A stretch of 64,000 nucleotides of DNA from Glycomyces sp. TRM65418. Lineage in GTDB: Bacteria > Actinomycetota > Actinomycetes > Mycobacteriales > Micromonosporaceae. The position numbers and the translations under genes are program-made. Location: positions 682,001 to 746,000 of the forward strand of contig NZ_JAJFAX010000001.1 in the NCBI RefSeq assembly GCF_019710475.1, read 5' to 3'. Within the stretch, counting starts at the first letter, position 1. Each line of letters opens with the position of its first letter. Positions 1-64,000 of this stretch are shown one piece after another. Below the pieces are notes generated by a model. The model was not told where the DNA came from and did no database searches. It saw only the letters and a list, made by a program, of their open reading frames with translations.

Positions 1-800
1 AGCCGGGTCCGGTACTCGCGCTCGAAGGTCTTCAGTTCCTCGATGTTGCGCAGCAGCGAGGAGCGGGACTCCTCGAGCTGGCCGATGACCTTCTGACGCT
101 CCTGCTCGGCTTCCATCTCCATGCGCTCGGCCTTGTCGCGGGCCTGGCCCACCAGGTCCTCGGCGGCGGTGCGGGCCTCGGTGACCATCGTCTCGGCCTC
201 GCGCTGGGCGTCGGTGAGCATGGTCTTCGACTCGCGCTGCGCCTGCGAGACCATGGTCTGCGACTCGCGCTGGGCCTCGGACACCATCGACTGGGCCTCG
301 CGCTGCGCCTCGCCGAGCAGGGTGTCGGCCTCCCGGCGGGAGTCCTCCAGGTGCTCGTCGGCGGTGCGCTGGGCGACCATGAGGAGGCGCAGGGCCTCCT
401 GCTCGCCGCCGGCGGCGGGGGCGGACGCGTCCTGCTGCGGTCCGCGCTGCGCCAGCTCCTGCTGGAGTTGCTGCGCCTGCTGCTGAGCGGCGACCATCTG
501 CTGGTGCATCTCGTGCAGCTCGGCGTCGAGCTCCTGGAGCTGCTGCTCCATGGCGTGCTTCTCACGCTGCACCCGGTCGAGTGCGGCGGCCATCTCGGCG
601 TGGTCGGCGGCTCCGGGGGGAGCACCGGCGCGGAGGCTTTCGAGCTGAGCCCGAAGCTCGCCGTTCTCGTCGCTGAGGCGGGCGAGTTCTCGCTCGACCT
701 CATCGAGGAAACCGTCGACCTCGTCCTCGTCGTATCCGCGCTTTCCGAGCATGGGTTTCTTGAACGTGACGTTGTGAACGTCTGCTGGGGTCAGCGGCAT
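1..800 (-). CDS. divIVA: DivIVA/Wag31 polar growth protein (3' end outside window)
   Basis: Membrane-curvature-sensing coiled-coil scaffold that in Actinobacteria organises polar or septal cell-wall growth. The frame opens with ATG at 800 and stays open to the left edge, so the C-terminus is missing. The first 45 residues carry the family's membrane-binding head ([12 protein letters not shown], then [15 protein letters not shown]). A glutamine- and alanine-rich linker and long coiled coil follow. Within the coiled coil five 11-residue units of the type REAxTMVxEAQ run in tandem (bases 171-335). It is the last visible gene of the dcw cluster, after yggT. Identification rests on the head motif, the coiled coil and gene order. 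Confidence 0.93.
171..335 (-). repeat. five tandem 33-bp units inside divIVA
   Basis: Five consecutive 33-base units encode the 11-residue (hendecad) pattern RE(A/S)xTM(V/L)xxAQ/R. Protein and DNA repeat in register. Hendecads suit a slightly right-handed coiled coil. In-frame DNA repeats of this kind can change copy number between strains, giving a Wag31 rod of variable length. Confidence 0.8.
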
Positions 801-882
801 TCGAAACTCCTTCTCAGCTGTTCGCCTGGCGCACAAGGCCGCTCAACACGATAGCCGTGTCTCGCACCCCCGCCCCGAGCTG

Positions 883-1176
883 CTAGGAGATCTGTCTCCC
901 GATGATGAAGTCCATCAGGATCCAGACGATCAGGAGCAGCGCCAGGAACGCCAGATCAATCGATACAGTACCAAGCCTGAGAGGGGGAATCACCTTCCTC
1001 AGCCCCTTCAGGGGAGGGTCGGTCACGCTGTAGACCGTCTCCAGGAGCGCCGCGGCCCTCGGGCCGGGCTCCCAGCGGCGGGAGAACTGCACCACGACGC
1101 TGGACACCAGGCGGGCGAGCAGGAACAGGTAGAAAGCGAAGAGCGCCAGATAGATCAGCTGCAGTGCCAGGTTCAC
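883..1176 (-). CDS. yggT: YggT family membrane protein
   Basis: A 97-residue integral membrane protein with two hydrophobic segments (about residues 5-27 and 72-92) separated by a basic loop containing SRRWEPGP and TDPPLKGLRK. That architecture and length are typical of the YggT family, which lies between sepF and divIVA in many Gram-positive dcw clusters. The exact role is not settled; an assembly or osmotic-stress role has been proposed elsewhere. It starts 22 bases after the sepF stop and is probably co-transcribed with it. Confidence 0.85.
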   Translation of the reverse strand: MNLALQLIYLALFAFYLFLLARLVSSVVVQFSRRWEPGPRAAALLETVYSVTDPPLKGLRKVIPPLRLGTVSIDLAFLALLLIVWILMDFIIGRQIS

Positions 1177-1198
1177 GGTTCGCAGTGTATCCCTCAGG

Positions 1199-1798
1199 TC
1201 AGGACTGGTTGAAGAACCCGCCCTCGGCGATCTTGGCCTTGTCCTCGGCGGTCACCTGAACGTGCGGCGGCGAGAGCAAGAACACGCGATTGGTCACCCG
1301 CTCGAACGAGCCGCGGGTTCCGAAGATCAGCCCCGCGGCGAAGTCGACCAGTCGCTTGGCGTCGGCCTCCTCCATCTCCGAGAGGTTCATGATCACCGGC
1401 GTGCCGTCGCGGTAGCGCTCGCCGATGGTGCGCGCCTCGTTGTACGTGGTCGGGTGGAGGGTGGTGATCCGGTAGTTCGCGGGGGACTCCTCCTCGGCCG
1501 GGACCGGGCGCACGGGGGCCGGGTCGGCCAGGGCGAGGTTGTCGCGCGTGAGGCTGTCCCGCGTCGCGTGCTCGCGGGAGAGGGGGGTGACCGAACCGGA
1601 GCCGCGGTTCAGCTGGCGGACCGGACTGCGGTCCTCGGCGGCGCGGCCGACTCGGCCGGTGGTGCGCTGCGCGCCCCGCACCCGCGGGGGCGTCTGCTCC
1701 TCGGCGAACTCGTCGTTCTCTTCGTAACCGTTGTAGCCGCGATCGTCCTCGTCCTCGATGAGGCCGAGCCACACGCCTGCCTTCCGCATCGCGCCCAT
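1199..1798 (-). CDS. sepF: cell division protein SepF
   Basis: FtsZ-associated membrane anchor of the actinobacterial divisome. Residues 1-20 ([19 protein letters not shown]) form the conserved amphipathic membrane-binding helix. An acidic, disordered linker follows, then the SepF core (about residues 108-195) with [11 protein letters not shown] and RVFLLSPP. Length (199 aa) is normal for the family. A GGAGGGAG ribosome binding site lies about 9 bases before the ATG. In this cluster no FtsA or ZipA is seen, so SepF is the expected tether for the FtsZ encoded upstream. Confidence 0.95.
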
Positions 1799-1938
1799 CG
1801 ATCGTGCTCCCTCCTCGGGCCGCCCCTGGTGAGTCAGGTACGCGGTCTCATCCTAGCGCCGACTCCTTACACGGATGTGTTTTTGCCCGACTCAACCACT
1901 GCCGCCGCGCCCGTTGTCCGCCACTTCCGCCCCATACC

Positions 1939-2646
1939 TTACGCCATCGGTTCACGTTCGCCGAGCACGTTTCTGCCGAGTCTGACCATTGTGGCCCCAG
2001 CGGCGATCGCCGCCGCGAAGTCTCCGCTCATGCCCGCGGAGACCTCGGCCGCGGCGGGGTCGACGCTGCGGACCTTTTCGGCGCACTCGGCAAGCAGCGC
2101 AAACGCTTTTCCGGGCTCCCAGCCGAGCGGGGCGACCGCCATGACGCCCTTGAGGACCAGCGAGGGCGCGGCGGCGATCCGCTCGGCGAGCGCTTCGACC
2201 TCCGCGACGGGCGTCCCGCCGCGCGAGACGTCGCCGTCGAGACTCACCTGGACGAGCGCGTTCAGCCTGCGGCCGTGCGCGGTCGCCGCGGCGTCCAGCG
2301 CGTCGGCGAGGGGGACCCGGTCGACCGAGTGGACCCAGTGGGCGTAGGAGGCGACGGAGCGGGCCTTGTTGCGCTGGAGCCGGCCTACGAAGTGCCACAC
2401 CGGTTCACGGCCCTGCGCGGCGAGTTCGGCGGCCTTCGGCGCGGCCTCCTGGTCGCGGTTCTCGCCCAGATCGGCCTGTCCGAGGTCGACCAGTGCGGCG
2501 GCGTCGGCGGCCGGGAAGGTCTTGGTGACGGCGATGAGGCGGACCGAGTCGGAGGCGCGGCCGGCGTCGGAGCTGGCGGCCACGATGGCCTCGCGCGTCC
2601 GGTTCAGGTTGTCCTGCAACTGGTCTCGGCGCGATCGGGTGGTCAA
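1939..2646 (-). CDS. yggS: YggS family pyridoxal phosphate homeostasis protein
   Basis: PLP-binding TIM-barrel protein (PLPBP/YggS family) that buffers free pyridoxal phosphate. The AVTKTFP motif places the PLP lysine at residue 42. GEN, WHFVGRLQRNKA and the C-terminal SAGMSGDF...GATMVRLGR phosphate-binding motif are all present. Length (235 aa) is standard. The start is TTG at 2646, chosen because GAGGA lies 8 bases upstream. It sits directly downstream of ftsZ; the laccase-domain gene usually found between the two in actinobacteria is absent. Confidence 0.93.
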   Translation of the reverse strand: MTTRSRRDQLQDNLNRTREAIVAASSDAGRASDSVRLIAVTKTFPAADAAALVDLGQADLGENRDQEAAPKAAELAAQGREPVWHFVGRLQRNKARSVASYAHWVHSVDRVPLADALDAAATAHGRRLNALVQVSLDGDVSRGGTPVAEVEALAERIAAAPSLVLKGVMAVAPLGWEPGKAFALLAECAEKVRSVDPAAAEVSAGMSGDFAAAIAAGATMVRLGRNVLGEREPMA

Positions 2647-2745
2647 GAGTGCGGTCCTCGGCGATCGGGGTCGGTCGTGCGGGTGCGCGGTCGGCGTCGG
2701 CGGTCCGTCGAGACGGTCGTGCGCGGTCTCGACGGTCCGCCGCCG

Positions 2746-3858
2746 CTAGAAGCCGTCTTTGAGGAAGGCGGGGACGTCGACGTCGTCGAAGAGGACCTTG
2801 CCGCCGCCCGTCTCGCGCTCGGGTTCGGGCTTGGCCTCGCGGACCGGCTCGGGCCGCTGCTCGGGCAGGGCCGAGATCCGGGTCGGCTGCGCCAGCTCGA
2901 AGTCGGCGGTGTCCTCGGTGTCGAACCCGGCGGCGATCACGGTCACGCGGGCCTCTTCGCCGAGGGCGTCGTCGATGACCGCGCCGAAGATGATGTTCGC
3001 GTCGGTGTGCGCGCAGTCGGAGACGAGCTCGGCCGCGTCGTTGATCTCGAACAGGCCGAGGTCCGAACCGCCGGCGATGGACAGGAGCACGCCGCGCGCG
3101 CCCTCCATGCTCTGCTCCAGCAGGGGCGACTCGATCGCGGCGCGGGCCGCCTCGACGGCGCGGTTCTCGCCGCGGGCCGAGCCGATGCCCATGAGCGCCG
3201 AACCCGCTCCGCTCATGACGCTCTTGACGTCCGCGAAGTCGAGGTTGATGAGGCCCGGCGTGGTGATCAGGTCGGTTATGCCCTGGACACCGGAGAGCAG
3301 CACCTGGTCGGCGAGGCGGAAGGCGTCCATCATGGAGATGGAGCGGTCGCCGAGGTGGAGGAGCCGGTCGTTCGGGATGACGATCAGCGTGTCGCACTCG
3401 TTGCGCAGATCCTCTATTCCCGACACGGCCTGGGTCTGGCGGCGCTTGCCCTCGAAGGCGAACGGCCGGGTGACCACGCCGATCGTGAGCGCGCCGAGCT
3501 TGCGGGCGATGTTCGCGATGACGGGCGCGCCGCCGGTGCCGGTGCCGCCCCCTTCACCGCAGGTCACGAACACCATGTCCGCTCCCTTGAGGACTTCCTC
3601 GATCTCGTCGCGGTGGTCCTCGCACGCCTTGGCGCCGACCTCGGGGTTGGCCCCCGCGCCGAGACCGCGCGTCAGTTCGCGGCCGACGTCGAGCTTGACG
3701 TCGGCGTCGCTCATGAGGAGCGCCTGGGCGTCGGTGTTGATGGCGATGAACTCGACGCCCTTGAGCCCCGCCTCGATCATCCGGTTGACAGCATTGACCC
3801 CGCCGCCTCCGACTCCAACGACTTTGATGACGGCGAGGTAGTTGTGCGGTGGTGTCAT
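2746..3858 (-). CDS. ftsZ: cell division GTPase FtsZ
   Basis: Tubulin-like GTPase that forms the Z-ring. With the ATG at 3858 it is 370 aa and begins [15 protein letters not shown], the usual actinobacterial N-terminus; GGAAGGAAGG lies just upstream. The frame stays open to a TTG at 3900, but that start is less likely. Seen: GGGTGTG tubulin signature (residues 103-109), PNDRLL, synergy (T7) loop NLDFAD (205-210) for GTP hydrolysis in the adjacent subunit, and the conserved C-terminal tail [10 protein letters not shown] that binds SepF or other partners. Transcribed after ftsQ with a 77-base gap. Confidence 0.98.
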
Positions 3859-3935
3859 CGCTGCTGCCTTCCTTCCCTTACCGGCCCCTGGGTGCGACAA
3901 ACGGGATGTGCGTGCACACCCGCTTCCCCTTAACG

Positions 3936-4670
3936 CTAACTCACAGTGGGGGCATCTGGTGCGCTGACATCGACATGTTCGTAGCCGCTCGCCAACAATC
4001 GATCGGCGACCTCGGCTTTCTGCTCGCTTTCAGAGCCGTCCCCCCACCGCAGCGTCCGTCCGCCTTCGAGATGCAGGGTGACGCCCGCCGGAGACGGGGA
4101 CTCGACGTGTTCGACCTCGTTCGCGAGGTCGGACGGGAGTGACTGCAGTACCGCGAGGGTCTCGATCGTCGCGAGGTCGTCCGGCCCCGGCTCCTCGAGC
4201 TCGACCCTCCAAATTGATCCTGGAGGGTCGGCGGTCTCATCGAATACCACACCTTCGGAATCGACCATGAGAAAAGTCTCGTCCCCGGAGGGAACCGCCA
4301 TATAGGGATCGCGTTCGGTGACGGCGACGCTCACCGCGTCCGGCCAGTCGCGGGCGACGTCGACGGACTTCACCGGCGCGAGCGCGGCGACCGCGTTCGC
4401 GATCGCGTCCAGGTCGGCGCCGAGCACCGAGCGGCCGACGGCCTCCTCGCCGAGCGCGGCGACCTCCGCGGGGTCGAGCACCGAGGTCCCGGTGACCTCG
4501 ATCCGCTTCACCTCGAACAGGGGCGTGGTCCACACGATCACGAAGGCCAGGACGAGGAAGGCGAGGACGGCCGCCCCGAGGAGCCGCAGCCGCCGATTGG
4601 GCATCCGGCGGCGCACCACGTGGACGAGCCGCCACGGCCCGGCTTCGGATGTGCTCTCTGCCCCGCGCAT
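3936..4670 (-). CDS. ftsQ: cell division protein FtsQ
   Basis: Bitopic divisome protein linking early and late division proteins. It has a short basic cytoplasmic tail, one membrane segment (about residues 29-48), a POTRA domain beginning [10 protein letters not shown], and a beta domain ending in [10 protein letters not shown]. The ATG at 4670 gives 244 aa. An in-frame ATG at 4727 would add 19 residues but lies against the IdeR box, so 4670 is preferred without a convincing ribosome binding site for either. The preceding dcw gene on this strand is beyond an opposite-strand gene, so ftsQ-ftsZ must have a promoter of its own near 4671-4770. Confidence 0.9.
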
Positions 4671-4728
4671 GGCTCGATGATTCCACGTCCCGGCCACCCG
4701 ACGGTGGCGGCACGCCAAAGCCGTCATA

Positions 4729-4747
4729 TAAGGTTAGGCAATCCTTA
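4729..4747. promoter_or_regulatory. IdeR/DmdR1-type iron box
   Basis: The 19 bases match the published DtxR/IdeR consensus TTAGGTTAGGCTAACCTAA at 15 positions, with core AGGTTAGGC and right arm CCTTA. It lies 24 bases before the siderophore-interacting protein gene and 59 bases before the chosen ftsQ start. Iron-loaded IdeR should repress the plus-strand gene. Because the region is shared, ftsQ expression could also be affected (inference). Confidence 0.8.
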
Positions 4748-4770
4748 TCGTCGAACAGCAGGAGTGCCGC

Positions 4771-5718
4771 GTGGCCGCGCAGACCGAGGAACAGACCGAG
4801 CACACCGTCCGCCCGTTCGACCTCTTCCAGGTCACAGTGAAAGCGCTGCAACGCTTGAGCCCGTCCTTCATCCGCGTCACCTTCGAGGGCGACGACCTCG
4901 GGCACTTCGCCGACAACGGCTACGACCAGCGCTTCAAGCTGATCTTCCCGGCACCCGCGTGCGGCTTCGACAAGATGCCCACCAGCGAGCGGTGGTACTC
5001 CGAGCTGCGCGCGCTGCCCGAAGCGGAGCAGTGCGGGGTGCGCACGTACACCGTGCGGGCCGTCCGCCGCCACCTCGGCGAGGTCGACGTCGACATGGTG
5101 GTCCACGAGGCGCACAGCGAGGACGAGTGCGGCCCGGCGCTGCGCTGGCTCCGCGAGGCCGCCGTGGGCGACCGGATCCTGCTGCTCGGCCCCGACGCGC
5201 GATGGGAGGGGGCCCACGGGGGCATCGACTTCCACGCGCCCGAGGGCGCCGAGATCCTCATCGCCGGGGACGAGACCGCGGCGCCGGCGATCGCCGCGAT
5301 CCTGGAGGACCTGCCGATCACCGCCCGCGGCAAGGCCTTCATCGAGGTCCCCGAGGCGGCCGACGTCCTGGAGCTGGACGCCCCCGTGGACGTCGAGGTC
5401 GTGTGGCTCCCGCGCGAAGGGGCGGCATGGGGCGACAAGCTCGTCCCGGCCGTGGCCGAGGCGGCCCGCGCGATGGACTTCGCGAAGCAGGACGACCGGG
5501 CCGCCGGAGCCGCCGGGCTCGATGAAGTCGACCCCGTCGAGGACGAGATGATCTGGGAGGCCCCGGAGGCGGTCGCCGCCGCCGACGCCTACGTCTGGAT
5601 CGCCGCCGAGACCGGCGTGGTCAAGGCCCTCCGCTTCACCATCCGCAAAGAGCTCGGCCTCCCGAAGGAGTCGGGCGCCTTCATGGGCTACTGGCGCAAC
5701 GGCAAGGCCTGGGACTAG
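4771..5718 (+). CDS. siderophore-interacting FAD-binding reductase (SIP family)
   Basis: Cytoplasmic flavoprotein of the ViuB/YqjH family, which reduces ferric siderophores to release iron. The FAD-binding signature RTYTVR is at residues 91-96, and the NAD(P)H-domain motif GDETAAPAI at 166-174 resembles the family's GDETALPAI. The C-terminal YVWIAAETGVVKALR and GYWRNGKA are also typical. Length (315 aa) is in the upper normal range. It lies on the opposite strand within the dcw cluster, directly after an iron box, and ends in a strong hairpin. This looks like an iron-uptake gene inserted between murC/lipoprotein and ftsQ. Confidence 0.9.
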   Translation: MAAQTEEQTEHTVRPFDLFQVTVKALQRLSPSFIRVTFEGDDLGHFADNGYDQRFKLIFPAPACGFDKMPTSERWYSELRALPEAEQCGVRTYTVRAVRRHLGEVDVDMVVHEAHSEDECGPALRWLREAAVGDRILLLGPDARWEGAHGGIDFHAPEGAEILIAGDETAAPAIAAILEDLPITARGKAFIEVPEAADVLELDAPVDVEVVWLPREGAAWGDKLVPAVAEAARAMDFAKQDDRAAGAAGLDEVDPVEDEMIWEAPEAVAAADAYVWIAAETGVVKALRFTIRKELGLPKESGAFMGYWRNGKAWD

Positions 5719-5739
5719 ACCGGAGGAGCCCTGCCCGTA

Positions 5740-5771
5740 GGCCCGCGTCCCCGAGCCGGGGAACGCGGGCC
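5740..5771. terminator. bidirectional hairpin between SIP gene and lipoprotein gene
   Basis: GGCCCGCGTCCCC pairs with GGGGAACGCGGGCC around a tiny loop, with one mismatch. It lies between two convergent genes, so it can end transcription from both. No long T-run follows, which is common in high-GC genomes. Confidence 0.7.
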
Positions 5772-5779
5772 GATCGCGT

Positions 5780-6277
5780 TCAGACGCACCGGTCCCGGCC
5801 GACTTCAAGGAACTCGTCCACCGGTGCGATCCGTTCCTCTCCGTCGAAGAAGCGGACTTCGCCGCCGCCGATCGCGGCGAGGTCGCCGAGGGTGAACTCG
5901 ACGGCGCCGAGCGTCGCGTCCGGGGCGGGCCAGGCTCGCACGTTGTAGGTTCTCCCCTCCTCGAACCCGTCGCCGGGGGCGACCACGGTCCACCGGGGAT
6001 CGGGATCGACGAGCGAGACGGACGCCGGGTCGTCGGACCGCGGTCGAGGGTTCTCCAACCACAGGCCCTCGGTCCACTCGACCGGCTCGTCGCCGTCCGT
6101 CGTCGGTGCCGATTCGACCCGGATCGTCTCAGCGGGGCCCTCGCAGGAGAACATCGCCAGCACCGGGTCGCCGGAGCGGTCCACGCCCACCCCGACGAGA
6201 CCGACCTGCACCGGGCTGCAGCCGCTCAGCGTGAACGCGGACATGATCGCGGCCAGGGCGAGGAGGAGTGGGCGCAT
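5780..6277 (-). CDS. small lipoprotein of unknown function
   Basis: A 165-residue exported protein from the ATG at 6277 (CTGGAG upstream). The N-terminus is a lipoprotein signal peptide with lipobox LSGC and lipidated Cys20. The mature part has no motif I recognise. It contains a central Asp/Pro/Arg-rich stretch and a C-terminal FFDGEERIAPVDEF; such small lipoproteins are common unannotated genes in Actinobacteria. It is on the same strand as murC (165 bases downstream of it) and may be read from the dcw transcript before the hairpin at 5740-5771 stops it. Confidence 0.75.
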   Translation of the reverse strand: MRPLLLALAAIMSAFTLSGCSPVQVGLVGVGVDRSGDPVLAMFSCEGPAETIRVESAPTTDGDEPVEWTEGLWLENPRPRSDDPASVSLVDPDPRWTVVAPGDGFEEGRTYNVRAWPAPDATLGAVEFTLGDLAAIGGGEVRFFDGEERIAPVDEFLEVGRDRCV

Positions 6278-6442
6278 GGCTCCAGTGGATCCCGGTCGGG
6301 GGCTCGCCGGCAACAGGCGAGCACGAGTCGATGCCGCGGCGCATCCGAACGGTTGCCGAGCGGGCGGCGCGGGACGCCCGGAGGCGTCGCCGGTCCGGCA
6401 GGCGGGATCGCCGCATCGAGTTGCGGAGCGGGCCCGCTCCGG

Positions 6443-7852
6443 TCAGCGCAGGAGGTCGTCGGGCATGAGGGAGACCGGCGGGGCGCCCATCGTCACGACG
6501 ACGTCGCCTTCGGCCGCGAGGGCCCGCACCGCGGCGGGCACGTCGTTCCATTCGGGGACGAAGACCTTGTCCGCCTCGGGGAGGGCGATCGCCTCGTGCA
6601 GGGCGGCGCCGCCTTCGCCTTCGGGGATCGTCTCGCCGGGGCCGAAGATCTCCATGACGACGACCTTGTCCGCGAGCGCGAGCGCCTCGGCGATGTCATC
6701 GCGCATCTCGACGGTGCGGTAGACGCGGTAGGGCTGGAAGACCACGACGAGCCTGCCCGGAGCGGCGACCTCCCGGAGGGTCTTGATGGCCTCGGTCATG
6801 GCGGTCGGGTGGTAGGCGTACTCGTCGAAGACCGCGTAGCCGTTCGTTTCGCCGCGCTTTTCGAAGCGCCGCTTGACGCCGCCGAACGACGCGATGCCCT
6901 CGATCAGGGCCTCGGGTTCGAGGCCGACGTAAAGGCCGACGGCGATCGCCGCGGCCGAGTTGAGGGCGATGTGCCTGCCGGGCATCGGCAGGTGGAAGCG
7001 GCCGATGAGCTGGTTGTGGGCGAGGACGGTGTAGTCGACGCCGTCCTTGTGCGACTCGACCTCGCCGAGCTGGACGTCGGCGCCGTCGGCGAAGCCGTAG
7101 GTGGCCACGGTGCGGCCCTCGGCGCGGAGCTTCGCGGCGAGGCCGGCCGTGCCGTGGTTGTCGGCGCAGAGGACGAGCAGGCCGTCCTTGTCGGTGTTGC
7201 GGCAGAAGCGCTCGAACGCCTCGGTGAGGGCGTCCATGTCGCCGTAGTTGTTCAGGTGGTCGACGTCGATGTTGGTGACGATCCCGATCTCGGGCCGGTA
7301 CCGCAGGAACGAGCGGTCGGACTCGTCGGCTTCGGCCACGAAGAGGTCGCCCGCGCCGTGGGCGCCGGAGTGGGCGCCGATGATCTCGCCGCCGTTCACA
7401 TAGGACGGTTCGAGTCCGGCGTGCTCGAGCATCTGGGTGACGATCGCGGTCGTGGTGGTCTTGCCGTGGGTGCCGGTGACGACGATGGAGCGGCGGCCGG
7501 TCATGGCCGCCGCGAGCGCCTCGGAGCGGTGGTAGACGCGGATGCCGCGCTTGCGGGCCTCGACCACTTCCAGGTGCCGGTCGTTGATGGCGGTGGAGCG
7601 GACCACCGTGTCGATCCCGTCCAGGTTGGACTCGGCGTGCTCGCGGTGGAGGGTGACGCCGAGGCGTTCGAGCTCGGGGAGGGTCGGCCAGTCCTTGGTC
7701 TCGGAACCGGTGACGTCGAGGCCGCGGGTGGCGTAGAGGCGGGTGAGGCCGTTCATGCCGACGCCGCCGACGCCGATGAACAGGGTGCGGCCGAGGTCCT
7801 CGGCGGTGATCCCCTCGTCGATCGGGCTGCTCAGGTCGTTGGGATCGGTCAT
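6443..7852 (-). CDS. murC: UDP-N-acetylmuramate--L-alanine ligase MurC
   Basis: Cytoplasmic ATP-dependent ligase adding L-Ala to UDP-MurNAc. Seen: UDP-binding GVGGVGMNGL near residue 27, ATP-binding GTHGKTTTT at 127-135, and the Mur central and C-terminal domain motifs EADESDRSF, HLALN-like HIALNSAAAIAV and DEYAYHPTAM. Length 469 aa is normal. The start codon is ATG at 7852, overlapping the murG stop as ATGA; the frame is open far upstream but that part is antisense shadow. It is the last of the tightly coupled mur genes. Confidence 0.97.
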   Translation of the reverse strand: MTDPNDLSSPIDEGITAEDLGRTLFIGVGGVGMNGLTRLYATRGLDVTGSETKDWPTLPELERLGVTLHREHAESNLDGIDTVVRSTAINDRHLEVVEARKRGIRVYHRSEALAAAMTGRRSIVVTGTHGKTTTTAIVTQMLEHAGLEPSYVNGGEIIGAHSGAHGAGDLFVAEADESDRSFLRYRPEIGIVTNIDVDHLNNYGDMDALTEAFERFCRNTDKDGLLVLCADNHGTAGLAAKLRAEGRTVATYGFADGADVQLGEVESHKDGVDYTVLAHNQLIGRFHLPMPGRHIALNSAAAIAVGLYVGLEPEALIEGIASFGGVKRRFEKRGETNGYAVFDEYAYHPTAMTEAIKTLREVAAPGRLVVVFQPYRVYRTVEMRDDIAEALALADKVVVMEIFGPGETIPEGEGGAALHEAIALPEADKVFVPEWNDVPAAVRALAAEGDVVVTMGAPPVSLMPDDLLR

Positions 7853-8967
7853 GCCTGCTCGACCACCTTCAGTGTGTAGTTGCGAAGGGCCTCGTCGCCG
7901 GTGCGCGAGCCGAAGGCGGCCGCGGCCTGGGACATCTGGGCGACGCGGCCCCGGTCGGTGATGACCGGGATGAGGTGCTCGGCGATCCAGCCGGGACTGA
8001 GGTTCTCGTCGTCGCAGAACATCGCGCCGCCGGCCTGCACGACGGGACCGGCGTTGCGGTACTGCTCCTTGTTGCCCCACGGCATGGGGACGAACACGGT
8101 GGGGATGCCGAGCGCGCTGACCTCCGCGACGGTCATGGAGCCGCCGCGGGCGAGCACCATGTCGGCCGCGGCGTAGCCGAGGTCCATGCGGTCGAGGTAG
8201 GGCAGGGTCCGGTAGGGCACCGGGAGGCCCTCGGGGATGTGGATCGGCTCGTCGCGGCGCGCGCCGGTGATGTGGAGGACCTGGACGCCGCGCTGCGCGA
8301 GCATCTGGGCCGCCCCGGAGACGGCGTTGTTGATCGAGGCCGCGCCCTGGGAGCCGCCGTAGACGAACAGGACGGGGCGGCGCGGGTCGAGCCCGAAGTA
8401 CTGGCAGGCCTGGGCGCGCATGGCGCCCCGGTCGAGGTGGGCGATCGCGGGACGCAGCGGCACGCCGGTGACGGTGCCCTGGGCGAGGATCGGCGAGGCC
8501 TGCGGCAGATGCGGGAAGCCCAGGGCGAGGTTGTCGCTGAACTTGAGGGCCATCTTGTTGGCGACGCCGGGCGGGTCGTTGAACTCGAAGATGACCATGG
8601 GGGTCTTGCGCCGCCACGCCGCGAGGTAGGCGGGCACGGCCACGTAGCCGCCGAAGCCGACCACGACGTCGGCCTGCACCTCGTCCATGATGTCGCGGGT
8701 GGCCTTCATGGCCTTGAGCATCCGCGGCGCGGTGAGCAGCAGGTCGATGTTGACCTTGCGCGGCAGCTGGTGGGCCGGGACGTTGCGCAGGTCGTAGCCG
8801 GCCTTCGGGATGAGGTCGTTCTCCAGGCCCTTCTCGGTGCCGAGGCAGGTGACGCGGACGTGCGGGTCGTGGCGGCGCAGGCAGTCGGCGTAGGCCAGGA
8901 GCGGGTAGATGTGGCCGCCGGTGCCGCCTCCGGCGAGGACGACCGATCGAAGCTGAGGCAACGTCAT
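7849..8967 (-). CDS. murG: MurG, lipid II-forming GlcNAc transferase
   Basis: Peripheral membrane glycosyltransferase (GT28) that adds GlcNAc to lipid I. The first glycine loop GGGTGGH is at residues 13-19; GFGGYVAVPA, GGSQGA, the UDP-sugar-site motif RGGSMTVAEV and the NKEQYRNA segment follow. Length 372 aa. One oddity: the motif usually written HExN (for example HEQN) reads FEFN here, so the conserved His is replaced by Phe while Glu and Asn stay. ATG at 8967 overlaps the ftsW stop. Confidence 0.95.
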   Translation of the reverse strand: MTLPQLRSVVLAGGGTGGHIYPLLAYADCLRRHDPHVRVTCLGTEKGLENDLIPKAGYDLRNVPAHQLPRKVNIDLLLTAPRMLKAMKATRDIMDEVQADVVVGFGGYVAVPAYLAAWRRKTPMVIFEFNDPPGVANKMALKFSDNLALGFPHLPQASPILAQGTVTGVPLRPAIAHLDRGAMRAQACQYFGLDPRRPVLFVYGGSQGAASINNAVSGAAQMLAQRGVQVLHITGARRDEPIHIPEGLPVPYRTLPYLDRMDLGYAAADMVLARGGSMTVAEVSALGIPTVFVPMPWGNKEQYRNAGPVVQAGGAMFCDDENLSPGWIAEHLIPVITDRGRVAQMSQAAAAFGSRTGDEALRNYTLKVVEQA

Positions 8968-10328
8968 GTCTTTCTGGTCGTAGGACGGGACTTGGGGACT
9001 TCGGAGTCGGACTCCGCGTGTAAATCAGCGGGAGCGCTGCTCCCTCCGGTTCGGGGAGAGGCGACGCTCGCGTCGCCGGAGGGTGGGGCGACGGGTGAGG
9101 GCGCGGGCGGCAGGGGGGCCCAGAGCAAGCGTACGAGACGCGAGGGGTTGCGGGCCCGCAGCGCCTGGGCGGCGTCGGGTTCGGCACGCGCGAACCCGGC
9201 GAGCATCCCGATCGCGGCGAGCACCACGACGAGCGCGGTGCCGCCGTCGGAGATGAACGGCAGCGGGACCCCGGTCATCGGGATGAGCCCGAGGACGCCG
9301 CCGATGTTGATGAAGGCCTGGCCCGCGAGCCAGATGGTGACGCCCGCGGCCACGAGCGACCGGAACGGGTCGTCGGAGCGGCGCGCGATGCGGAAGCCGG
9401 TGTAGACGAGCACGCCGAAGAGCGCGAGGATCACCAGGCAGCCGACGACGCCGAGCTCCTCGGCGATGAGCGCGAAGATGAAGTCGTTGTGGCCGTTGGG
9501 AAGCCATTCCCACTTCTGGCGGCTCTCGCCGAGGCCCAGGCCGAACCAGCCGCCGTCGGCGATCGCGTAGTAGCCCTGGATGGCCTGGTAGCCCCAGGTG
9601 TCGGCGTAGTCCTCGGGGCGCGAGAAGGAGATGATGCGCTCCATCCGGTAGCCCTCGAACGCGATGAGCAGCGCCGAGCCGGTCATGGCGGTGCCGAGCA
9701 GGACGGCGAGGATGCGCAGCGGCACGCCCGAGGCCCACAGGAGGCCGATGAACATCGCCACGATGATGAGCATGGTGCCGAGGTCGGCGTAGCCGATGAC
9801 GATCATCAGGAGCCCGGCGATCGGGAACATCGGGATCGCGAGGTCCCGCCAGGAGGCGATGCGGGGGCCCAGTCGCACGAGCGAGTCGGCGGCCCACAGC
9901 AGCAGCGCGAACTTGGCGATCTCGGCGGGCTGGAACTGGACCGGTCCGAGGTGGATCCACAGCTGGTCGGAGGCGATGCCCGACGAGTCGTTCGGGTCCT
10001 GCTGGGACTCGCGGATCGACATGACGACCAGGATCAGGCCGAGGATCATCGAGACGACCAGAAGCGGCCGGGACACGGCCCGGTAGGTGCGCGAGGGGAG
10101 GCGCTGCGCGATCCAGAAGCAGACGAGGCCCACGACCGCCCAGATGGCCTGCTGGAGGATGATCGTGGTGGCCGAGCCGGTGGCCCGGTAGGACTCGACC
10201 ATGGTGGCCGAGAAGACCATCACGAGCCCGATGGTGAGCAGCAGCGCCGAGGAGGAGAGCAGCAGGTAGTACGAGGCGAGCGGCCGGTCGAGCAGACCGC
10301 GCAGCAAGTCGGTGAACCCGCTCCTCAC
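8964..10328 (-). CDS. ftsW: FtsW, SEDS-family peptidoglycan polymerase
   Basis: Septal glycosyltransferase of the SEDS family with about ten membrane segments. The family signature appears as WEWLPNGHNDFIFALIAEELG with the downstream GVPLPFISDGGTALV. Start is GTG at 10328, overlapping the murD stop (GTGA). Length is 454 aa. The last 65 residues form a Pro/Ser/Ala-rich cytoplasmic tail after the final membrane segment, encoded over a cluster of DNA palindromes (9002-9083). Its usual partner transpeptidase FtsI is not in this cluster. Confidence 0.96.
   Translation of the reverse strand: MRSGFTDLLRGLLDRPLASYYLLLSSSALLLTIGLVMVFSATMVESYRATGSATTIILQQAIWAVVGLVCFWIAQRLPSRTYRAVSRPLLVVSMILGLILVVMSIRESQQDPNDSSGIASDQLWIHLGPVQFQPAEIAKFALLLWAADSLVRLGPRIASWRDLAIPMFPIAGLLMIVIGYADLGTMLIIVAMFIGLLWASGVPLRILAVLLGTAMTGSALLIAFEGYRMERIISFSRPEDYADTWGYQAIQGYYAIADGGWFGLGLGESRQKWEWLPNGHNDFIFALIAEELGVVGCLVILALFGVLVYTGFRIARRSDDPFRSLVAAGVTIWLAGQAFINIGGVLGLIPMTGVPLPFISDGGTALVVVLAAIGMLAGFARAEPDAAQALRARNPSRLVRLLWAPLPPAPSPVAPPSGDASVASPRTGGSSAPADLHAESDSEVPKSRPTTRKT
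9002..9083. repeat. cluster of nested palindromes in the 3' end of ftsW
   Basis: Three inverted repeats lie almost end to end: one at 9002-9016 (CGGAGT/ACTCCG), one at 9030-9044 (GGGAGC/GCTCCC) and one at 9042-9083 (CCCTCCGG/CCGGAGGG), enclosing an inner GCGACG/CGTCGC stem at 9061-9076. They encode the low-complexity FtsW tail. The arrangement resembles a REP-like intergenic repeat that has become part of the reading frame. Confidence 0.55.
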
Positions 10329-11728
10329 TCGGCCTCACCCTCGATCAGGGCGCGCGCGGCGGCGGCGAACGCGTCGCCGCGGTGGGCGTAGGAGGCGAAC
10401 ATGTCGTAGGAGGCCGCGGCCGGGGACAGGAGCACCGTGTCCCCCGGCTGCGCGAAGCCCGCGGCACGGGCGGCGACGTCGGTCATGACCGCATCGTCGC
10501 GTCCCTCGAGGGCGACGACCGGGAGGTCGGGCGCGTGTCGCGCCAGTGCCTCCGCGATGAGCGCCCGGTCCTGCCCGATGAGGATCGCGGCGCGGAGCTT
10601 CGGGGCGTACTGCGCGACGAGCCCCTCGACGTCGACGCCTTTGAGCTGGCCGCCGGCGACCCACACGATGGAGTCGTACGCGGCGAGCGCGGCGGCCGCG
10701 GCGTGCGGGTTGGTGGCCTTGGAGTCGTCGACCCAGGCGACGCCGCCGGCGTCGGCGACGGTGACGTTGCGGTGGGGTTCGGGCACGTAGCCGCGGAGGG
10801 CCTCCCCGATCGCGCGGTGGGCGACGCCGGCCCGGCCGGCGAGCGCGGCGGCGGCGAGGGCGTTGGCGACGTTGTGCCACCCGGCGGGGCGCACGTCGTC
10901 GACCGAGCAGATCTGCACCGGTTCGGGACCGGTGCAGTCGACGAGGTAGCCCAGGGCCACGCCGAACTGTCCCTGCTCGGGCTGGTTGAGGGTGAACCCG
11001 GTGACGTCGGCGTCGGTGCGCTTGCCGAGGGCGACCACGGCCGGGTCGTCGAGGTTGACGACGGCGGTGCCGCCGCGCCAGACGGCGGCCTTGGCCTCGG
11101 CGTAGGCGTCGAAGCTCCCGTGCCAGTCGAGGTGGTCGGGCGCGAGGTTGAGCACGGCCCCGGCGGTGGGGGCCAGCCGCGAGGACCAGTGGAGCTGGTA
11201 GCTGGAGAGCTCGACGGCGATGACGTCGTAGGGCCCGTTCGCGGCGTGCACGAGCGGGACGCCGATGTTGCCGAGGGCGGCGGTGCGCAGCCCCGCCCGG
11301 GCGAGCATCGCGGCGAGCATCGTGGTGGTCGTGGTCTTGCCGTTGGTGCCGGTGACGGCGAGCCAGCGCGCGGCCCCCGGTTCGCGGAGCCGCCAGGCGA
11401 GTTCGGGTTCGGAGTAGGTCTCGATGCCGGCGTCGCGGGCGGCGGCGGCGATCGGGTGGTGCGGCGGGAAGCCCGGGGAGAGGACCACCTGCTGGACGCC
11501 GTCGAGGAGCGCGGGGTCGAACCGGTCGGCGACGACGCAGTGGGCGCCGCGTTCGGCGAGCGCCCGCATCCGCTCGGAGTCCTCGCGGTCGTAGACGCGG
11601 ACGGTGCGGCCCAGGTCGAGGAGGACCTCGGCGCACGCGGCGCCGGCGACGCGGGCTCCGGCCACGAGCAGGCGGTCGGCGACGGCTCGCCCGTCGCCCC
11701 CCGCCGCGGGAGTGAACGCGGTACTCAT
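10325..11728 (-). CDS. murD: UDP-N-acetylmuramoyl-L-alanine--D-glutamate ligase MurD
   Basis: Adds D-Glu to UDP-MurNAc-L-Ala in the cytoplasm. ATP-binding GTNGKTTTT is at residues 127-135. ELSSYQLHW, NLAPDHLDWH (carbamylated-lysine region follows in the YAEAK segment), DDSKATNPHA and the C-terminal LSPAAASYDMF are all classical MurD motifs. Length 467 aa. ATG at 11728 lies 7 bases after the mraY stop. Confidence 0.97.
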   Translation of the reverse strand: MSTAFTPAAGGDGRAVADRLLVAGARVAGAACAEVLLDLGRTVRVYDREDSERMRALAERGAHCVVADRFDPALLDGVQQVVLSPGFPPHHPIAAAARDAGIETYSEPELAWRLREPGAARWLAVTGTNGKTTTTTMLAAMLARAGLRTAALGNIGVPLVHAANGPYDVIAVELSSYQLHWSSRLAPTAGAVLNLAPDHLDWHGSFDAYAEAKAAVWRGGTAVVNLDDPAVVALGKRTDADVTGFTLNQPEQGQFGVALGYLVDCTGPEPVQICSVDDVRPAGWHNVANALAAAALAGRAGVAHRAIGEALRGYVPEPHRNVTVADAGGVAWVDDSKATNPHAAAAALAAYDSIVWVAGGQLKGVDVEGLVAQYAPKLRAAILIGQDRALIAEALARHAPDLPVVALEGRDDAVMTDVAARAAGFAQPGDTVLLSPAAASYDMFASYAHRGDAFAAAARALIEGEAE

Positions 11729-11735
11729 CGGCGCG

Positions 11736-12866
11736 CTACCCCGCGATCCGCAGGAAGTCGGCGAAGAAGAAGCCGAGGGCGATGGCGACGCCGATGCCGG
11801 AGATGATCCAGAAACGGACCACGATGGTCACTTCCGACCATCCGGCGAGTTCGAAGTGGTGCTGGATGGGCGACATCCGGAAGACGCGCCGCCCGGTGAG
11901 TTTGAAGGAGGTCACCTGGATCATGACGCTGGCGGTGCAGATGACGAACAGGGCGCCGATGATCGGCAGCAGCAGGATGGTCTTGGAGGCGATGGCGAGT
12001 CCGGCGATGAGCGCGCCGAGGCTGAGGGACCCGGAGTCGCCCATGAAGATCTGGGCGGGCGAGGTGTTCCACCAGAGGAAGCCGAACATGGCCCCGGCGG
12101 CGGCGCCGGCGATGAGCGCGAGTTCGAGGGGGTCGCGGACGTCGTAGCAGAGGTTCGCGGCCGGGCGCGGGCCGCCGCACCAGTGGCGGTACTGCCAGAA
12201 GCCGATGATGAGGAACGCCAGGAAGGCCATCATGGACGCGCCGGTGGCGAGGCCGTCGAGGCCGTCGGTGAGGTTGACGCCGTTGGCGGTGGCGTTGACC
12301 AGCAGGACGATGACGACGACCATGCCGATCTTGGTGACGTTGAGGAATCCGACGTCCTTGCCGGTGAAGGAGATGAAGGGGGTCGCGACGGTCTCGGAGA
12401 TCGCGGTGGTGTCGATCGAGCCGGTGTAGTAGACGGCGACGACGCCGAAGATGGTGGCGGCGATGGAGAGGCCGACGACTTTGGCCTTGCCGGAGATGCC
12501 GCCGGAGTGCTTGCGGCGGATCTTGAGCCAGTCGTCGATGAAGCCGACGAACCCGCAGCTGACGAACAGTCCGATGAGGACGATGCCGGTGGCGGTGAAG
12601 CCGGTGGGGCGGGTGAGGACGAGCCCGTCCACTTCCTCGGGCAGGGCCATGAGGACCAGGTGGCCCGCGATGTAGGCGAGCACGGTGGTGACGATGAAGA
12701 CGACGCCGCCCATGGTGGGGGTGCCGGCCTTGACGAGGTGGGTCTGGGGGCCGTCGGTGCGGATGGGCTGCCCGGCCTTCAGGCGGCGGAAGGCCTTGGC
12801 CGCGAGGGGCGTGAGCGCCATGGTGAGCGCGAACGCCACGAACGCGGCGACGATGACTGCTCTCAC
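11736..12866 (-). CDS. mraY: MraY, phospho-MurNAc-pentapeptide translocase
   Basis: Polytopic membrane enzyme that attaches UDP-MurNAc-pentapeptide to undecaprenyl phosphate, making lipid I. Family motifs seen: TPTMGG (residues 49-54), [18 protein letters not shown] and [10 protein letters not shown], which carry the Mg2+-binding aspartates; the C-terminal half has [15 protein letters not shown]. Length 376 aa with about ten membrane segments. Start is GTG at 12866 within a GTGA overlap with murF. Confidence 0.97.
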
Positions 12867-14233
12867 TGGTGGGTTTCCTCCTTGGCGCGCAACGAGTCGG
12901 CGACGTCCCAGGTGCGGTATCGGGAACCCTTCACCAGGACGGCGTCGCCGGGGCGCAGCCGGCTGCGCAGCAGCGCGATGGCTGCGGCTTGATCGGGTAC
13001 GTGGGTGGCGGTGACGCCGTCGGCACCGTCGACGATGGGTTCGGTGCCTTCGCCGATGGCGATGACCTCGTCGATGCCGGCTTCGGCGGCCTGCTCGCCG
13101 AGCCGGCGGTGGCAGGACTCGCTCTGTTCTTCGAGGTCGGCCATGAGCCCGAGGACCGCGATGCGGCGGCCTTCGGTGGGGAGCTGCCCGAGGGTGCGGA
13201 CGGCCGCGCCCATCGAGGCGGGGTTGGCGTTGTACGAGTCGTCGATGACCGTGGTGCCGTCGGGGCGGGTGAACACGTCCATGCGGCGTTCCGAGAGCCG
13301 CCCGGCCTTCGAGAGGCTCGCGGCGATCTGCTCGGGGCTCGCGCCGAGGTGCCAGGCGACGCCGGCGGCGGCGAGGGCGTTGTAGACGTGGTGGCGGCCC
13401 CAGAGGTTCAGCCGGATCTCGGCCGAGCCGCCCGGGGTGCGCAGGGTGAAGCGGTGGCGGCCGTCGCCGGGGTCGATGTCGGCGGCGGTGAAGGCGGCGT
13501 CGGCGTCGATGCCGAAGGTGGCGACGGCGGCTCGCGTGACGTCGGCCATGCGGGCGACGCGGGGGTCGTCCCGGTTGAGGATCGCGATGTCACGCTCGCC
13601 GAGGAACCGCGGCAGCTCGCTCTTGGCGCGGGCGGTGGTCTCGATGTCGCCGAAGCCGTCGAGGTGGGAGATGCCGACGTTGAGCACGGCGCCGATGTGC
13701 GGCGGGGCGATCTCGCACAGCTCGGTGATGTGGCCGATCCCGCGGGCGGCGAGTTCGAGCACCAGGTATTCGGTGTCGGGTTCGACGCGGCAGACGGTGT
13801 AGGGGTGGCCCAGCTCGTTGTTGAAGTTGGCCTCGGTGGCCACGGTGGGCCCGAGGTCGGCGCACACCTGCCCGATGAGGTCCTTGGTGGAGGTCTTGCC
13901 GTTGGAGCCGGTGACGCCGATGACCCTGGCCTTCGAGGCGGCCGCGATGTGCTTGGCGAGCTTGGTGAGCGCGCCGACCGCGTCGTCGACGTAGATCGCG
14001 GGCGTGTCGATCGGGCGGGTCGCGATGGTCGCGAGCGCGCCCTGCTCGTGGGCCTTCGCGGCGAAGTCGTGGCCGTCGACCTTCTCGCCGGGGATGGCGA
14101 GGAACAGACCGCCGGGACCGGCTTTGCGGGAGTCGAACTCGACGCCGCCGGTGACGACCGCCTCCGGGTCGGCCCTCTCGCTGAGCTCGCCGTCGATGAC
14201 GGCCGCGACCGATGCCAGGCTCATGGGGATCAC
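12863..14233 (-). CDS. murF: UDP-MurNAc-tripeptide--D-Ala-D-Ala ligase MurF
   Basis: Completes the pentapeptide precursor. ATP-binding GSNGKTSTK is at residues 109-117; other Mur ligase landmarks are [32 protein letters not shown] and VLVKGSRY. Length 456 aa. GTG at 14233 is chosen over the ATG at 14224 because AGGAGG lies about 10 bases upstream of the GTG and nothing suitable precedes the ATG. It follows murE by 42 bases. Confidence 0.97.
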
Positions 14234-14275
14234 GCGGCGGACTCCTCCTGTTGTGAGGTCATGCTGTTGGAACTA

Positions 14276-15778
14276 TCACGCTTCAGCGTGCAGGGACGGT
14301 TTCATCCATCCCGCTTCGCGGAGCGCCCGGGCCAGGAGCTCGCGGTCGTCGCTCGCGACCGGACCCGCGGCGGTCTCGATGCTCGTCTCGTGGCCCTTGC
14401 CGAGCAGGGCGATGGTGTCGCCGGGGACCGCCAGGACGGCGGCTTCGCGGACGGCCGCTTCCCGTCCGGGAATATTACGGCAGGGCACGCCCTGGACGGC
14501 GGCGGCCACCTCGCCGCGGATGCGGGCGGGATCCTCGGTGCGGGGGTTGTCGTCGGTGACGACGACCAGGTCGGCGGCCTGCGCGGCGGCCGCGCCCATG
14601 AGGGGCCGCTTCGAGCGGTCCCGGTCGCCGCCGGCGCCGAGGATCGCGATGACCTTGCCGGGCGTCGAGTCCTGGAGCGCCGCGAGGACGGCGGTGATCG
14701 CCTCGGGCTTGTGGGCGTAGTCGACCACGCCGCGCACGGGCGAGTCGCCGGAGACGAGTTCCATGCGGCCGGGCACGCCGGCGCAGGAGGCGATCCCGGC
14801 GAGGGCCGTCGCCGTGTCGACGCCGACCGCTTCGAGGAGGGCCACGGCGAGCGAGGCGTTGGCGACGTTGTGGAGGCCGGGCATGTTGACCTGGCCCTCG
14901 CCGCGCCCGTGCGGGGTCCGGAGGCGGAAGGCCTGGGTGAAGCCGTCGGTCGCGATGTCGGCGGCGTAGTAGTCGGCGCCGGAGTCCCTGAGGGAGAAGG
15001 TCAGGCTCTCGTCGGTGACGAGGGTCGCGACGCGTTCGTCGTCGGCGTTGAGGACGCCGGTCTCGGCGCGGCCGTCGAACAGGCGGGCCTTGGCGGCGAA
15101 GTAGTCGTCGAGGTCCTTGTGGAAGTCGAGGTGGTCGGTGCCGAACATGGTGAACCCGGCGGCCTTGAAGCGGCAGCCCTCGACGCGCCCGAGGACGAGG
15201 GCGTGGCTGGAGACCTCCATGACCACGTCGGTGACGCCGCGTTCGACGGCGACGGCGAGGAGCGCCTGGAGTTCGGGGGCCTCGGGGGTGGTGCGCGCGG
15301 ACTCGATCCGGTCGCCCGCGATGCGCGTCTCGACGGTGCCGATGATGCCGGTGGTGCGCCCGGCGTGCGCGAGTCCCGCTTCGACCAGGTACGCGGTGGA
15401 GGTCTTGCCGTTGGTGCCGGTGATCCCGACGAGGTTGAGGCGCTCGGAGGGGCGCTGCCACACGCGGGCGGCGATCTCGCCGGTCAGCGTGCGGGGGTCC
15501 TCGGCGACGAGGGCCGGCAGCAGGCCGCCCGCGAGGTCGGCTCCGCGGGCGTCGGTGAGGACGGCCACCGCGCCGCGATCGGCGGCCTGGGCGGCGAACT
15601 CGGCGCCGTGGCGGCGCGCCCCGGGCAGGGCGGCGAAGAGGTCGCCGGGCTCGACGCCGTCGGCCGCGAGACTCACGCCGGTGATCGGGAAGTCCTGGTC
15701 CTTGGCCTCGGGGAGCAGGTCGGCGAGGCCGTCGACTCGGTAGGGGACGGTCGTCTCGGGACGTGGAAAGCTCGGCAC
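14276..15778 (-). CDS. murE: UDP-MurNAc-L-Ala-D-Glu--meso-DAP ligase MurE
   Basis: Adds the third stem-peptide residue. ATP-binding GTNGKTSTAY begins at residue 121. The later DDNPRTEDP contains the DNPR motif that in characterised MurE enzymes selects meso-diaminopimelate, so the peptidoglycan is predicted to be DAP-type. EVSSHAL and DYAHKPEAI are also present. Length 500 aa, GTG start. It comes 64 bases after a MarR gene on the same strand; no ftsI, ftsL or rsmH precedes it. Confidence 0.96.
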   Translation of the reverse strand: MPSFPRPETTVPYRVDGLADLLPEAKDQDFPITGVSLAADGVEPGDLFAALPGARRHGAEFAAQAADRGAVAVLTDARGADLAGGLLPALVAEDPRTLTGEIAARVWQRPSERLNLVGITGTNGKTSTAYLVEAGLAHAGRTTGIIGTVETRIAGDRIESARTTPEAPELQALLAVAVERGVTDVVMEVSSHALVLGRVEGCRFKAAGFTMFGTDHLDFHKDLDDYFAAKARLFDGRAETGVLNADDERVATLVTDESLTFSLRDSGADYYAADIATDGFTQAFRLRTPHGRGEGQVNMPGLHNVANASLAVALLEAVGVDTATALAGIASCAGVPGRMELVSGDSPVRGVVDYAHKPEAITAVLAALQDSTPGKVIAILGAGGDRDRSKRPLMGAAAAQAADLVVVTDDNPRTEDPARIRGEVAAAVQGVPCRNIPGREAAVREAAVLAVPGDTIALLGKGHETSIETAAGPVASDDRELLARALREAGWMKPSLHAEA

Positions 15779-15842
15779 GGCCTGACCCTACACCGGCACG
15801 GACCGTCGGCAGGCCGTACACCGGCGGGCGTACCGGAAGCGG

Positions 15843-16352
15843 TTACCCGTGCTCGGGGGCGAGGCGGCCGTCCGGGTCCCGGTCGACCTCGTCGAGGTTG
15901 TCCGACCAGATGCCGAGGAGCTTGTCCAGCTCGGCGGCCTGGTCGCAGTTGATCGCGTCGAGGAACAGCCCGCGCACCAGCGAGAGGATGCAGGGGGCGG
16001 CCTGTTCGAGGCGCTCGCTCCCGGCGGCGGTGAGCTTGACCCAGACGCCGCGGTTGTCGGTGTCGCACTTCTGCCGCTCGACCAGGCCCAGATCGGTGAG
16101 CTTGTTGACCTGGTAGGTGACGGCGCTCTTGGCGGTGACGATGCGGTCGGCGAGGTCGCTCATGCGCAGGGCGCGCTCGTCGCTGTCGGCCAGGCGCACG
16201 AGGATCTCGTACTGGGTGTGGGTGATGCCGTGGTGCTCTTGGAGCCGCCGGTCGATGCGGTGTTCGAGCCGGTGGGTGACGTGGAGGAACCGGGTCCAGA
16301 CGGCGTTCACGTCAGGGGCGAGCCAGCGGCTCTCGAAATCGCCCGCAGCCAT
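15843..16352 (-). CDS. MarR family transcriptional regulator
   Basis: A 169-residue winged-helix protein. The central part shows the MarR fold: HTQYEILVRLAD, RMSDLADRIVTAKSAVTYQVNKLTDLGLVERQ (recognition helix) and the wing CDTDNRGVWVKLTAAG, followed by dimerisation helices. The start is the ATG at 16352 with GGAGAGGAGG upstream; the frame stays open further but without a better start. It heads the murE-to-murC run on the same strand. Two cysteines (in QKCDTDNR and NCDQAAEL) could be redox sensors, but that is speculation. The ligand is unknown. Confidence 0.88.
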   Translation of the reverse strand: MAAGDFESRWLAPDVNAVWTRFLHVTHRLEHRIDRRLQEHHGITHTQYEILVRLADSDERALRMSDLADRIVTAKSAVTYQVNKLTDLGLVERQKCDTDNRGVWVKLTAAGSERLEQAAPCILSLVRGLFLDAINCDQAAELDKLLGIWSDNLDEVDRDPDGRLAPEHG

Positions 16353-16394
16353 CTCCGGTCCTCCTCTCCGGGTTGCGACCAGCCCTCGCAGCTG

Positions 16395-16408
16395 GTTCAA
16401 TTTCGAAC
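16395..16408. promoter_or_regulatory. candidate MarR operator
   Basis: GTTCAATTTCGAAC is an imperfect 14-base palindrome in AT-rich DNA, 43 bases before the MarR start and about 190 bases before the divergent secreted-protein gene. Autoregulation through a palindrome here would be typical of the family, but the site is predicted from symmetry and position only. Confidence 0.35.
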
Positions 16409-16598
16409 AACCTTATCAAAGGAAAGCAGTGGAACGGCGCACTCGTAAGCCACGCCATAGTGCCCGACTCGAGAGTGACAGGACGGCTACCAGGGGCTAT
16501 ACAGAAAGGCCCGGTGCATCCGAAGAATCTTCCCGTTCTAGGCTGTACGCCGACCGTCCCGTCCACTCGGCTCCGAGCAACCGAAGGACCTTCAAGCC

Positions 16599-17636
16599 TT
16601 GAACGCCGGCACTTCCCCCAACGTCCGCGGCAGCGGCGCGCGATCCTTCCTCAAAGGCCTGAAGCGCGTGCTGACCTTCCCCATCGTCGCCCTCGCGGCG
16701 GTGATCTTCCTGGTCGCGCCCGCGTCCCAGTCCTCTGCGCAGGAGGAGGGCGCCTCGGACGCCCTCAGCCAGGCCATCGAGGACTACCTCAACGCCCAGG
16801 ACGAGCTGGCCGCGCTCAAGCAGCAGCAGGAGGACCTGGAGGCGGAGCTGGTGAACTCCGAGACCGAGGTCGTCGAACTGCGGGCCGAGCTGGACGACTA
16901 CGCGTTCGTCGCCTCCACGACCTCTGACTTCCAGTCCACGGCCGCCTTGCTGGCCTCGGGCAAGCCGCAGGACGCCATCAACGCGATGGAGATGCTCCAG
17001 TTCCTGGGTGAGTCGCGGGCCACCAGGCTCAACGACCTGATCGTCCGACTCGCGGAGATCGAGGCCACCCGCGAGACGCTGGCGGCCAACATCGAGGAGC
17101 AGGAGAACATCGCCGAGGAGATGGAGGCGGCCCGGGACGAGGCCGCCCGCGAGCTCGCGGCCGCCGGCGGCGACGACGCCGTGGGGCCCACCGCCTCGGA
17201 CGCGCCCGCGGCCGAACCCGTCCCGCGCAACTCGGACGGGACCCTGCCGTACGAGAGCTGCTCGGAGAACGACCCGACCACCAGCGGCTGCCTGACCCCG
17301 CGCACCCTGCACGCGCTCGAGCAGTCCCAGATCGTCGGGTTCACCCGCTACGTGGCCTGCTACCGGCCGTCCTCCTTCGGCGAGCACGGCAAGGGCCGCG
17401 CCTGCGACTTCGCGGCCCAGCCGGACGGCTTCGGCGGGGACGCCGGGGGCGACGACTACGACTACGGCCAGAACCTCGCGGCCTGGCTGGTCGAGAACGC
17501 CGACGAGCTCGGTGTGCAGTACGTCATCTGGTACCGGCAGATCTGGATGCCCTCCTCCGGGTGGAAGAGCTACTCCGGCGCAGGTGGCGACCCGAACTCG
17601 GACCACACCAACCACGTGCACCTGAGCATCCGCTGA
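16599..17636 (+). CDS. secreted coiled-coil protein with M15-like (ARB-07466-type) C-terminal domain
   Basis: Exported cell-wall protein, 345 aa, TTG start at 16599 with GAAGGA upstream. A basic N-terminus and a hydrophobic segment (residues 28-43) ending at ASQSSA form a signal sequence. Residues 57-200 are a coiled coil; a linker and a compact domain follow (about 230-345). That domain has VACYRPSSFGEHGKGRACDFA, VIWYRQIWMP and DHTNHVHLSIR. The spaced His/Asp pattern resembles the zinc site of M15 D,D-peptidases such as VanY. A peptidoglycan hydrolase or hydrolase-regulator role is inferred. It precedes an L,D-transpeptidase gene by 70 bases. Confidence 0.8.
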   Translation: MNAGTSPNVRGSGARSFLKGLKRVLTFPIVALAAVIFLVAPASQSSAQEEGASDALSQAIEDYLNAQDELAALKQQQEDLEAELVNSETEVVELRAELDDYAFVASTTSDFQSTAALLASGKPQDAINAMEMLQFLGESRATRLNDLIVRLAEIEATRETLAANIEEQENIAEEMEAARDEAARELAAAGGDDAVGPTASDAPAAEPVPRNSDGTLPYESCSENDPTTSGCLTPRTLHALEQSQIVGFTRYVACYRPSSFGEHGKGRACDFAAQPDGFGGDAGGDDYDYGQNLAAWLVENADELGVQYVIWYRQIWMPSSGWKSYSGAGGDPNSDHTNHVHLSIR

Positions 17637-17706
17637 CCGTTTGGGGCCGTGGAATTCACAGGTGCGAAGTAGACGGCGTGTGGCCCCCGCTGTGTACCGT
17701 GGGTCC

Positions 17707-18918
17707 ATGAGCTTCGGACCACCCTCCCTCTCACGCCGCGGTGCCCTGACCGCCGGCGGTCTCGCCGCGATGAGCCTCGCGGCGGCCTGCTCGAAGGAAT
17801 CCGGCACCATCGACGGGTCCGGCGACGACGCGGCCTCCTCCGAGGCCCCGCAGAGCGCCGCGCAGATCCAGATCACCCCCGCCGACGGCGCCGCCGACGC
17901 AACTGCGGCGACCGAGATCGCCTGGACCGTCGAAGCGGGCGAGTTCAAGGAGTTCAAGCTCACCGACGCCGCGGGCACTGCGGTCGAGGGCGCCATGCAC
18001 CCCGACGGGACCACCTGGGTCCCCGCCAGCCCGCTCGAATGGGAGACGACCTACACGGCCACGGTCACCGCCGACGACGCCGAAGGCCTCACGGCCACCG
18101 CGACCTCGACGTTCACCACCATCGCCTCGCCCGGCGACCGGGTCGGCCTCGAGAACTACCTGCCCGGCGTCGACTCCACAGTGGGCCAGGGCGCGATCCT
18201 CGCGTTCCGCTTCAACGGCCACGAGATCCCCGAGGACCTCCGGGCCTCGGTCGAGCGGCGCCTGTTCGTGACCTCCGAGCCCGCGCAGGAGGGCTCCTGG
18301 CACTGGATCACCCCGCGCGCGTTGGAGTACCGGCCAAAGGAGTACTGGCAGCCGAACACCCAGGTCACGGTGCGGCTCGCACTCGGCGGGCTCGACCTCG
18401 GCGACGGCCGCTACGGCGAGTACGACCAGGAGACGTCGTTCACGATCGACTCCGAGGCGCGGCTCCTGGAGGCCGACGACGACACCAAGCAGATGAAGGC
18501 CTACCGCGACGGCTCCGTCGTGCAGACCATCCCGATCTCCTTGGGCGCCGACGAGATCGACGGCATCGACGCACGCTCCTACTCCGGCACCATGACCATC
18601 ATGAGCCGCGAGGAGGACGCGATCTTCCGCTCCGACCTGTTCGATTACGAGACACCGGTCAAGTGGGCGATGCGCCTGACGTTCTCGGGCCAGTTCATCC
18701 ACGGCGCGCCGTGGGCGGCCGACCGGCTCGGCAACTCGAACGGCTCCCACGGCTGCATCAACGTCTCCGACGAGATGGGCGAGTGGATCTACAACTTCGT
18801 GCGCTGGGGCGACCCGGTGGTCGTCAAGAACACCGGCAAGCAGGTGCCCCCGGGCGACGGCTTCACGGCCTGGAGCCTCGACTGGGACACCTTCAAGGAG
18901 GGCTCGTACCTGTCCTGA
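17707..18918 (+). CDS. L,D-transpeptidase lipoprotein (LdtMt2-like)
   Basis: Forms 3-3 cross-links in peptidoglycan outside the membrane. The ATG at 17707 gives 403 aa. The signal has twin arginines (SRRGAL) and lipobox LAAAC with Cys28, so Tat export and lipidation are plausible. Two Ig-like regions (about 55-250) precede the YkuD catalytic domain with HGAPW and SHGCINVS; the active-site Cys is residue 350. The C-terminal extension ends in SLDWDTFKEGSY. All catalytic motif residues are present. Confidence 0.93.
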   Translation: MSFGPPSLSRRGALTAGGLAAMSLAAACSKESGTIDGSGDDAASSEAPQSAAQIQITPADGAADATAATEIAWTVEAGEFKEFKLTDAAGTAVEGAMHPDGTTWVPASPLEWETTYTATVTADDAEGLTATATSTFTTIASPGDRVGLENYLPGVDSTVGQGAILAFRFNGHEIPEDLRASVERRLFVTSEPAQEGSWHWITPRALEYRPKEYWQPNTQVTVRLALGGLDLGDGRYGEYDQETSFTIDSEARLLEADDDTKQMKAYRDGSVVQTIPISLGADEIDGIDARSYSGTMTIMSREEDAIFRSDLFDYETPVKWAMRLTFSGQFIHGAPWAADRLGNSNGSHGCINVSDEMGEWIYNFVRWGDPVVVKNTGKQVPPGDGFTAWSLDWDTFKEGSYLS

Positions 18919-18931
18919 TCGGACAAGGGAG

Positions 18932-18959
18932 CGGCCCGGCGAGACGACTCGCCGGGCCG
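18932..18959. terminator. intrinsic terminator after L,D-transpeptidase gene
   Basis: A 12-bp perfect stem (CGGCCCGGCGAG / CTCGCCGGGCCG) with loop ACGA is followed on the plus strand by TTTCGTTCG. It separates two convergent genes. Confidence 0.85.
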
Positions 18960-18968
18960 TTTCGTTCG

Positions 18969-19316
18969 TCAGACGACCGGTTCGTCCTGGCGGATCTTCG
19001 GGTCGGCGGCCTGCGGGTGCTCTTCGAGGATCCGGCGGTGCGCCCAGCGCTCCACGAAGAACGAGGCGACCGGGACGGTCCCGCCGAGCAGGAGGCCCAC
19101 GGTCTGCGGCCAGAACTTCCAGCCCGCCTGCTGCGCGAGGTGGAAGCCGAGCACCAGGTAGACCATGTAGCAGAGGCCGTGGATCGGGCTGATGACCGCC
19201 ACCAGGCGGTCGTCGCCGCCGAAGTACTTGAGCGGCATCGCCACGAAGATGAGCAGGATCAGGAACGTGCCGACGATCCAGGCGACGATGCGGAATCGTT
19301 TCAGCGCGGCGTTCAT
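18969..19316 (-). CDS. DUF3817 family membrane protein
   Basis: A 115-residue membrane protein with three hydrophobic helices and a charged C-terminus. The pattern RFRIVAWIVGTFLI, ISPIHGLCYMVYLV and GGTVPVASFFVE is typical of DUF3817 proteins of Actinobacteria, whose function is unknown. The ATG at 19316 has AGGAGA 8 bases upstream and overlaps the stop of the previous gene (ATGA), so the two are translationally coupled. Confidence 0.8.
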   Translation of the reverse strand: MNAALKRFRIVAWIVGTFLILLIFVAMPLKYFGGDDRLVAVISPIHGLCYMVYLVLGFHLAQQAGWKFWPQTVGLLLGGTVPVASFFVERWAHRRILEEHPQAADPKIRQDEPVV

Positions 19317-19684
19317 GCGTGGCTCTCCTGTGCTGGTCGGCGGTTCCCCGGTGCCGGTCGGTGCCGTGGCGGTTCGGTCTCGGTCCGACGAGCCTGCAGG
19401 ATCTCGGGCTCGAACGGCGAGGTCATCGGCGGCGGCTCCGGCTTCGCACGGCGGGACCGCTCGCTCTCGGGGCGGTCCTTGCGCAGCTCCAAGCGCATCT
19501 GCCGGATCCACAGCGCGACCGTGAAGAGCGCGAACAGCGGCCATTCGAAGGCGTAGCCCCAGCTGATGGCGTTGCCGCCCTGCGCGCGGGAGAGCTGCCA
19601 CCACCCGAGCAGCCCGAAGGCGACCGTCAGCACCACCGCGAAAAAGTGGAGGACGATCCAGGGAGGCGTCAGCAACCGTCGCAC
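19313..19684 (-). CDS. SURF1-like small membrane protein
   Basis: About 123 aa with two membrane segments: TPPWIVLHFFAVVLTVAFGLLGWWQ and WGYAFEWPLFALFTVALWI. The GWWQ tryptophans and the first helix resemble the N-terminus of SURF1, but the SURF1 periplasmic domain is missing; such short relatives are common, uncharacterised actinobacterial proteins. The C-terminal 60 residues are charged and Pro-rich. The GTG at 19684 is preferred to an ATG at 19744, which would almost touch the divergent gene. Coupled to the DUF3817 gene. Confidence 0.65.
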   Translation of the reverse strand: MRRLLTPPWIVLHFFAVVLTVAFGLLGWWQLSRAQGGNAISWGYAFEWPLFALFTVALWIRQMRLELRKDRPESERSRRAKPEPPPMTSPFEPEILQARRTETEPPRHRPAPGNRRPAQESHA

Positions 19685-19750
19685 AACGCCCAGACTAAGG
19701 TGACCGACCCGATGTTGCCGCCCGGGGGCCGATCGTGGTGACATAGGCCG

Positions 19751-20659
19751 GTGACTCAGGAGCTTCCCAAGGCCGGCGCCGTCGAGCCGTACCCCGAACC
19801 CGACGCCGACGCCGTGCGCGACCTGCTGCTCGACTGGTGCGGCGCCGAACCCGAGGACGCCGAGGACGCGGCGGCGGGTCTCGCCGCCCTCGACGGCGAG
19901 GCCCGCGAACTGGCCGACCGGTGCTACCAGTCGATCGCCGCCGACATGGGCGGGAAGAAGTGGCTGGCATGGCCGAAGCCGCCCGAGGCGCACCCGCTGC
20001 TGGGCCTGTACCCGCTGCTCGCCGCCGTCCCCGGCATGATCCGGTTCCACCGCGAGCGCGGCGTCGACGAGGACCTGTCGCGCCGGCTGCTCACCGACGT
20101 CGGCGAGAAGCTGCGACTCAACCGGCGCCTGCACGGCAGGGCCGGCCTGGACGTCGCGAACTGGTTCACCGGCCACGTGCGCGGCGCGCTCTACCAATTG
20201 GGGCGGTTGCAGTTCTGCGTGGAGGGGCCGGAGCCGAAGCCGTTCGTGGGCGTGCACATCCGCGGCGAGGGCGGGCCGCTCACGCTCGACGCCGTGCGCG
20301 ATTCGGTCGAATGGGCCCTGGAGTTCTTCCCGACGGTGTTCCCCGAACGCTACGACGGGCCCGACGACCTGGTGTTCATGTGCGAGTCGTGGCTGCTCGA
20401 CCCGCAGCTGCGCGACTGGCTGCCCGAACGCTCGAACATCCCCGGCTTCGGGGCGCTGTTCGACCTCGAGGGCCCGGGCGACCCGGCGGGGAACCGCTCG
20501 GACCTGTGGCGGTTCGTGTTCAACCGGACCGAGGACACCCCGGTCGAGGAGCTGCCGCGGGACAACACCCTGCAGCGCTCGGTCCTGGCCGGGATCGAGG
20601 CGGGCGTGCCGTGGCGGAACCGATCGGGCCGCTTGAACCTCGCGCGACTGGGGCTCTGA
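19751..20659 (+). CDS. acyltransferase-like protein with GNAT-type C-terminal domain
   Basis: A 302-residue soluble protein with GTG start. An all-helical N-terminal half (about 1-125) is followed by an alpha/beta half with FCVEGPEPKPFVGVHIRGEGGPLT and FMCESWLLDPQL. This layout matches actinobacterial two-domain proteins annotated as N-acyltransferase N-terminal plus GNAT-like C-terminal domains; the assignment is from memory of the pattern. The substrate is unknown. It is divergent from the SURF1-like gene. Confidence 0.65.
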   Translation: MTQELPKAGAVEPYPEPDADAVRDLLLDWCGAEPEDAEDAAAGLAALDGEARELADRCYQSIAADMGGKKWLAWPKPPEAHPLLGLYPLLAAVPGMIRFHRERGVDEDLSRRLLTDVGEKLRLNRRLHGRAGLDVANWFTGHVRGALYQLGRLQFCVEGPEPKPFVGVHIRGEGGPLTLDAVRDSVEWALEFFPTVFPERYDGPDDLVFMCESWLLDPQLRDWLPERSNIPGFGALFDLEGPGDPAGNRSDLWRFVFNRTEDTPVEELPRDNTLQRSVLAGIEAGVPWRNRSGRLNLARLGL

Positions 20660-20679
20660 AGCCCCGCCGGAAGCGCCGA

Positions 20680-20708
20680 CGGCCGCAGCGGCTCAGCCGC
20701 TGCGGCCG
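20680..20708. terminator. bidirectional hairpin between convergent genes
   Basis: A 14-bp perfect stem (CGGCCGCAGCGGCT and its complement) with a one-base nominal loop lies between the acyltransferase-like gene and the cupin gene. TTCGCTC follows on the plus strand. Confidence 0.8.
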
Positions 20709-20713
20709 TTCGC

Positions 20714-21214
20714 TCACTCCCCGGCGCGGGCCCGCCGCCAGGCCTCGCTCGCGACGTAGTGGTTGTCGTAGCGCTCCCCGGAGGCCGGGATCTCCTTCGG
20801 GTCGGCCTCGCCCGCGTTGACGCGTTCGAGCAGGCGGTAGTAGTCGAACCGGTCGGCGGCCGGGGTGAACACGGCGAGGACGTCGGCGTCGAAGCCGCGA
20901 GCGGCGCCGAACGCGTGCGCCAGGCCCGGCGGGATCGTCACGAAGTCCCCCGCGTCGAGGACGAGGACCTCGTCGCCGGTGAGGACCTGCAGCCGGCCGG
21001 AGATGACGAACAGCGATTCGCCGGCGCCGGTGTGGAAGTGCGAGGGAGCGCCGTCGCCGCCGTTCGGGAACGTCGAGCGGTGGACGGAGAGGGCGCCGCC
21101 GGTGTCGGAGGCGTCGGCGAGCAGGGTCATGACCGACTGCTGGGCGTGGGCGAGCCGCTCGGCGGTGGCGGCGCGGGCGACGACGGGCTTCGGGGCGGTG
21201 GTGTTCGCGTTCAC
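20714..21214 (-). CDS. cupin domain protein
   Basis: A 166-residue single-domain cupin. Likely metal ligands are His59 and His61 (PSHFHTGAGE), Glu66 and His100 (PPGLAHAF), the classic 3-His-1-Glu set. The C-terminus (YYRLLERVNAGEADPKEI, then ERYDNHYV) resembles quercetinase-like cupins, but the substrate is not known. The start is GTG at 21214 with AAGGAGA 8 bases upstream. It is divergent from an Rrf2 gene across a strong palindrome, which suggests it is the regulator's main target. Confidence 0.85.
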   Translation of the reverse strand: MNANTTAPKPVVARAATAERLAHAQQSVMTLLADASDTGGALSVHRSTFPNGGDGAPSHFHTGAGESLFVISGRLQVLTGDEVLVLDAGDFVTIPPGLAHAFGAARGFDADVLAVFTPAADRFDYYRLLERVNAGEADPKEIPASGERYDNHYVASEAWRRARAGE

Positions 21215-21254
21215 GAGGCGGTCTCCTTCTGGGTCGGGCTCCGGCGGAGCCTCA

Positions 21255-21279
21255 TATCTAGATATTATATGTCTAGATA
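21255..21279. promoter_or_regulatory. palindromic operator between cupin and Rrf2 genes
   Basis: A 25-base near-perfect palindrome with arms TATCTAGA and TCTAGATA flanking a 9-base AT-rich centre. It lies 41 bases before the cupin start and 97 bases before the Rrf2 start. It is the most AT-rich stretch nearby, as expected for an operator overlapping a promoter. The repeated CTAGATA half-site fits a dimeric regulator. Confidence 0.75.
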
Positions 21280-21375
21280 AAGATCCGCAATGCCCGGCGT
21301 GGTGTCGGATCCCATACTCGCGAGGGGAATGCGACAGCAGCCGAGTCGCGAACCTGGACGGTTACCATCGGGATT

Positions 21376-21864
21376 ATGCGTATCAGCGAAGGCGTCGAAT
21401 GGGCCGCGCACTGCTGCCTGCTCCTCGACTGGATGGGCGTGGACGAGCCGGTCTCGACCGCGAAGCTCGCCGCCGGCTACGGCCTGCCCCCCGCCTACCT
21501 CAACAAGCAGCTCCAGCCGCTCGTCAAGGCCGGGATCCTCACGTCCACGGCAGGGAAGAAGGGCGGCTTCCGCCTCGCCAGGAGCCTCGCGGACATCACC
21601 CTCATGGACGTGCTCACCGCCATCGAAGGCCCCGCCGAGGCGTTCCAGTGCGCCGAGATCCGCCAGAACGGCGTGTGGGCCGACGAACCCGCCTCGGTGT
21701 TCCGCGCGCCGTGCGCGATCGACACCGCCATGCGCGCGGCCGAACTCGAATGGCGGCGGGCGCTCGCGGCGCAGACCCTCGCGGCGGTCCAGGCGAACGC
21801 CGAACTGCAGGCGCCCGGACTGCGGGCGCAGGTTCGAGATTGGTACGGCACGCCGAGGCCATAA
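21376..21864 (+). CDS. Rrf2 family transcriptional regulator
   Basis: A 162-residue winged-helix regulator. MRISEGVEWAAHCC begins the first helix; TAKLAAGYGLPPAYLNKQLQPLVKAG is the helix-turn-helix, and GKKGGFRLAR the wing. After the dimerisation helix only two cysteines occur (92 and 113), not the three that bind an iron-sulfur cluster in IscR or NsrR, so a thiol- or ligand-based sensor is more likely. Divergent cupin gene and intervening palindrome suggest autoregulation and control of the cupin. Confidence 0.88.
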   Translation: MRISEGVEWAAHCCLLLDWMGVDEPVSTAKLAAGYGLPPAYLNKQLQPLVKAGILTSTAGKKGGFRLARSLADITLMDVLTAIEGPAEAFQCAEIRQNGVWADEPASVFRAPCAIDTAMRAAELEWRRALAAQTLAAVQANAELQAPGLRAQVRDWYGTPRP

Positions 21865-21873
21865 GGTGGACCC

Positions 21874-22758
21874 ATGCGGATCGTCATCGCCGGGTCGAGC
21901 GGCTATCTCGGCAAGTCACTCATGGAAGCGCTCGAAGGCCACGACCTCGTGCGGCTGGTGCGCCACCGCCCCGACGAGGAGAACGAGATGCTCTGGGACC
22001 CGTACGACGGGCCCTTGGATCCGCAGATGCTCGACGGCGTGGACGTGGTGGTGAACCTCTGCGGGGTCGGCGTCGGCGAACGGCGCTGGAACGACGCGTT
22101 CAAGAAGCGGCTCAAGGCGACCCGCGTGATCCCGACGGAGGTGCTCGCGACCGCGGTGGCGGAGGCGAAGGTGCCGGTGCTCGTCAACGCCTCGGCCGCC
22201 GGCTGGTACGGGGACCGCGCCGAGGTCGAGGTCGACGAGTCGACCCCGGCGGCGACCGACTTCCTCGGGAAGCTCTGCCTCGCTTGGGAATCGGCGACGG
22301 CTCCGGCGGAAGCGGCCGGTGCGCGGGTCGTGCGGCTGCGGACCGGCCACGTGCTGGGCCCGGAGAGCGTGCTGCTGTCGCGGTTCGTCCCGGCGTGGAA
22401 GTGCTTCCTGGGCGGGCGCTTCGGGAGCGGACGCCAGTACATGCCGTGGATCTCGCTGCGGGACTGGGTGGGCGCGGCGGTCGCGGTGATCGAGAACGAC
22501 ACGATTTCAGGTCCGGTGAACATGGTCGGCCCGACCCCGGCCCGCAACCGCGACTTCGCGCGGGCCCTGGCGGCGGCGGTGCACCGGCCGGCCCCCTGGC
22601 CCATCCCGGGGTGGGCGGTCAAGCTCGTCGCCGGCGAGGTGGCGGTCGAGCTGCTCCGGGGCGCGAAGATCAAGCCGGGAGTGCTGCAGGCCAACGGCTT
22701 CCAGTACCAGGACGAGACGGTCTTCGAGGCCCTGCGGTACGCCCTCCCCGAGCGCTGA
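21874..22758 (+). CDS. TIGR01777 family NAD(P)-binding epimerase-like protein
   Basis: A 294-residue extended short-chain dehydrogenase-like protein. N-terminal MRIVIAGSSGYLGKSL is the Rossmann glycine motif; NLCGVGVGERRW, NASAAGWYG and VRLRTGHVLG, then MPWISLRDWVGA, are characteristic of the YfcH/SulA-type family TIGR01777. The YxxxK catalytic pair of classical SDRs is not obvious, as in the family. Cellular role unknown. It starts 9 bases after the Rrf2 stop and could be co-transcribed. Confidence 0.88.
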   Translation: MRIVIAGSSGYLGKSLMEALEGHDLVRLVRHRPDEENEMLWDPYDGPLDPQMLDGVDVVVNLCGVGVGERRWNDAFKKRLKATRVIPTEVLATAVAEAKVPVLVNASAAGWYGDRAEVEVDESTPAATDFLGKLCLAWESATAPAEAAGARVVRLRTGHVLGPESVLLSRFVPAWKCFLGGRFGSGRQYMPWISLRDWVGAAVAVIENDTISGPVNMVGPTPARNRDFARALAAAVHRPAPWPIPGWAVKLVAGEVAVELLRGAKIKPGVLQANGFQYQDETVFEALRYALPER

Positions 22759-22824
22759 TCGGCGAGCGGCGGTCGTGGCGGCACTCCCCTACACTGGGTG
22801 GTCCCGCCCTCGGAGGACCCGCCC

Positions 22825-23388
22825 ATGCTCACACCGCCCTCGGTGCCGCCCCCGCCTGACCTGCTGCTGCGCAAGCCGGGGACCGTGGTCTGCGCCCAGG
22901 TGATGCTCTGGCTCCAGTTCTCGTTCCTGATCTGCTGCGGAGCGGGCGGCGGGCTGACGGCGCTGTTCTGGTCCCAGGCGCTCGGCTTCGACGACTTCGG
23001 GTTCACACGGGACTTCTCGGAGGGCGTCGAGGATCTCGCCGCGGTGGTCGTCGTCGTCATCGGGGCCACGATGGCCCTCGTGATCCTCTTCGGCGTGCTC
23101 GCCGTGAAGATCGGCGCGGGCCGCCGGTGGGCGCAGGTGGTCACGATCGCGGTCATGCTGCTGGCGTTCGTGGTCGGGTTTCTCGGCCTCTACACCGGCT
23201 TCCAGGCGAGCGAGCAGGTCGGCGAGCCCGTCGACGGCTCCCGGCTGATCGGGACGCTGGTCGGCCTGGCGATGCCGCTGGTCACGATGCTCTGCCTGTT
23301 CACCGGGTCGGCGAACCAGTGGTTCCGGCAGCGAGGCCGGGACCCGCTGCGCGCGCCGCAGCCGATGCCGTTCCAGCCGTACCGATGA
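22825..23388 (+). CDS. four-helix membrane protein, function unknown
   Basis: The ATG at 22825 with GGAGGA 7 bases upstream gives 187 aa. The N-terminus is proline-rich (PPSVPPPPD). Hydrophobic helices lie at about residues 27-45, 72-94, 104-126 and 143-161. The C-terminal PQPMPFQPYR is proline-rich. I recognise no family. The last 89 bases overlap the 3' end of the convergent oxidoreductase gene. Confidence 0.65.
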   Translation: MLTPPSVPPPPDLLLRKPGTVVCAQVMLWLQFSFLICCGAGGGLTALFWSQALGFDDFGFTRDFSEGVEDLAAVVVVVIGATMALVILFGVLAVKIGAGRRWAQVVTIAVMLLAFVVGFLGLYTGFQASEQVGEPVDGSRLIGTLVGLAMPLVTMLCLFTGSANQWFRQRGRDPLRAPQPMPFQPYR

Positions 23389-24367
23389 GCAGGGAACCGA
23401 GCGCGGCGATGTTGTCGCCCACCGCCTCCGGGTCGCCCAGGCCCTCGACCATGAGCAGCTGCCGGCGGACGCCCGTGGCCTCGGCCGACGCGGCGAGCCG
23501 CTCGGCCACGTGCTCGGCGGGCCCGACGGCGTGCCGCCCGATCATCCAGTCCACATAGGCCGCGTGGTCGCGCCCGCCGCGTCCGGGCTTGAGGCTCACG
23601 TACTGCCCGACCCCGCGGGTCAGCAGCTCGGTGAGCGAGGCGCGCAGGCGGTCGACCGTGTCCGGCCGATCGGCGACCTGCGCCAGGTGCGTCGAGACGT
23701 GCTCGGCGCCCTCGGGATCGAACCCGGCCGCCTCGGCCTCGTGCCGCCAGGCGTCGAGGAGCCGCACGTGGTCCTCGTCGGGAGCGTGCATGCCGAGCAG
23801 GAGCGGCAGGCCGAGCCGGCCGGCGAGGCGGGCGGTGCCCTCGCCGGTGGCGGCGACCCACACCGGCCGCCCCGTGCCCGGCGGCATGACGCGGACGGGC
23901 AGGACGTCGAAGAACTCCCCGGCGTGGGCGACCTCGGTCGCGCCGGAGAGCCAGCGCGTCAGGAGCCGCAGGCCCTCCTCGAAGCCGTGCTCGTAGCGGT
24001 CGAGGCCGGAGCCGAACACGTCGAGGTCGACCCAGGGGCCGCCGCGGCCGACGCCGAGGCGGAAGCGTCCGGGAGCGAGGGCCTCCAGGGTGGCGGCCTC
24101 CTCCCCCAGTGCGACCGGGTGCCGGTTGGAGAGGACGGCGACGGCGGTGCCGATCTGGATCCGTTCGGTGGCGGCCAGGAGGTGGGCGGCCAGGAGCGTC
24201 GCGGAAGGGCTGGCGCCGTATTCGATGAAGTGGTGCTCGGCGGTCCACACGCCGTCGAGCCCGGCCGCTTCCGCTCGGCGCGCGTAGGAGACGACTCGGC
24301 GGAGTGCCGCCGCCGGCGAATCGCCGGGGAACACTCCGCCGAGCAGGAACAGATCGTGTGCGCTCAT
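23300..24367 (-). CDS. LLM-class flavin-dependent oxidoreductase
   Basis: A 355-residue luciferase-like TIM-barrel protein. Family features: GLDGVWTAEHHF, GTAVAVLSNRHPVALGEEAATLE, RFRLGVGRGGPW and PVWVAATGEGTARLAG. These bind FMN or F420; which one is not decided by sequence. The last 35 residues (from LLIGTAG) are Ala/Gly-rich and lie over the end of the opposing membrane-protein gene, so the usual end of the fold may be near residue 320. ATG at 24367, 22 bases after the DAHP synthase stop. Confidence 0.88.
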   Translation of the reverse strand: MSAHDLFLLGGVFPGDSPAAALRRVVSYARRAEAAGLDGVWTAEHHFIEYGASPSATLLAAHLLAATERIQIGTAVAVLSNRHPVALGEEAATLEALAPGRFRLGVGRGGPWVDLDVFGSGLDRYEHGFEEGLRLLTRWLSGATEVAHAGEFFDVLPVRVMPPGTGRPVWVAATGEGTARLAGRLGLPLLLGMHAPDEDHVRLLDAWRHEAEAAGFDPEGAEHVSTHLAQVADRPDTVDRLRASLTELLTRGVGQYVSLKPGRGGRDHAAYVDWMIGRHAVGPAEHVAERLAASAEATGVRRQLLMVEGLGDPEAVGDNIAALGSLLIGTAGTASAAARAAGPGLAAGTTGSPTR

Positions 24368-24389
24368 GCGCCCACTTTAGGGAAATTCC

Positions 24390-27403
<3,014 letters not shown>

Positions 27404-27416
27404 GCGACGAACGCGA

Positions 27417-27454
27417 ACGGAGGCCGACCGCCCTCTCGGGCGGTCGGCCTCCGT
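27417..27454. terminator. strong intrinsic terminator after folD
   Basis: A perfect 17-bp stem (ACGGAGGCCGACCGCCC and its complement) with loop TCTC begins 14 bases after the folD stop. It probably also insulates the remnant on the other strand. Confidence 0.9.
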
Positions 27455-27458
27455 CGTG

Positions 27459-27720
27459 TCAGCAGGTCGTCGCCGGGGCGGCGGCCGCAGGGCCGAGGAA
27501 GTCCGCCATGGCCCGGCGCAGTCCGCCGGCGGCGGTCGCTTCCTCCGAGGGGATGCCGGTGCCGTGGTGGATGCCGTCGACGATGACCGGCTCGCCGGCC
27601 TCCGGGGTCCAGGCGTGCCGGCGCTCGGCGCCGCGGTGCGCCGCACGAGTCGTCGGAGCCCGAGGCGATGAGCACGGGGCGGCCGGGCCCGGGGCCGGCG
27701 CCGCGGAAAGTGGCTCCCAG
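27459..27720 (-). pseudogene. possible 3' remnant of a hydrolase gene
   Basis: Within the 389-base gap between folD and the next gene, the minus strand shows two pieces in different frames that look like parts of one protein: RPVLIASGSDDSCGAP, then HAWTPEAGEPVIVDGIHHGTG to a TGA at 27459. The first resembles the Asp-loop strand and the second the His region of alpha/beta hydrolases. No start or N-terminus is present. A frameshifted remnant is the simplest reading; coincidental open frames in GC-rich DNA are the alternative. Confidence 0.35.
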
Positions 27721-27792
27721 TGGCGGATACCCGACAGACTTGCACGACTACGGGACGTAATGTGAAGACTTCCCACGCAAAGGAGGTTGCGC

Positions 27793-28191
27793 ATGACACG
27801 TCGTCTCGCCTTCATAGCGACCGTCGCCGCCGCGATCGTCGCGGTATCGAGCCCGGCGATGGCGTTCCAGCACGACCGGGTGCAGAACCCCGTGGTGCAC
27901 TGGGCACTCGACATCGCGATCCTCGCCATCGTGGTGGCGCCGATCTGGACGGCGCTGCTGTGGGGCAGAGGCCAGAGCAAGTGGCTGCTCGTGGCGGTCA
28001 TCGCCTTCGTGCAGGCGCCGGTCGCGATCCTCGGCTTCTCGCCCGGGGCCTCGGCGCCGTTCGCGGGCGGCGGGCTGTTCCTCGGCCTCGCGATCACGAC
28101 CGCGGCGATCGTCTACACCCGCCGCGCGAGCCGCCTGGAGCGGGCGCAGCGGACCTCAATCCAGCAGGAACCTGCGGGCGAGGCCTCCTGA
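27793..28191 (+). CDS. small membrane protein of unknown function
   Basis: The ATG at 27793 has AAAGGAGG 7 bases upstream; the frame's TTG at 27787 would overlap that site. The 132-residue product has a signal-like first helix (residues 4-24, ending AMAFQ), then three hydrophobic helices with VQNPVVHWALDIAILAIVV and APFAGGGLFLGLAITTAAI. No family recognised. The 3' end overlaps the convergent small gene by 36 bases. Confidence 0.7.
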   Translation: MTRRLAFIATVAAAIVAVSSPAMAFQHDRVQNPVVHWALDIAILAIVVAPIWTALLWGRGQSKWLLVAVIAFVQAPVAILGFSPGASAPFAGGGLFLGLAITTAAIVYTRRASRLERAQRTSIQQEPAGEAS

Positions 28192-28530
28192 GCCGAGCTC
28201 GAACCCGAGCAGCGGGCCGCGGTCGCGGAGCAGCCGCAGGTCGGGACAGCCTTGGAAGGGACCGTCGAAACCGCCGGTCGCGGGGTTCACGTAGGCGTGC
28301 CACGAGCAGTGCGGCTCGCCGACCCAGCCCCAGGCCCGATGCGTCTCGGCGCCGCCGAAGCGATAGACGCCGACGCTCAGCAGCCGGTCGCCGACCGGCC
28401 TCCGGTAGAAGTCGGCGACGAGCCCCGGAATCGGCGTCGACTCGAAGTCGATGTCCGACAAGGTCTTGTGAAACGTGAAATCGGCGAGATGCGGGATCTC
28501 GCCGATTTCCTCTGTATAAGCCACGGGCAC
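28156..28530 (-). CDS. hypothetical protein, 124 aa
   Basis: The frame has a strong third-position GC bias like real genes here. The product is soluble and rich in Gly, Phe and Trp, with HRAWGWVGEPHCSWHAY and GGFDGPFQGCPDL; I recognise no family. The start is unsure: GTG codons at 28530 and 28524 both lie in the arm of a large inverted repeat (28521-28560), with no clear ribosome binding site. It lies 181 bases downstream of pfk on the same strand. Confidence 0.5.
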   Translation of the reverse strand: MPVAYTEEIGEIPHLADFTFHKTLSDIDFESTPIPGLVADFYRRPVGDRLLSVGVYRFGGAETHRAWGWVGEPHCSWHAYVNPATGGFDGPFQGCPDLRLLRDRGPLLGFELGSGGLARRFLLD

Positions 28531-28560
28531 GTCCGGTCTAACGACCGAGCGTGCCCGTGG
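28521..28560. repeat. two-tier inverted repeat downstream of pfk
   Basis: An outer perfect 11-bp stem (CCACGGGCACG / CGTGCCCGTGG) encloses an inner CGGTC/GACCG stem with loop TAAC. It could end pfk transcription or act on the leader of the next small gene, whose putative start lies in the outer arm. Confidence 0.6.
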
Positions 28561-28711
28561 TTGCGCATATCCGGCGGGTTCTCACACCGGCTCGGGACCA
28601 CAGGTGTCCTGAGTGGAAACCGATCGGACTCCGTGGGGCGCCGGCGCCGGTGCGGAACGCACTTGCGGCGAGCGGAACGCGGCGGTCCTGCGGGACCGCA
28701 GCGGAGCGCCG

Positions 28712-29737
28712 CTACACGCCGAAGAAGATCTCCGCGTCGGCGTAGCGCTCGACCGGAACGGTCTTGAGCTCGTCGGTGCCCTCGTGGATCGGGATGCGGA
28801 CGACGTTGGTGCCCTGGAGCGCCATCATCTTGCCGAAGTCGCCCTCGTTGACGGCCGCGGCGGCCTCCAGGCCCAGGCGGGTGGCGAGGACACGGTCGAA
28901 CGCGGTCGGCGTGCCGCCGCGCTGCAGGTGGCCCAGGATGATCGCGCGGGTCTCGATCTCGGCCCGCTCCTTGATCTCCTTGGCGACCCAGTCGCCGACG
29001 CCGCCGAGCTTGACGTGCCCGAACGCGTCGACCTCGCCGTCCTTGAGGACCATGCCGGTCTCGGCGTGCGCGCCCTCGGAGACGGCCACGATGGTGGCCT
29101 TGCCCGCGTCCTTGCGCTCCTTCACGAAGTTCGCGACCTTCTCGATGTCGAAGGCGACCTCGGGGATGAGGACGACGTTCGCGCCGCCGGCCATGCCCGC
29201 GTGCAGGGTCATCCAGCCGGCGTGGCGGCCCATGATCTCCACGACGATGCAGCGGTCGTGCGAGTCGGCGGTCGTCCACAGGCGGTCGATCGCCTCGGTG
29301 GCGATGTTGACCGCGGTGTCGAAGCCGAAGGTGTAGTCGGTGCCGGAGAGGTCGTTGTCGATCGTCTTCGGGACGCCGACGCAGTTGACGCCGTCGGCGG
29401 TCAGCTTCGTCGCGACGCCCAGGGTGTCCTCGCCGCCGATCGCGATGAGCGCGTCCACGCCCAGCGCGGCCATGTTCTTCTTGATGGCCTCGACGCCGCC
29501 CTCGATCTTGTAAGGGTTGGTGCGGGAGGAGTGGAGGATGGTGCCGCCCTGGTCGAGGATGTTCTCGACCGTGTCCCAGTCCAGCGGCTGGGTGATGCCC
29601 TCGATCGGGCCCCTCCAGCCGTAGCGGAAGCCCACGAACTCGTGGCCGTATTCCTTGGTGCCCTTGCGGACCGCGGCGCGGATGACCGCGTTGAGACCGG
29701 GGCAGTCGCCGCCGCCGGTGAGCACGCCGATGCGCAT
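28712..29737 (-). CDS. pfp: 6-phosphofructokinase, predicted PPi-dependent
   Basis: Phosphorylates fructose 6-phosphate in glycolysis. Length 341 aa. Family motifs: GVLTGGGDCPGLNA, PKTIDNDL, EIMGRHAGW and GHLQRGG. The phosphoryl-donor site reads GGEDT with Asp104, and PKTIDND with Lys124. In ATP enzymes these are Gly (GGDG/GGEG) and Gly (PGTIDND). Asp104 and Lys124 mark the pyrophosphate-dependent actinobacterial type known from Amycolatopsis methanolica. AGGGAG lies 9 bases before the ATG. Confidence 0.92.
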   Translation of the reverse strand: MRIGVLTGGGDCPGLNAVIRAAVRKGTKEYGHEFVGFRYGWRGPIEGITQPLDWDTVENILDQGGTILHSSRTNPYKIEGGVEAIKKNMAALGVDALIAIGGEDTLGVATKLTADGVNCVGVPKTIDNDLSGTDYTFGFDTAVNIATEAIDRLWTTADSHDRCIVVEIMGRHAGWMTLHAGMAGGANVVLIPEVAFDIEKVANFVKERKDAGKATIVAVSEGAHAETGMVLKDGEVDAFGHVKLGGVGDWVAKEIKERAEIETRAIILGHLQRGGTPTAFDRVLATRLGLEAAAAVNEGDFGKMMALQGTNVVRIPIHEGTDELKTVPVERYADAEIFFGV

Positions 29738-29845
29738 GTTCTAACTCCCTGGAGTGAGGACTGTTAACTGGGCGGCCTCATTGCCGAAACACCGGTCAGC
29801 CTATATCGGGGCCGGACGGCGGGGACCAGGGGTTCCGAGCGGGGC

Positions 29846-30400
29846 CTAGTGGTGGGATTCGACCGGGCCGTAGGCGGCGCGCTGACCGCGGACCGCTTCG
29901 AGGGCCGCCCAGCGGGCCAGGTTGAGCCTCGCGTCGGTGAGGGCGTCGTGCATGTCCGCGTCGGGGGTCACCGGCAGTTCGGGGCGGCCGAGGTCCTCCC
30001 AGCGCTGGCGGAGGTCCTTGGTCATGCGCGGCAGCGCCCGCGGCAGCTCGGGCATCGTGCCCCACAGCTGGGCGAGGACCACGTGGTCGTACGCGCCGAT
30101 CCACGCCCACAGCTCGATCCGCTCCCCCGGGTGGCTGCCGGTCTTCTTCCGCACCGGCGAGACCAGGAACTCGTAGAGCTCGTCGCGGATCGTGGAGCGG
30201 TTCTTCCACAGCGAGCTCGCCGGCGGCGGGAGCTTGTCCAGGACGTTGCGCCGGACCCAGTCGATCGCCCGCGAGGGGTCGAACTCGGTCGACACGGCGT
30301 AGTACTCGCGGCCGTGCTCGTCGACGACCGCGATCGAGACCAGGTCGATCGTGCGCCCGTCCTCGATGAACTCGCAATCGTAGAAGTATCGGTACGCCAC
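29846..30400 (-). CDS. RNase AS-type 3'-5' exoribonuclease
   Basis: A 184-residue DEDD-family exonuclease similar to mycobacterial RNase AS (Rv2179c), which degrades adenylate-rich RNA. First acidic motif is YDCEF (Asp8, Glu10), followed by IDLVSIAVVDEHGREYYA; the middle motif is IGAYDHVVLAQLWG, and the last is DMHDALTDARLN. The ordered acidic residues support an active enzyme. The start is GTG at 30400 with GAAAGG upstream. Confidence 0.9.
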   Translation of the reverse strand: MAYRYFYDCEFIEDGRTIDLVSIAVVDEHGREYYAVSTEFDPSRAIDWVRRNVLDKLPPPASSLWKNRSTIRDELYEFLVSPVRKKTGSHPGERIELWAWIGAYDHVVLAQLWGTMPELPRALPRMTKDLRQRWEDLGRPELPVTPDADMHDALTDARLNLARWAALEAVRGQRAAYGPVESHH

Positions 30401-30728
30401 GCATCGGCCTTTCGTATGATCACGAGCGGTCTCTTCGGACCTTCTTGGCCCGCACCCGTATGTCGCCGGACTGCAGTCGACGCTACGCCATACGATCGGG
30501 CAGCCGAAATCTGACCTCGCAATCCGCACACGCGCGCCGCGATACCGGACAATAGACATGAAAGCACGTAGACTCGATCGTACACTCGGCCGACCGACAA
30601 GTGCACCGTCTGGACACATGACCCAACGGAGCGTGAAGTTTCCGACACTGAGCCCTGTACAACGACGGAAAAGACAGCGATCATCGGAGGGAACCCGCGG
30701 ACCCGGGACCCACCGAAGGGGGAGAACT
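30401..30728. other. 328-base regulatory gap between RNase AS and crp
   Basis: Less GC-rich than its surroundings, between divergent genes, so it must hold both promoters. CGTATG and CATACG half-sites occur at 30412, 30459 and 30490, suggesting a symmetric binding pattern, but I cannot assign a protein. No RNA gene or convincing riboswitch is visible. Confidence 0.4.
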
Positions 30729-31418
30729 ATGGGTGTCAGCCCATCTGAAGACCCGCTTGCAGGCGTCGCCATGTTCGCCGGCCTCGACCCGCAGGCACGG
30801 CGACAGATCGCGGGGGTGGCGGTACAGCGCCACTACCGGCGGGGGCACCTGCTGTTCTTCGAGGGCGAGCCGGGTGAATCGCTCATCATGATCCGCTCCG
30901 GGGCGGTGAGCGTCTTCCGCACCGCGGCCACCGGCGAGCGCGCGATGCTGCACGTGGCGCGCGCCCCGGAAGTGCTCGGCGAGGTCTCCCTGCTGGACGG
31001 ATCGCCCCGGTCGGCCAGCGCGGAGGCCCTGGAGGACACGTCGGCGCTGGCGCTGGCGCGGTCGTCGTTCCTCGAACTGGTGCACGGGAATCCGAAGATG
31101 CTCGACGCGGTGCTGCGTTCGATGGGCATGATCGTGCGGCGGTTGACGGAGCAGTCCTCGGACCACGTGTTCCTGGACCTGCCGGGGCGGGTGGCGAAGA
31201 CGCTGGTGCGGCTCGCCGAGCAGCACGCGTCGCCGATGACCACGATCGAGTTGAACCAGACGCAGCTGGCGGAGATGGCCGGGGGTTCGCGGCAGAGCGT
31301 CAACCAGGCGATCGGGATCTTCGCGAACCGCGGCTGGCTGCGCACCGAGGGGCGCAAGATCGTGGTGGTGGACCTGCCGGCGCTGCGGCGCAGGGCCGGA
31401 TTCGGCGGCGGCGAGTAG
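30729..31418 (+). CDS. Crp/Fnr family transcriptional regulator
   Basis: A 229-residue regulator resembling actinobacterial Crp. The cyclic-nucleotide domain has GEPGESLIMIRSGAVSVF and the phosphate-binding cassette LGEVSLLDGSPRSASAEA with Glu and Arg in place, so cAMP binding is plausible. A long dimer helix and the winged helix (QTQLAEMAGGSRQSVNQAI) follow. The ATG at 30729 has GGGGGAG about 5 bases before it; the frame is open upstream without a better start. Confidence 0.9.
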   Translation: MGVSPSEDPLAGVAMFAGLDPQARRQIAGVAVQRHYRRGHLLFFEGEPGESLIMIRSGAVSVFRTAATGERAMLHVARAPEVLGEVSLLDGSPRSASAEALEDTSALALARSSFLELVHGNPKMLDAVLRSMGMIVRRLTEQSSDHVFLDLPGRVAKTLVRLAEQHASPMTTIELNQTQLAEMAGGSRQSVNQAIGIFANRGWLRTEGRKIVVVDLPALRRRAGFGGGE

Positions 31419-31435
31419 CGCGCTCGGGCGCGGCG

Positions 31436-31471
31436 GGGAACGGCGCGGTCGTCGCGTTCGGGCCGTTGCCC
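31436..31471. terminator. candidate hairpin between crp and plsC
   Basis: GGGAACGGC and GCCGTTGCCC form an imperfect stem around a 17-base loop between convergent genes. Weak as a terminator. Confidence 0.35.
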
Positions 31472-31472
31472 G

Positions 31473-32159
31473 CTACTCCCCCTTCTCTCGTTCCTGTTCT
31501 TTGACCTTGGCGGCGTACTCGTCCACGTAGTCCTGCCCGGACAGGGCCCGCAGGGCGTCCATGACCTCGTCGGTGACGGCCCGTTCGATGAAGCGGTCGC
31601 CCACGAGCTCGCGGTAGCGGTTGAAGTCGAGCGGGGGCCCGAACTTGATCCGGATGCGGCCGAAGCGGGGGATGCGCTTCCCGATCGGTTGCAGTTCACC
31701 GGTGTTGAGCATGGCGACGGGGACGACCACGGACCCGGTCTGGAGGGCGAGGCGGGCGACGCCGGTCTTGCCGCGGTAGAGGCGCCCGTCGGGTGAGCGG
31801 GTGCCTTCGGGGTAGATGCCGAAGAGGCGGCCCTCGGACAGGACCCGTTTGCCGGTGTCGAGGGAGGCGTTGGCGGCTTCGCCGCCGGCCCGGTCGACGG
31901 GGATGGCGCCGACGGCGCTCACGAAGCTGCGCACGAACCAGCCTTTGAAGCCGGTGCCGGTGAAGTACTCCTCCTTGGCGATGAAGGTGACGCGGCGCTT
32001 GACGACCAAGGGCAGGAAGAAGGAGTCGATGACGGCGAGGTGGTTGGAGGCCAGGATCGCGGGCCCTTTCTCGGGCACGTACTCGAGCCCTTCGACCTGC
32101 GGGCGCCACACGGCCCACAGCAGGGCGCCCAGTGTCGCCTTCAATACCCAGTAGATCAC
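31473..32159 (-). CDS. 1-acyl-glycerol-3-phosphate acyltransferase, PlsC family
   Basis: Membrane-associated acyltransferase of phospholipid synthesis. The catalytic HX4D motif is NHLAVID (His40, Asp45), followed by KEEYF and the glycerophosphate-binding IYPEGTRSPDGRLYRGKTG; VPVAMLNTGELQP is the fourth block. N-terminal helix VIYWVLKATLGALLWAVW anchors it. GTG at 32159 gives 228 aa, the usual length; longer frames add unrelated sequence. The C-terminus is strongly charged. Confidence 0.92.
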   Translation of the reverse strand: MIYWVLKATLGALLWAVWRPQVEGLEYVPEKGPAILASNHLAVIDSFFLPLVVKRRVTFIAKEEYFTGTGFKGWFVRSFVSAVGAIPVDRAGGEAANASLDTGKRVLSEGRLFGIYPEGTRSPDGRLYRGKTGVARLALQTGSVVVPVAMLNTGELQPIGKRIPRFGRIRIKFGPPLDFNRYRELVGDRFIERAVTDEVMDALRALSGQDYVDEYAAKVKEQEREKGE

Positions 32160-32380
32160 GCGCTCAAGCGTATCGGTACCGGTCAATCCCCAGCGCGGCG
32201 AACACTTCCGAGGGCCGTATCGGGGCGCGAAGCGCCGCCCGCGCGGTGGCGGGCGTCGGCGGCCCCGTGCGAGAATGGGCGGGCGGCGCGAAACGGGGCC
32301 GACCGGCCCCGGCGAAGCTTGCGAGCCATGAGGCTGGTCTGGCGAAACGCGCTTCATCAGTCGGCGATCCGGGAGGCGAC

Positions 32381-33223
32381 GTGACGATCGATTCCGAGGA
32401 GTTCGCGTTCGACCTCGGCCCTGAGGCCAAGGCGACGATGCTGCTCTGCCACGGGTTCACCTCGGATCCGGCGAGCGTGCTGCCGTGGGGCGAGCACCTG
32501 CGGGACGCGGGCTTCAACGTGATCGCGCCGCTGCTCCCCGGGCACGGCGACACGTGGCAGGTGCTGGCGAAGGCGACGTGGCAGCAGTGGTACGCCCGGC
32601 TCGAAGAGGCCTTGGGCGAGGCGCTGGCGCTGGGTCGGCCGGTGTTCGCGGGCGGCCTGTCGATGGGCGGCTCGCTGGCGCTGCGGCTGGCGGAGCTGCG
32701 CGGAGCGGACCTGGCCGGGCTGGTGCTGGTGAATCCGGCGATCTTCGACGAGAAGCCGCACGGGTTCTTGGCGCCGGTCCTGCGGTACGTCATGCCGAGT
32801 GTGCCCGCGATCGGCTCGGACCTGAACAAGCCCGATGTGCGGGAGCGGACCACCGCGCGCACCCCGGTGGCCGCGTACGCGTCGCTGCGGAAGCTGTGGA
32901 AGGTGACGCGGCCGGAGCTGGCGCGGGTCACGGTGCCGCTGCGGATCTTCACGAGCGCCCAGGACCATGTGGTGCACCCGCGCAACAGCGCGGTCATCCG
33001 GGCGGGCGTGCGGTCCAAGGACGTCGAGTCGACGGTGCTGCCGCGCAGCTTCCATGTGGCGACGCTCGACTACGACGCCGAGACGATCTTCACCGGGAGT
33101 GTCGAGTTCATGAACCGGCAGCTGGCAAAGGCGCGGAGCGGCCCTGAGGCGCCCGCCTCGAGCGCGCCTGAGGCACAGGTGGGCGGCGCGCCTGAGGCTC
33201 CCACGCGGGGGCGCAATGACTGA
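32381..33223 (+). CDS. alpha/beta hydrolase, carboxylesterase type
   Basis: A 280-residue serine hydrolase like Est30-type carboxylesterases. Oxyanion HGF at 24-26, nucleophile Ser94 in GGLSMGGS, Asp in TSAQDHVV and His in SFHVATLD complete the triad. GTG at 32381 follows GGGAGG. The last 28 residues repeat the motif (G/A)PEA three times, from imperfect DNA repeats, and look disordered. The stop overlaps the next gene by 8 bases. Confidence 0.88.
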   Translation: MTIDSEEFAFDLGPEAKATMLLCHGFTSDPASVLPWGEHLRDAGFNVIAPLLPGHGDTWQVLAKATWQQWYARLEEALGEALALGRPVFAGGLSMGGSLALRLAELRGADLAGLVLVNPAIFDEKPHGFLAPVLRYVMPSVPAIGSDLNKPDVRERTTARTPVAAYASLRKLWKVTRPELARVTVPLRIFTSAQDHVVHPRNSAVIRAGVRSKDVESTVLPRSFHVATLDYDAETIFTGSVEFMNRQLAKARSGPEAPASSAPEAQVGGAPEAPTRGRND

Positions 33224-33713
33224 GCGCGGGGACGAGCCCGAAAGCAGCGAGCAGGAGAACGGCCGCGAAGGCGGCGAGCTGCGTCCGGAGGACGTGGACC
33301 GGCGGTTCAACGAGCTCATCAAGGGCCTGGGCGACGAGCCCGGACTGACGGCGGGCCCGGGCACTGAGGATTTCTCCGCCGAGCCCGTGTCGAAGACGCC
33401 CCAGGTCACGCCGTCGCCCTCCGATGAGGAGCCGACGCTGCTGGAGCTGTGGGACGCGGAGCTGCCGGATGACGACGAGGACGACTACGTGCCGCCGGAA
33501 CCCCCGCCGATGCCGTGGCCGAGCCTGCCGGCGGTCGGCGGGGTGCTCATGATCGTGGGCGGCCTGGCGCTGCTGGTGAACCCCGGCATGGCTCCGTTGG
33601 GGACGAATCCGGGCCGACTGGTCGGGTTCGTGGCGTTCCTGATCGGCGTGTGGCTGCTCATCAGCCGCCTGCGCCCGGACAAGGACGACACCGACGACGG
33701 CGCGGTGGTCTGA
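33216..33713 (+). CDS. acidic protein with C-terminal membrane hairpin
   Basis: A 165-residue protein: residues 1-100 are acidic, disordered and Pro/Glu/Asp-rich (DDDEDDYVPPEPPPMPWP), then two membrane helices (about 105-122 and 134-152) enclosing NPGMAPLGTNPG, and a charged tail. Such proteins are widespread in Actinobacteria with no known function. Translationally coupled to the upstream hydrolase, which suggests a shared role at the membrane. Confidence 0.8.
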   Translation: MTERGDEPESSEQENGREGGELRPEDVDRRFNELIKGLGDEPGLTAGPGTEDFSAEPVSKTPQVTPSPSDEEPTLLELWDAELPDDDEDDYVPPEPPPMPWPSLPAVGGVLMIVGGLALLVNPGMAPLGTNPGRLVGFVAFLIGVWLLISRLRPDKDDTDDGAVV

Positions 33714-33931
33714 CCCGAACGGGTGAAATCGCCGCGGCGGATCCGCCGAGCCGGCTTCGGGTCGCCGCCGCGGCCTCGACGGCCGCGCACGCTCGCGGAG
33801 CCGTCGATGTGCGGCGTGCGCCCGGCGTCGCTCGGGACGGGGCCGGTCGCCTCGTGTTCAGCGAGCGGCCGTCGGCTCGCATCGCCGTTCCACCGCTCAG
33901 TGCGCTCGCGTCCAGCGAGCGCCCGAAGCGG

Positions 33932-34561
33932 TCACTTCTTGCCGTCGAGCCAGGACAGGACGGCGTCCAGGATGCCCTCGGCCGCGGCGCCCTTGAACAC
34001 CTCGTCGGGCGAGCCCGCGAACGTCAGCGGCGCGGTCCCGTACGCCTCCGTGACCGCCTGGGCCTCCTTCGACTGCGCCTCGGACTCGCTCACCACCAGC
34101 AGGATCGGCGGGCCGCCCACGGGCTTCGGCGGCTGCTTCGGGAACCGCTGCGGCGAGACGAGCACCAGCCCAGCGGCCGGATAGCGGCCCGCGGCCAGCG
34201 CCGCCCACGCCGCGCCCTCGCGGTGTCCGATGAGGACCGCCTGGCGCGGCACGGTGACCGCCGCCTGCACCACGTCGTGGGTGAAGGCCTCGACGCCGCC
34301 CTCGGCGGCGGGGGTGCCCCCTTGGCCGCGGACGCTCACGGCCGCGGCGTATCGCCCGGAGGTGGCGATCCGCTTGAGCCACAAGGCGTTGAACGCGGCG
34401 GCCCCGGCCGGGTCGTCGGTGCAGCAGAGCACCGGGCTGGCCTCGGGGTCGTCCTTGATGTCGATGTCGAAGAGGTCGGCGGGCTCGAAGACGGCGATCT
34501 CGCGCCGGACCGGGGCCGGCTCGGGGGTGCGGGCGCGCCGGACCCAGGCGGTGAGGCTCAT
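33932..34561 (-). CDS. alpha/beta-hydrolase-like protein without nucleophile
   Basis: A 209-residue protein with alpha/beta-hydrolase layout: YAAAVSVRGQGGT in the oxyanion region, QAVLIGHREGAAWAALAAG at the nucleophile elbow, and VSPQRF with later SPDEVFKGAAAEGILDAVLSWL. The elbow GxSxG reads G-H-R-E-G: Arg114 replaces the catalytic serine, so it is probably not a hydrolase. The start overlaps the flavin monooxygenase stop (ATGA), suggesting a partner or binding role. A very long frame runs upstream but is antisense shadow. Confidence 0.7.
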   Translation of the reverse strand: MSLTAWVRRARTPEPAPVRREIAVFEPADLFDIDIKDDPEASPVLCCTDDPAGAAAFNALWLKRIATSGRYAAAVSVRGQGGTPAAEGGVEAFTHDVVQAAVTVPRQAVLIGHREGAAWAALAAGRYPAAGLVLVSPQRFPKQPPKPVGGPPILLVVSESEAQSKEAQAVTEAYGTAPLTFAGSPDEVFKGAAAEGILDAVLSWLDGKK

Positions 34562-35913
34562 TTGGCGGGCTCCTGTTCGAGGATGTCGATGATGCGGCCC
34601 AGGCTGGCCAGGTACTCCTCGGCGTCCACGGCGAGCCGGTGGCGCGGCGAGGCGCCGCCCGACTCGACCTCGTACTGGTCCGACTCCGCGACGACCTGCC
34701 GGCGGAAGTTCGCGGCGCGCTCGGGGTCGCCCTTGCGCACGTGCAGCCAGTGGGCGATGGCGTGGGTCTGCCAGTGGACGATCGGCAGGACCCCGACGCC
34801 GGGTTCGACGAGCCCGGCCACGGCGAGCGTCTCCGCCCGCGGGGAGAACATGCGCGCGTACAGCTTCGGGTAGGGCGAGTCGCCTTCGACGCCGAGCAGC
34901 TTCGGCTTGACGAGGGTGATCTTCGGGGCGTAGCCGGTGGCGAGGACGACCAGGTCGGGGCGCATCTCGGTGCCGTCGGCGAAGGTGACGTCGAAGCCGT
35001 CGAAGCGGGCGATGTCGCCGCGGCGGCGGATGGAGCCGTCGCCGACGTGTTCGAGGTAGCGGCCGTTGCGGACGGGCTCCTCGCCGGCGGAGCCGGGACC
35101 GGGCGCCTCGATGCCCATGCGGGCGGCGAGCCGTCCGGGTCCCTTGAGGAGCCGGTCGGTCAGGAAGCGGCGCAGGAACTTCGGACGGCCGCCGATGCGG
35201 GCGAGCGCGAAGTCGGTGGGCTCGCCTCCGAGGTACTTGGGCAGATGCGGGGTGTCGCGGCGGACGGAGTGGACGCAGCCGGCCGCGTTGACGGCGGCCT
35301 CGCAGGCGATGTCGACGCCGGAGTTGCCGCCGCCGACGACGAGGACCTGCTTGCCGCGCAGCCGCGACGCGTCCTTGAGCTGCGAGGAGTGGAGGACGGT
35401 GCCGCGGAAGTCCTCCTGCCCGGGGTAGGCGGGCAGGTTGGGCGCCCAGTGGTGGCCGGTCGCGATGATGACCGCGCCGTAGCGCAGGCGGCGGGCGGCG
35501 CTGCCGGCGGCGGGCTTGACGACCACTTCGAAGCGGGAGCCCTCGACCGTGTCGATCTGGGAGATCTCCGAGCCGTACCAGATGTGCTCGGAGAGGCCGA
35601 AGTGCTTGGCGTAGGCCGTCAGGTACTCGAGCATCTGGGCCGCGGACGGGTAGTCGGGCCAGTCGTCCGGCATCGGGAAGTCCGGGATCTCCGTCTGGGA
35701 CCGGGACGTGACCAGGTGGGTGTTGGGGTAGAGGGGGCTGTGCTGGTTCTGGGGGTTCCACAGGCCGCCGAGAACGGTGTCCCGTTCGTAGCAGTCCACT
35801 TCGAAGCCGTTCTCGCGGAGGTTCTTGACCGCGATGAGGCCGGACGCCCCGGCGCCGATCACGCAGACGGCCTCGCCGCGGTCGTAGGCGGCTTGGGAGG
35901 AGTACTCCTGCAA
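34558..35913 (-). CDS. flavin-containing monooxygenase (class B)
   Basis: NADPH- and FAD-dependent monooxygenase, 451 aa from the TTG at 35913 (AAGGAGA 8 bases upstream); an ATG at 35937 lacks a ribosome site. FAD motif VIGAGASG (residues 18-25), ATGHHWAPNLP, the FMO signature-like FRGTVLHSSQLKD, NADPH motif VVGGGNSGVD and LATGY are present. It could oxidise an N or S atom or perform Baeyer-Villiger chemistry; the signature is nearer to FMOs. Divergent from a P450. Confidence 0.9.
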   Translation of the reverse strand: MQEYSSQAAYDRGEAVCVIGAGASGLIAVKNLRENGFEVDCYERDTVLGGLWNPQNQHSPLYPNTHLVTSRSQTEIPDFPMPDDWPDYPSAAQMLEYLTAYAKHFGLSEHIWYGSEISQIDTVEGSRFEVVVKPAAGSAARRLRYGAVIIATGHHWAPNLPAYPGQEDFRGTVLHSSQLKDASRLRGKQVLVVGGGNSGVDIACEAAVNAAGCVHSVRRDTPHLPKYLGGEPTDFALARIGGRPKFLRRFLTDRLLKGPGRLAARMGIEAPGPGSAGEEPVRNGRYLEHVGDGSIRRRGDIARFDGFDVTFADGTEMRPDLVVLATGYAPKITLVKPKLLGVEGDSPYPKLYARMFSPRAETLAVAGLVEPGVGVLPIVHWQTHAIAHWLHVRKGDPERAANFRRQVVAESDQYEVESGGASPRHRLAVDAEEYLASLGRIIDILEQEPAK

Positions 35914-36061
35914 GGGACGGTCTCCTTCGATGGGCATGCATTCGTGTGCCGGACGGCGGCTCCCCGGGGTCCCGCCGGGGGGCGGGGCGCGGGGCACCGA
36001 AAGACTGAGAGCAGATTACCGTGAACGGGACTCGTACTTTCGGGGGAGGTAGGCTGCGCGC

Positions 36062-37183
36062 GTGCTCTTCGAGCTGTGGAAACATCCCCGACCCGACGCC
36101 GCGGTCTTCCGCCGCGACGGGCAGGTGGTGGTGGCCTCGCACCGGCTCGCCAAACAGGTGCTGACCGACCGCGAGCGGTTCTCGGCCGCGAACGCGCTCG
36201 ACGCGGTCACCCCGATCCCGGCGGCGTCGCTGCGGGAGCTGACGCGGCACCGGTTCCGTCTCCCTGCGACGTTGGCGAACAACGACACCGAGACGCACGA
36301 GCACATCCGGGCGAGTTTCGGGGCGGTCTTCGCGCCCGCGAACGTGGAGGCGCTGCGGCCGTGGCTGCACGGTCTCGCCCGCCGCACCGCGGCCGGGGTC
36401 GCGTGGCGGCTCCGCACCGGGGCGACGGTGGACCTGGACGCGGCGGTGTCCTCGGAGATCCCGCTGGCGGCGCTGGCGCGGCTGCTGGGACTGGAGGTCG
36501 AGGCGACCGGAGCGGTCAAGCGGTTCAGCCGTGCGGCGCTGGAACTCTTCTGGGGCGACCCGACCGCGGAACGCCAGCGCGAGCTCGCCGCGGTGGTGGG
36601 GCCGTTCCATGCGCTGCTGCGCGGCTGGACGGCCGAGTCGTCGGGGGCGACGCGGGCGCTGCTGGACGCGTACGGCGAGGACGCCGCGACGGCGGCGCTG
36701 TTCTTCCTCCTCGTCGCCGGCCAGGAGACGACCTCGCAGTTCCTGACGCTGCTGCTGCATCGGCTGATCGAGGAGCCGGACCTGCTCGATGCGGACCCGG
36801 CCGCGGTGGTCGAGGAGGGGCTGCGGCTCCTGCCGCCGATCACGTCGTGGCGGCGGGTCGTGAAGCGGGACACCGACATCGGGGGCGTGCCGGTCCGGGC
36901 GGGCGAGTCGGTCCTGGTCTGGTTGGCGGCGGCCGGTGTGGACGAAGGCGTGGCCGAGTGCCCGGCGGCGATGGCGCCCGGCCAGCGGGGATCGCGACGG
37001 CACTTGGCGTTCGGCGCGGGAGCCCACCGCTGCCTGGGGAGTCAGCTCTCCAGAATGGAGGCCGAGGTGGTGGTCGCCGAGCTGGCGCCGCTCCTCCCCC
37101 GGTGCGCGGTGGTCGCGGCTCCGGTGAGCGAGCCGAACCTGTCCTTCCGGATGCCGAGCCCGCTGCTGGTCCGCCGCCGCTGA
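36062..37183 (+). CDS. cytochrome P450
   Basis: Soluble bacterial P450, 373 aa, slightly short for the family (usually about 400). I-helix AGQETT at 219-224, EEGLR as the ExxR motif, RRVVKRD, and haem-binding FGAGAHRCLG with ligand Cys324. GTG at 36062 has GGGGGAGG upstream. The region between the ExxR and the cysteine is compact, without the usual FxxGDRV(Y)FxxAN-type length. Substrate unknown; it may act with the divergent monooxygenase. Confidence 0.9.
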   Translation: MLFELWKHPRPDAAVFRRDGQVVVASHRLAKQVLTDRERFSAANALDAVTPIPAASLRELTRHRFRLPATLANNDTETHEHIRASFGAVFAPANVEALRPWLHGLARRTAAGVAWRLRTGATVDLDAAVSSEIPLAALARLLGLEVEATGAVKRFSRAALELFWGDPTAERQRELAAVVGPFHALLRGWTAESSGATRALLDAYGEDAATAALFFLLVAGQETTSQFLTLLLHRLIEEPDLLDADPAAVVEEGLRLLPPITSWRRVVKRDTDIGGVPVRAGESVLVWLAAAGVDEGVAECPAAMAPGQRGSRRHLAFGAGAHRCLGSQLSRMEAEVVVAELAPLLPRCAVVAAPVSEPNLSFRMPSPLLVRRR

Positions 37184-37264
37184 GCCGGATGCCGGTCCTG
37201 GCCGACCGCCGCTGCGGACGTAAATCGCCTTGTGGCGCAATCGCAGTGGTGGGAGGCTACCGGG

Positions 37265-37798
37265 ATGCGCGAATTCCAGGACTTCCGCCAGCGTGCCGCC
37301 GCCTACGTCATGCGACGAGCCCCCGAACGAGCCGGGATCGAGGTCCTGGTGATCCTGCATCGCGACGCCCCGGAAGCGGGCGTGCAGGTGCCGGGCGGCG
37401 GGGCGCACGCGCACGAGACGATCGGCGAGGCGGCGATCCGCGAGGCCCGGGAGGAGACCGGCGTCCGGGGCCTCGTGTTCGGGGAGGCGTTGGGCAACAT
37501 GCTTCTGCGCGCCCCCGTGTACGAACACGGCCACCAGGTGACGACCTACTGCTGGCTGCGCTCGGACGACGCGCGGGACGCCTGGGACCACACGGTGGTC
37601 AGCACCGACGAGGACGACGGCGAGCGGATGCGCTGCGAGTTCCGCCCGGTCGGAGCGGCGGGCATCGACTTCGAGATGGACCGCTTCCTGCCGCAGGCCG
37701 CCGCCCGCTTCGCCGCCGCGTTCCCGGTCGAGGCCTTGGCGGAGGGCGCTGCGGAGGCGGTGCGAGCGCCGGGGGTAGCGGCGCCCGCACCGCATTGA
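37265..37798 (+). CDS. NUDIX hydrolase
   Basis: The ATG at 37265 (GGGAGG 8 bases upstream) gives 177 aa. The NUDIX box reads GGAHAHETIGEAAIREAREETG, matching Gx5Ex7REUxEExGU with all glutamates present. Surrounding QVPGGG and MRCEFRPVG are typical. The C-terminal 25 residues are Ala-rich. It hydrolyses a nucleoside diphosphate linked to X; the substrate cannot be told. Confidence 0.88.
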   Translation: MREFQDFRQRAAAYVMRRAPERAGIEVLVILHRDAPEAGVQVPGGGAHAHETIGEAAIREAREETGVRGLVFGEALGNMLLRAPVYEHGHQVTTYCWLRSDDARDAWDHTVVSTDEDDGERMRCEFRPVGAAGIDFEMDRFLPQAAARFAAAFPVEALAEGAAEAVRAPGVAAPAPH

Positions 37799-37876
37799 AT
37801 CGGCGCCTGTCGGCCGGTTCGCTGACAAGGTAGCCCGAGCCGTCCACAGAGGGCCGCCGCTCTCGGTGCGGTCGCG

Positions 37877-37909
37877 GACCGGCACGCTGCGGGAATCGCG
37901 GTGCCGGTC
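37877..37909. terminator. candidate hairpin in the gap after the NUDIX gene
   Basis: GACCGGCAC and GTGCCGGTC form a 9-bp perfect stem with a 15-base loop in the 231-base gap between convergent genes. No T-run. Confidence 0.45.
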
Positions 37910-38029
37910 AGCGCCGCGATGAGCGAGGTGGGCGACGCGGGGGAAGCCGAGGCGTCCGAGGGGGCGCGGTCTCGGTCGCCGGCACGCGGAGGAAACCGGC
38001 CTCAGGCCCTCGTGAACCGTTCGGCGGGC

Positions 38030-38347
38030 TCACTCCCTGAGGGAGCGCAGCGGCGGGAGATCGTCCCAGTCGCGACGCAGGCGGACGGCGCGGTCGTCGA
38101 TCTCGAAGTCGCCCCAGGGGACGTACCGGGTGTGGCGGTGGAGCATCTCGATGATCCGGCGCATCAGCGCCGGGCCCTCTTCCTCGCGGTGCTCGTAGCC
38201 GAACATCCGCCAGTGGTGGCGCCCGATCACCAGGCCGTCGACCACGAGATCGCCGTCGTCGCCGCCGGCGCGCAGGTCGATGACGTAACTGCAGCGCGTG
38301 CCGTCGGTGTCGAGGACGGGTGCGCCGATGAGTTCACTCGCTCGCAT
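38030..38347 (-). CDS. small PRC-barrel-like protein
   Basis: A 105-residue soluble protein. MRASELIGAPVLDTDGTRCSYVIDLRA resembles the beginning of PRC-barrel domains, and DLVVDGLVIGRHHW continues the beta-barrel pattern. The second half (EEGPALMRRIIEMLHRHTRYVPWGDFEIDD) is helical then returns to a strand. It overlaps the preceding PRC-like gene by 14 bases, so it belongs to the NRAMP transporter operon, likely as an accessory subunit (inference). Confidence 0.75.
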   Translation of the reverse strand: MRASELIGAPVLDTDGTRCSYVIDLRAGGDDGDLVVDGLVIGRHHWRMFGYEHREEEGPALMRRIIEMLHRHTRYVPWGDFEIDDRAVRLRRDWDDLPPLRSLRE

Positions 38348-38729
38348 GGTCCGCCCCCGGGATTCTGCCGATGATCTTGCGCTTGAGGCGCTCCTCGGAC
38401 GGGCTCGCGGCCGCCGCCGCGGCCGCCGCGGTGATCGAGACGACCGTGTCGACCTTGGTGATCGCCTCGATCGGAATGCGCCGCGGGTCGTCGGGACCGC
38501 CGGTGAGCCTCGCCGAGGCGCGGATGAGTGTGAGCGCCCATCGCGGGAGCCGCGGTTCGAGGGCGACGGTGCCGGTCAGGAGCGCGACGACCTCCGTCCG
38601 GCCGTCGTCGCGGCTTCGGAGCTCGAGGTCGTCGACGCGGCCGAGCGGCACGCCCTCCGGGTCGACGATCTCGCGGTCGATGATGTCCGTGAGCAGGTCG
38701 ACGATCTCGCGTCCTTGCCAGGTGCTCAT
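38334..38729 (-). CDS. PRC-barrel-like accessory protein
   Basis: A 131-residue protein. IVDPEGVPLGRVDDLELR with VALLTGTVAL suggests a PRC barrel; ITKVDTVVSITAAAAAAAASPSEERLKRKI includes a run of eight alanines and an amphipathic tail. ATG at 38729 overlaps the transporter stop (ATGA). PRC-barrel proteins adjoin NRAMP or MgtE transporters in many actinobacteria. Confidence 0.75.
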   Translation of the reverse strand: MSTWQGREIVDLLTDIIDREIVDPEGVPLGRVDDLELRSRDDGRTEVVALLTGTVALEPRLPRWALTLIRASARLTGGPDDPRRIPIEAITKVDTVVSITAAAAAAAASPSEERLKRKIIGRIPGADHASE

Positions 38730-39955
38730 GCGCCCATCCTCGTCAGGATCATCAGCGGGATCGCCGCGATCGCGGCGATGAAGACCACGGCCAGCACTGC
38801 GAGGCCGAGGCCGTTGCTCAGGCGGCCGTTGACGTGCTCGCCGACGTAGTCGGGGTCGTTGGCGGCGATGAGCACCGGGAGGTAGGTGAGCGGCAGCGCG
38901 ACCGCGGAGAACACGAGCGAGACCTCGGTGACCATGATGGGGTCGATGCCGGTCTGGACGATGAGGACGCCCACGAGCAGGCACAGCGCCACGGTGGCGT
39001 GGAAGCGGGCGCCGCGCGCGGGGGCGACGCGTTTGCCCCAGGGCCAGCCGAAGTACTGCGCGAGCGCGTAGCCGCAGGACAGGCCGCATTCGAGGGCGGC
39101 GCCGACCGTGGCGGCGAAGAAGCCGAAGAGGGCCACCGCCAGACCCGCGGTGCCGAATGCGAGCGCCGCCGGCTCGACGACCTGGTCGAGGGTCTTGACG
39201 TCGACGCCGCGTGGGAGCAGCACGACGGCGGCCGCCGCGGCGATGGCGATCGAGAGCAGGCCGCCGAGCGGGAAGCCGAGGAAGACGTTGATGCGCTGGG
39301 TCGACATGTCGGAGGGCTTCCAGCCCTCCTCGACGCCGCCGGAGCTGAAGAAGAACACCTCGTACGGGGTCATGGCGGCCGCGAAGAGGACGACCGCGTA
39401 GAACAGGTAGGTCGGGACCGCCTCGCCCGGGGGCGGGGAGAGGCTCACGGCCTGGCGGCCGAGGTCGCCCCAGTCGGGATCGAGCCACCACAGCGCGACG
39501 GCGAACACGGCGATGGTGAGGCCCGCGAGGCCGAAGGCCCGCTCCATGCTGTCGAACTTGACGCGCCAGACGATCAGCCACAGGGCGATGCCGATGGGCG
39601 CCACGTAGACGACGTGCGGAATGGTGGTCGCGATCTGGATGACGAGCGCGATGCCGCCGATCTGGGCGGTGAGGGTCAGGAGCGTGACGGCGAACGAGGC
39701 GATGAGGTTGACCAGCGCCGCGCCGGGACCGACCTTGTCGCGGATGAGGCTGTAGACGGGCGACCCGGAGACGGCGACGACGCGTCCGGACATCTCGGCG
39801 AAGACGCAGATGCCGATCACCCCGACGACCACCGCCCACACGAGCGCCAGGCCGTACCGTGCGCCCACAGTCGCGTTCGAGACGATGTCGCCGATGTCGA
39901 CGAAGCCCCCGATCGCGCTGAAGACGCCGAGAGTGAAGATCAGCAGCTTCCGCAC
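38726..39955 (-). CDS. atypical NRAMP-family divalent metal transporter
   Basis: A 409-residue membrane protein with about 11 helices. In NRAMP transporters helix 1 has DPGN and helix 6 MPH, which bind the metal. Here helix 1 reads DIGD (residues 20-23), keeping the aspartate, and helix 6 reads TPY in AAAMTPYEVFFFSSGG, so the Met that favours transition metals is Thr196 and the His is Tyr. Mg2+ or Ca2+-like specificity is plausible but unproven. GTG start. Confidence 0.88.
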   Translation of the reverse strand: MRKLLIFTLGVFSAIGGFVDIGDIVSNATVGARYGLALVWAVVVGVIGICVFAEMSGRVVAVSGSPVYSLIRDKVGPGAALVNLIASFAVTLLTLTAQIGGIALVIQIATTIPHVVYVAPIGIALWLIVWRVKFDSMERAFGLAGLTIAVFAVALWWLDPDWGDLGRQAVSLSPPPGEAVPTYLFYAVVLFAAAMTPYEVFFFSSGGVEEGWKPSDMSTQRINVFLGFPLGGLLSIAIAAAAAVVLLPRGVDVKTLDQVVEPAALAFGTAGLAVALFGFFAATVGAALECGLSCGYALAQYFGWPWGKRVAPARGARFHATVALCLLVGVLIVQTGIDPIMVTEVSLVFSAVALPLTYLPVLIAANDPDYVGEHVNGRLSNGLGLAVLAVVFIAAIAAIPLMILTRMGA

Positions 39956-40122
39956 CCGGAAAACGGTACCCGACGGACGTGACCGTCAAACTAGGGCAAT
40001 CGGCACTGTTCTTTCAGTGGCGAGAAGGACTGGCAATCGCTTTCAGACCTCGCCCGGGGGCCGGGAGAGGCAGGGGCGGTCGAGGCCGGGCCTGCTGATA
40101 CGCCGCTCGCCGCGGACGGGAT

Positions 40123-40788
40123 TCAGGCGCGCGGGCTCCCCGGTTCGCCGAAGTCGAACCACTCGGAGGCGCTGAGGCGGAAGACCTCGGGTGCGAGGTC
40201 CGCGGCCCGGTCGGGGATCCAGCCGAGACGCTCGCCGGGGAGGTCCCGCATGTTCTCGAACTCGGCCAGGCCGGGCTCGGCCGGCCATGCGCCGACCAGG
40301 ACCGCGGCATCGATGCCGCGTCGCGAGAGGGCTTCGAGTGTCAGGGCGGTGTGGTTCAGGGTGCCGAGTGCGGCGCGGGCGACCACGACCGCCGGGGCGC
40401 CGAGTTCCACGGCGAGGTCGCGGGCGGTCCAGCCGCCCTCGCCGAGCTGGACGAGGAGGCCGCCGGCGCCTTCCAGGAGGACGACTTCGGCCTTGGCGGC
40501 GAGGACGGTGTCGGCGACGTCGTGGAGCTTGAGCAGCGGCAGACCGCTGCGGCGAGCGGCGGTGTAGGGCGCCAAGGGATCGGGGTAGGAGGCGAGGGCG
40601 CGGGCGGGCGCGCCGGAGAGGCGGGTGACCTCGGCTGCGTCGTCGTCGTCGCCGGTCTGGGCGATCTTGATGACCTCGACGCTGCGACCCAGGCGCTGGA
40701 GGGCGGCCGCGAGTGCGGCGGTGGCGACGGTCTTGCCGACCCCGGTGTCCGTGCCGGTGACGAGGACCGGGCCTTCGAAGGTGATCAC
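40123..40788 (-). CDS. bioD: dethiobiotin synthetase BioD
   Basis: Forms dethiobiotin from DAPA, CO2 and ATP. P-loop GTDTGVGKT at residues 12-20; IKIAQTG takes the place of KPVQTG, keeping the lysine; EGAGGLLVQ is the second conserved block. Length 221 aa, GTG start. It ends the bio operon, 9 bases after a small doubtful ORF downstream of bioF. Confidence 0.94.
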   Translation of the reverse strand: MITFEGPVLVTGTDTGVGKTVATAALAAALQRLGRSVEVIKIAQTGDDDDAAEVTRLSGAPARALASYPDPLAPYTAARRSGLPLLKLHDVADTVLAAKAEVVLLEGAGGLLVQLGEGGWTARDLAVELGAPAVVVARAALGTLNHTALTLEALSRRGIDAAVLVGAWPAEPGLAEFENMRDLPGERLGWIPDRAADLAPEVFRLSASEWFDFGEPGSPRA

Positions 40789-40797
40789 GGGTTCAAC

Positions 40798-41040
40798 CTA
40801 ATCGCAGCAGCGGTCGCGAAGGGCGGCCGGGGCGGTGCGCGGGGCGCCCGAATCCGGGCCCGCCATCCCACCATCTCGGTTCGGCCGCGCTAGCGCCTCC
40901 TCGGCCGCATCGGGCGCTGCTTCGGCCTCATCCCCTCGACTCGCCCGCGCTCCATCGTGCGCCGATACGTTCGGTCGCGCCGGACCGCCGCCGGTACGCG
41001 GCCGTGCCGCCTCCTCATCGCCGACGCCCGTCCGTGTCAC
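40798..41040 (-). CDS. doubtful 80-residue ORF between bioF and bioD
   Basis: GTG at 41040 overlaps the stop of a 17-codon ORF (ATG at 41093), which itself overlaps the bioF stop; this ORF ends 9 bases before bioD. The product is low-complexity (Ala, Asp, Arg, Pro) without recognisable fold. The chain of overlaps is suggestive, but open frames are frequent in this base composition. If noncoding, the 301-base gap 40789-41089 contains no other feature I can see. Confidence 0.25.
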   Translation of the reverse strand: MTRTGVGDEEAARPRTGGGPARPNVSAHDGARASRGDEAEAAPDAAEEALARPNRDGGMAGPDSGAPRTAPAALRDRCCD

Positions 41041-41089
41041 TCCCGCTCGGCCGTGTCGCCGCCTCCCTCGCGCTCAGAGCCGGCCGGAG

Positions 41090-42571
41090 TCATCTCGAGT
41101 TCGGGTCCGGCCGGGTCGCCTCGATCACCGCCAGGGCCTTCGTGAAGTCGGCTTCGGGCACGCCCGTGTTCACCGTGACCCGCAGGCGCGACCGATGGTC
41201 CGGTGTGGACGGCGGACGGAAGCACCCGACCGCTACGCCTTTCGCCGCGCAGCGTTCGGCCCATGCCGCGGCCGCGCGGGCGTCGCCCGCGGCGGGCGAC
41301 AGCACTCCCGCGGCTGGAACGGGCGCGCCCAGCGCGCTCGCCGCCAGCGCGGCCCGACGGGCCAGTTCGCCGCGGGCGCCGTCGGCCCCGCGCGCGAGCG
41401 CGAGCGCCGCACCGGCGCCCGCGATGACCGCGGGCGGCGGCGCGGTGTCGTAGACGAAGGTGCGGCCGGTGTCGTGCAGATGGCGGCGCAGGGCCGCGGG
41501 CCCGGCGACGATCCCGCCCGCCGCGCCGAGCGCCTTGGAGAGCGTGGCGGTGACGATGACTCCGGGATCGCCCGCGAGCCCGGCCGCCGCGACACCCCCG
41601 GAACCGTGCGGGCCGACCGTGCCGATCGCGTGGGCCTCGTCGACCAGGAGCAGCGCGCCATGGGCGCTCGTGAGGGCGTGCAGTTCGCGCAGCGGGGCCG
41701 CGTCGCCGAGGACCGAGTAGACGGACTCGACGGCGACGATCGAGGGCCGCAGCGCCTGCAGTTGGCGTTCGAGGTCGTCGAGGTCGTTGTGCGCGAACGT
41801 CTCCGAGCGGCCTCCGGCGAGCCGGGCGGCGTCGTGGAGTGAGGCGTGCGCGTGGGCGTCGAGCAGCACCGGCCCGGCCAGTGCGGCCACGGCGCCGAGG
41901 TTCGCGAGGTAGCCCGAGGAGTAGAGGACCGCCGTCTCGGTCCCGGTGTGGCGGGCGAACGCCGCCTCGAAGTCCTCGTGGAGATCGGTCGTGCCGCGGA
42001 CGAGGCGGGAGCCGCCCGCGCCGAGTCCGTGTTCGGCGAGGGCGGCGGCGGCCGCGTCGAGGACCGCGGGGTGGCGGGAGAGCCCGAGATAGTCGTTCCC
42101 GGCCAGATCGATCGCGGCGGCGCGGACGCGGGCCGTGCGGGTGAGCCCGGCCTTCGCGCGGAGGTCGGCCTTGCGGGTCAGCCGGTTCCATACGGCCGTG
42201 GTGCCGCGGGGCGACGAAGCGCCGCGACCGCTCCGCGATGAGGCGCGGACCGCCGTTCCGGTCCTGTCGCGACGGTCGTGCTTCGTCGAGCCGTCAACAC
42301 CGGAGTCGGCGGGTGCCGACCCGGCTTGCGCGGCGGCGGGCGCCGACCCGAGGCCCGTAACGACGTGCTCGGGGCTGGGCGGTGGGGCGGCGCGCTCGGG
42401 ACCGGGGGCACTGCGGGACTGCGTCGCACCGGTTCTGCTCGCCGATCGGTCGTCCACGCCTTGCTCGGTCACGCCGGCGCCGTCCGCCGGGGTCGCGGCC
42501 TCGGCCCCCGAGTGGTCGTCCTGCATCGCGGTCGGGTCCGGGACCGGTGTCGTGCCCGGCCCTTCGCTCAC
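41090..42571 (-). CDS. bioF: 8-amino-7-oxononanoate synthase BioF with long N-terminal extension
   Basis: PLP-dependent condensation of pimeloyl thioester with alanine. The enzyme core runs from about residue 128 (WNRLTRKADLRAKAGL) with NDYLGLSRHP, GLGAGGSRLVRGT, DEAHAIGTVGPHG and TATLSKALGAAGG (the PLP lysine). Start at GTG 42571, overlapping bioA (GTGA), gives 493 aa, about 110 longer than normal. The extra segment is Ser/Ala/Pro/Arg-rich and disordered. Internal starts at 42526 (ATG) or 42472 (GTG) still leave most of it. Confidence 0.9.
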   Translation of the reverse strand: MSEGPGTTPVPDPTAMQDDHSGAEAATPADGAGVTEQGVDDRSASRTGATQSRSAPGPERAAPPPSPEHVVTGLGSAPAAAQAGSAPADSGVDGSTKHDRRDRTGTAVRASSRSGRGASSPRGTTAVWNRLTRKADLRAKAGLTRTARVRAAAIDLAGNDYLGLSRHPAVLDAAAAALAEHGLGAGGSRLVRGTTDLHEDFEAAFARHTGTETAVLYSSGYLANLGAVAALAGPVLLDAHAHASLHDAARLAGGRSETFAHNDLDDLERQLQALRPSIVAVESVYSVLGDAAPLRELHALTSAHGALLLVDEAHAIGTVGPHGSGGVAAAGLAGDPGVIVTATLSKALGAAGGIVAGPAALRRHLHDTGRTFVYDTAPPPAVIAGAGAALALARGADGARGELARRAALAASALGAPVPAAGVLSPAAGDARAAAAWAERCAAKGVAVGCFRPPSTPDHRSRLRVTVNTGVPEADFTKALAVIEATRPDPNSR

Positions 42572-43989
42572 GCGACGACCTCGTCGATCGCTTCGGCGAG
42601 GGCGTCCACGAGCAGGTCGGTCTCTTCGTCGCCGAGGGTCAGCGGCGGCATCACGACCACCGTGTCGCCCAGCGGCCGCAGCCACACGCCACGCTCGCGC
42701 GCGGCCTGGCAGACCGCGAAGCCCGTGCGCTCGACCGCAGGGGCGACTTCGACGCCGACCATGGTGCCGAGCCGCCGGATCTCCACCACGCCTCCCTTGG
42801 CGCCCAACGGTTCCAGGAGCTTCGCGAGCCGCTCGCCCAGCCGCGCCGCCTGGCCGATGACGTCCTGCTCCCCCATCACCCGCAGGTTCGCCAGCGCCGC
42901 CGCGCAGCACAGCGGGTTCGCGGTGTAGGTGTGCCCGTGGAAGAACGTGCGCGGCGCGCGGTCGCCCGGCCGGGCCAGGAAGGCCTCGTAGACGTGCTCG
43001 GCGGCGAGCACGGCCGACAGCGGCAGGTACCCGCCGGTGATGCCCTTGCCGCACGTGAGCAGGTCGGGGACGACGCCCGCGTGCTCGGCGGCCCACATCC
43101 TCCCGGTGCGGCCGAAGCCCGTGGCGACCTCGTCGAAGATGAGGAGCGCCCCATGGGCGTCGGCGAGTTCCCTCGCGGTGCGGAGGAATGCGGCGTCGTA
43201 GTCGAGCATGCCCGCCGCGCCCTGGATCATCGGCTCGACGATGATCGCGCACACCTGGTCGCCGTGGTCGTCCATGACCGACCGGAGCTCGGCGGCGGCC
43301 AGGGCGTTGCGGTCTTCGCCCAGCGAGCGGTCGCCGGGCGAGGCGACGCCGACGGTGTCGAGCAGCAGCGGCCGGTAGGCCCGGTGGAAGAGGTCGTGCC
43401 CGCCGACGGCGACCGCGCCGAGGGTGTCGCCGTGGTAGGCGTGGTTCAGGCGCACGAACTTGGGCCGGGAGCGGCCGGTCTGGGTCGAGTACTGGTACGC
43501 GATCTTGAGCGCGGCCTCGACGGCCGAGGAGCCGTCGCCGGCGTAGAAGACCTTCGTGAGTTCGGGCCCGTTCCCTTGAGGGGCCGAGTCGATGAGGGCT
43601 TCGGAGAGTTCGATGCCCGGGGTGTGGGTGGTGCCGAGGAACGTCGAGTGGTCGAGCTTCGCGAGTTGGGCGATGATCGCGGCGTCGACGTCGGGGTGGC
43701 CGTGCCCGAGCGTGGTGGTCCACAGTGAGGAGACGCCGTCGAGGTAGCGGCGGCCGTCGACGTCGAAGAGCCAAGGCCCCTCGGCCCGTTCGACGACCGT
43801 CGGGTCGTCGTCGGTCCAGGTGGCGTGCTGGGTGAACGGGTGCCACACGGCCGCCGCGTCCCGTGCGATCCAGGAGGCGCTGTCGCGGGGGGCGCCGTCG
43901 TGGGCGGCCGCAGCGGCGCCGTCGCTCGCGGCTCGGGAAGCGCTGCCGCGTGTGATCCGCGAGTGGTCGGCCTTCGTCGCTTCGGTCAT
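42568..43989 (-). CDS. bioA: DAPA aminotransferase BioA
   Basis: Transfers an amino group, usually from S-adenosylmethionine, to KAPA. Class III aminotransferase motifs: WHPFTQHATW (substrate entry), GVSSLWTTTLGHGHP, YAGDGSSAVEAALK, NHAYHGDT, FDEVATGFGRTG and CGKGITGGYLPL with the PLP lysine, then HGHTYTANPL. ATG at 43989 follows AAGGAG; 473 aa including a 45-residue variable N-terminus. First gene of the bio operon. Confidence 0.96.
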   Translation of the reverse strand: MTEATKADHSRITRGSASRAASDGAAAAAHDGAPRDSASWIARDAAAVWHPFTQHATWTDDDPTVVERAEGPWLFDVDGRRYLDGVSSLWTTTLGHGHPDVDAAIIAQLAKLDHSTFLGTTHTPGIELSEALIDSAPQGNGPELTKVFYAGDGSSAVEAALKIAYQYSTQTGRSRPKFVRLNHAYHGDTLGAVAVGGHDLFHRAYRPLLLDTVGVASPGDRSLGEDRNALAAAELRSVMDDHGDQVCAIIVEPMIQGAAGMLDYDAAFLRTARELADAHGALLIFDEVATGFGRTGRMWAAEHAGVVPDLLTCGKGITGGYLPLSAVLAAEHVYEAFLARPGDRAPRTFFHGHTYTANPLCCAAALANLRVMGEQDVIGQAARLGERLAKLLEPLGAKGGVVEIRRLGTMVGVEVAPAVERTGFAVCQAARERGVWLRPLGDTVVVMPPLTLGDEETDLLVDALAEAIDEVVA

Positions 43990-44445
43990 CGCACCGCTCC
44001 TTAGATGGTTCCTACAAAGACTATTGGAGGATACCGTCAGGTCTCGGTGCCCCGACAAGGACGGCGGCCGGGTCCCCGAGCAGGCCCGGGCCTTGACACC
44101 ACCGTTATCGAACCGAGGCCGCCGCCGCCCGCCGGGGACGGGCGGCGTAGTTTGGTCCGATCGAAGCGGACCCACCGCGTCCGTCCGGGTTTTTACACTT
44201 TGAACACAGTGGGACGCTTGACAACACCGTGCGTCACGGGCAGACTGGTGACACTTGCGGGCAATCGCGGAGGATTGTCACTTACCGCCCCTTAGGTATC
44301 GCAGCCTCGGCGCCGCGTACGCAAGTGCGGGACCTCCCGAGTCCGACGTCCGCGGCGACGCCCCCCGAGCCCGCGGCGAGGCCTGGGCCCGCGCCGGCCG
44401 GCGCCCACGGCGAACGCTCGCGGAGCCGAGAACGAGGAAGGCCCT
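43990..44445. other. 456-base divergent promoter region between bioA and the MFS gene
   Basis: No ORF or RNA is convincing. Local AT-rich parts are near 43,995-44,040 and 44,185-44,300. A consensus-type plus-strand promoter is annotated separately. No recognisable BioQ or BirA operator could be confirmed. Confidence 0.5.
44218..44246 (+). promoter_or_regulatory. candidate sigma-70 type promoter
   Basis: Perfect -35 TTGACA (44218-44223), 17-base spacer, and -10 CAGACT (44241-44246), close to the actinobacterial TAnnnT. It would give a leader of about 190 bases before the MFS gene. Confidence 0.5.
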
Positions 44446-45744
44446 GTGTCGAACCAGAAACCCTCTCCGGCCCCGGCCGGTCCTGCGGACGAGGCGTCGC
44501 GGGCCGACCGCAGGCCCCGCTTCTCCGAGGTCTTCGGGGACCGCGAGGCCGCCGGCTTCCTCGCCGCGTTCGGCCTCTCCAACGCGGGGGCGATGCTCAA
44601 CCGGGTCGCGGTCACCGCGCTCGTCTGGAACGCCACGGGTTCTGAGGCGCTGGCCGCCGCCGCCTTCGCGATCAGCTTCGCGCCCTATCTGGGGCTCGCG
44701 CAGGTCCTCGGGGCCGTCGTCGACCGCTACGCCTACCGGACCGTCATGGTCGTGTGCGACCTGCTGCGGGCCGTCCTCATCGCGCTCCTGCTCATCCCGA
44801 ACCTGCCCGTCCCGGTGATGATCGTGATCGTCTTCGCGGTCGCCTCGGTCCAGCCGGCCTACAACGCCGCCCGCACCGCGACCCTCGCGCAGATCCTCAC
44901 CGGCGACCGGCTCGCGGTCGCCATCGCGATCACCTTCAGCACCTCGCAGGCCGCCCAGATCGTCGGCTACCTCGCCGGGGGCCTGCTCTCGGCCGTCGAC
45001 CCGCACACGGCCCTGGCGGTCAACGCGGTCCTGTTCGCGGTCAGCGGCGTCGCGATCCTCGGCCTGGTCCGGTACCGGCCCACCGTGAACAAGCGCGAGG
45101 AACGCCGCCACGTCCTGTCCGAGACCGCCGACGGCCTGCGGCTCCTGCGCGACAACAAGGTGCTGCGCACCGTCTCGATCGGCATCTGGGGCCTGTTCGC
45201 GCTCACCGCCGTCCCCGAGGGCGTCGCGGTCCTGTGGTCGGCCCACCTCGGCTCGGGGGCCCGGACCCAGGGCCTGATCATGGCGGTGGACGCCGCGTTC
45301 GCGGTGGTCGCCACCTTGGTCTTCACCCGCTTCATACGGCCTTCCCTGCGCCACAGGCTCATCCGGCCGCTCGCGTTCCTGGCGCCGGTCTTCCTGACGG
45401 CCGCCCTGCTCGATCCGCCGCTGGCCGGGGTCCTCATCGTCGCCGCCGGCGCGGGCGTGTCCACGATGCTCATGGCCCCGATGAACGCGACCCTCGCGCA
45501 GTGCATCCCCGACGGCTGGCGCGGCCGCGTGGTGGCCGCCGCCAACTCGGGCCTCCAGCTGAGCCAGGGCCTGGCGATCGCCGGGATCGGCCTGGTCGTC
45601 CAGTTCGGCGTCCCGGTGCCCTACGTCGTCGGCGTCTGGGGCCTCATCGGTTTCGGCATCCAGTTCCTGGTCACCCGCAACTGGCCGACCGCCGAGGAGA
45701 TCGAGGACGCCCGGACCGCGGCCGCGCCGCCCGTCGCGGCCTGA
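44446..45744 (+). CDS. MFS transporter
   Basis: A 432-residue major facilitator protein with about 12 helices, GTG start with GAGGAAGG upstream. VLGAVVDRYAYRTVMV carries the loop 2-3 motif of MFS in the degenerate form seen in macrolide-efflux-like members (DHA3 type). A central loop follows helix 6 (RYRPTVNKREERRHVLSET), and IPDGWRGRVVAA resembles the R-G-R motif. Drug or metabolite efflux is inferred; substrate unknown. Confidence 0.85.
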   Translation: MSNQKPSPAPAGPADEASRADRRPRFSEVFGDREAAGFLAAFGLSNAGAMLNRVAVTALVWNATGSEALAAAAFAISFAPYLGLAQVLGAVVDRYAYRTVMVVCDLLRAVLIALLLIPNLPVPVMIVIVFAVASVQPAYNAARTATLAQILTGDRLAVAIAITFSTSQAAQIVGYLAGGLLSAVDPHTALAVNAVLFAVSGVAILGLVRYRPTVNKREERRHVLSETADGLRLLRDNKVLRTVSIGIWGLFALTAVPEGVAVLWSAHLGSGARTQGLIMAVDAAFAVVATLVFTRFIRPSLRHRLIRPLAFLAPVFLTAALLDPPLAGVLIVAAGAGVSTMLMAPMNATLAQCIPDGWRGRVVAAANSGLQLSQGLAIAGIGLVVQFGVPVPYVVGVWGLIGFGIQFLVTRNWPTAEEIEDARTAAAPPVAA

Positions 45745-45748
45745 GGCC

Positions 45749-45770
45749 GAGGCGAGGTCTTCCCCGCCTC
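45749..45770. terminator. candidate terminator after MFS gene
   Basis: GAGGCG and CGCCTC form a 6-bp stem around a 10-base loop right after the stop. Weak. Confidence 0.35.
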
Positions 45771-45913
45771 CCCAGGCGCCCGGCGAGGGGTCGGTCGGTC
45801 CGGACACCGGCCGTCGCGGGTTCGCCGACACCGCCTAGGCTCGACTCGGCGTCGCCGAGACCGCACACGGCTCGCGCGCGCCGCAGAGGCCGGGAAGCAA
45901 CAGGAGCACCAAC

Positions 45914-47158
45914 GTGGAACACGCAAAGACCGTCGAGCTGCGCGGACACCTCATCGATCAGGGCGTCTTCGCCCGCGTCATGGACGACGTCCTCGAATAC
46001 TCGGGGGCCTACTCGATCGACCGCTTCGACGTGGGACGCCACCACACCGACGAGTCCTACGTCCAGCTCACCGTCTCCGCCGAGACGCCCGAGCTGCTCG
46101 AACGCATCGTCATGCGCCTGCAGACCCACGGCGCCAACCCGCTCGACCCCGGCGTCGCCACGCTCAAACCGGCCCCGCGCGACGGCGTCTTCCCCGAGGA
46201 CTTCTACTCGACCACCAACTTCGACACCCAGATCCGCCTCAACGGCAGCTGGATGGACGTCGAGAACTCCGAAATGGACTGCGGCATCGTCGTGGCCGAC
46301 GACCGCGCGAGCGCCTGGACCCTGCCGGTCTCCGACGTCAAGGAGGGCCAGCTGGTCGTCTGCGGCGGCGAAGGCGTCAAGGTCCTGCCGCTGCCCGAGC
46401 CCGAGCGCAAGAACCCCGAGTCGTCGAACTTCGAGTTCATGAGCGGCGGCGTCTCCTCCGAACGGCCCCAGGCGCTCCAGGTCCGCCAGATCGCCGAGCG
46501 GATGCGCGAGGTCAAGGCCCGCGGCGAGAAGATCCTGTGGGTCGGCGGCCCCGCCATCGTCCACACCGGAGCCGGGAAGGCCCTGGAGGCGCTCATCAAC
46601 GAGGGCTACGCGGACGTCATCTTCGCCGGGAACGCCCTCGCCGCGCACGACATCGAGTCGAACCTCTTCGGCACCTCGCTCGGCGTGGACCTCGACAAGG
46701 GCCACGGCGTGCCGCACGGCCACGAGCACCACATCCGGGCCATCAACAAGATCCGCACGTGCGGTTCCATCGCCGAAGCGGTCGAACAGGGCGTCCTCAA
46801 GGGCGGCATCATGCACGCGATGGTCAAGAACAAGAAGGAGTTCGTGCTCGTCGGCTCCGTCCGCGACGACGGCCCGCTGCCCGACGTGTACACCGACGTC
46901 ATCGAGGGCCAGCGCGCCATGCGCGCCGCGCTCCCGGGCGTGGGCTTCGCGATCATGGTCGCGACCATGCTGCACTCGATCGCCACCGGCAACATCCTGC
47001 CCGCGAGCGTCCCGCTGGTGAGCGTGGACATCAACCCGGCGACGGTGACCAAGCTGGCGGACCGGGGCTCGGCCCAGGCCATCGGCGTCATCACCGACAT
47101 CGGCCTGTTCTGCGAGCAGCTGGCCGCGGAGCTGGTCGTCGGCTACAAGCGCGACTGA
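45914..47158 (+). CDS. LOR/SDH domain ornithine cyclodeaminase family protein (TIGR00300)
   Basis: A 414-residue protein of the family found in Methanococcus (MMP1218, ornithine cyclodeaminase) and as the C-terminal part of cyanobacterial AgrE/ArgZ. N-terminal VELRGHLIDQGVFARVMDDVLE, HHTDESYVQL and the later WVGGPAIVHTGAGKAL, GNALAAHDIE, FGTSLGVDL, DDGPLPDV and VPLVSVDINPATVTKLADRGS support it. Ornithine to proline conversion with NAD is inferred. No arginine genes adjoin it. GTG start after CAGGAGC. Confidence 0.82.
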   Translation: MEHAKTVELRGHLIDQGVFARVMDDVLEYSGAYSIDRFDVGRHHTDESYVQLTVSAETPELLERIVMRLQTHGANPLDPGVATLKPAPRDGVFPEDFYSTTNFDTQIRLNGSWMDVENSEMDCGIVVADDRASAWTLPVSDVKEGQLVVCGGEGVKVLPLPEPERKNPESSNFEFMSGGVSSERPQALQVRQIAERMREVKARGEKILWVGGPAIVHTGAGKALEALINEGYADVIFAGNALAAHDIESNLFGTSLGVDLDKGHGVPHGHEHHIRAINKIRTCGSIAEAVEQGVLKGGIMHAMVKNKKEFVLVGSVRDDGPLPDVYTDVIEGQRAMRAALPGVGFAIMVATMLHSIATGNILPASVPLVSVDINPATVTKLADRGSAQAIGVITDIGLFCEQLAAELVVGYKRD

Positions 47159-47177
47159 ACGCGAACCGGCTCGCACC

Positions 47178-47205
47178 AGGGCGGTCGGCGCGAGCCGGCC
47201 GCCCT
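47178..47205. terminator. intrinsic terminator after LOR/SDH gene
   Basis: AGGGCGG/CCGCCCT outer stem and CGGC/GCCG inner stem with loop GCGA, interrupted by one mismatched pair. Confidence 0.6.
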
Positions 47206-47325
47206 GTCGCGTGCCGGAGCGGCCGGGCTCCGGCAGAGGGGCCTCAGAGGGCCTGCACCGCTGAATTGATGTGAAATGTCCGGGGGTAGCGCTTTCCAAA
47301 CCGGGGGCCGTCGGCTACGATCCTT

Positions 47326-47337
47326 TAAATCGATTCA
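47326..47337. promoter_or_regulatory. LacI-type operator candidate 1
   Basis: TAAATCGATTCA is a 12-base near-palindrome with central CG, the shape of LacI/GalR family sites, 59 bases before the beta-helix gene start. An AGCGCT core at 47288-47293 may be a third site. Confidence 0.55.
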
Positions 47338-47352
47338 TTTCAATGTCTCGAT

Positions 47353-47364
47353 TGAATCGTTTCA
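47353..47364. promoter_or_regulatory. LacI-type operator candidate 2
   Basis: TGAATCGTTTCA is a second near-palindrome with central CG, 27 bases downstream of the first (centre to centre) and 32 bases before the ATG. The pair suggests repression by looping or cooperative binding of a LacI-family sugar sensor. Confidence 0.55.
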
Positions 47365-47395
47365 CCGGCATCCACTCCCCGATAGGAGCCCGTCA

Positions 47396-48523
47396 ATGTC
47401 CCCCACACTCAGGCGAGGGCCGCGCCTCCTCGTCGCGACCGCCGCCGCCTTCCTCATGGGAGCCGTCGGCGCCGTCGCCCTCCCCTTGACCGACCAGGCC
47501 GCCGTCGCCCAGGCCGCGTGCGGCGCCAACTCCCCCCACGCCACGGTCACCGGATCGAGCGGCAACTACGTCACCCGCGAAGGGAGCACCACCGTCTACT
47601 CCGGCGGCGACTACCGCGCCGCCGTCCAGGCCGGGGTCGACACCATCTCGAGCGGCCAGCGCGTCGCCGTCATGGCGTCGGGGTCCATCGGCGCCGGCAC
47701 CATCACCATCCAGAGCGGCAAGACCTTCGAAGGCTGCGGGACCATCAACGTGAGCAGCCGCTCCGGACGCGGCGCGATCGAGGCGATCAACACCTCCAAC
47801 GTCAACATCGCCTACCTGAAGATGACCGGCAACCCGTACTTCGGCCTGCGGTTCTCCGGCACCAGCGGCCTGAAGCTCGGCGACATCGACCTCACCCTCA
47901 GCGGCGGCATGGGCATCCGCTTCGACCGCGACGCGGCCTGGAACTCCGACGTCACCATGAACGACATCTACGTCTCGGGCGCGGGCAGCCACGCGGTCGA
48001 GGTGTGGAACATCGACGGCCTCGACATCACGAAGGTGACCGCTCGCAACGTCGGCGAGTCGGGCCTCTTGATCCAGCGCTCGCGCAACGTGTGGGTCGGC
48101 CTGGTCGACGGCGACAACGTCGGCGCGGGCACCGGCTACGCGACGCTGCGGTTCGCCAACAACAACGGGCAGCTGGCGAACGGCTCGTACAGCACCAACG
48201 TGTGGGTCGACAACGTCGTCTCACGCGGCGGCGGCCGCGGCGTCTTCTGCGTCTCGCAGTCCGGCGGCGCGGTGATCAAGAACGTGGACCTGGCGAACAA
48301 CGGCAACAACGCGGTGCTGATCGAGAACTGCTACAACCTCTCGATCCGGGCCGGCACGGTCAACGGCGGCGGCGAGGTGCGCCTGGCCGCGCGCAGCGAG
48401 TTCCCGAACAACCGGGACATCTGGATCACGCTGCGGGTGGACAACACCTCGGTGAGGGAGTCGCCGTGCGGCGAGAACACCAACTGGACCCTGAGCGGCA
48501 ACGGCTCGCGGAACATCTGCTGA
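47396..48523 (+). CDS. secreted right-handed beta-helix protein
   Basis: A 375-residue exported protein. Signal peptide about residues 1-40 (RRGPRLLVATAAAFLMGAVG...). The mature part is a series of short strand repeats with Asn and Gly turns (NTSNVNIAYLKMTGN, GLKLGDIDLTLSGGMGI, NIDGLDITKVTARNVGESG), typical of parallel beta-helix polysaccharide lyases or glycosidases. Cysteines pair near both ends (ACGAN, FCVSQ, ENCYN, PCGEN, NIC). Enzyme class not identifiable. LacI-type sites suggest carbohydrate control. AGGAG upstream. Confidence 0.82.
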   Translation: MSPTLRRGPRLLVATAAAFLMGAVGAVALPLTDQAAVAQAACGANSPHATVTGSSGNYVTREGSTTVYSGGDYRAAVQAGVDTISSGQRVAVMASGSIGAGTITIQSGKTFEGCGTINVSSRSGRGAIEAINTSNVNIAYLKMTGNPYFGLRFSGTSGLKLGDIDLTLSGGMGIRFDRDAAWNSDVTMNDIYVSGAGSHAVEVWNIDGLDITKVTARNVGESGLLIQRSRNVWVGLVDGDNVGAGTGYATLRFANNNGQLANGSYSTNVWVDNVVSRGGGRGVFCVSQSGGAVIKNVDLANNGNNAVLIENCYNLSIRAGTVNGGGEVRLAARSEFPNNRDIWITLRVDNTSVRESPCGENTNWTLSGNGSRNIC

Positions 48524-48598
48524 GGCGGGCGTGAAGCGGGGCCGGGCGCCCTCTCGAACGCCTGCGGGCCGAAAGGGGGTGTCCGGCCTTGTTCGTCC

Positions 48599-49558
48599 CT
48601 AGGGGACGATCTCACGGTGGCGGGCGAGGTCGGCCGCGCCGATCACGCCGGCCTTGGAACCGAGTTCGGCGGCGCGGACCTCGGCCACCGGCACCTGGGC
48701 GCGGTTGCCCAGGGCCTTCAGGTAGTGCTTGCGGATCGGGTCGAGGAGCAGCTCGCCCGCGTCCACGACGCCGCCGGCGAAGAGGATGACCCCGGGGTCG
48801 ATGAGGTTGACCATGTCCGCGGCGGAGTTGCCGAGGTAGAAGCCGATGGCGTCGAAGGCGGCCAGTGCGACCTCGTCGCCCTCGCGGGCGGCCTCGGTGA
48901 CCTGGCGGCCGCTGATGGCCTCGGGGTCGCCTCCGGCGAGCTTGAGCAGGACGGTGGCCTGGGCGGGGTTCGCGGCGGCGCCGTCGCGGGCGGCGCGGGT
49001 GAGGGCCCGGCCGGAGGCGTACTGCTCGAGGCAGCCGGTGCGCCCGCAGCCGCAGACGCGGCCGTCGGGCAGGACGGAGCGGATGTGGCCGATCTCGGCG
49101 GCGACGCCGTGCGTGCCGCGCAGCAGGTTGTCCTTGACGACGATGCCGCCGCCGACGCCGGTGCCGATCGTGTAGAGCACGGAGGAGCGGTGGTTCTTGG
49201 CGGCGCCGAAGCGGTGCTCGCCCCAGATGGCGACGTTCGCGTCGTTCTCGACCACGACGGGGAGGTCGATGACGGCGGCGACCTTGTCGCGGAGGGGCTC
49301 GTTCTTCCAGGAGAGGTTGGGGGCCAGCATGACCGTGGACCGGTCCGAGGAGATCCAGCCGGCCGCGCCGATGCCGACGGCCTCGACCTCGTGGCCCGCG
49401 CGCAGCTCTTCGACGACCGCTTTGACCGCTTGGATGACGCCGGTGGTGTCGTCCGCGGGGGTGGGGCGTCGGGTCGTGGCGAGGACATTGCCGTTCTCGT
49501 CGACGAGTCCGCCGCCGACCTTGGTGCCCCCGATGTCGACTCCGATAGTCAGACTCAC
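48599..49558 (-). CDS. glk: ROK family glucokinase
   Basis: Phosphorylates glucose in the cytoplasm. GTG at 49558 (GGAGGG 7 bases upstream) gives 319 aa. Seen: IGVDIGGTKVGGGLVD (ATP phosphate loop), ENDANVAIWGEH (catalytic Asp), GTGVGGGIV, EIGHIRS, and the ROK zinc motif CGCGRTGCLEQYASG. Length and motifs fit actinobacterial GlkA, the enzyme tied to carbon repression in Streptomyces. Confidence 0.93.
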   Translation of the reverse strand: MSLTIGVDIGGTKVGGGLVDENGNVLATTRRPTPADDTTGVIQAVKAVVEELRAGHEVEAVGIGAAGWISSDRSTVMLAPNLSWKNEPLRDKVAAVIDLPVVVENDANVAIWGEHRFGAAKNHRSSVLYTIGTGVGGGIVVKDNLLRGTHGVAAEIGHIRSVLPDGRVCGCGRTGCLEQYASGRALTRAARDGAAANPAQATVLLKLAGGDPEAISGRQVTEAAREGDEVALAAFDAIGFYLGNSAADMVNLIDPGVILFAGGVVDAGELLLDPIRKHYLKALGNRAQVPVAEVRAAELGSKAGVIGAADLARHREIVP

Positions 49559-49886
49559 TGCTGTACCCTCCAGCGGTTCACGGATTGAGGCGTTGGCTGC
49601 CACGCGACGCTGCGGGCCACCGAGGACTTTACAGCGCGATGACCTGGAGATGAAATCGGCCGTTCCGTCCCCCTCGGCGAAGGTATCACCGACGGAAATC
49701 GGCCCGTGGCGCTCGCGTGACCGCCCGCGTCGGCATTCGCCACTCCGGCCTCTGCTCCGCTAAGCTGCCGTTAGCATCATGGTCTGCCTCACAGTCCCTC
49801 TTCCATAGGAAGTTGACCCACCGGTAACATGATCTGTGAGCCACTTTACAAAGCCGTGAACATGGCGTCTTGAACGGAGCCTTTCC

Positions 49887-51701
<1,815 letters not shown>

Positions 51702-51711
51702 GGTGGCCCGC

Positions 51712-53466
51712 ATGGGCGATGAGGCGGTGCTCGAGCGCCAGTGGCGACTGCCCGCCGTCGCACTGCGGGGTGTCCTGTTCGCGCTGGTCGCGGTGTTCGG
51801 CTGGGCCTCGGTGGGCCTCGCCGACGCCGCGACCTGGTGCGGCATCCTCGCGCTCGCGGCGCTTCCCGGCGTGGTCCTCCCCCGGCACCGGCTCCTGGCC
51901 CCCGCCGGCCGGGTCGCCGAGGTCGCCGTCGTCGTGCTGGGCACCCTCGCGACCGGCGGGCTCCCCGCCTGGATGCTCCCGTACCTGATCGCGCCGTTCG
52001 CGACCGCCGCGTTCGACGCCGCCGAGCAGGACGAGGGCCGCCACGCCCGGCTGCGCAGCTGGGGGCCGCCCGCGCTCGTCGCGATCGCCGCGATCGGCCT
52101 CGTCGCCCAGACCCCGCGCGTGCCCGCGTTCGACCGCGGCACCTACGCGACCACCGTGGCCGCGGCCCTGGCCTTCGGTCTCGCCTCGGCCGTCGGCGCG
52201 TGGTGGCTGCGCCGCTCCCGCTCCTCCGACCTCCACCACTCGCAGCTGCCGTACGCCGAGGCCGCGGCCCTGCTCACGCAGCTGCGCGTCGTCGCCCGGC
52301 AGCTCCCCGGATCCACACTGGACCCCGGAGGGATCGCCACCGAGATCGTCGACACCGCCGCCCGCATCCCCGGCGTCGAACGGGCCGCCGTGCTCTCGGC
52401 CGCCTCCGGCCGCCGCCTGGTCGTGCTCGCCCAGCACGCCGACGAACGCGTCGACTGGGAGACCTCCCCGCAGCTGAACTCGCTCCTCGCCGACGCCTGG
52501 GCCGGGCAGAAACCGCAGGCCGGGCAGGTGCCGCTGTCGCGGTCCACGCAGGGGCCCGTCGCCTCCCTCGTCATCCCGCTCGTCGCCGAGGGCCGCACCG
52601 TCGGGCTCGTCGCGATCGAGTCCGACGACCCCGCCGCGTTCGGCCCCGAGGCCATCACCGCCGCCGAGGACCGCACCAAGGGCGCGGCCCTGCGGCTGGA
52701 GACCGCGCTCCTGTTCGAGGACGTGCGCTCCATGGCGACCACCGAGGAGCGCCAGCGACTCGCCCGCGAGATCCACGACGGCATCGCCCAGGAGCTGGCG
52801 ATGCTCGGCTACGGCATCGACAACGCCATGGCGATCCTGCCGCCCGAGGCCGGCGAGGCCAAGGGCGAACTGGAGGACCTGCGCTCGGAGGTGACCCGGC
52901 TCGTGACCGAGTTGCGGTTCTCCCTGTTCGAGCTACGCTCGAACGTCGACCGTCAGGGCGGGCTGGCCTCCGCGATCGCGGACTATGCTCGTACTGTGGG
53001 CGCCTCAGCCGGCCTCCGCGTGCACTTGTCGCTCGACGAAGGCGGGGCCCGTCTCCCCGCCAGTACCGAGGCCGAGCTGCTGCGGATCGCGCAGGAGGCG
53101 ATCACGAACGCCCGCAAACACGCCCGCGCCGAGAACCTGTGGGTGACCTGCGAGGTGGACCCGCCTTACACGCGGATCGAGGTGACCGACGACGGCCAGG
53201 GGCTGTCGGGCGAGGCGTCGGAGGGGCGTTACGGACTGGCGATCATGAGCGAGCGGGCCGAGCGGATCCGCGGATCGCTGGAGATCCGTCCGCACCAGCC
53301 GCACGGAACGACGGTGGCGGTGGTGCTCAACGCCGGGACGCGGCCGACGCGGCGCGCCGAGCCGCCCCGTCCGGGGTCCGCGGCCTGGGCGGCCGCCGAT
53401 CGCGCCGCGAGAACTGAACAGCCGGCAAGGCGGCCTGACCATGGTGGGGGCCGAGGCAGCCAATGA
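51712..53466 (+). CDS. NarL-type sensor histidine kinase with GAF domain
   Basis: A 584-residue sensor: six membrane helices (about 10-170), a GAF domain (about 205-325), the HisKA_3 dimerisation helix with REIHDGIAQELA (phosphorylated His355), and an ATPase domain with EAITNARKHA (N box) and DDGQGL (G box). The C-terminus is Pro/Arg/Ala-rich. ATG at 51712 (GAGG upstream) is preferred; a GTG at 51703 is possible. Paired with the next gene. Signal unknown. Confidence 0.93.
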   Translation: MGDEAVLERQWRLPAVALRGVLFALVAVFGWASVGLADAATWCGILALAALPGVVLPRHRLLAPAGRVAEVAVVVLGTLATGGLPAWMLPYLIAPFATAAFDAAEQDEGRHARLRSWGPPALVAIAAIGLVAQTPRVPAFDRGTYATTVAAALAFGLASAVGAWWLRRSRSSDLHHSQLPYAEAAALLTQLRVVARQLPGSTLDPGGIATEIVDTAARIPGVERAAVLSAASGRRLVVLAQHADERVDWETSPQLNSLLADAWAGQKPQAGQVPLSRSTQGPVASLVIPLVAEGRTVGLVAIESDDPAAFGPEAITAAEDRTKGAALRLETALLFEDVRSMATTEERQRLAREIHDGIAQELAMLGYGIDNAMAILPPEAGEAKGELEDLRSEVTRLVTELRFSLFELRSNVDRQGGLASAIADYARTVGASAGLRVHLSLDEGGARLPASTEAELLRIAQEAITNARKHARAENLWVTCEVDPPYTRIEVTDDGQGLSGEASEGRYGLAIMSERAERIRGSLEIRPHQPHGTTVAVVLNAGTRPTRRAEPPRPGSAAWAAADRAARTEQPARRPDHGGGRGSQ

Positions 53467-53479
53467 GGAGAGATACGCG

Positions 53480-54151
53480 ATGAATGCTGAAGCGGTGGAG
53501 ACGACCGGGCGGACGACGGTGCTGATCGTCGATGACCACGACTTGATCCGCAAGGGTCTCCGGCACGCCTTCGACCGCGACCCCGAGTTCGAGGTCGTCG
53601 GAGAGGCCGACACGGCCGCCGACGGCCTGCGGCACGCCGCATCGCTCATGCCGTCCGTGGTGATCATGGACCTGCGCCTGCCCGACGGCTCGGGGCTCGA
53701 CGCCACCCGCAAGCTCCGCAAGGCGCACCCGAACATGGGGATCGTGGTGCTGACGATGTACGCCGGCGACGACCAGCTGTTCGGCGCCCTGGACGCGGGG
53801 GCTTCGGCGTTCGTGCCGAAGTCGGCCCCCGCGAACGACGTGGTGTCGGCGGCGCGGCACGCGGCGGCGAATCCGACGGCGTTCAGCGCCGCGGACCTGG
53901 CCGAGGCGATGCAGCGGCGCCTGACGCCGACCGGACCGCAGCTCTCGCCCCGCGAGTCGCAGGTCCTCAAGCTCCTGGCGGACGGCCTGTCGGTGGCCGG
54001 GATCGCGAAGCAGCTGTACGTCTCGGAGTCGACGGCGAAGACGCACATTTCGAAGCTGTACGAGAAGCTCGGCGCGGGCAACCGCGCCCAGGCGCTCATG
54101 ACGGCCCTGAAGCTGGGTCTCCTGGAAGCCCCCGACCAACCGAAGTTCTAG
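53480..54151 (+). CDS. NarL/FixJ family response regulator
   Basis: A 223-residue response regulator. Receiver domain with VDDH acidic pocket, phosphoacceptor Asp64 (VVIMDLRLPDGSG), Thr (TMYAGDD) and Lys (VPKSAP); C-terminal LuxR-type helix-turn-helix LSPRESQVLKLLADGLSVAGIAKQLYVSESTAKTHISKLYEKLG. ATG at 53480 has AGGAGA 9 bases upstream. Partner of the kinase 13 bases upstream. Confidence 0.95.
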   Translation: MNAEAVETTGRTTVLIVDDHDLIRKGLRHAFDRDPEFEVVGEADTAADGLRHAASLMPSVVIMDLRLPDGSGLDATRKLRKAHPNMGIVVLTMYAGDDQLFGALDAGASAFVPKSAPANDVVSAARHAAANPTAFSAADLAEAMQRRLTPTGPQLSPRESQVLKLLADGLSVAGIAKQLYVSESTAKTHISKLYEKLGAGNRAQALMTALKLGLLEAPDQPKF

Positions 54152-54364
54152 CCCGAATCGCTTCGGCCGATCCGAGCCCCGGGTCGGTCGAGGCCTCCGG
54201 CCCGGTCCGCTCAGACTGCCGGAACCGGGTCCTCGTGCGAACACGGCCGCGGCGCCGAGCGGTCGCTCGTTGCGCACAGCGGCGCCGTGCTCAACCGAGC
54301 GAAGCGGCGGTCGCCGCCGCCCTGGCGGAGCGCGGTTCCGCCGCGACGGGTGGCCGCCGCCCGG

Positions 54365-55501
54365 TCAGACCGTCTCGCCGTAGAGCATGCTCTCGAGCCG
54401 TTCGGCCTGGCGTTCCCAGGTCCATTCGCTCAGGGCCCATTCGCGGCTGGCCTCGCCGAGCTTCCGCGCCAGCGGCGGGTCGGCGAGGACCTGCGTGAGC
54501 CGGTACGTGATCTCGCCGAGGTCGCGCCCGTCCACGACCCACCCCGACCGGTCGTGGAGCACCGTGTCCGGCGCGCCGCCCGAATCCCCGGCGATCACCG
54601 GCAGCCCGCACGCGGCCGCCTCCAAGAACACCGCGCCGAGCCCCTCCACGTCGAGGCCCCGGCGGCGCGTCCGGCACGGCATCGCGAAGACGTCCCCGGC
54701 CGCGAAATGCGCGGCGATCTCGGACTCGTGCACGCCGCCGGTGAAGACGACCTGCCGCTCGACGCCGTGCCGACGCGCCAGCGCCCGCAGCCGCGACTCG
54801 TACGGCCCCTGGCCGACGATGAGCAGCCGCACGTCCTCGCCGACCTGCTCGCGCACGTGCGGCAACGCCGCGATGAGCATGTCCTGGCCCTTGCGCGGCA
54901 CCAGCCGCGAGACGCAGACGATCACCGGCAGGCCCGTCAGGCCGTGCCGCTCGCGCACCGGCGTGCCGTCCACGTCGGGGTGGAAGGTCTCGGCGTCGAT
55001 GCCGAAGGTGAGCTGTTCGAGCCGGGTGAGGTGCCCGGCGACCGGGGCGATGCGCCGGAGCGTGTAGTCGCCGAGGTAGGTCATGACGTCGAGCGACGCG
55101 GCGATGCGCTGCAGCACCCGGCGCGTGCCGGGCATGGCGGCCCAGCCGACCTCGTGGCCGTGCGTCAACGCGATGGCCCGTTCGATCCCCGTGTCGTGCT
55201 TCAGACCCGCGGCCAGCAGCCCGAGGGGCGCGGCCGCGCCGAACCAGACCCGGTCGCAGCGGTGCTCGCGGGCGATCGCGGTGGCCGCGCGGGCGACGCG
55301 CGGCGTCGGCAGCAGTATCGAGCTGCGGTCGCGGACCACGGTGAACGGCTGGGCGGCGTCGAACTGGGCCCATCCCGGGGACGTCGAGGTGTAGACGACC
55401 AGATCGTCCGACGGCAATCGCAGCGCCATGCCGTGCACAAAGGTCTGGATGCCGCCCCGGCGGGGCGGGAAGTCGTTGGTCACCAGCAGTGTCCGGCTCA
55501 T
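54365..55501 (-). CDS. pimB: GT4 glycosyltransferase, PimB'-like mannosyltransferase
   Basis: GDP-mannose-dependent transferase expected to add the second mannose of phosphatidylinositol mannosides. Length 378 aa. Acceptor-domain start LLVTNDFPPRRGGIQTF is close to PimB'; HGHEVGWA follows. The donor-side motif is RRGLDVEGLGAVFLEAAACGLPVIAGDSGGAPD (EX7E). VSRLVPRKGQDML is also typical. ATG at 55501. Related GT4 enzymes with other acceptors are possible. Confidence 0.87.
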   Translation of the reverse strand: MSRTLLVTNDFPPRRGGIQTFVHGMALRLPSDDLVVYTSTSPGWAQFDAAQPFTVVRDRSSILLPTPRVARAATAIAREHRCDRVWFGAAAPLGLLAAGLKHDTGIERAIALTHGHEVGWAAMPGTRRVLQRIAASLDVMTYLGDYTLRRIAPVAGHLTRLEQLTFGIDAETFHPDVDGTPVRERHGLTGLPVIVCVSRLVPRKGQDMLIAALPHVREQVGEDVRLLIVGQGPYESRLRALARRHGVERQVVFTGGVHESEIAAHFAAGDVFAMPCRTRRRGLDVEGLGAVFLEAAACGLPVIAGDSGGAPDTVLHDRSGWVVDGRDLGEITYRLTQVLADPPLARKLGEASREWALSEWTWERQAERLESMLYGETV

Positions 55502-55629
55502 CGTGCCCCCCTCCAGATTCGCCTAGTCTGTCACGGCGGCGGCGCGTGCGCGGCAATCCCGCGTTACGCGCGGGAGAAGCCCAGTGGTCGGCCCGTCCGC
55601 GCTGTGACGTCGGTGGCACACTGGTGCCT

Positions 55630-57051
55630 ATGTTGAGCGGCCAGGAAAGCGGCGACGAGGGTCCCGAACCCGGCGCCGGACCGGCGGAGGCGGCAGCCTC
55701 CGGGGGCGGCGCGGCGGCGTCCGAAGAGGACCCCTCCGAACCGGTCCCGGCCGATGCGGGTCCGGCGGTGTTCCTCTCGGAACCGGTGCGCCGCAGGGCC
55801 GTCGAGATCGCCGCGGTCGCCATGCCCGGGCTCCCGCCCGGCAAGGTCCCCTCCCGGCTCCGCCGCTTCCTCAAGTTCAGCCCGGCGAAGCGCGCCAAGC
55901 TCGCCAAGGCCGAACTCGCCGTCGCCGTCGCCGCCGACACGGCGTTCCGCGAGGGCCTCGCGACCGTGCTCGCCGCGACCGACTCGCCGCTCATCGCGGC
56001 CGTCGCCACCGGCGGGGAGGTCTCGCCGATGGCCGACCCGGCCGAGGTCGCGGCGCTCGCCTATCTGCTGCGGCCCGAGGGCTGGCGCGAGCTCATCGCC
56101 ACCGCCGTCCTGGCGATCCCCGAGACGACCGAGGCTCCGGCGCAGGAAGCGACCCGCGAGGTCGACCCGAAGCGGCTGACGGCGCTGGAGAAGGAGAACG
56201 GGAAGCTCCGCGGCGCCCTCGCCGACCAGCGCACGGCCGCCGCGGGACTCCAGGAGGAGTTGCGGCGGCTTCGCCGCGAGCTCAAGGAGGCCGAGGATCG
56301 GGCCGTGAAGGCCGCCGGGGACCTCGCCGCCGAACGGGGGCGGCTCAAGCACCTGGAGACCGAGCGGCGCTCCGAACGCCGCCGCCTCGAATCCGAAGTG
56401 GAGTCCCTGCGGGCGCAGCTGGAGCGGATCCGCAAGGCCGAACGGGAGCACGAGCGCCTCGCCTCCTCGCGGCTGTGGCTGCTCATGGAGACCCTCTCGG
56501 GGACGGCCACGGGCCTGCGGCGCGAACTCGGGCTCGAACCGGCCCCGGACCGCCCGGCCGACCACATCGCCGAGGAGTACTGCGCCGAGCCCGAGGAGCG
56601 GCCGGTCGAGGGCTCGCGGGGCCTCGATCAGAACGACCCGCAGCGGCTCGACCACCTCCTGTCGCTGCCCAACCCGCACCTCATCGTCGACGGCTACAAC
56701 GTGACGATCTCGGCGTGGGGCGAGACGCTGACGCTCGAACAGCAGCGCAACCGGCTCGTGCAGGGCCTGGGCACGGTCGCGGCGCAGACGAACGCCGAGA
56801 TCACCGTGGTCTTCGACGGGGCCGACGCGATCTTCGGGGCCAAGCCGAGCGCCCGCGGCGTGCGGGTGCTGTTCAGCGCCAAGGGCCAGATCGCGGACGA
56901 CGTGGTCGTCGAGCTGACCCGCGTCGAGCCCGAGGGCCGGCCCGTCATCGTGGTGTCCTCGGACCAGGAGGTCGCGATGCGGGTGCGGCGCGAGGGGGCG
57001 TTCCCGGTGCCGTCGCCGCTGTTGGTGCGCTGGTTCCAGCGCAGCCGCTAG
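55630..57051 (+). CDS. NYN-domain (YacP-like) putative RNA-binding protein
   Basis: A 473-residue protein. Acidic low-complexity N-terminus, an all-helical region (60-180), a coiled coil (about 195-300), and a C-terminal NYN/PIN-like nuclease domain with LIVDGYNVTISAWG, VVFDGADAIF, ADDVVVELTR and VVSSDQEVAMRVR. The acidic residues are in place, so RNase activity is plausible. The stop overlaps the opposing RDD gene's stop on the same CTAG. Confidence 0.88.
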   Translation: MLSGQESGDEGPEPGAGPAEAAASGGGAAASEEDPSEPVPADAGPAVFLSEPVRRRAVEIAAVAMPGLPPGKVPSRLRRFLKFSPAKRAKLAKAELAVAVAADTAFREGLATVLAATDSPLIAAVATGGEVSPMADPAEVAALAYLLRPEGWRELIATAVLAIPETTEAPAQEATREVDPKRLTALEKENGKLRGALADQRTAAAGLQEELRRLRRELKEAEDRAVKAAGDLAAERGRLKHLETERRSERRRLESEVESLRAQLERIRKAEREHERLASSRLWLLMETLSGTATGLRRELGLEPAPDRPADHIAEEYCAEPEERPVEGSRGLDQNDPQRLDHLLSLPNPHLIVDGYNVTISAWGETLTLEQQRNRLVQGLGTVAAQTNAEITVVFDGADAIFGAKPSARGVRVLFSAKGQIADDVVVELTRVEPEGRPVIVVSSDQEVAMRVRREGAFPVPSPLLVRWFQRSR

Positions 57052-57503
57052 CGGCCGCCCGGCCGGGTCTTCTCGGCGGGCGCCGGGACCTGCAGCATCA
57101 CCGAGCCGGCGGCGAGGTCGTGCAGGCCCCGGTGGTACGGGTGGACCAGCGCGGTCAGGGCCGGGATCAGGAGTGAGAGCAGGACCGCGCGGACCAGGGC
57201 GCGGGGGAACCCGATCGGCCCGCCGTGGTCGGCCGAGACGCACGCGATGCGCATGAGCCGCATGCCGAGCGTCTGGGTGCCGAAGGCGAGCGCGACCGCG
57301 TAGTACGCGGCGAAGAGCAGCGCCCGCAGGACGGCCTGGCCGAACGGGTCGGCGGTGACGAGATCGAGCCAGTTCAGGCCGATCGCGAGGACCGTGCAGG
57401 CGGCCCAGTCGATGAAGACGGCGACGAACCGCCCGAGGAGTGAGGCGAGGTCCTGTCCGGCTCCGGTGGTTCCAGGGGTGTTCGCACCGCGTTCGCTCGT
57501 CAT
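57048..57503 (-). CDS. RDD family membrane protein
   Basis: A 151-residue membrane protein with three helices. GRFVAVFIDW contains the Arg and Asp of the RDD family; FGTQTLGMRLMRI is the second conserved block and YHRGLHDLAAGSVM the third. ATG at 57503. Often next to glnA in Actinobacteria. Function unknown, possibly ion or solute transport. Confidence 0.88.
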   Translation of the reverse strand: MTSERGANTPGTTGAGQDLASLLGRFVAVFIDWAACTVLAIGLNWLDLVTADPFGQAVLRALLFAAYYAVALAFGTQTLGMRLMRIACVSADHGGPIGFPRALVRAVLLSLLIPALTALVHPYHRGLHDLAAGSVMLQVPAPAEKTRPGGR

Positions 57504-57626
57504 GGCGGGCAGTCTACGGTGGGCCGAGTCGCCGGGGCCCGCGAGCCGACCATGTGTGCGGTCGGCCGGTTTGCACCGCCCTGAGCAGTGGATTCGGCCA
57601 AAGTGGAACAGGTCCCAACATTGCAA

Positions 57627-57664
57627 GTAACACGCTCGAAACATTTGATTTACGGCCGGGCAAC
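57627..57664. promoter_or_regulatory. glnA: GlnR operator upstream of glnA
   Basis: Four half-sites at exact 6-base spacing: GTAAC-n6-GAAAC-n6-TTTAC-n6-GCAAC, matching the actinobacterial GlnR consensus gTnAC-n6-GaAAc in duplicate. The first pair is perfect. It lies 151 bases before the glnA start; AT-rich GCTTAATAAGC at 57684-57694 may include the -10 region. GlnR should control glnA in response to nitrogen. Confidence 0.85.
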
Positions 57665-57814
57665 TGATCGCGGATAGCGTTTCGCTTAATAAGCTTAGGC
57701 GTCGACAGCGAGGTCGGCCTGCCCGGCGAAGCTTGCGAGCCCGGCATGAGCACTGCTGTCCGGAAGGCGGCGTCATCGGCCTTCCGGCACTCACCTACCG
57801 AGAGGAATACCTTC

Positions 57815-59239
57815 GTGTTCTCCAGCCCTGAAGAGCTCCTCGGATACGTCCGCGACAACGACGTGAAGTTCATCGACGTCCGCTTCTGCGACCTGCCCGG
57901 CGTCATGCAGCACTTCAACATCCCGGCCGAGGCCTTCGACAACGACCTCCTCGAGGAGGGCCTCGCCTTCGACGGCTCCTCGATCCGCGGTTTCCAGCAG
58001 ATCCACGAATCGGACATGCTGCTGCTGCCCGACGTGGCCACCGCGTTCGTCGACCCCTTCCGCGAGCAGAAGACCCTCGCCCTGAACTTCTTCATCCACG
58101 ACCCCTTCACCCGCGAGGCCTACAGCCGCGACCCCCGCAACATCGCGAAGAAGGCCGAGCAGTACCTGGCGGGCTCCGGCATCGCCGACACCGCCTACTT
58201 CGGGGCCGAGGCCGAGTTCTACATCTTCGACTCGATCCGCTTCGACCAGACCGCCAACCAGGCCTTCTACAAGATCGACTCGGTCGAGGGCGCCTGGAAC
58301 ACCGGTGCGGAGGAGAACGGCGCCAACCTCGGCTACAAGCCGCGCCACAAGGGCGGCTACTTCCCGGTCGGGCCCGTCGACCACTTCGCGGACCTGCGCG
58401 ACCGGATGGTGACCAACCTCATCGAGGGCGGCCTGACCATCGAGCGCGCCCACCACGAGGTCGGCACCGCCGGACAGTCCGAGATCAACTACCGCTTCTC
58501 GACCCTGCTGCACTCCGGCGACGACGTCCAGAAGTTCAAGTACATCATCAAGAACACCGCCACCCAGGCGGGCAAGACCGTGACCTTCATGCCGAAGCCG
58601 CTGTTCGGCGACAACGGCTCGGGCATGCACACCCACCAGTCGCTGTGGGCGAACGGCGACCCGCTGTTCTACGACGAGACCGGTTACGCCGGCCTGTCGG
58701 ACACCGCCCGCTACTACATCGGCGGCCTGCTCAAGCACGCCCCGAGCCTGCTGGCCTTCACCAACCCGTCGGTGAACTCCTACCGCCGCCTGGTGCCGGG
58801 CTTCGAGGCGCCGGTCAACCTGGTCTACTCGCAGCGCAACCGCTCGGCGTGCACCCGCATCCCGGTGACCGGTTCGAACGCGAAGGCCAAGCGCGTCGAG
58901 TTCCGCGTGCCGGACCCGTCGAGCAACCCGTACCTGGCGTTCTCGGCCATGCTCATGGCGGGCCTGGACGGCATCAAGAACAAGATCGAGCCGCCGGCGC
59001 CGGTCGACAAGGACCTGTACGAACTCGGCCCGGAGGAGTACGGCGACATCGCCCAGGTCCCCGGCTCGCTCGACGAGGTCCTGGACAACCTGGAGCGGGA
59101 CCACGACTTCCTCACCGAGGGCGGCGTGTTCACGCCCGACCTCATCGAGACGTGGATCCAGTACAAGCGCGAGAACGAGATCGACCCCGTGCGCCTGCGT
59201 CCGACGCCGCACGAGTTCGACCTGTACTACGAGGTGTGA
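57815..59239 (+). CDS. glnA: glutamine synthetase type I (GlnA)
   Basis: ATP-dependent glutamine synthesis. GTG at 57815 with AGAGGA 8 bases upstream gives 474 aa and the family N-terminus; the longer frame adds 23 unrelated residues. Seen: FDGSSIRGF, the [11 protein letters not shown] metal region, the ATP-site [12 protein letters not shown] and [10 protein letters not shown]. Tyr402 in [10 protein letters not shown] is the adenylylation site, so GlnE regulation is expected. GlnR boxes lie upstream. Confidence 0.98.
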
Positions 59240-59318
59240 CGAGTAGTACCGAAAAGGACGGTCTACGAGAGGTGACGAGTAGGCCGAACGGCATGGCCCG
59301 CGAAGTGCGGCCGCCAGG

Positions 59319-59370
59319 CGACGCAAGGGGCGCGATCGGTGTGCGGACACCGGTCGCGCCCCTTGCGTCG
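59319..59370. terminator. very long perfect hairpin after glnA
   Basis: About 24 paired bases: CGACGCAAGGGGCGCGA and its complement TCGCGCCCCTTGCGTCG, extending inward to CGGTGT/ACACCG with one mismatch. It begins 80 bases after the glnA stop. Confidence 0.85.
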
Positions 59371-59473
59371 TCGGTTCGGCCCCCGGGACGCGGTCGCGGC
59401 GGTGCCGCCGAGCCGTGTGTGAGCCGCCGCGGCGACGCTTGCTACCCGTAGTCGGGGCGGGCATACTCGCCTC

Positions 59474-60169
59474 GTGTCCCCCCGATTCCTTCCCGAACGC
59501 GATCGCGACGTCTATCGCGACGCGATCGCCATGTCGATCGGCATCTGCATCGTGGGCGTCTCCTTCGGTGCGATCGCGACGGCCGCGGGGTTCCCCTGGT
59601 GGATCCCGGTCGCCATGTCGGCCTTGACCTTCGCCGCCACCTCACAGTTCGCCATGCTCGCCGTGGTGATGGCCGGAGGCGGCGTCCTCGCCGGGCTCGC
59701 GGCCGGAGTGCTCGTCCACCTGCGCCACATCCCCTACGGGCTGGCCGTCGGCGACCTCTACTGGGGCAGGTGGTGGACCCGCATGCTGGGCACGTTCATG
59801 CTCATCGACCAGTCCACCGCGTTCGCCCTCGCCGCCGGGCACGACCGGCGGCGCGCCAAGACCGCGTACTGGGCCACCGCCGTCATCATGTTCATCGCCT
59901 GGAACGTCGGCACGGTGATCGGCGTCTTCGCGGGCGGCTTCGTCCCCGACCCGGACGTGTTCGGCCTCGACGCGGCCTTCCCGGCGCTCCTGCTCGCGCT
60001 CGTATTCCCGGCGCTGAAGGACCGCGACACGCTGATGGCCGTCCTGGTCGGCTCGGCCGTCGCGCTCGCCACCGCGCCGTTCCTGCCCACGGGCGTCCCG
60101 GTCCTGCTGGCGATCCTCGGGGTCTTCGCGACCTGGCCCCGCGGCAAGCGGCGGGAGGCGGCCGAATGA
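59474..60169 (+). CDS. azlC: AzlC family branched-chain amino acid exporter subunit
   Basis: A 231-residue membrane protein with about seven helices, large subunit of AzlCD (BrnFE-type) exporters. FGAIATAAGFPWWIPVAMSALTFAATSQF and LVHLRHIPYGLAVG are the conserved blocks. GTG start. Its stop overlaps the azlD start (ATGA). First of two tandem copies. Confidence 0.9.
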   Translation: MSPRFLPERDRDVYRDAIAMSIGICIVGVSFGAIATAAGFPWWIPVAMSALTFAATSQFAMLAVVMAGGGVLAGLAAGVLVHLRHIPYGLAVGDLYWGRWWTRMLGTFMLIDQSTAFALAAGHDRRRAKTAYWATAVIMFIAWNVGTVIGVFAGGFVPDPDVFGLDAAFPALLLALVFPALKDRDTLMAVLVGSAVALATAPFLPTGVPVLLAILGVFATWPRGKRREAAE

Positions 60170-60477
60170 CCATGGCCGCGGTGCTCGCCCTCGCGGCCGG
60201 CGTCTTCCTCGTCCGCCTCGCCGGGCCGGTGATGCGCAGCCGGATCAAGGTCTCCGAGCGCACCGAGATCCTGATGAAACGCGGGGCGATGGTGGTGCTG
60301 GCGGCGCTGGTGGTGACCGGCGCGCTCGTCGCGGAGGACGGCGGCTTCGCGGGCTGGGCCCTTCCGGCCGGGGTCGCGGTCGGCGGCTTCCTGGCCTGGC
60401 GCCGGGTGCCCATCATCATCGTCGTCGTCGCGGCGGCCGCGACCACGGCCCTGCTGCGGCTGGGCGGCGTCGAGTAG
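60166..60477 (+). CDS. azlD: AzlD family exporter subunit
   Basis: A 103-residue protein with three or four helices; VFLVRLAGPVMRSRIKVSERTE, then ALLVTGAL-like AALVVTGALV and TTALLR are typical of AzlD. Translationally coupled to the preceding azlC. Confidence 0.88.
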   Translation: MTMAAVLALAAGVFLVRLAGPVMRSRIKVSERTEILMKRGAMVVLAALVVTGALVAEDGGFAGWALPAGVAVGGFLAWRRVPIIIVVVAAAATTALLRLGGVE

Positions 60478-60543
60478 GCCGAGGCGCCGAAGAACCGCGC
60501 CGCTCGGTCGTTCGATCCGTCGGCAAGCGGGTACCCGGGCGCG

Positions 60544-61299
60544 ATGTTCGCTCGCTTGGCCGCGCTCGTCGGCCGTGATCTCCTGCGCGACACGCTCGCG
60601 TACAGCATCGGCATCGCCGTCGCAGGGGCCTCCTTCGCCGCGCTCGCGACCGCTCAAGGGCTGCCGTGGTGGGTCACGATGGCGATGTCGCTGCTCGTGT
60701 ACGCCGGGACGGCCCAGTTCGCGGCCATCGGCGTCGCCGCGGCGGGCGGCGGCCCCGCGGCGATCGTCATGACCGGGCTCATCCTCAACCTCCGCCACCT
60801 CCCCTACGGGATGGCCGTCGGCCACCTGTACTGGGACCGCTGGTGGACACGGCTGCTCGGCACCCACAACCTGCTGGACACCACGGCGGCCTTCGCCTTG
60901 GCCGAGGGCGACGACCTGCGGCGGGCCCGGATCGCCTACTGGACCACGGGGGTCGGGAACGCCGTCGCCTGGACGATCGGCAACGTGGTCGGCATCGCCG
61001 CGGGCGGGCAGATCGGCGACCCGGCCGCCCTCGGCCTCGACGCCGCGCTGCCCGCGATCGTGCTGGCCCTGGTGCTGCCGTCGCTGCGCGACCGCAGCAC
61101 GCTCCTCGCGGCCCTGACCGGCGCGGCGATCGCGTTGGCCGCCAGCCCGTTCCTGCCCGCCGGGATCCCGGTCCTGCTGGCGCTCGCGGGCCTGGTGTTC
61201 GCGTTGCCGCGAAAGGAATCCGACATGGACGAGACCAGCGCCTCCAGGACGGGCGAATCCGGTGCGGACGAAGGCGACGTCGAGGAGGCCGAGCGGTGA
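60544..61299 (+). CDS. azlC: second AzlC family exporter subunit
   Basis: A 251-residue relative of the first copy (shared FAALATAQGLPWWVTMAMSLLVYAGTAQF and LRHLPYGMAVGHLYWDRWWTRLLGT, identical layout) with a 25-residue acidic C-terminal tail (SDMDETSASRTGESG...) that the first lacks. ATG at 60544, 66 bases after azlD. Stop overlaps the second azlD (GTGA). Tandem duplication is likely. Confidence 0.88.
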   Translation: MFARLAALVGRDLLRDTLAYSIGIAVAGASFAALATAQGLPWWVTMAMSLLVYAGTAQFAAIGVAAAGGGPAAIVMTGLILNLRHLPYGMAVGHLYWDRWWTRLLGTHNLLDTTAAFALAEGDDLRRARIAYWTTGVGNAVAWTIGNVVGIAAGGQIGDPAALGLDAALPAIVLALVLPSLRDRSTLLAALTGAAIALAASPFLPAGIPVLLALAGLVFALPRKESDMDETSASRTGESGADEGDVEEAER

Positions 61300-61604
61300 G
61301 CATCTGGACGGTACTGATCCTGGCGGTCGGCACCTTCGCGATCCGGTACGCGGGGCCGATGCTCCGCGACCGCATCGTGATCGCGAAACGGACCGAGGAG
61401 TTCCTCAACCGCGCCGCGACCGTGGTCCTCGTGGCGCTCGTGGTGACCTCGGCGATCGTGGTGGACGGCGAGTGGGCGGGCTGGGCCCTCCCGGCGGGCG
61501 TCCTCGTCGGCGGGATCCTCGCCTGGCGGAAGGCCTCGCTCGCCGTCGTCGTCATCGCCGCGGCGGCGACCACGGCGCTGCTGCGGCTGGCCGGGATCGC
61601 CTGA
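61296..61604 (+). CDS. azlD: second AzlD family exporter subunit
   Basis: A 102-residue three- to four-helix protein, GTG start. TFAIRYAGPMLRDRIVIAKRTEEFL and WALPAGVLVGGILAWR mirror the first AzlD. The pair with the second AzlC forms a complete exporter. Confidence 0.88.
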   Translation: MSIWTVLILAVGTFAIRYAGPMLRDRIVIAKRTEEFLNRAATVVLVALVVTSAIVVDGEWAGWALPAGVLVGGILAWRKASLAVVVIAAAATTALLRLAGIA

Positions 61605-61615
61605 GGGCGACGGAA

Positions 61616-61643
61616 AGGGCCGCACTGCTCGCAGTGCGGCCCT
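61616..61643. terminator. bidirectional intrinsic terminator
   Basis: Perfect 12-bp stem (AGGGCCGCACTG / CAGTGCGGCCCT), loop CTCG, between azlD and the convergent surface-protein gene. Confidence 0.85.
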
Positions 61644-61691
61644 CCCGTTATTCGTCTTTACCGAAGTCCGTATCCCTCAAGGGGATGCGGT

Positions 61692-62825
61692 CTACCAGTC
61701 CTGCGCGGTGCGGCGACGGCGCATGATCAGGAAGATGGCGGCGGCGGCCACGATGAGCGCCGCGGCCGAGCTGATCATGATCGTCAGCGAGCTGCCGGTG
61801 GTGGGCAGCTGCGGTTGAGCGGACGGGGTCTCGCTCGGGGCGGGGGATTCCTCGTCGCACTCGACGGGCTTCGCCCAGTACAGCGTGCCGGTCTCGTAGA
61901 ACTTCCCGGCGTCGGCCTCGTAGCTGATCTCCAGCTCGGTGCCGATGCCCGGGATGAAGACCGTCTCGGTCGCGCCGGGGGCGACGGTGACGACGATCGG
62001 GTCGCCTTCACCGGCGGCGAACGTGAAGGTCGTCTCGGTGCCGTTCTCGGGGACCGTCACGGTGACCTCGAGGCCCTCGCAAGTGACGGTGGACTCGATG
62101 GTCGGGCAGGTGGGAAGGCCTTCCCATTCGATGACCGTCGGCTCGCCGTCGTCGACGACCACGGTGACCGTCAGACCGGCCTCGACGTCCTCGACGAAGA
62201 AGGACTCGGTGTAGGGCTCGTCGACCTCGGGGGTGACGACGATGTCCTCACCGGATCCGGTGCTGATGGTGAACGTCGAGAGCGCCTCGGGGTTCCCGTT
62301 GGAGACGGTCACGGTGATGCCGAAGCAGTCGCTGTGGTGCGTCAGGGCGGGCTCGGGGGTCTCGGGTTCGGGGTCGGGCTGGCAGCCGGTGTCCGGCTTC
62401 TCGACGGTGACCGGCTCACCGGGGTCGGTGCGCTCGTTGCTCCACTTGGTGGCCACCTTGAGCGACACGCTCTCCACCCCGGCGTCGAGCACCTGGGTGG
62501 CCGTGATGGGGGCCTCGTCGAGCTCCGGGTCGGGCAGCTTGACCTTGTCGCCGAACGTGGTGCCGAGCGTGAAGGCGCCGGTGATCTCGGCATCGCTGTC
62601 CGACTCGACGGTGTCGATCCAGGCTTCCAGGTCCGCGGGCTTGTTGTGCCAGTCGCCCTCGACGACGGCCCATTCAACCTGCCAGCTGCCGTCGGGGAGG
62701 CAGGTGGGGGTTCCGGTGACGTCGGGGTGGTGCGCCTGCGCCGCGGAGGCGAAGGTGACCGCTCCGGCGAGGCCGAGCATGACGCTTCCGGTCAGGCCCA
62801 GCACCCGCTTGAGGGTACGGTTCAT
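61692..62825 (-). CDS. LPXTG-anchored cell-surface protein
   Basis: A 377-residue exported protein, ATG at 62825 with AGGAGA upstream. Signal peptide ends around ASAAQA (residue 32). The extracellular part is Thr/Val/Glu-rich, beta-strand-like and contains paired cysteines (PTCLPDG, DTGCQP, SDCFG, PTCPT, VTCEG, VECDE). Sorting signal LPTTG, a hydrophobic helix and RRRRTAQDW end the protein, so sortase should link it to peptidoglycan. Ligand or function unknown. Confidence 0.88.
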   Translation of the reverse strand: MNRTLKRVLGLTGSVMLGLAGAVTFASAAQAHHPDVTGTPTCLPDGSWQVEWAVVEGDWHNKPADLEAWIDTVESDSDAEITGAFTLGTTFGDKVKLPDPELDEAPITATQVLDAGVESVSLKVATKWSNERTDPGEPVTVEKPDTGCQPDPEPETPEPALTHHSDCFGITVTVSNGNPEALSTFTISTGSGEDIVVTPEVDEPYTESFFVEDVEAGLTVTVVVDDGEPTVIEWEGLPTCPTIESTVTCEGLEVTVTVPENGTETTFTFAAGEGDPIVVTVAPGATETVFIPGIGTELEISYEADAGKFYETGTLYWAKPVECDEESPAPSETPSAQPQLPTTGSSLTIMISSAAALIVAAAAIFLIMRRRRTAQDW

Positions 62826-62931
62826 GGTTCTCCTAAGAATGACAATTGCATTGGGGGGAATCGGGGCCGCGCGGTCAGGGGGTGTGAGGTTCCGACCGGC
62901 TTCGGCACCGTACCAAATGAGACACGTTGCA

Positions 62932-62950
62932 ATGCGACAAGAGGTCGCAT
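62932..62950. promoter_or_regulatory. 19-base palindrome upstream of the LPXTG gene
   Basis: ATGCGAC and GTCGCAT flank AAGAG in an AT-rich stretch 107 bases before the start. The symmetry and position suggest an operator; the regulator is unknown. Confidence 0.4.
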
Positions 62951-63063
62951 AACAATAAGGTAACGAGCCCATGGCGAACGACGGTGTCCCAAGGGCGTCG
63001 GAAGGCGGACACGACGAAACGGCCGAGCGCCGGCCCGGCCGTCGTCGGCAGTGGGGGCGGCGG

Positions 63064-64000
63064 CTAGTCCGCGTCCGGTGCGGCGCCGTCGATCTCCTCC
63101 TCGGTGAGGTACCCGGAGTCGACGATCACCTCCTGGTAGTTCTCCACGGTGACGTCGACCGGCGGCAGCAGGTACGCGGGGATGAACTTGAAGCCGTTGT
63201 CATAGCTGCCGAGGTCGTTCACCTCGGGGCTCTCGCCGTCGACGATCGACCGCACCATGTTCGCCGCGACCTCGGCGAGGAGGCGGGTGTCCTTGAAGAC
63301 CGTCTCGGACTGGCCCGTGCCCTCTTTGATGTGCTTGAGCGACAACGGCTCCGCGTCCTGCCCGGTCACGACGGGGAAATCGTCCGCACCCGGCTCGTAG
63401 CCGGCGTCGACCAGCGCCTCCACGATGCCCCGGCTGATGCCGTCGTAGGGCGAGAGCACGGCGTGGAGCGGCTCCTCCTCGTAGTGGTCCTCCAGCAGGC
63501 GGGCCATGCGCTCCCGCGCGATCTTGCGGTCCCACCGCTCGGTGGAGGTCGGCTCCTGCTCGGTCTCGCCTGAGAGGATGTTGACCTTGCCCTCGTAGAT
63601 GTAGCTCTCGAGGGTGTCGAGGCCGCCGAGGAAGAAGTACTGGGAGTTGTTGTCGTCCAGCGAACCCGAGAACAGCTCGATGTTGAACGGGCCCGGGTTC
63701 TCCTCCAGGCCCAGCCGCTGGATGATGTGCCTGGCCTGGAGCACGCCGACCTGGTAGTTGTCGAACGAGGCGTAGTAGTCGACGTCGGGGGTCTCCAGGA
63801 TCAGGCGGTCGTAGGAGATGACCGTCACGCCCTGGTTCTTGGCCCGCCCGAGGATCTCGCCGAGGGACTTGTTGCCGATCGCGCCGACGATGAGGAACTC
63901 CACGCCCCCGTCGATCATGGACTTGATCTGCCCGATCTGCGCCTCGACGTCGTCGTCGCCGTATTCGAGGATGGTCCGGTAGCCGAACCCCTGCAGACGC
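63064..64000 (-). CDS. sugar ABC transporter substrate-binding protein (5' end outside window)
   Basis: Periplasmic-binding-protein type 1 fold, resembling ChvE-like multiple-monosaccharide binding proteins. The frame stays open to the right edge. Visible: SMIDGGVEFLIVGAIGNKSLGEIL, VTVISYDRLI, YYASFDNYQVGVLQARHI, IELFSGSLDDNNSQYFF, AVLSPYDGISRGIVEAL and VVTGQDAE. The N-terminal signal peptide lies beyond the window. ABC permease and ATPase genes probably lie further left in transcription order or elsewhere. Confidence 0.88.
   Translation of the reverse strand, partial: RLQGFGYRTILEYGDDDVEAQIGQIKSMIDGGVEFLIVGAIGNKSLGEILGRAKNQGVTVISYDRLILETPDVDYYASFDNYQVGVLQARHIIQRLGLEENPGPFNIELFSGSLDDNNSQYFFLGGLDTLESYIYEGKVNILSGETEQEPTSTERWDRKIARERMARLLEDHYEEEPLHAVLSPYDGISRGIVEALVDAGYEPGADDFPVVTGQDAEPLSLKHIKEGTGQSETVFKDTRLLAEVAANMVRSIVDGESPEVNDLGSYDNGFKFIPAYLLPPVDVTVENYQEVIVDSGYLTEEEIDGAAPDAD

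Follow-up and report, generated by a model that had tools for sequence, protein, structure and literature searches.

A conserved clade of NRAMP-fold carriers encoded with a pair of PRC-barrel proteins and usually with a lipoprotein

INTRODUCTION

To our knowledge, SLC11/NRAMP carriers have so far been treated as stand-alone proteins. In the available part of one publication, classical NRAMPs are assigned the site signature DxxN-A/CxxM, NRMTs the signature DxxG-TxxA/T, and NRATs the signature DxxN-AxxT, and EleNRMT is described as moving Mg and Mn, not Ca, without protons (PMC8806188). Shin et al. (2014) reported that a neighbor of NrmT is homologous to the N-terminal domain of MgtE, the term PRC being absent from the accessible portion of that text; according to the same portion, the NrmT of A. 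capsulatum rescued a Mn defect fully and a Mg defect only weakly (PMC4072509). We take this to mean that kinship to NRMTs alone does not fix the substrate. Most Nramp-related groups are uncharacterized, as stated in the accessible section of a preprint (PMC12873925).

In this study, we closely examined a locus in the genome of Glycomyces sp. TRM65418 and its relatives, starting from a sequence-only reading of a stretch of 64,000 nucleotides (here named the window; contig NZ_JAJFAX010000001.1, positions 682,001 to 746,000).

RESULTS

Genes and ion site at the locus

The sequence-only reading had proposed an NRAMP-like gene overlapped in series by two PRC-like genes, its product bearing the motifs DIGD (helix 1) and TPY (helix 6). 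Coordinates, motifs, and overlaps were confirmed, the overlaps being 4 bp (ATGA) between nramp and PRC1 and 14 bp between PRC1 and PRC2. The locus comprises the following features.

38726..39955, minus strand: gene for the NRAMP-fold (PF01566) carrier, 409 aa, GTG start
38334..38729, minus strand: PRC1 gene, 131 aa, ATGA overlap with nramp
38030..38347, minus strand: PRC2 gene, 105 aa, 14-bp overlap with PRC1
39887..39898, minus strand: codons of the helix 1 site D20-I-G-D23 (canonical DPGN)
39362..39370, minus strand: helix 6 site T196-P-Y (canonical MPH)
39089..39091, minus strand: E289, an acid of the TM8 region, clade-specific and present in both subclades
39956..40122, minus strand: 167-bp gap 5' of nramp, lacking the lipoprotein gene of relatives
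40123-40788: bioD-like gene, the upstream neighbor of nramp

The 409-aa protein matches the Pfam Nramp model at 1.7e-42 (146.2 bits versus a cut-off of 29.8). Against the Pfam PRC family (PF05239; cut-off, 21.2 bits), PRC2 scored slightly too low (4.8e-4, 20.5 bits) and PRC1 reached 14.2 bits (0.045). Judged from the window alone, the designation PRC-like was hence reasonable, if unproven for PRC1; it gained support from profiles and from the fold of a homolog. For a fused PRC-PRC homolog (L095), two PRC barrels were predicted (pLDDT 86), and the leading PDB matches of the model are PRC-barrel proteins, the best being the CdpB1-CdpB2 heterodimer (8qzo, 8onw; E value of 1.4e-6).

The only other PF01566 protein of the same genome (L002; C34:251629-255747) has GSGE in helix 1, and its gene is flanked by a DeoR-like regulator gene and a D-2-hydroxyacid-dehydrogenase-like gene. 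This protein is perhaps not a metal carrier.

The carrier belongs to a conserved but patchily distributed clade

A scan of named genomes yielded 89 relatives, 80 of which were kept (L018-L097); the nearest, from Prauserella rugosa, shows 76% identity. In the alignment, D20 is present in all 86 scored actinobacterial rows and D23 in 84 of them, while T196 was found in 82 of 85 rows and Y198 in 85/85. The earlier claim of an altered ion site devoid of the Met and His holds: none of the canonical Asn, Met, and His is retained, and the residues in their place are conserved. Two further acids, E289 (84/87 rows) and E344 (83/87), are mostly missing from the seven non-family NRAMPs of the alignment. 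Position 98 in TM3 is a Glu in 79 of 86 rows and a Gln in the window copy, which would make proton coupling through this position unlikely. Actinobacterial departures from the common site include DISN/IPY (L009/L096) and DMGS/TPY (L109), and PRC neighbors accompany both forms.

A family NRAMP scoring at least 150 bits occurs in 8 of 61 related genomes, truncated in one of them (G025), and matches of at least 230 bits were obtained in 15 of 396 genomes drawn evenly across the phylum. The distribution of the clade is patchy and the operon scarce.

PRC genes accompany the carrier

A PRC1 homolog lies downstream on the same strand in 78/78 named-genome loci with sufficient downstream sequence. This count comprises 77 loci found by search and one (L081) by reading the open reading frame, and it leaves out two of the 80 fetched loci (L020 and L084), whose sequences end within 83 and 2 bases of the nramp stop; in Gordonia effusa (L067), PRC1 is 3.3 kb away from nramp. 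PRC2 was detected in 69 of the 80 loci by single-sequence search. Among the 11 loci lacking a match, three are cut by contig ends and in seven the open reading frame continues past PRC1; in L086, no PRC2 was seen. PRC1 and PRC2 form one fused gene in at least 47 of the 80 loci.

Across the 61 related genomes, strong matches (E<1e-12) of PRC1 and PRC2 coincide with the eight NRAMP-bearing genomes, PRC2 in G007 and G020 being the exceptions. Left uncounted were weak matches of PRC2 (E value of 1e-5 to 8e-4) in eight genomes, including G053, and of PRC1 (2e-6 to 4e-5) in G007, in G020, and at a second site in G043. In G007 (L171, about 3216-3780), the P450/NUDIX/bioD setting resembles that of the window, and an internal deletion has left a scar in which NRAMP residues 1-33 are joined to the tail of PRC1, with PRC2 intact. 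G020 was also considered as a deletion scar and rejected, as its contig ends there. The NRAMP-PRC arrangement is not due to chance.

The truncated NRAMP of G025 (L010; L172, 5369-5761 in minus-strand reading) is cut to its C-terminal third, with both PRC genes kept, and adjoins gas-vesicle-like genes (GvpK- and GvpF-like by eye).

A lipoprotein gene usually precedes the carrier gene

In most loci, nramp is preceded by a small gene whose product of 130 to 165 aa carries a signal peptide and a lipobox and is helical by its look; in annotated plasmid records, this gene ends four bases inside the nramp start. The lipobox Cys is invariant in 25/25 aligned lipoproteins, and the Labedaea copy, outside this alignment, has a membrane anchor without a lipobox. 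Neither of the two lipoproteins tested belongs to a Pfam family. Its consensus contains no conserved His or Met, which makes a metal-binding role doubtful.

In a profile search, 101 of 106 family loci proved to have the gene upstream, a count that includes some genomes twice and is not independent, as 53 of these loci had supplied the seed sequences of the profile. The weakest matches were those of L111 (0.006) and L048 (3e-4). The five misses are the genome of the window, counted twice (L003, L104), G024, also twice (L008, L106), and L110, where the gene is broken. Seven of eight further plasmid records have the lipoprotein as well. Within the related genomes, a strong match was obtained in five of the eight that bear the NRAMP and was missing in G000, G024, and G025. 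A search through the whole genome of the window detected the lipoprotein nowhere, bioD sitting 167 bp 5' of nramp instead, and none was found beside 40 non-family NRAMPs of the phylum. The claim of an obligate gene set stands, but not its description as a three-gene set, the usual set being four genes with the lipoprotein gene upstream.

The copy in the window, which lacks the lipoprotein, may be impaired. Relaxed selection on it was considered but is not claimed: across 120 conserved columns it shows 8 departures (median, 1), and intact lipoprotein-bearing relatives have similar numbers (nine in L005, seven in L018). A conserved wider neighborhood was likewise not established, since clustering of flanking open reading frames was blurred by shadow frames of the high-GC DNA; an upstream cluster of 70 loci turned out to be the real lipoprotein gene.

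An orphan lipoprotein gene in G001 (L213, 1825-2256) adjoins a multicopper-oxidase-like gene; neither an NRAMP nor a PRC gene accompanies it.

Members outside the Actinomycetota

The order lipoprotein-NRAMP-PRC1-PRC2 also occurs on plasmids of Rhizobium, Mesorhizobium, Caballeronia, and Chroococcidiopsis. In these non-actinobacterial rows, the near-universal Asp at position 20 is replaced by Glu (10/10 rows covering the position), one of N, E, S, and Q occupies position 23, and helix 6 reads SPY, SPF, SPT, or APF. E54 and E98 are kept in all of these rows, and E289 in every row covering it. Because the PRC2 matches are weak in these records (E value of about 1e-1 to 4e-6), the second gene was assigned in part from its location and from a single PRC annotation.

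Across the whole clade, position 20 is thus D or E, a carboxylate throughout; position 23 is D, N, S, A, E, or Q; and E54, E289, and in most cases E98 are retained from phylum to phylum. DIGD/TPY was therefore rejected as a defining feature, as basal actinobacterial and non-actinobacterial members differ in these residues and have the same operon; it is the actinobacterial form of the site only. By the criterion that the sequence-only reading had set itself, a tight link between this motif and the PRC genes did not survive a survey of co-occurrence either, because PRC genes also accompany DISN/IPY, DMGS/TPY, and ExGx/SPY members as well as NRMT-type carriers. In contrast, the link between the clade and the PRC genes did.

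Two plasmid copies are broken (L205, L212): that of Paraburkholderia sabiae has a frameshifted nramp and PRC1, and no lipoprotein gene was found at its locus; in Chroococcidiopsis, nramp is split by about 1.35 kb. The operon, being scarce and decaying (G007, G025, P. sabiae), is dispensable.

Among the plasmid neighbors in L197, L199, and L206 are ferritin-like, DUF3618, holin-family, and low-affinity iron permease genes.

The clade groups with NRMTs, which share the PRC tandem

The best PDB sequence match of the carrier is EleNRMT (7qia; 2.8e-18), and the best MntH reached 1.3e-8. The structural model predicts a full carrier fold, again closest to 7qia (TM score of 0.88), with the NRAT 8ont at 0.72. 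A careful tree of 44 proteins united the actinobacterial members with the proteobacterial ones in a single clade (100/100) that groups with NRMTs opposite MntH and IGPG-type proteins (97/92; root not inferred), and the MntH rows form a separate clade (100/100). The clade does not nest inside the NRMT clade but is separate from it (100/100). A quick tree of 66 proteins gave the same grouping, with a support of only 27 for the NRMT link. The NCBIfam models for MntH (44 of 430 bits) and Nramp (39.7 of 50) stayed below cut-off. That the protein is a noncanonical NRAMP, as first proposed, was upheld, and its nearest characterized relative, EleNRMT, moves Mg2+ and Mn2+.

We also fetched 40 regions around less related NRAMPs of the phylum, 30 of which are NRMT type by helix motif. 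A PRC-PRC tandem adjoins the carrier in 29 of these 30, the remaining locus (L140) having only an accessory fragment. The tandem takes the form of the head of a long accessory protein, of a stand-alone protein of ~200 aa, or of both, most often being part of a PRC-PRC-MgtE_N-CBS protein. It was found in 0/4 IGPG/MGPG-type, 2/4 DDPA-type, and 0/2 other loci (L161, L164), and in 0/6 MntH loci searched within 1.5-kb flanks. By Pfam, two NRMT accessories consist of PRC, MgtE_N, and CBS domains, and a third (L142) adds a subthreshold MgtE membrane domain; a near-identical ortholog of EleNRMT (777 bits) also has a PRC-PRC-headed accessory. In profile comparisons, the PRC1 family matched the second PRC of the accessory with 98.1% probability, and the PRC2 family matched the first half of the stand-alone tandem (95.6) and the accessory (95.8, best stretch in the second PRC). 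A swapped order of the PRCs relative to the accessory is possible, judging from these profiles. Conversely, with a profile of the PRC-PRC partners of NRMTs as the query, 63 of the 80 named family loci gave PRC matches (E<=1e-3).

In three NRMT-type loci (L142, L151, L153), a long PRC-PRC accessory upstream is combined with a stand-alone PRC-PRC protein downstream; the accessory of L142 has 626 aa, with the MgtE membrane domain being weak.

Control by an M-box or another riboswitch was considered and rejected: Rfam searches gave no match in the window, and in the 13 loci searched out of the 80 from named genomes, the sole match was a tRNA.

DISCUSSION

The clade is real, conserved, and undescribed in the literature searched, and it is wider than the sequence-only reading had recognized. 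Our literature search returned no description of an NRAMP with a PRC barrel, of a PRC barrel with MgtE, or of a PRC barrel with a divalent-metal transporter, and for Nramp, lipoprotein, and PRC domain only unrelated work was among the matches listed.

With slightly better than even confidence, we favor the reading that these proteins carry a hard divalent cation, foremost Mg2+, without proton coupling, together with an obligate PRC pair in the cytosol and, in most species, a lipoprotein on the outside. The data show the genes, their conservation and homology, the predicted folds, and the tree, from which substrate, direction, gating, and complex formation are inferred. The set in the window would then be a reduced copy of a multisubunit system in a clade beside NRMT. 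The NRAMP-fold protein would carry its cation inward (Mg2+ first, Mn2+ or Ca2+ next) without proton coupling, and the ligands may be the TM1 carboxylate or carboxylates, the TM6 hydroxyl, and probably Glu289; E289 and E344 would lie near the ion, judging from the alignment. A hard cation is indicated by DxxD-AxxT, which offers no soft ligand and more carboxylates. The PRC barrels are predicted to pair as a heterodimer in the cytosol, where they would dock on the inner face of the carrier and gate or tether it, as a counterpart of the NRMT PRC-PRC head bearing the Mg2+-sensing MgtE_N-CBS module. Since the pair is shared with NRMTs and here lacks the sensor module, it is best read as a docking and gating subunit. 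The helical lipoprotein may cap the outer face, or act as a donor, in most species and is absent in the genome of the window. Against this reading speak the deviation from the NRMT signature, the low support for the NRMT link in the quick tree, the lack of an M-box in the loci searched and of the MgtE_N-CBS sensor, the weak rescue of the Mg defect by the NrmT of A. capsulatum, the varying site, the dispensable operon, and the missing lipoprotein of the window copy.

Other readings have to be weighed against this one. One is a canonical Mn/Fe importer of the MntH type whose site has drifted, the PRC genes being passengers. The Pfam Nramp match and the lack of a second NRAMP close to MntH in the genome agree with it, but drift does not fit the conserved replacement of all three canonical residues, nor do passengers fit the presence of PRC1 in every testable locus; with the separate MntH clade and the low NCBIfam scores added, we regard this explanation as very improbable. 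The protein is not a canonical Mn/Fe MntH, as judged from its sequence. The dedicated partners on both membrane sides, the contrast within the clade between a variable ion site and a constant operon, the loss of any sensor domain, and the stress-type genes among the plasmid neighbors would rather suit a nontransporting NRAMP-fold envelope receptor or scaffold that joins the outer lipoprotein to the cytosolic PRC pair, for instance in stress signaling. However, a mere scaffold would not need the TM1 carboxylate, E54, E98 (mostly), and E289, which are kept across phyla, and the model shows a full carrier fold; we consider such a role unlikely.

Somewhat less likely again is a carrier of another substrate, be it a trivalent cation, a monovalent cation, or an organic solute. 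A trivalent cation is suggested by AxxT, which the clade has in common with the NRAT motif DxxN-AxxT as given in the part of the text available (PMC8806188), and the extra conserved acids could suit a higher charge; moreover, PF01566 includes groups without the cation signature, such as the IGPG type. Yet sequence, fold, and tree place the protein closest to a Mg/Mn carrier and not to NRAT or the IGPG type.

More broadly, we give an even chance to a four-subunit NRAMP-type machine across Actinomycetota, Pseudomonadota, and Cyanobacteriota, made up of an outer lipoprotein, an NRAMP-fold carrier with a rebuilt multicarboxylate site, and a cytosolic PRC heterodimer. Docking would then be the ancestral role of the PRC tandem throughout the NRMT side of the superfamily, and either the Mg2+-sensing MgtE_N-CBS module or the outer lipoprotein would be a later addition to it. 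Throughout an entire NRAMP clade, the carrier genes come with genes for dedicated partners that are predicted to sit on the two membrane faces, and the inner PRC partner unites the clade with Mg2+ transporters whose accessory had been described only as an MgtE-like fragment. The clade offers a natural PRC docking part without a sensor and thereby a direct test of the role of the NrmT accessory, and its natural site variants at positions 20 and 23, all on one scaffold, are useful for the open question of what makes the NRAMP fold select transition metals or alkaline-earth metals.

Compared with known systems, the clade shares superfamily and fold with MntH and canonical NRAMPs but lacks DPGN...MPH and lies outside the MntH clade. 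From plant NRAT, an Al3+ carrier with DxxN-AxxT, it differs by DxxD-AxxT, with the AxxT part in common. Two unlike PRC barrels side by side are also found in CdpB1-CdpB2 of Archaeoglobus, which are archaeal cell-division proteins and have no transporter. The accessory of NrmT (Shin et al., 2014) begins with a PRC-PRC tandem (Pfam PRC 4.6e-12 in L123) that is homologous to PRC1/PRC2, whereas the clade has the PRC part only, as two genes or one fused gene 3' of the carrier, with the PRC1-like domain in the leading place even though its counterpart in the accessory is the second PRC. Relative to NRMT/NrmT carriers (EleNRMT 7qia; C. acetobutylicum Ca_c0685), the clade has the site DxxD-AxxT instead of DxxG-TxxA/T, the NRMT signature in the accessible part of PMC8806188, has no MgtE_N-CBS gene and no M-box found, and adds a lipoprotein partner. 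Membership in NRMT proper is not claimed, as the motif differs and the MgtE_N partner is missing, but the mode of action may nevertheless be NRMT-like. Both groups are alike in fold, in the TM1 Asp, and in the loss of the canonical Met and His; E54 is common to many of them, and in both a homologous PRC tandem is encoded next door to the carrier.
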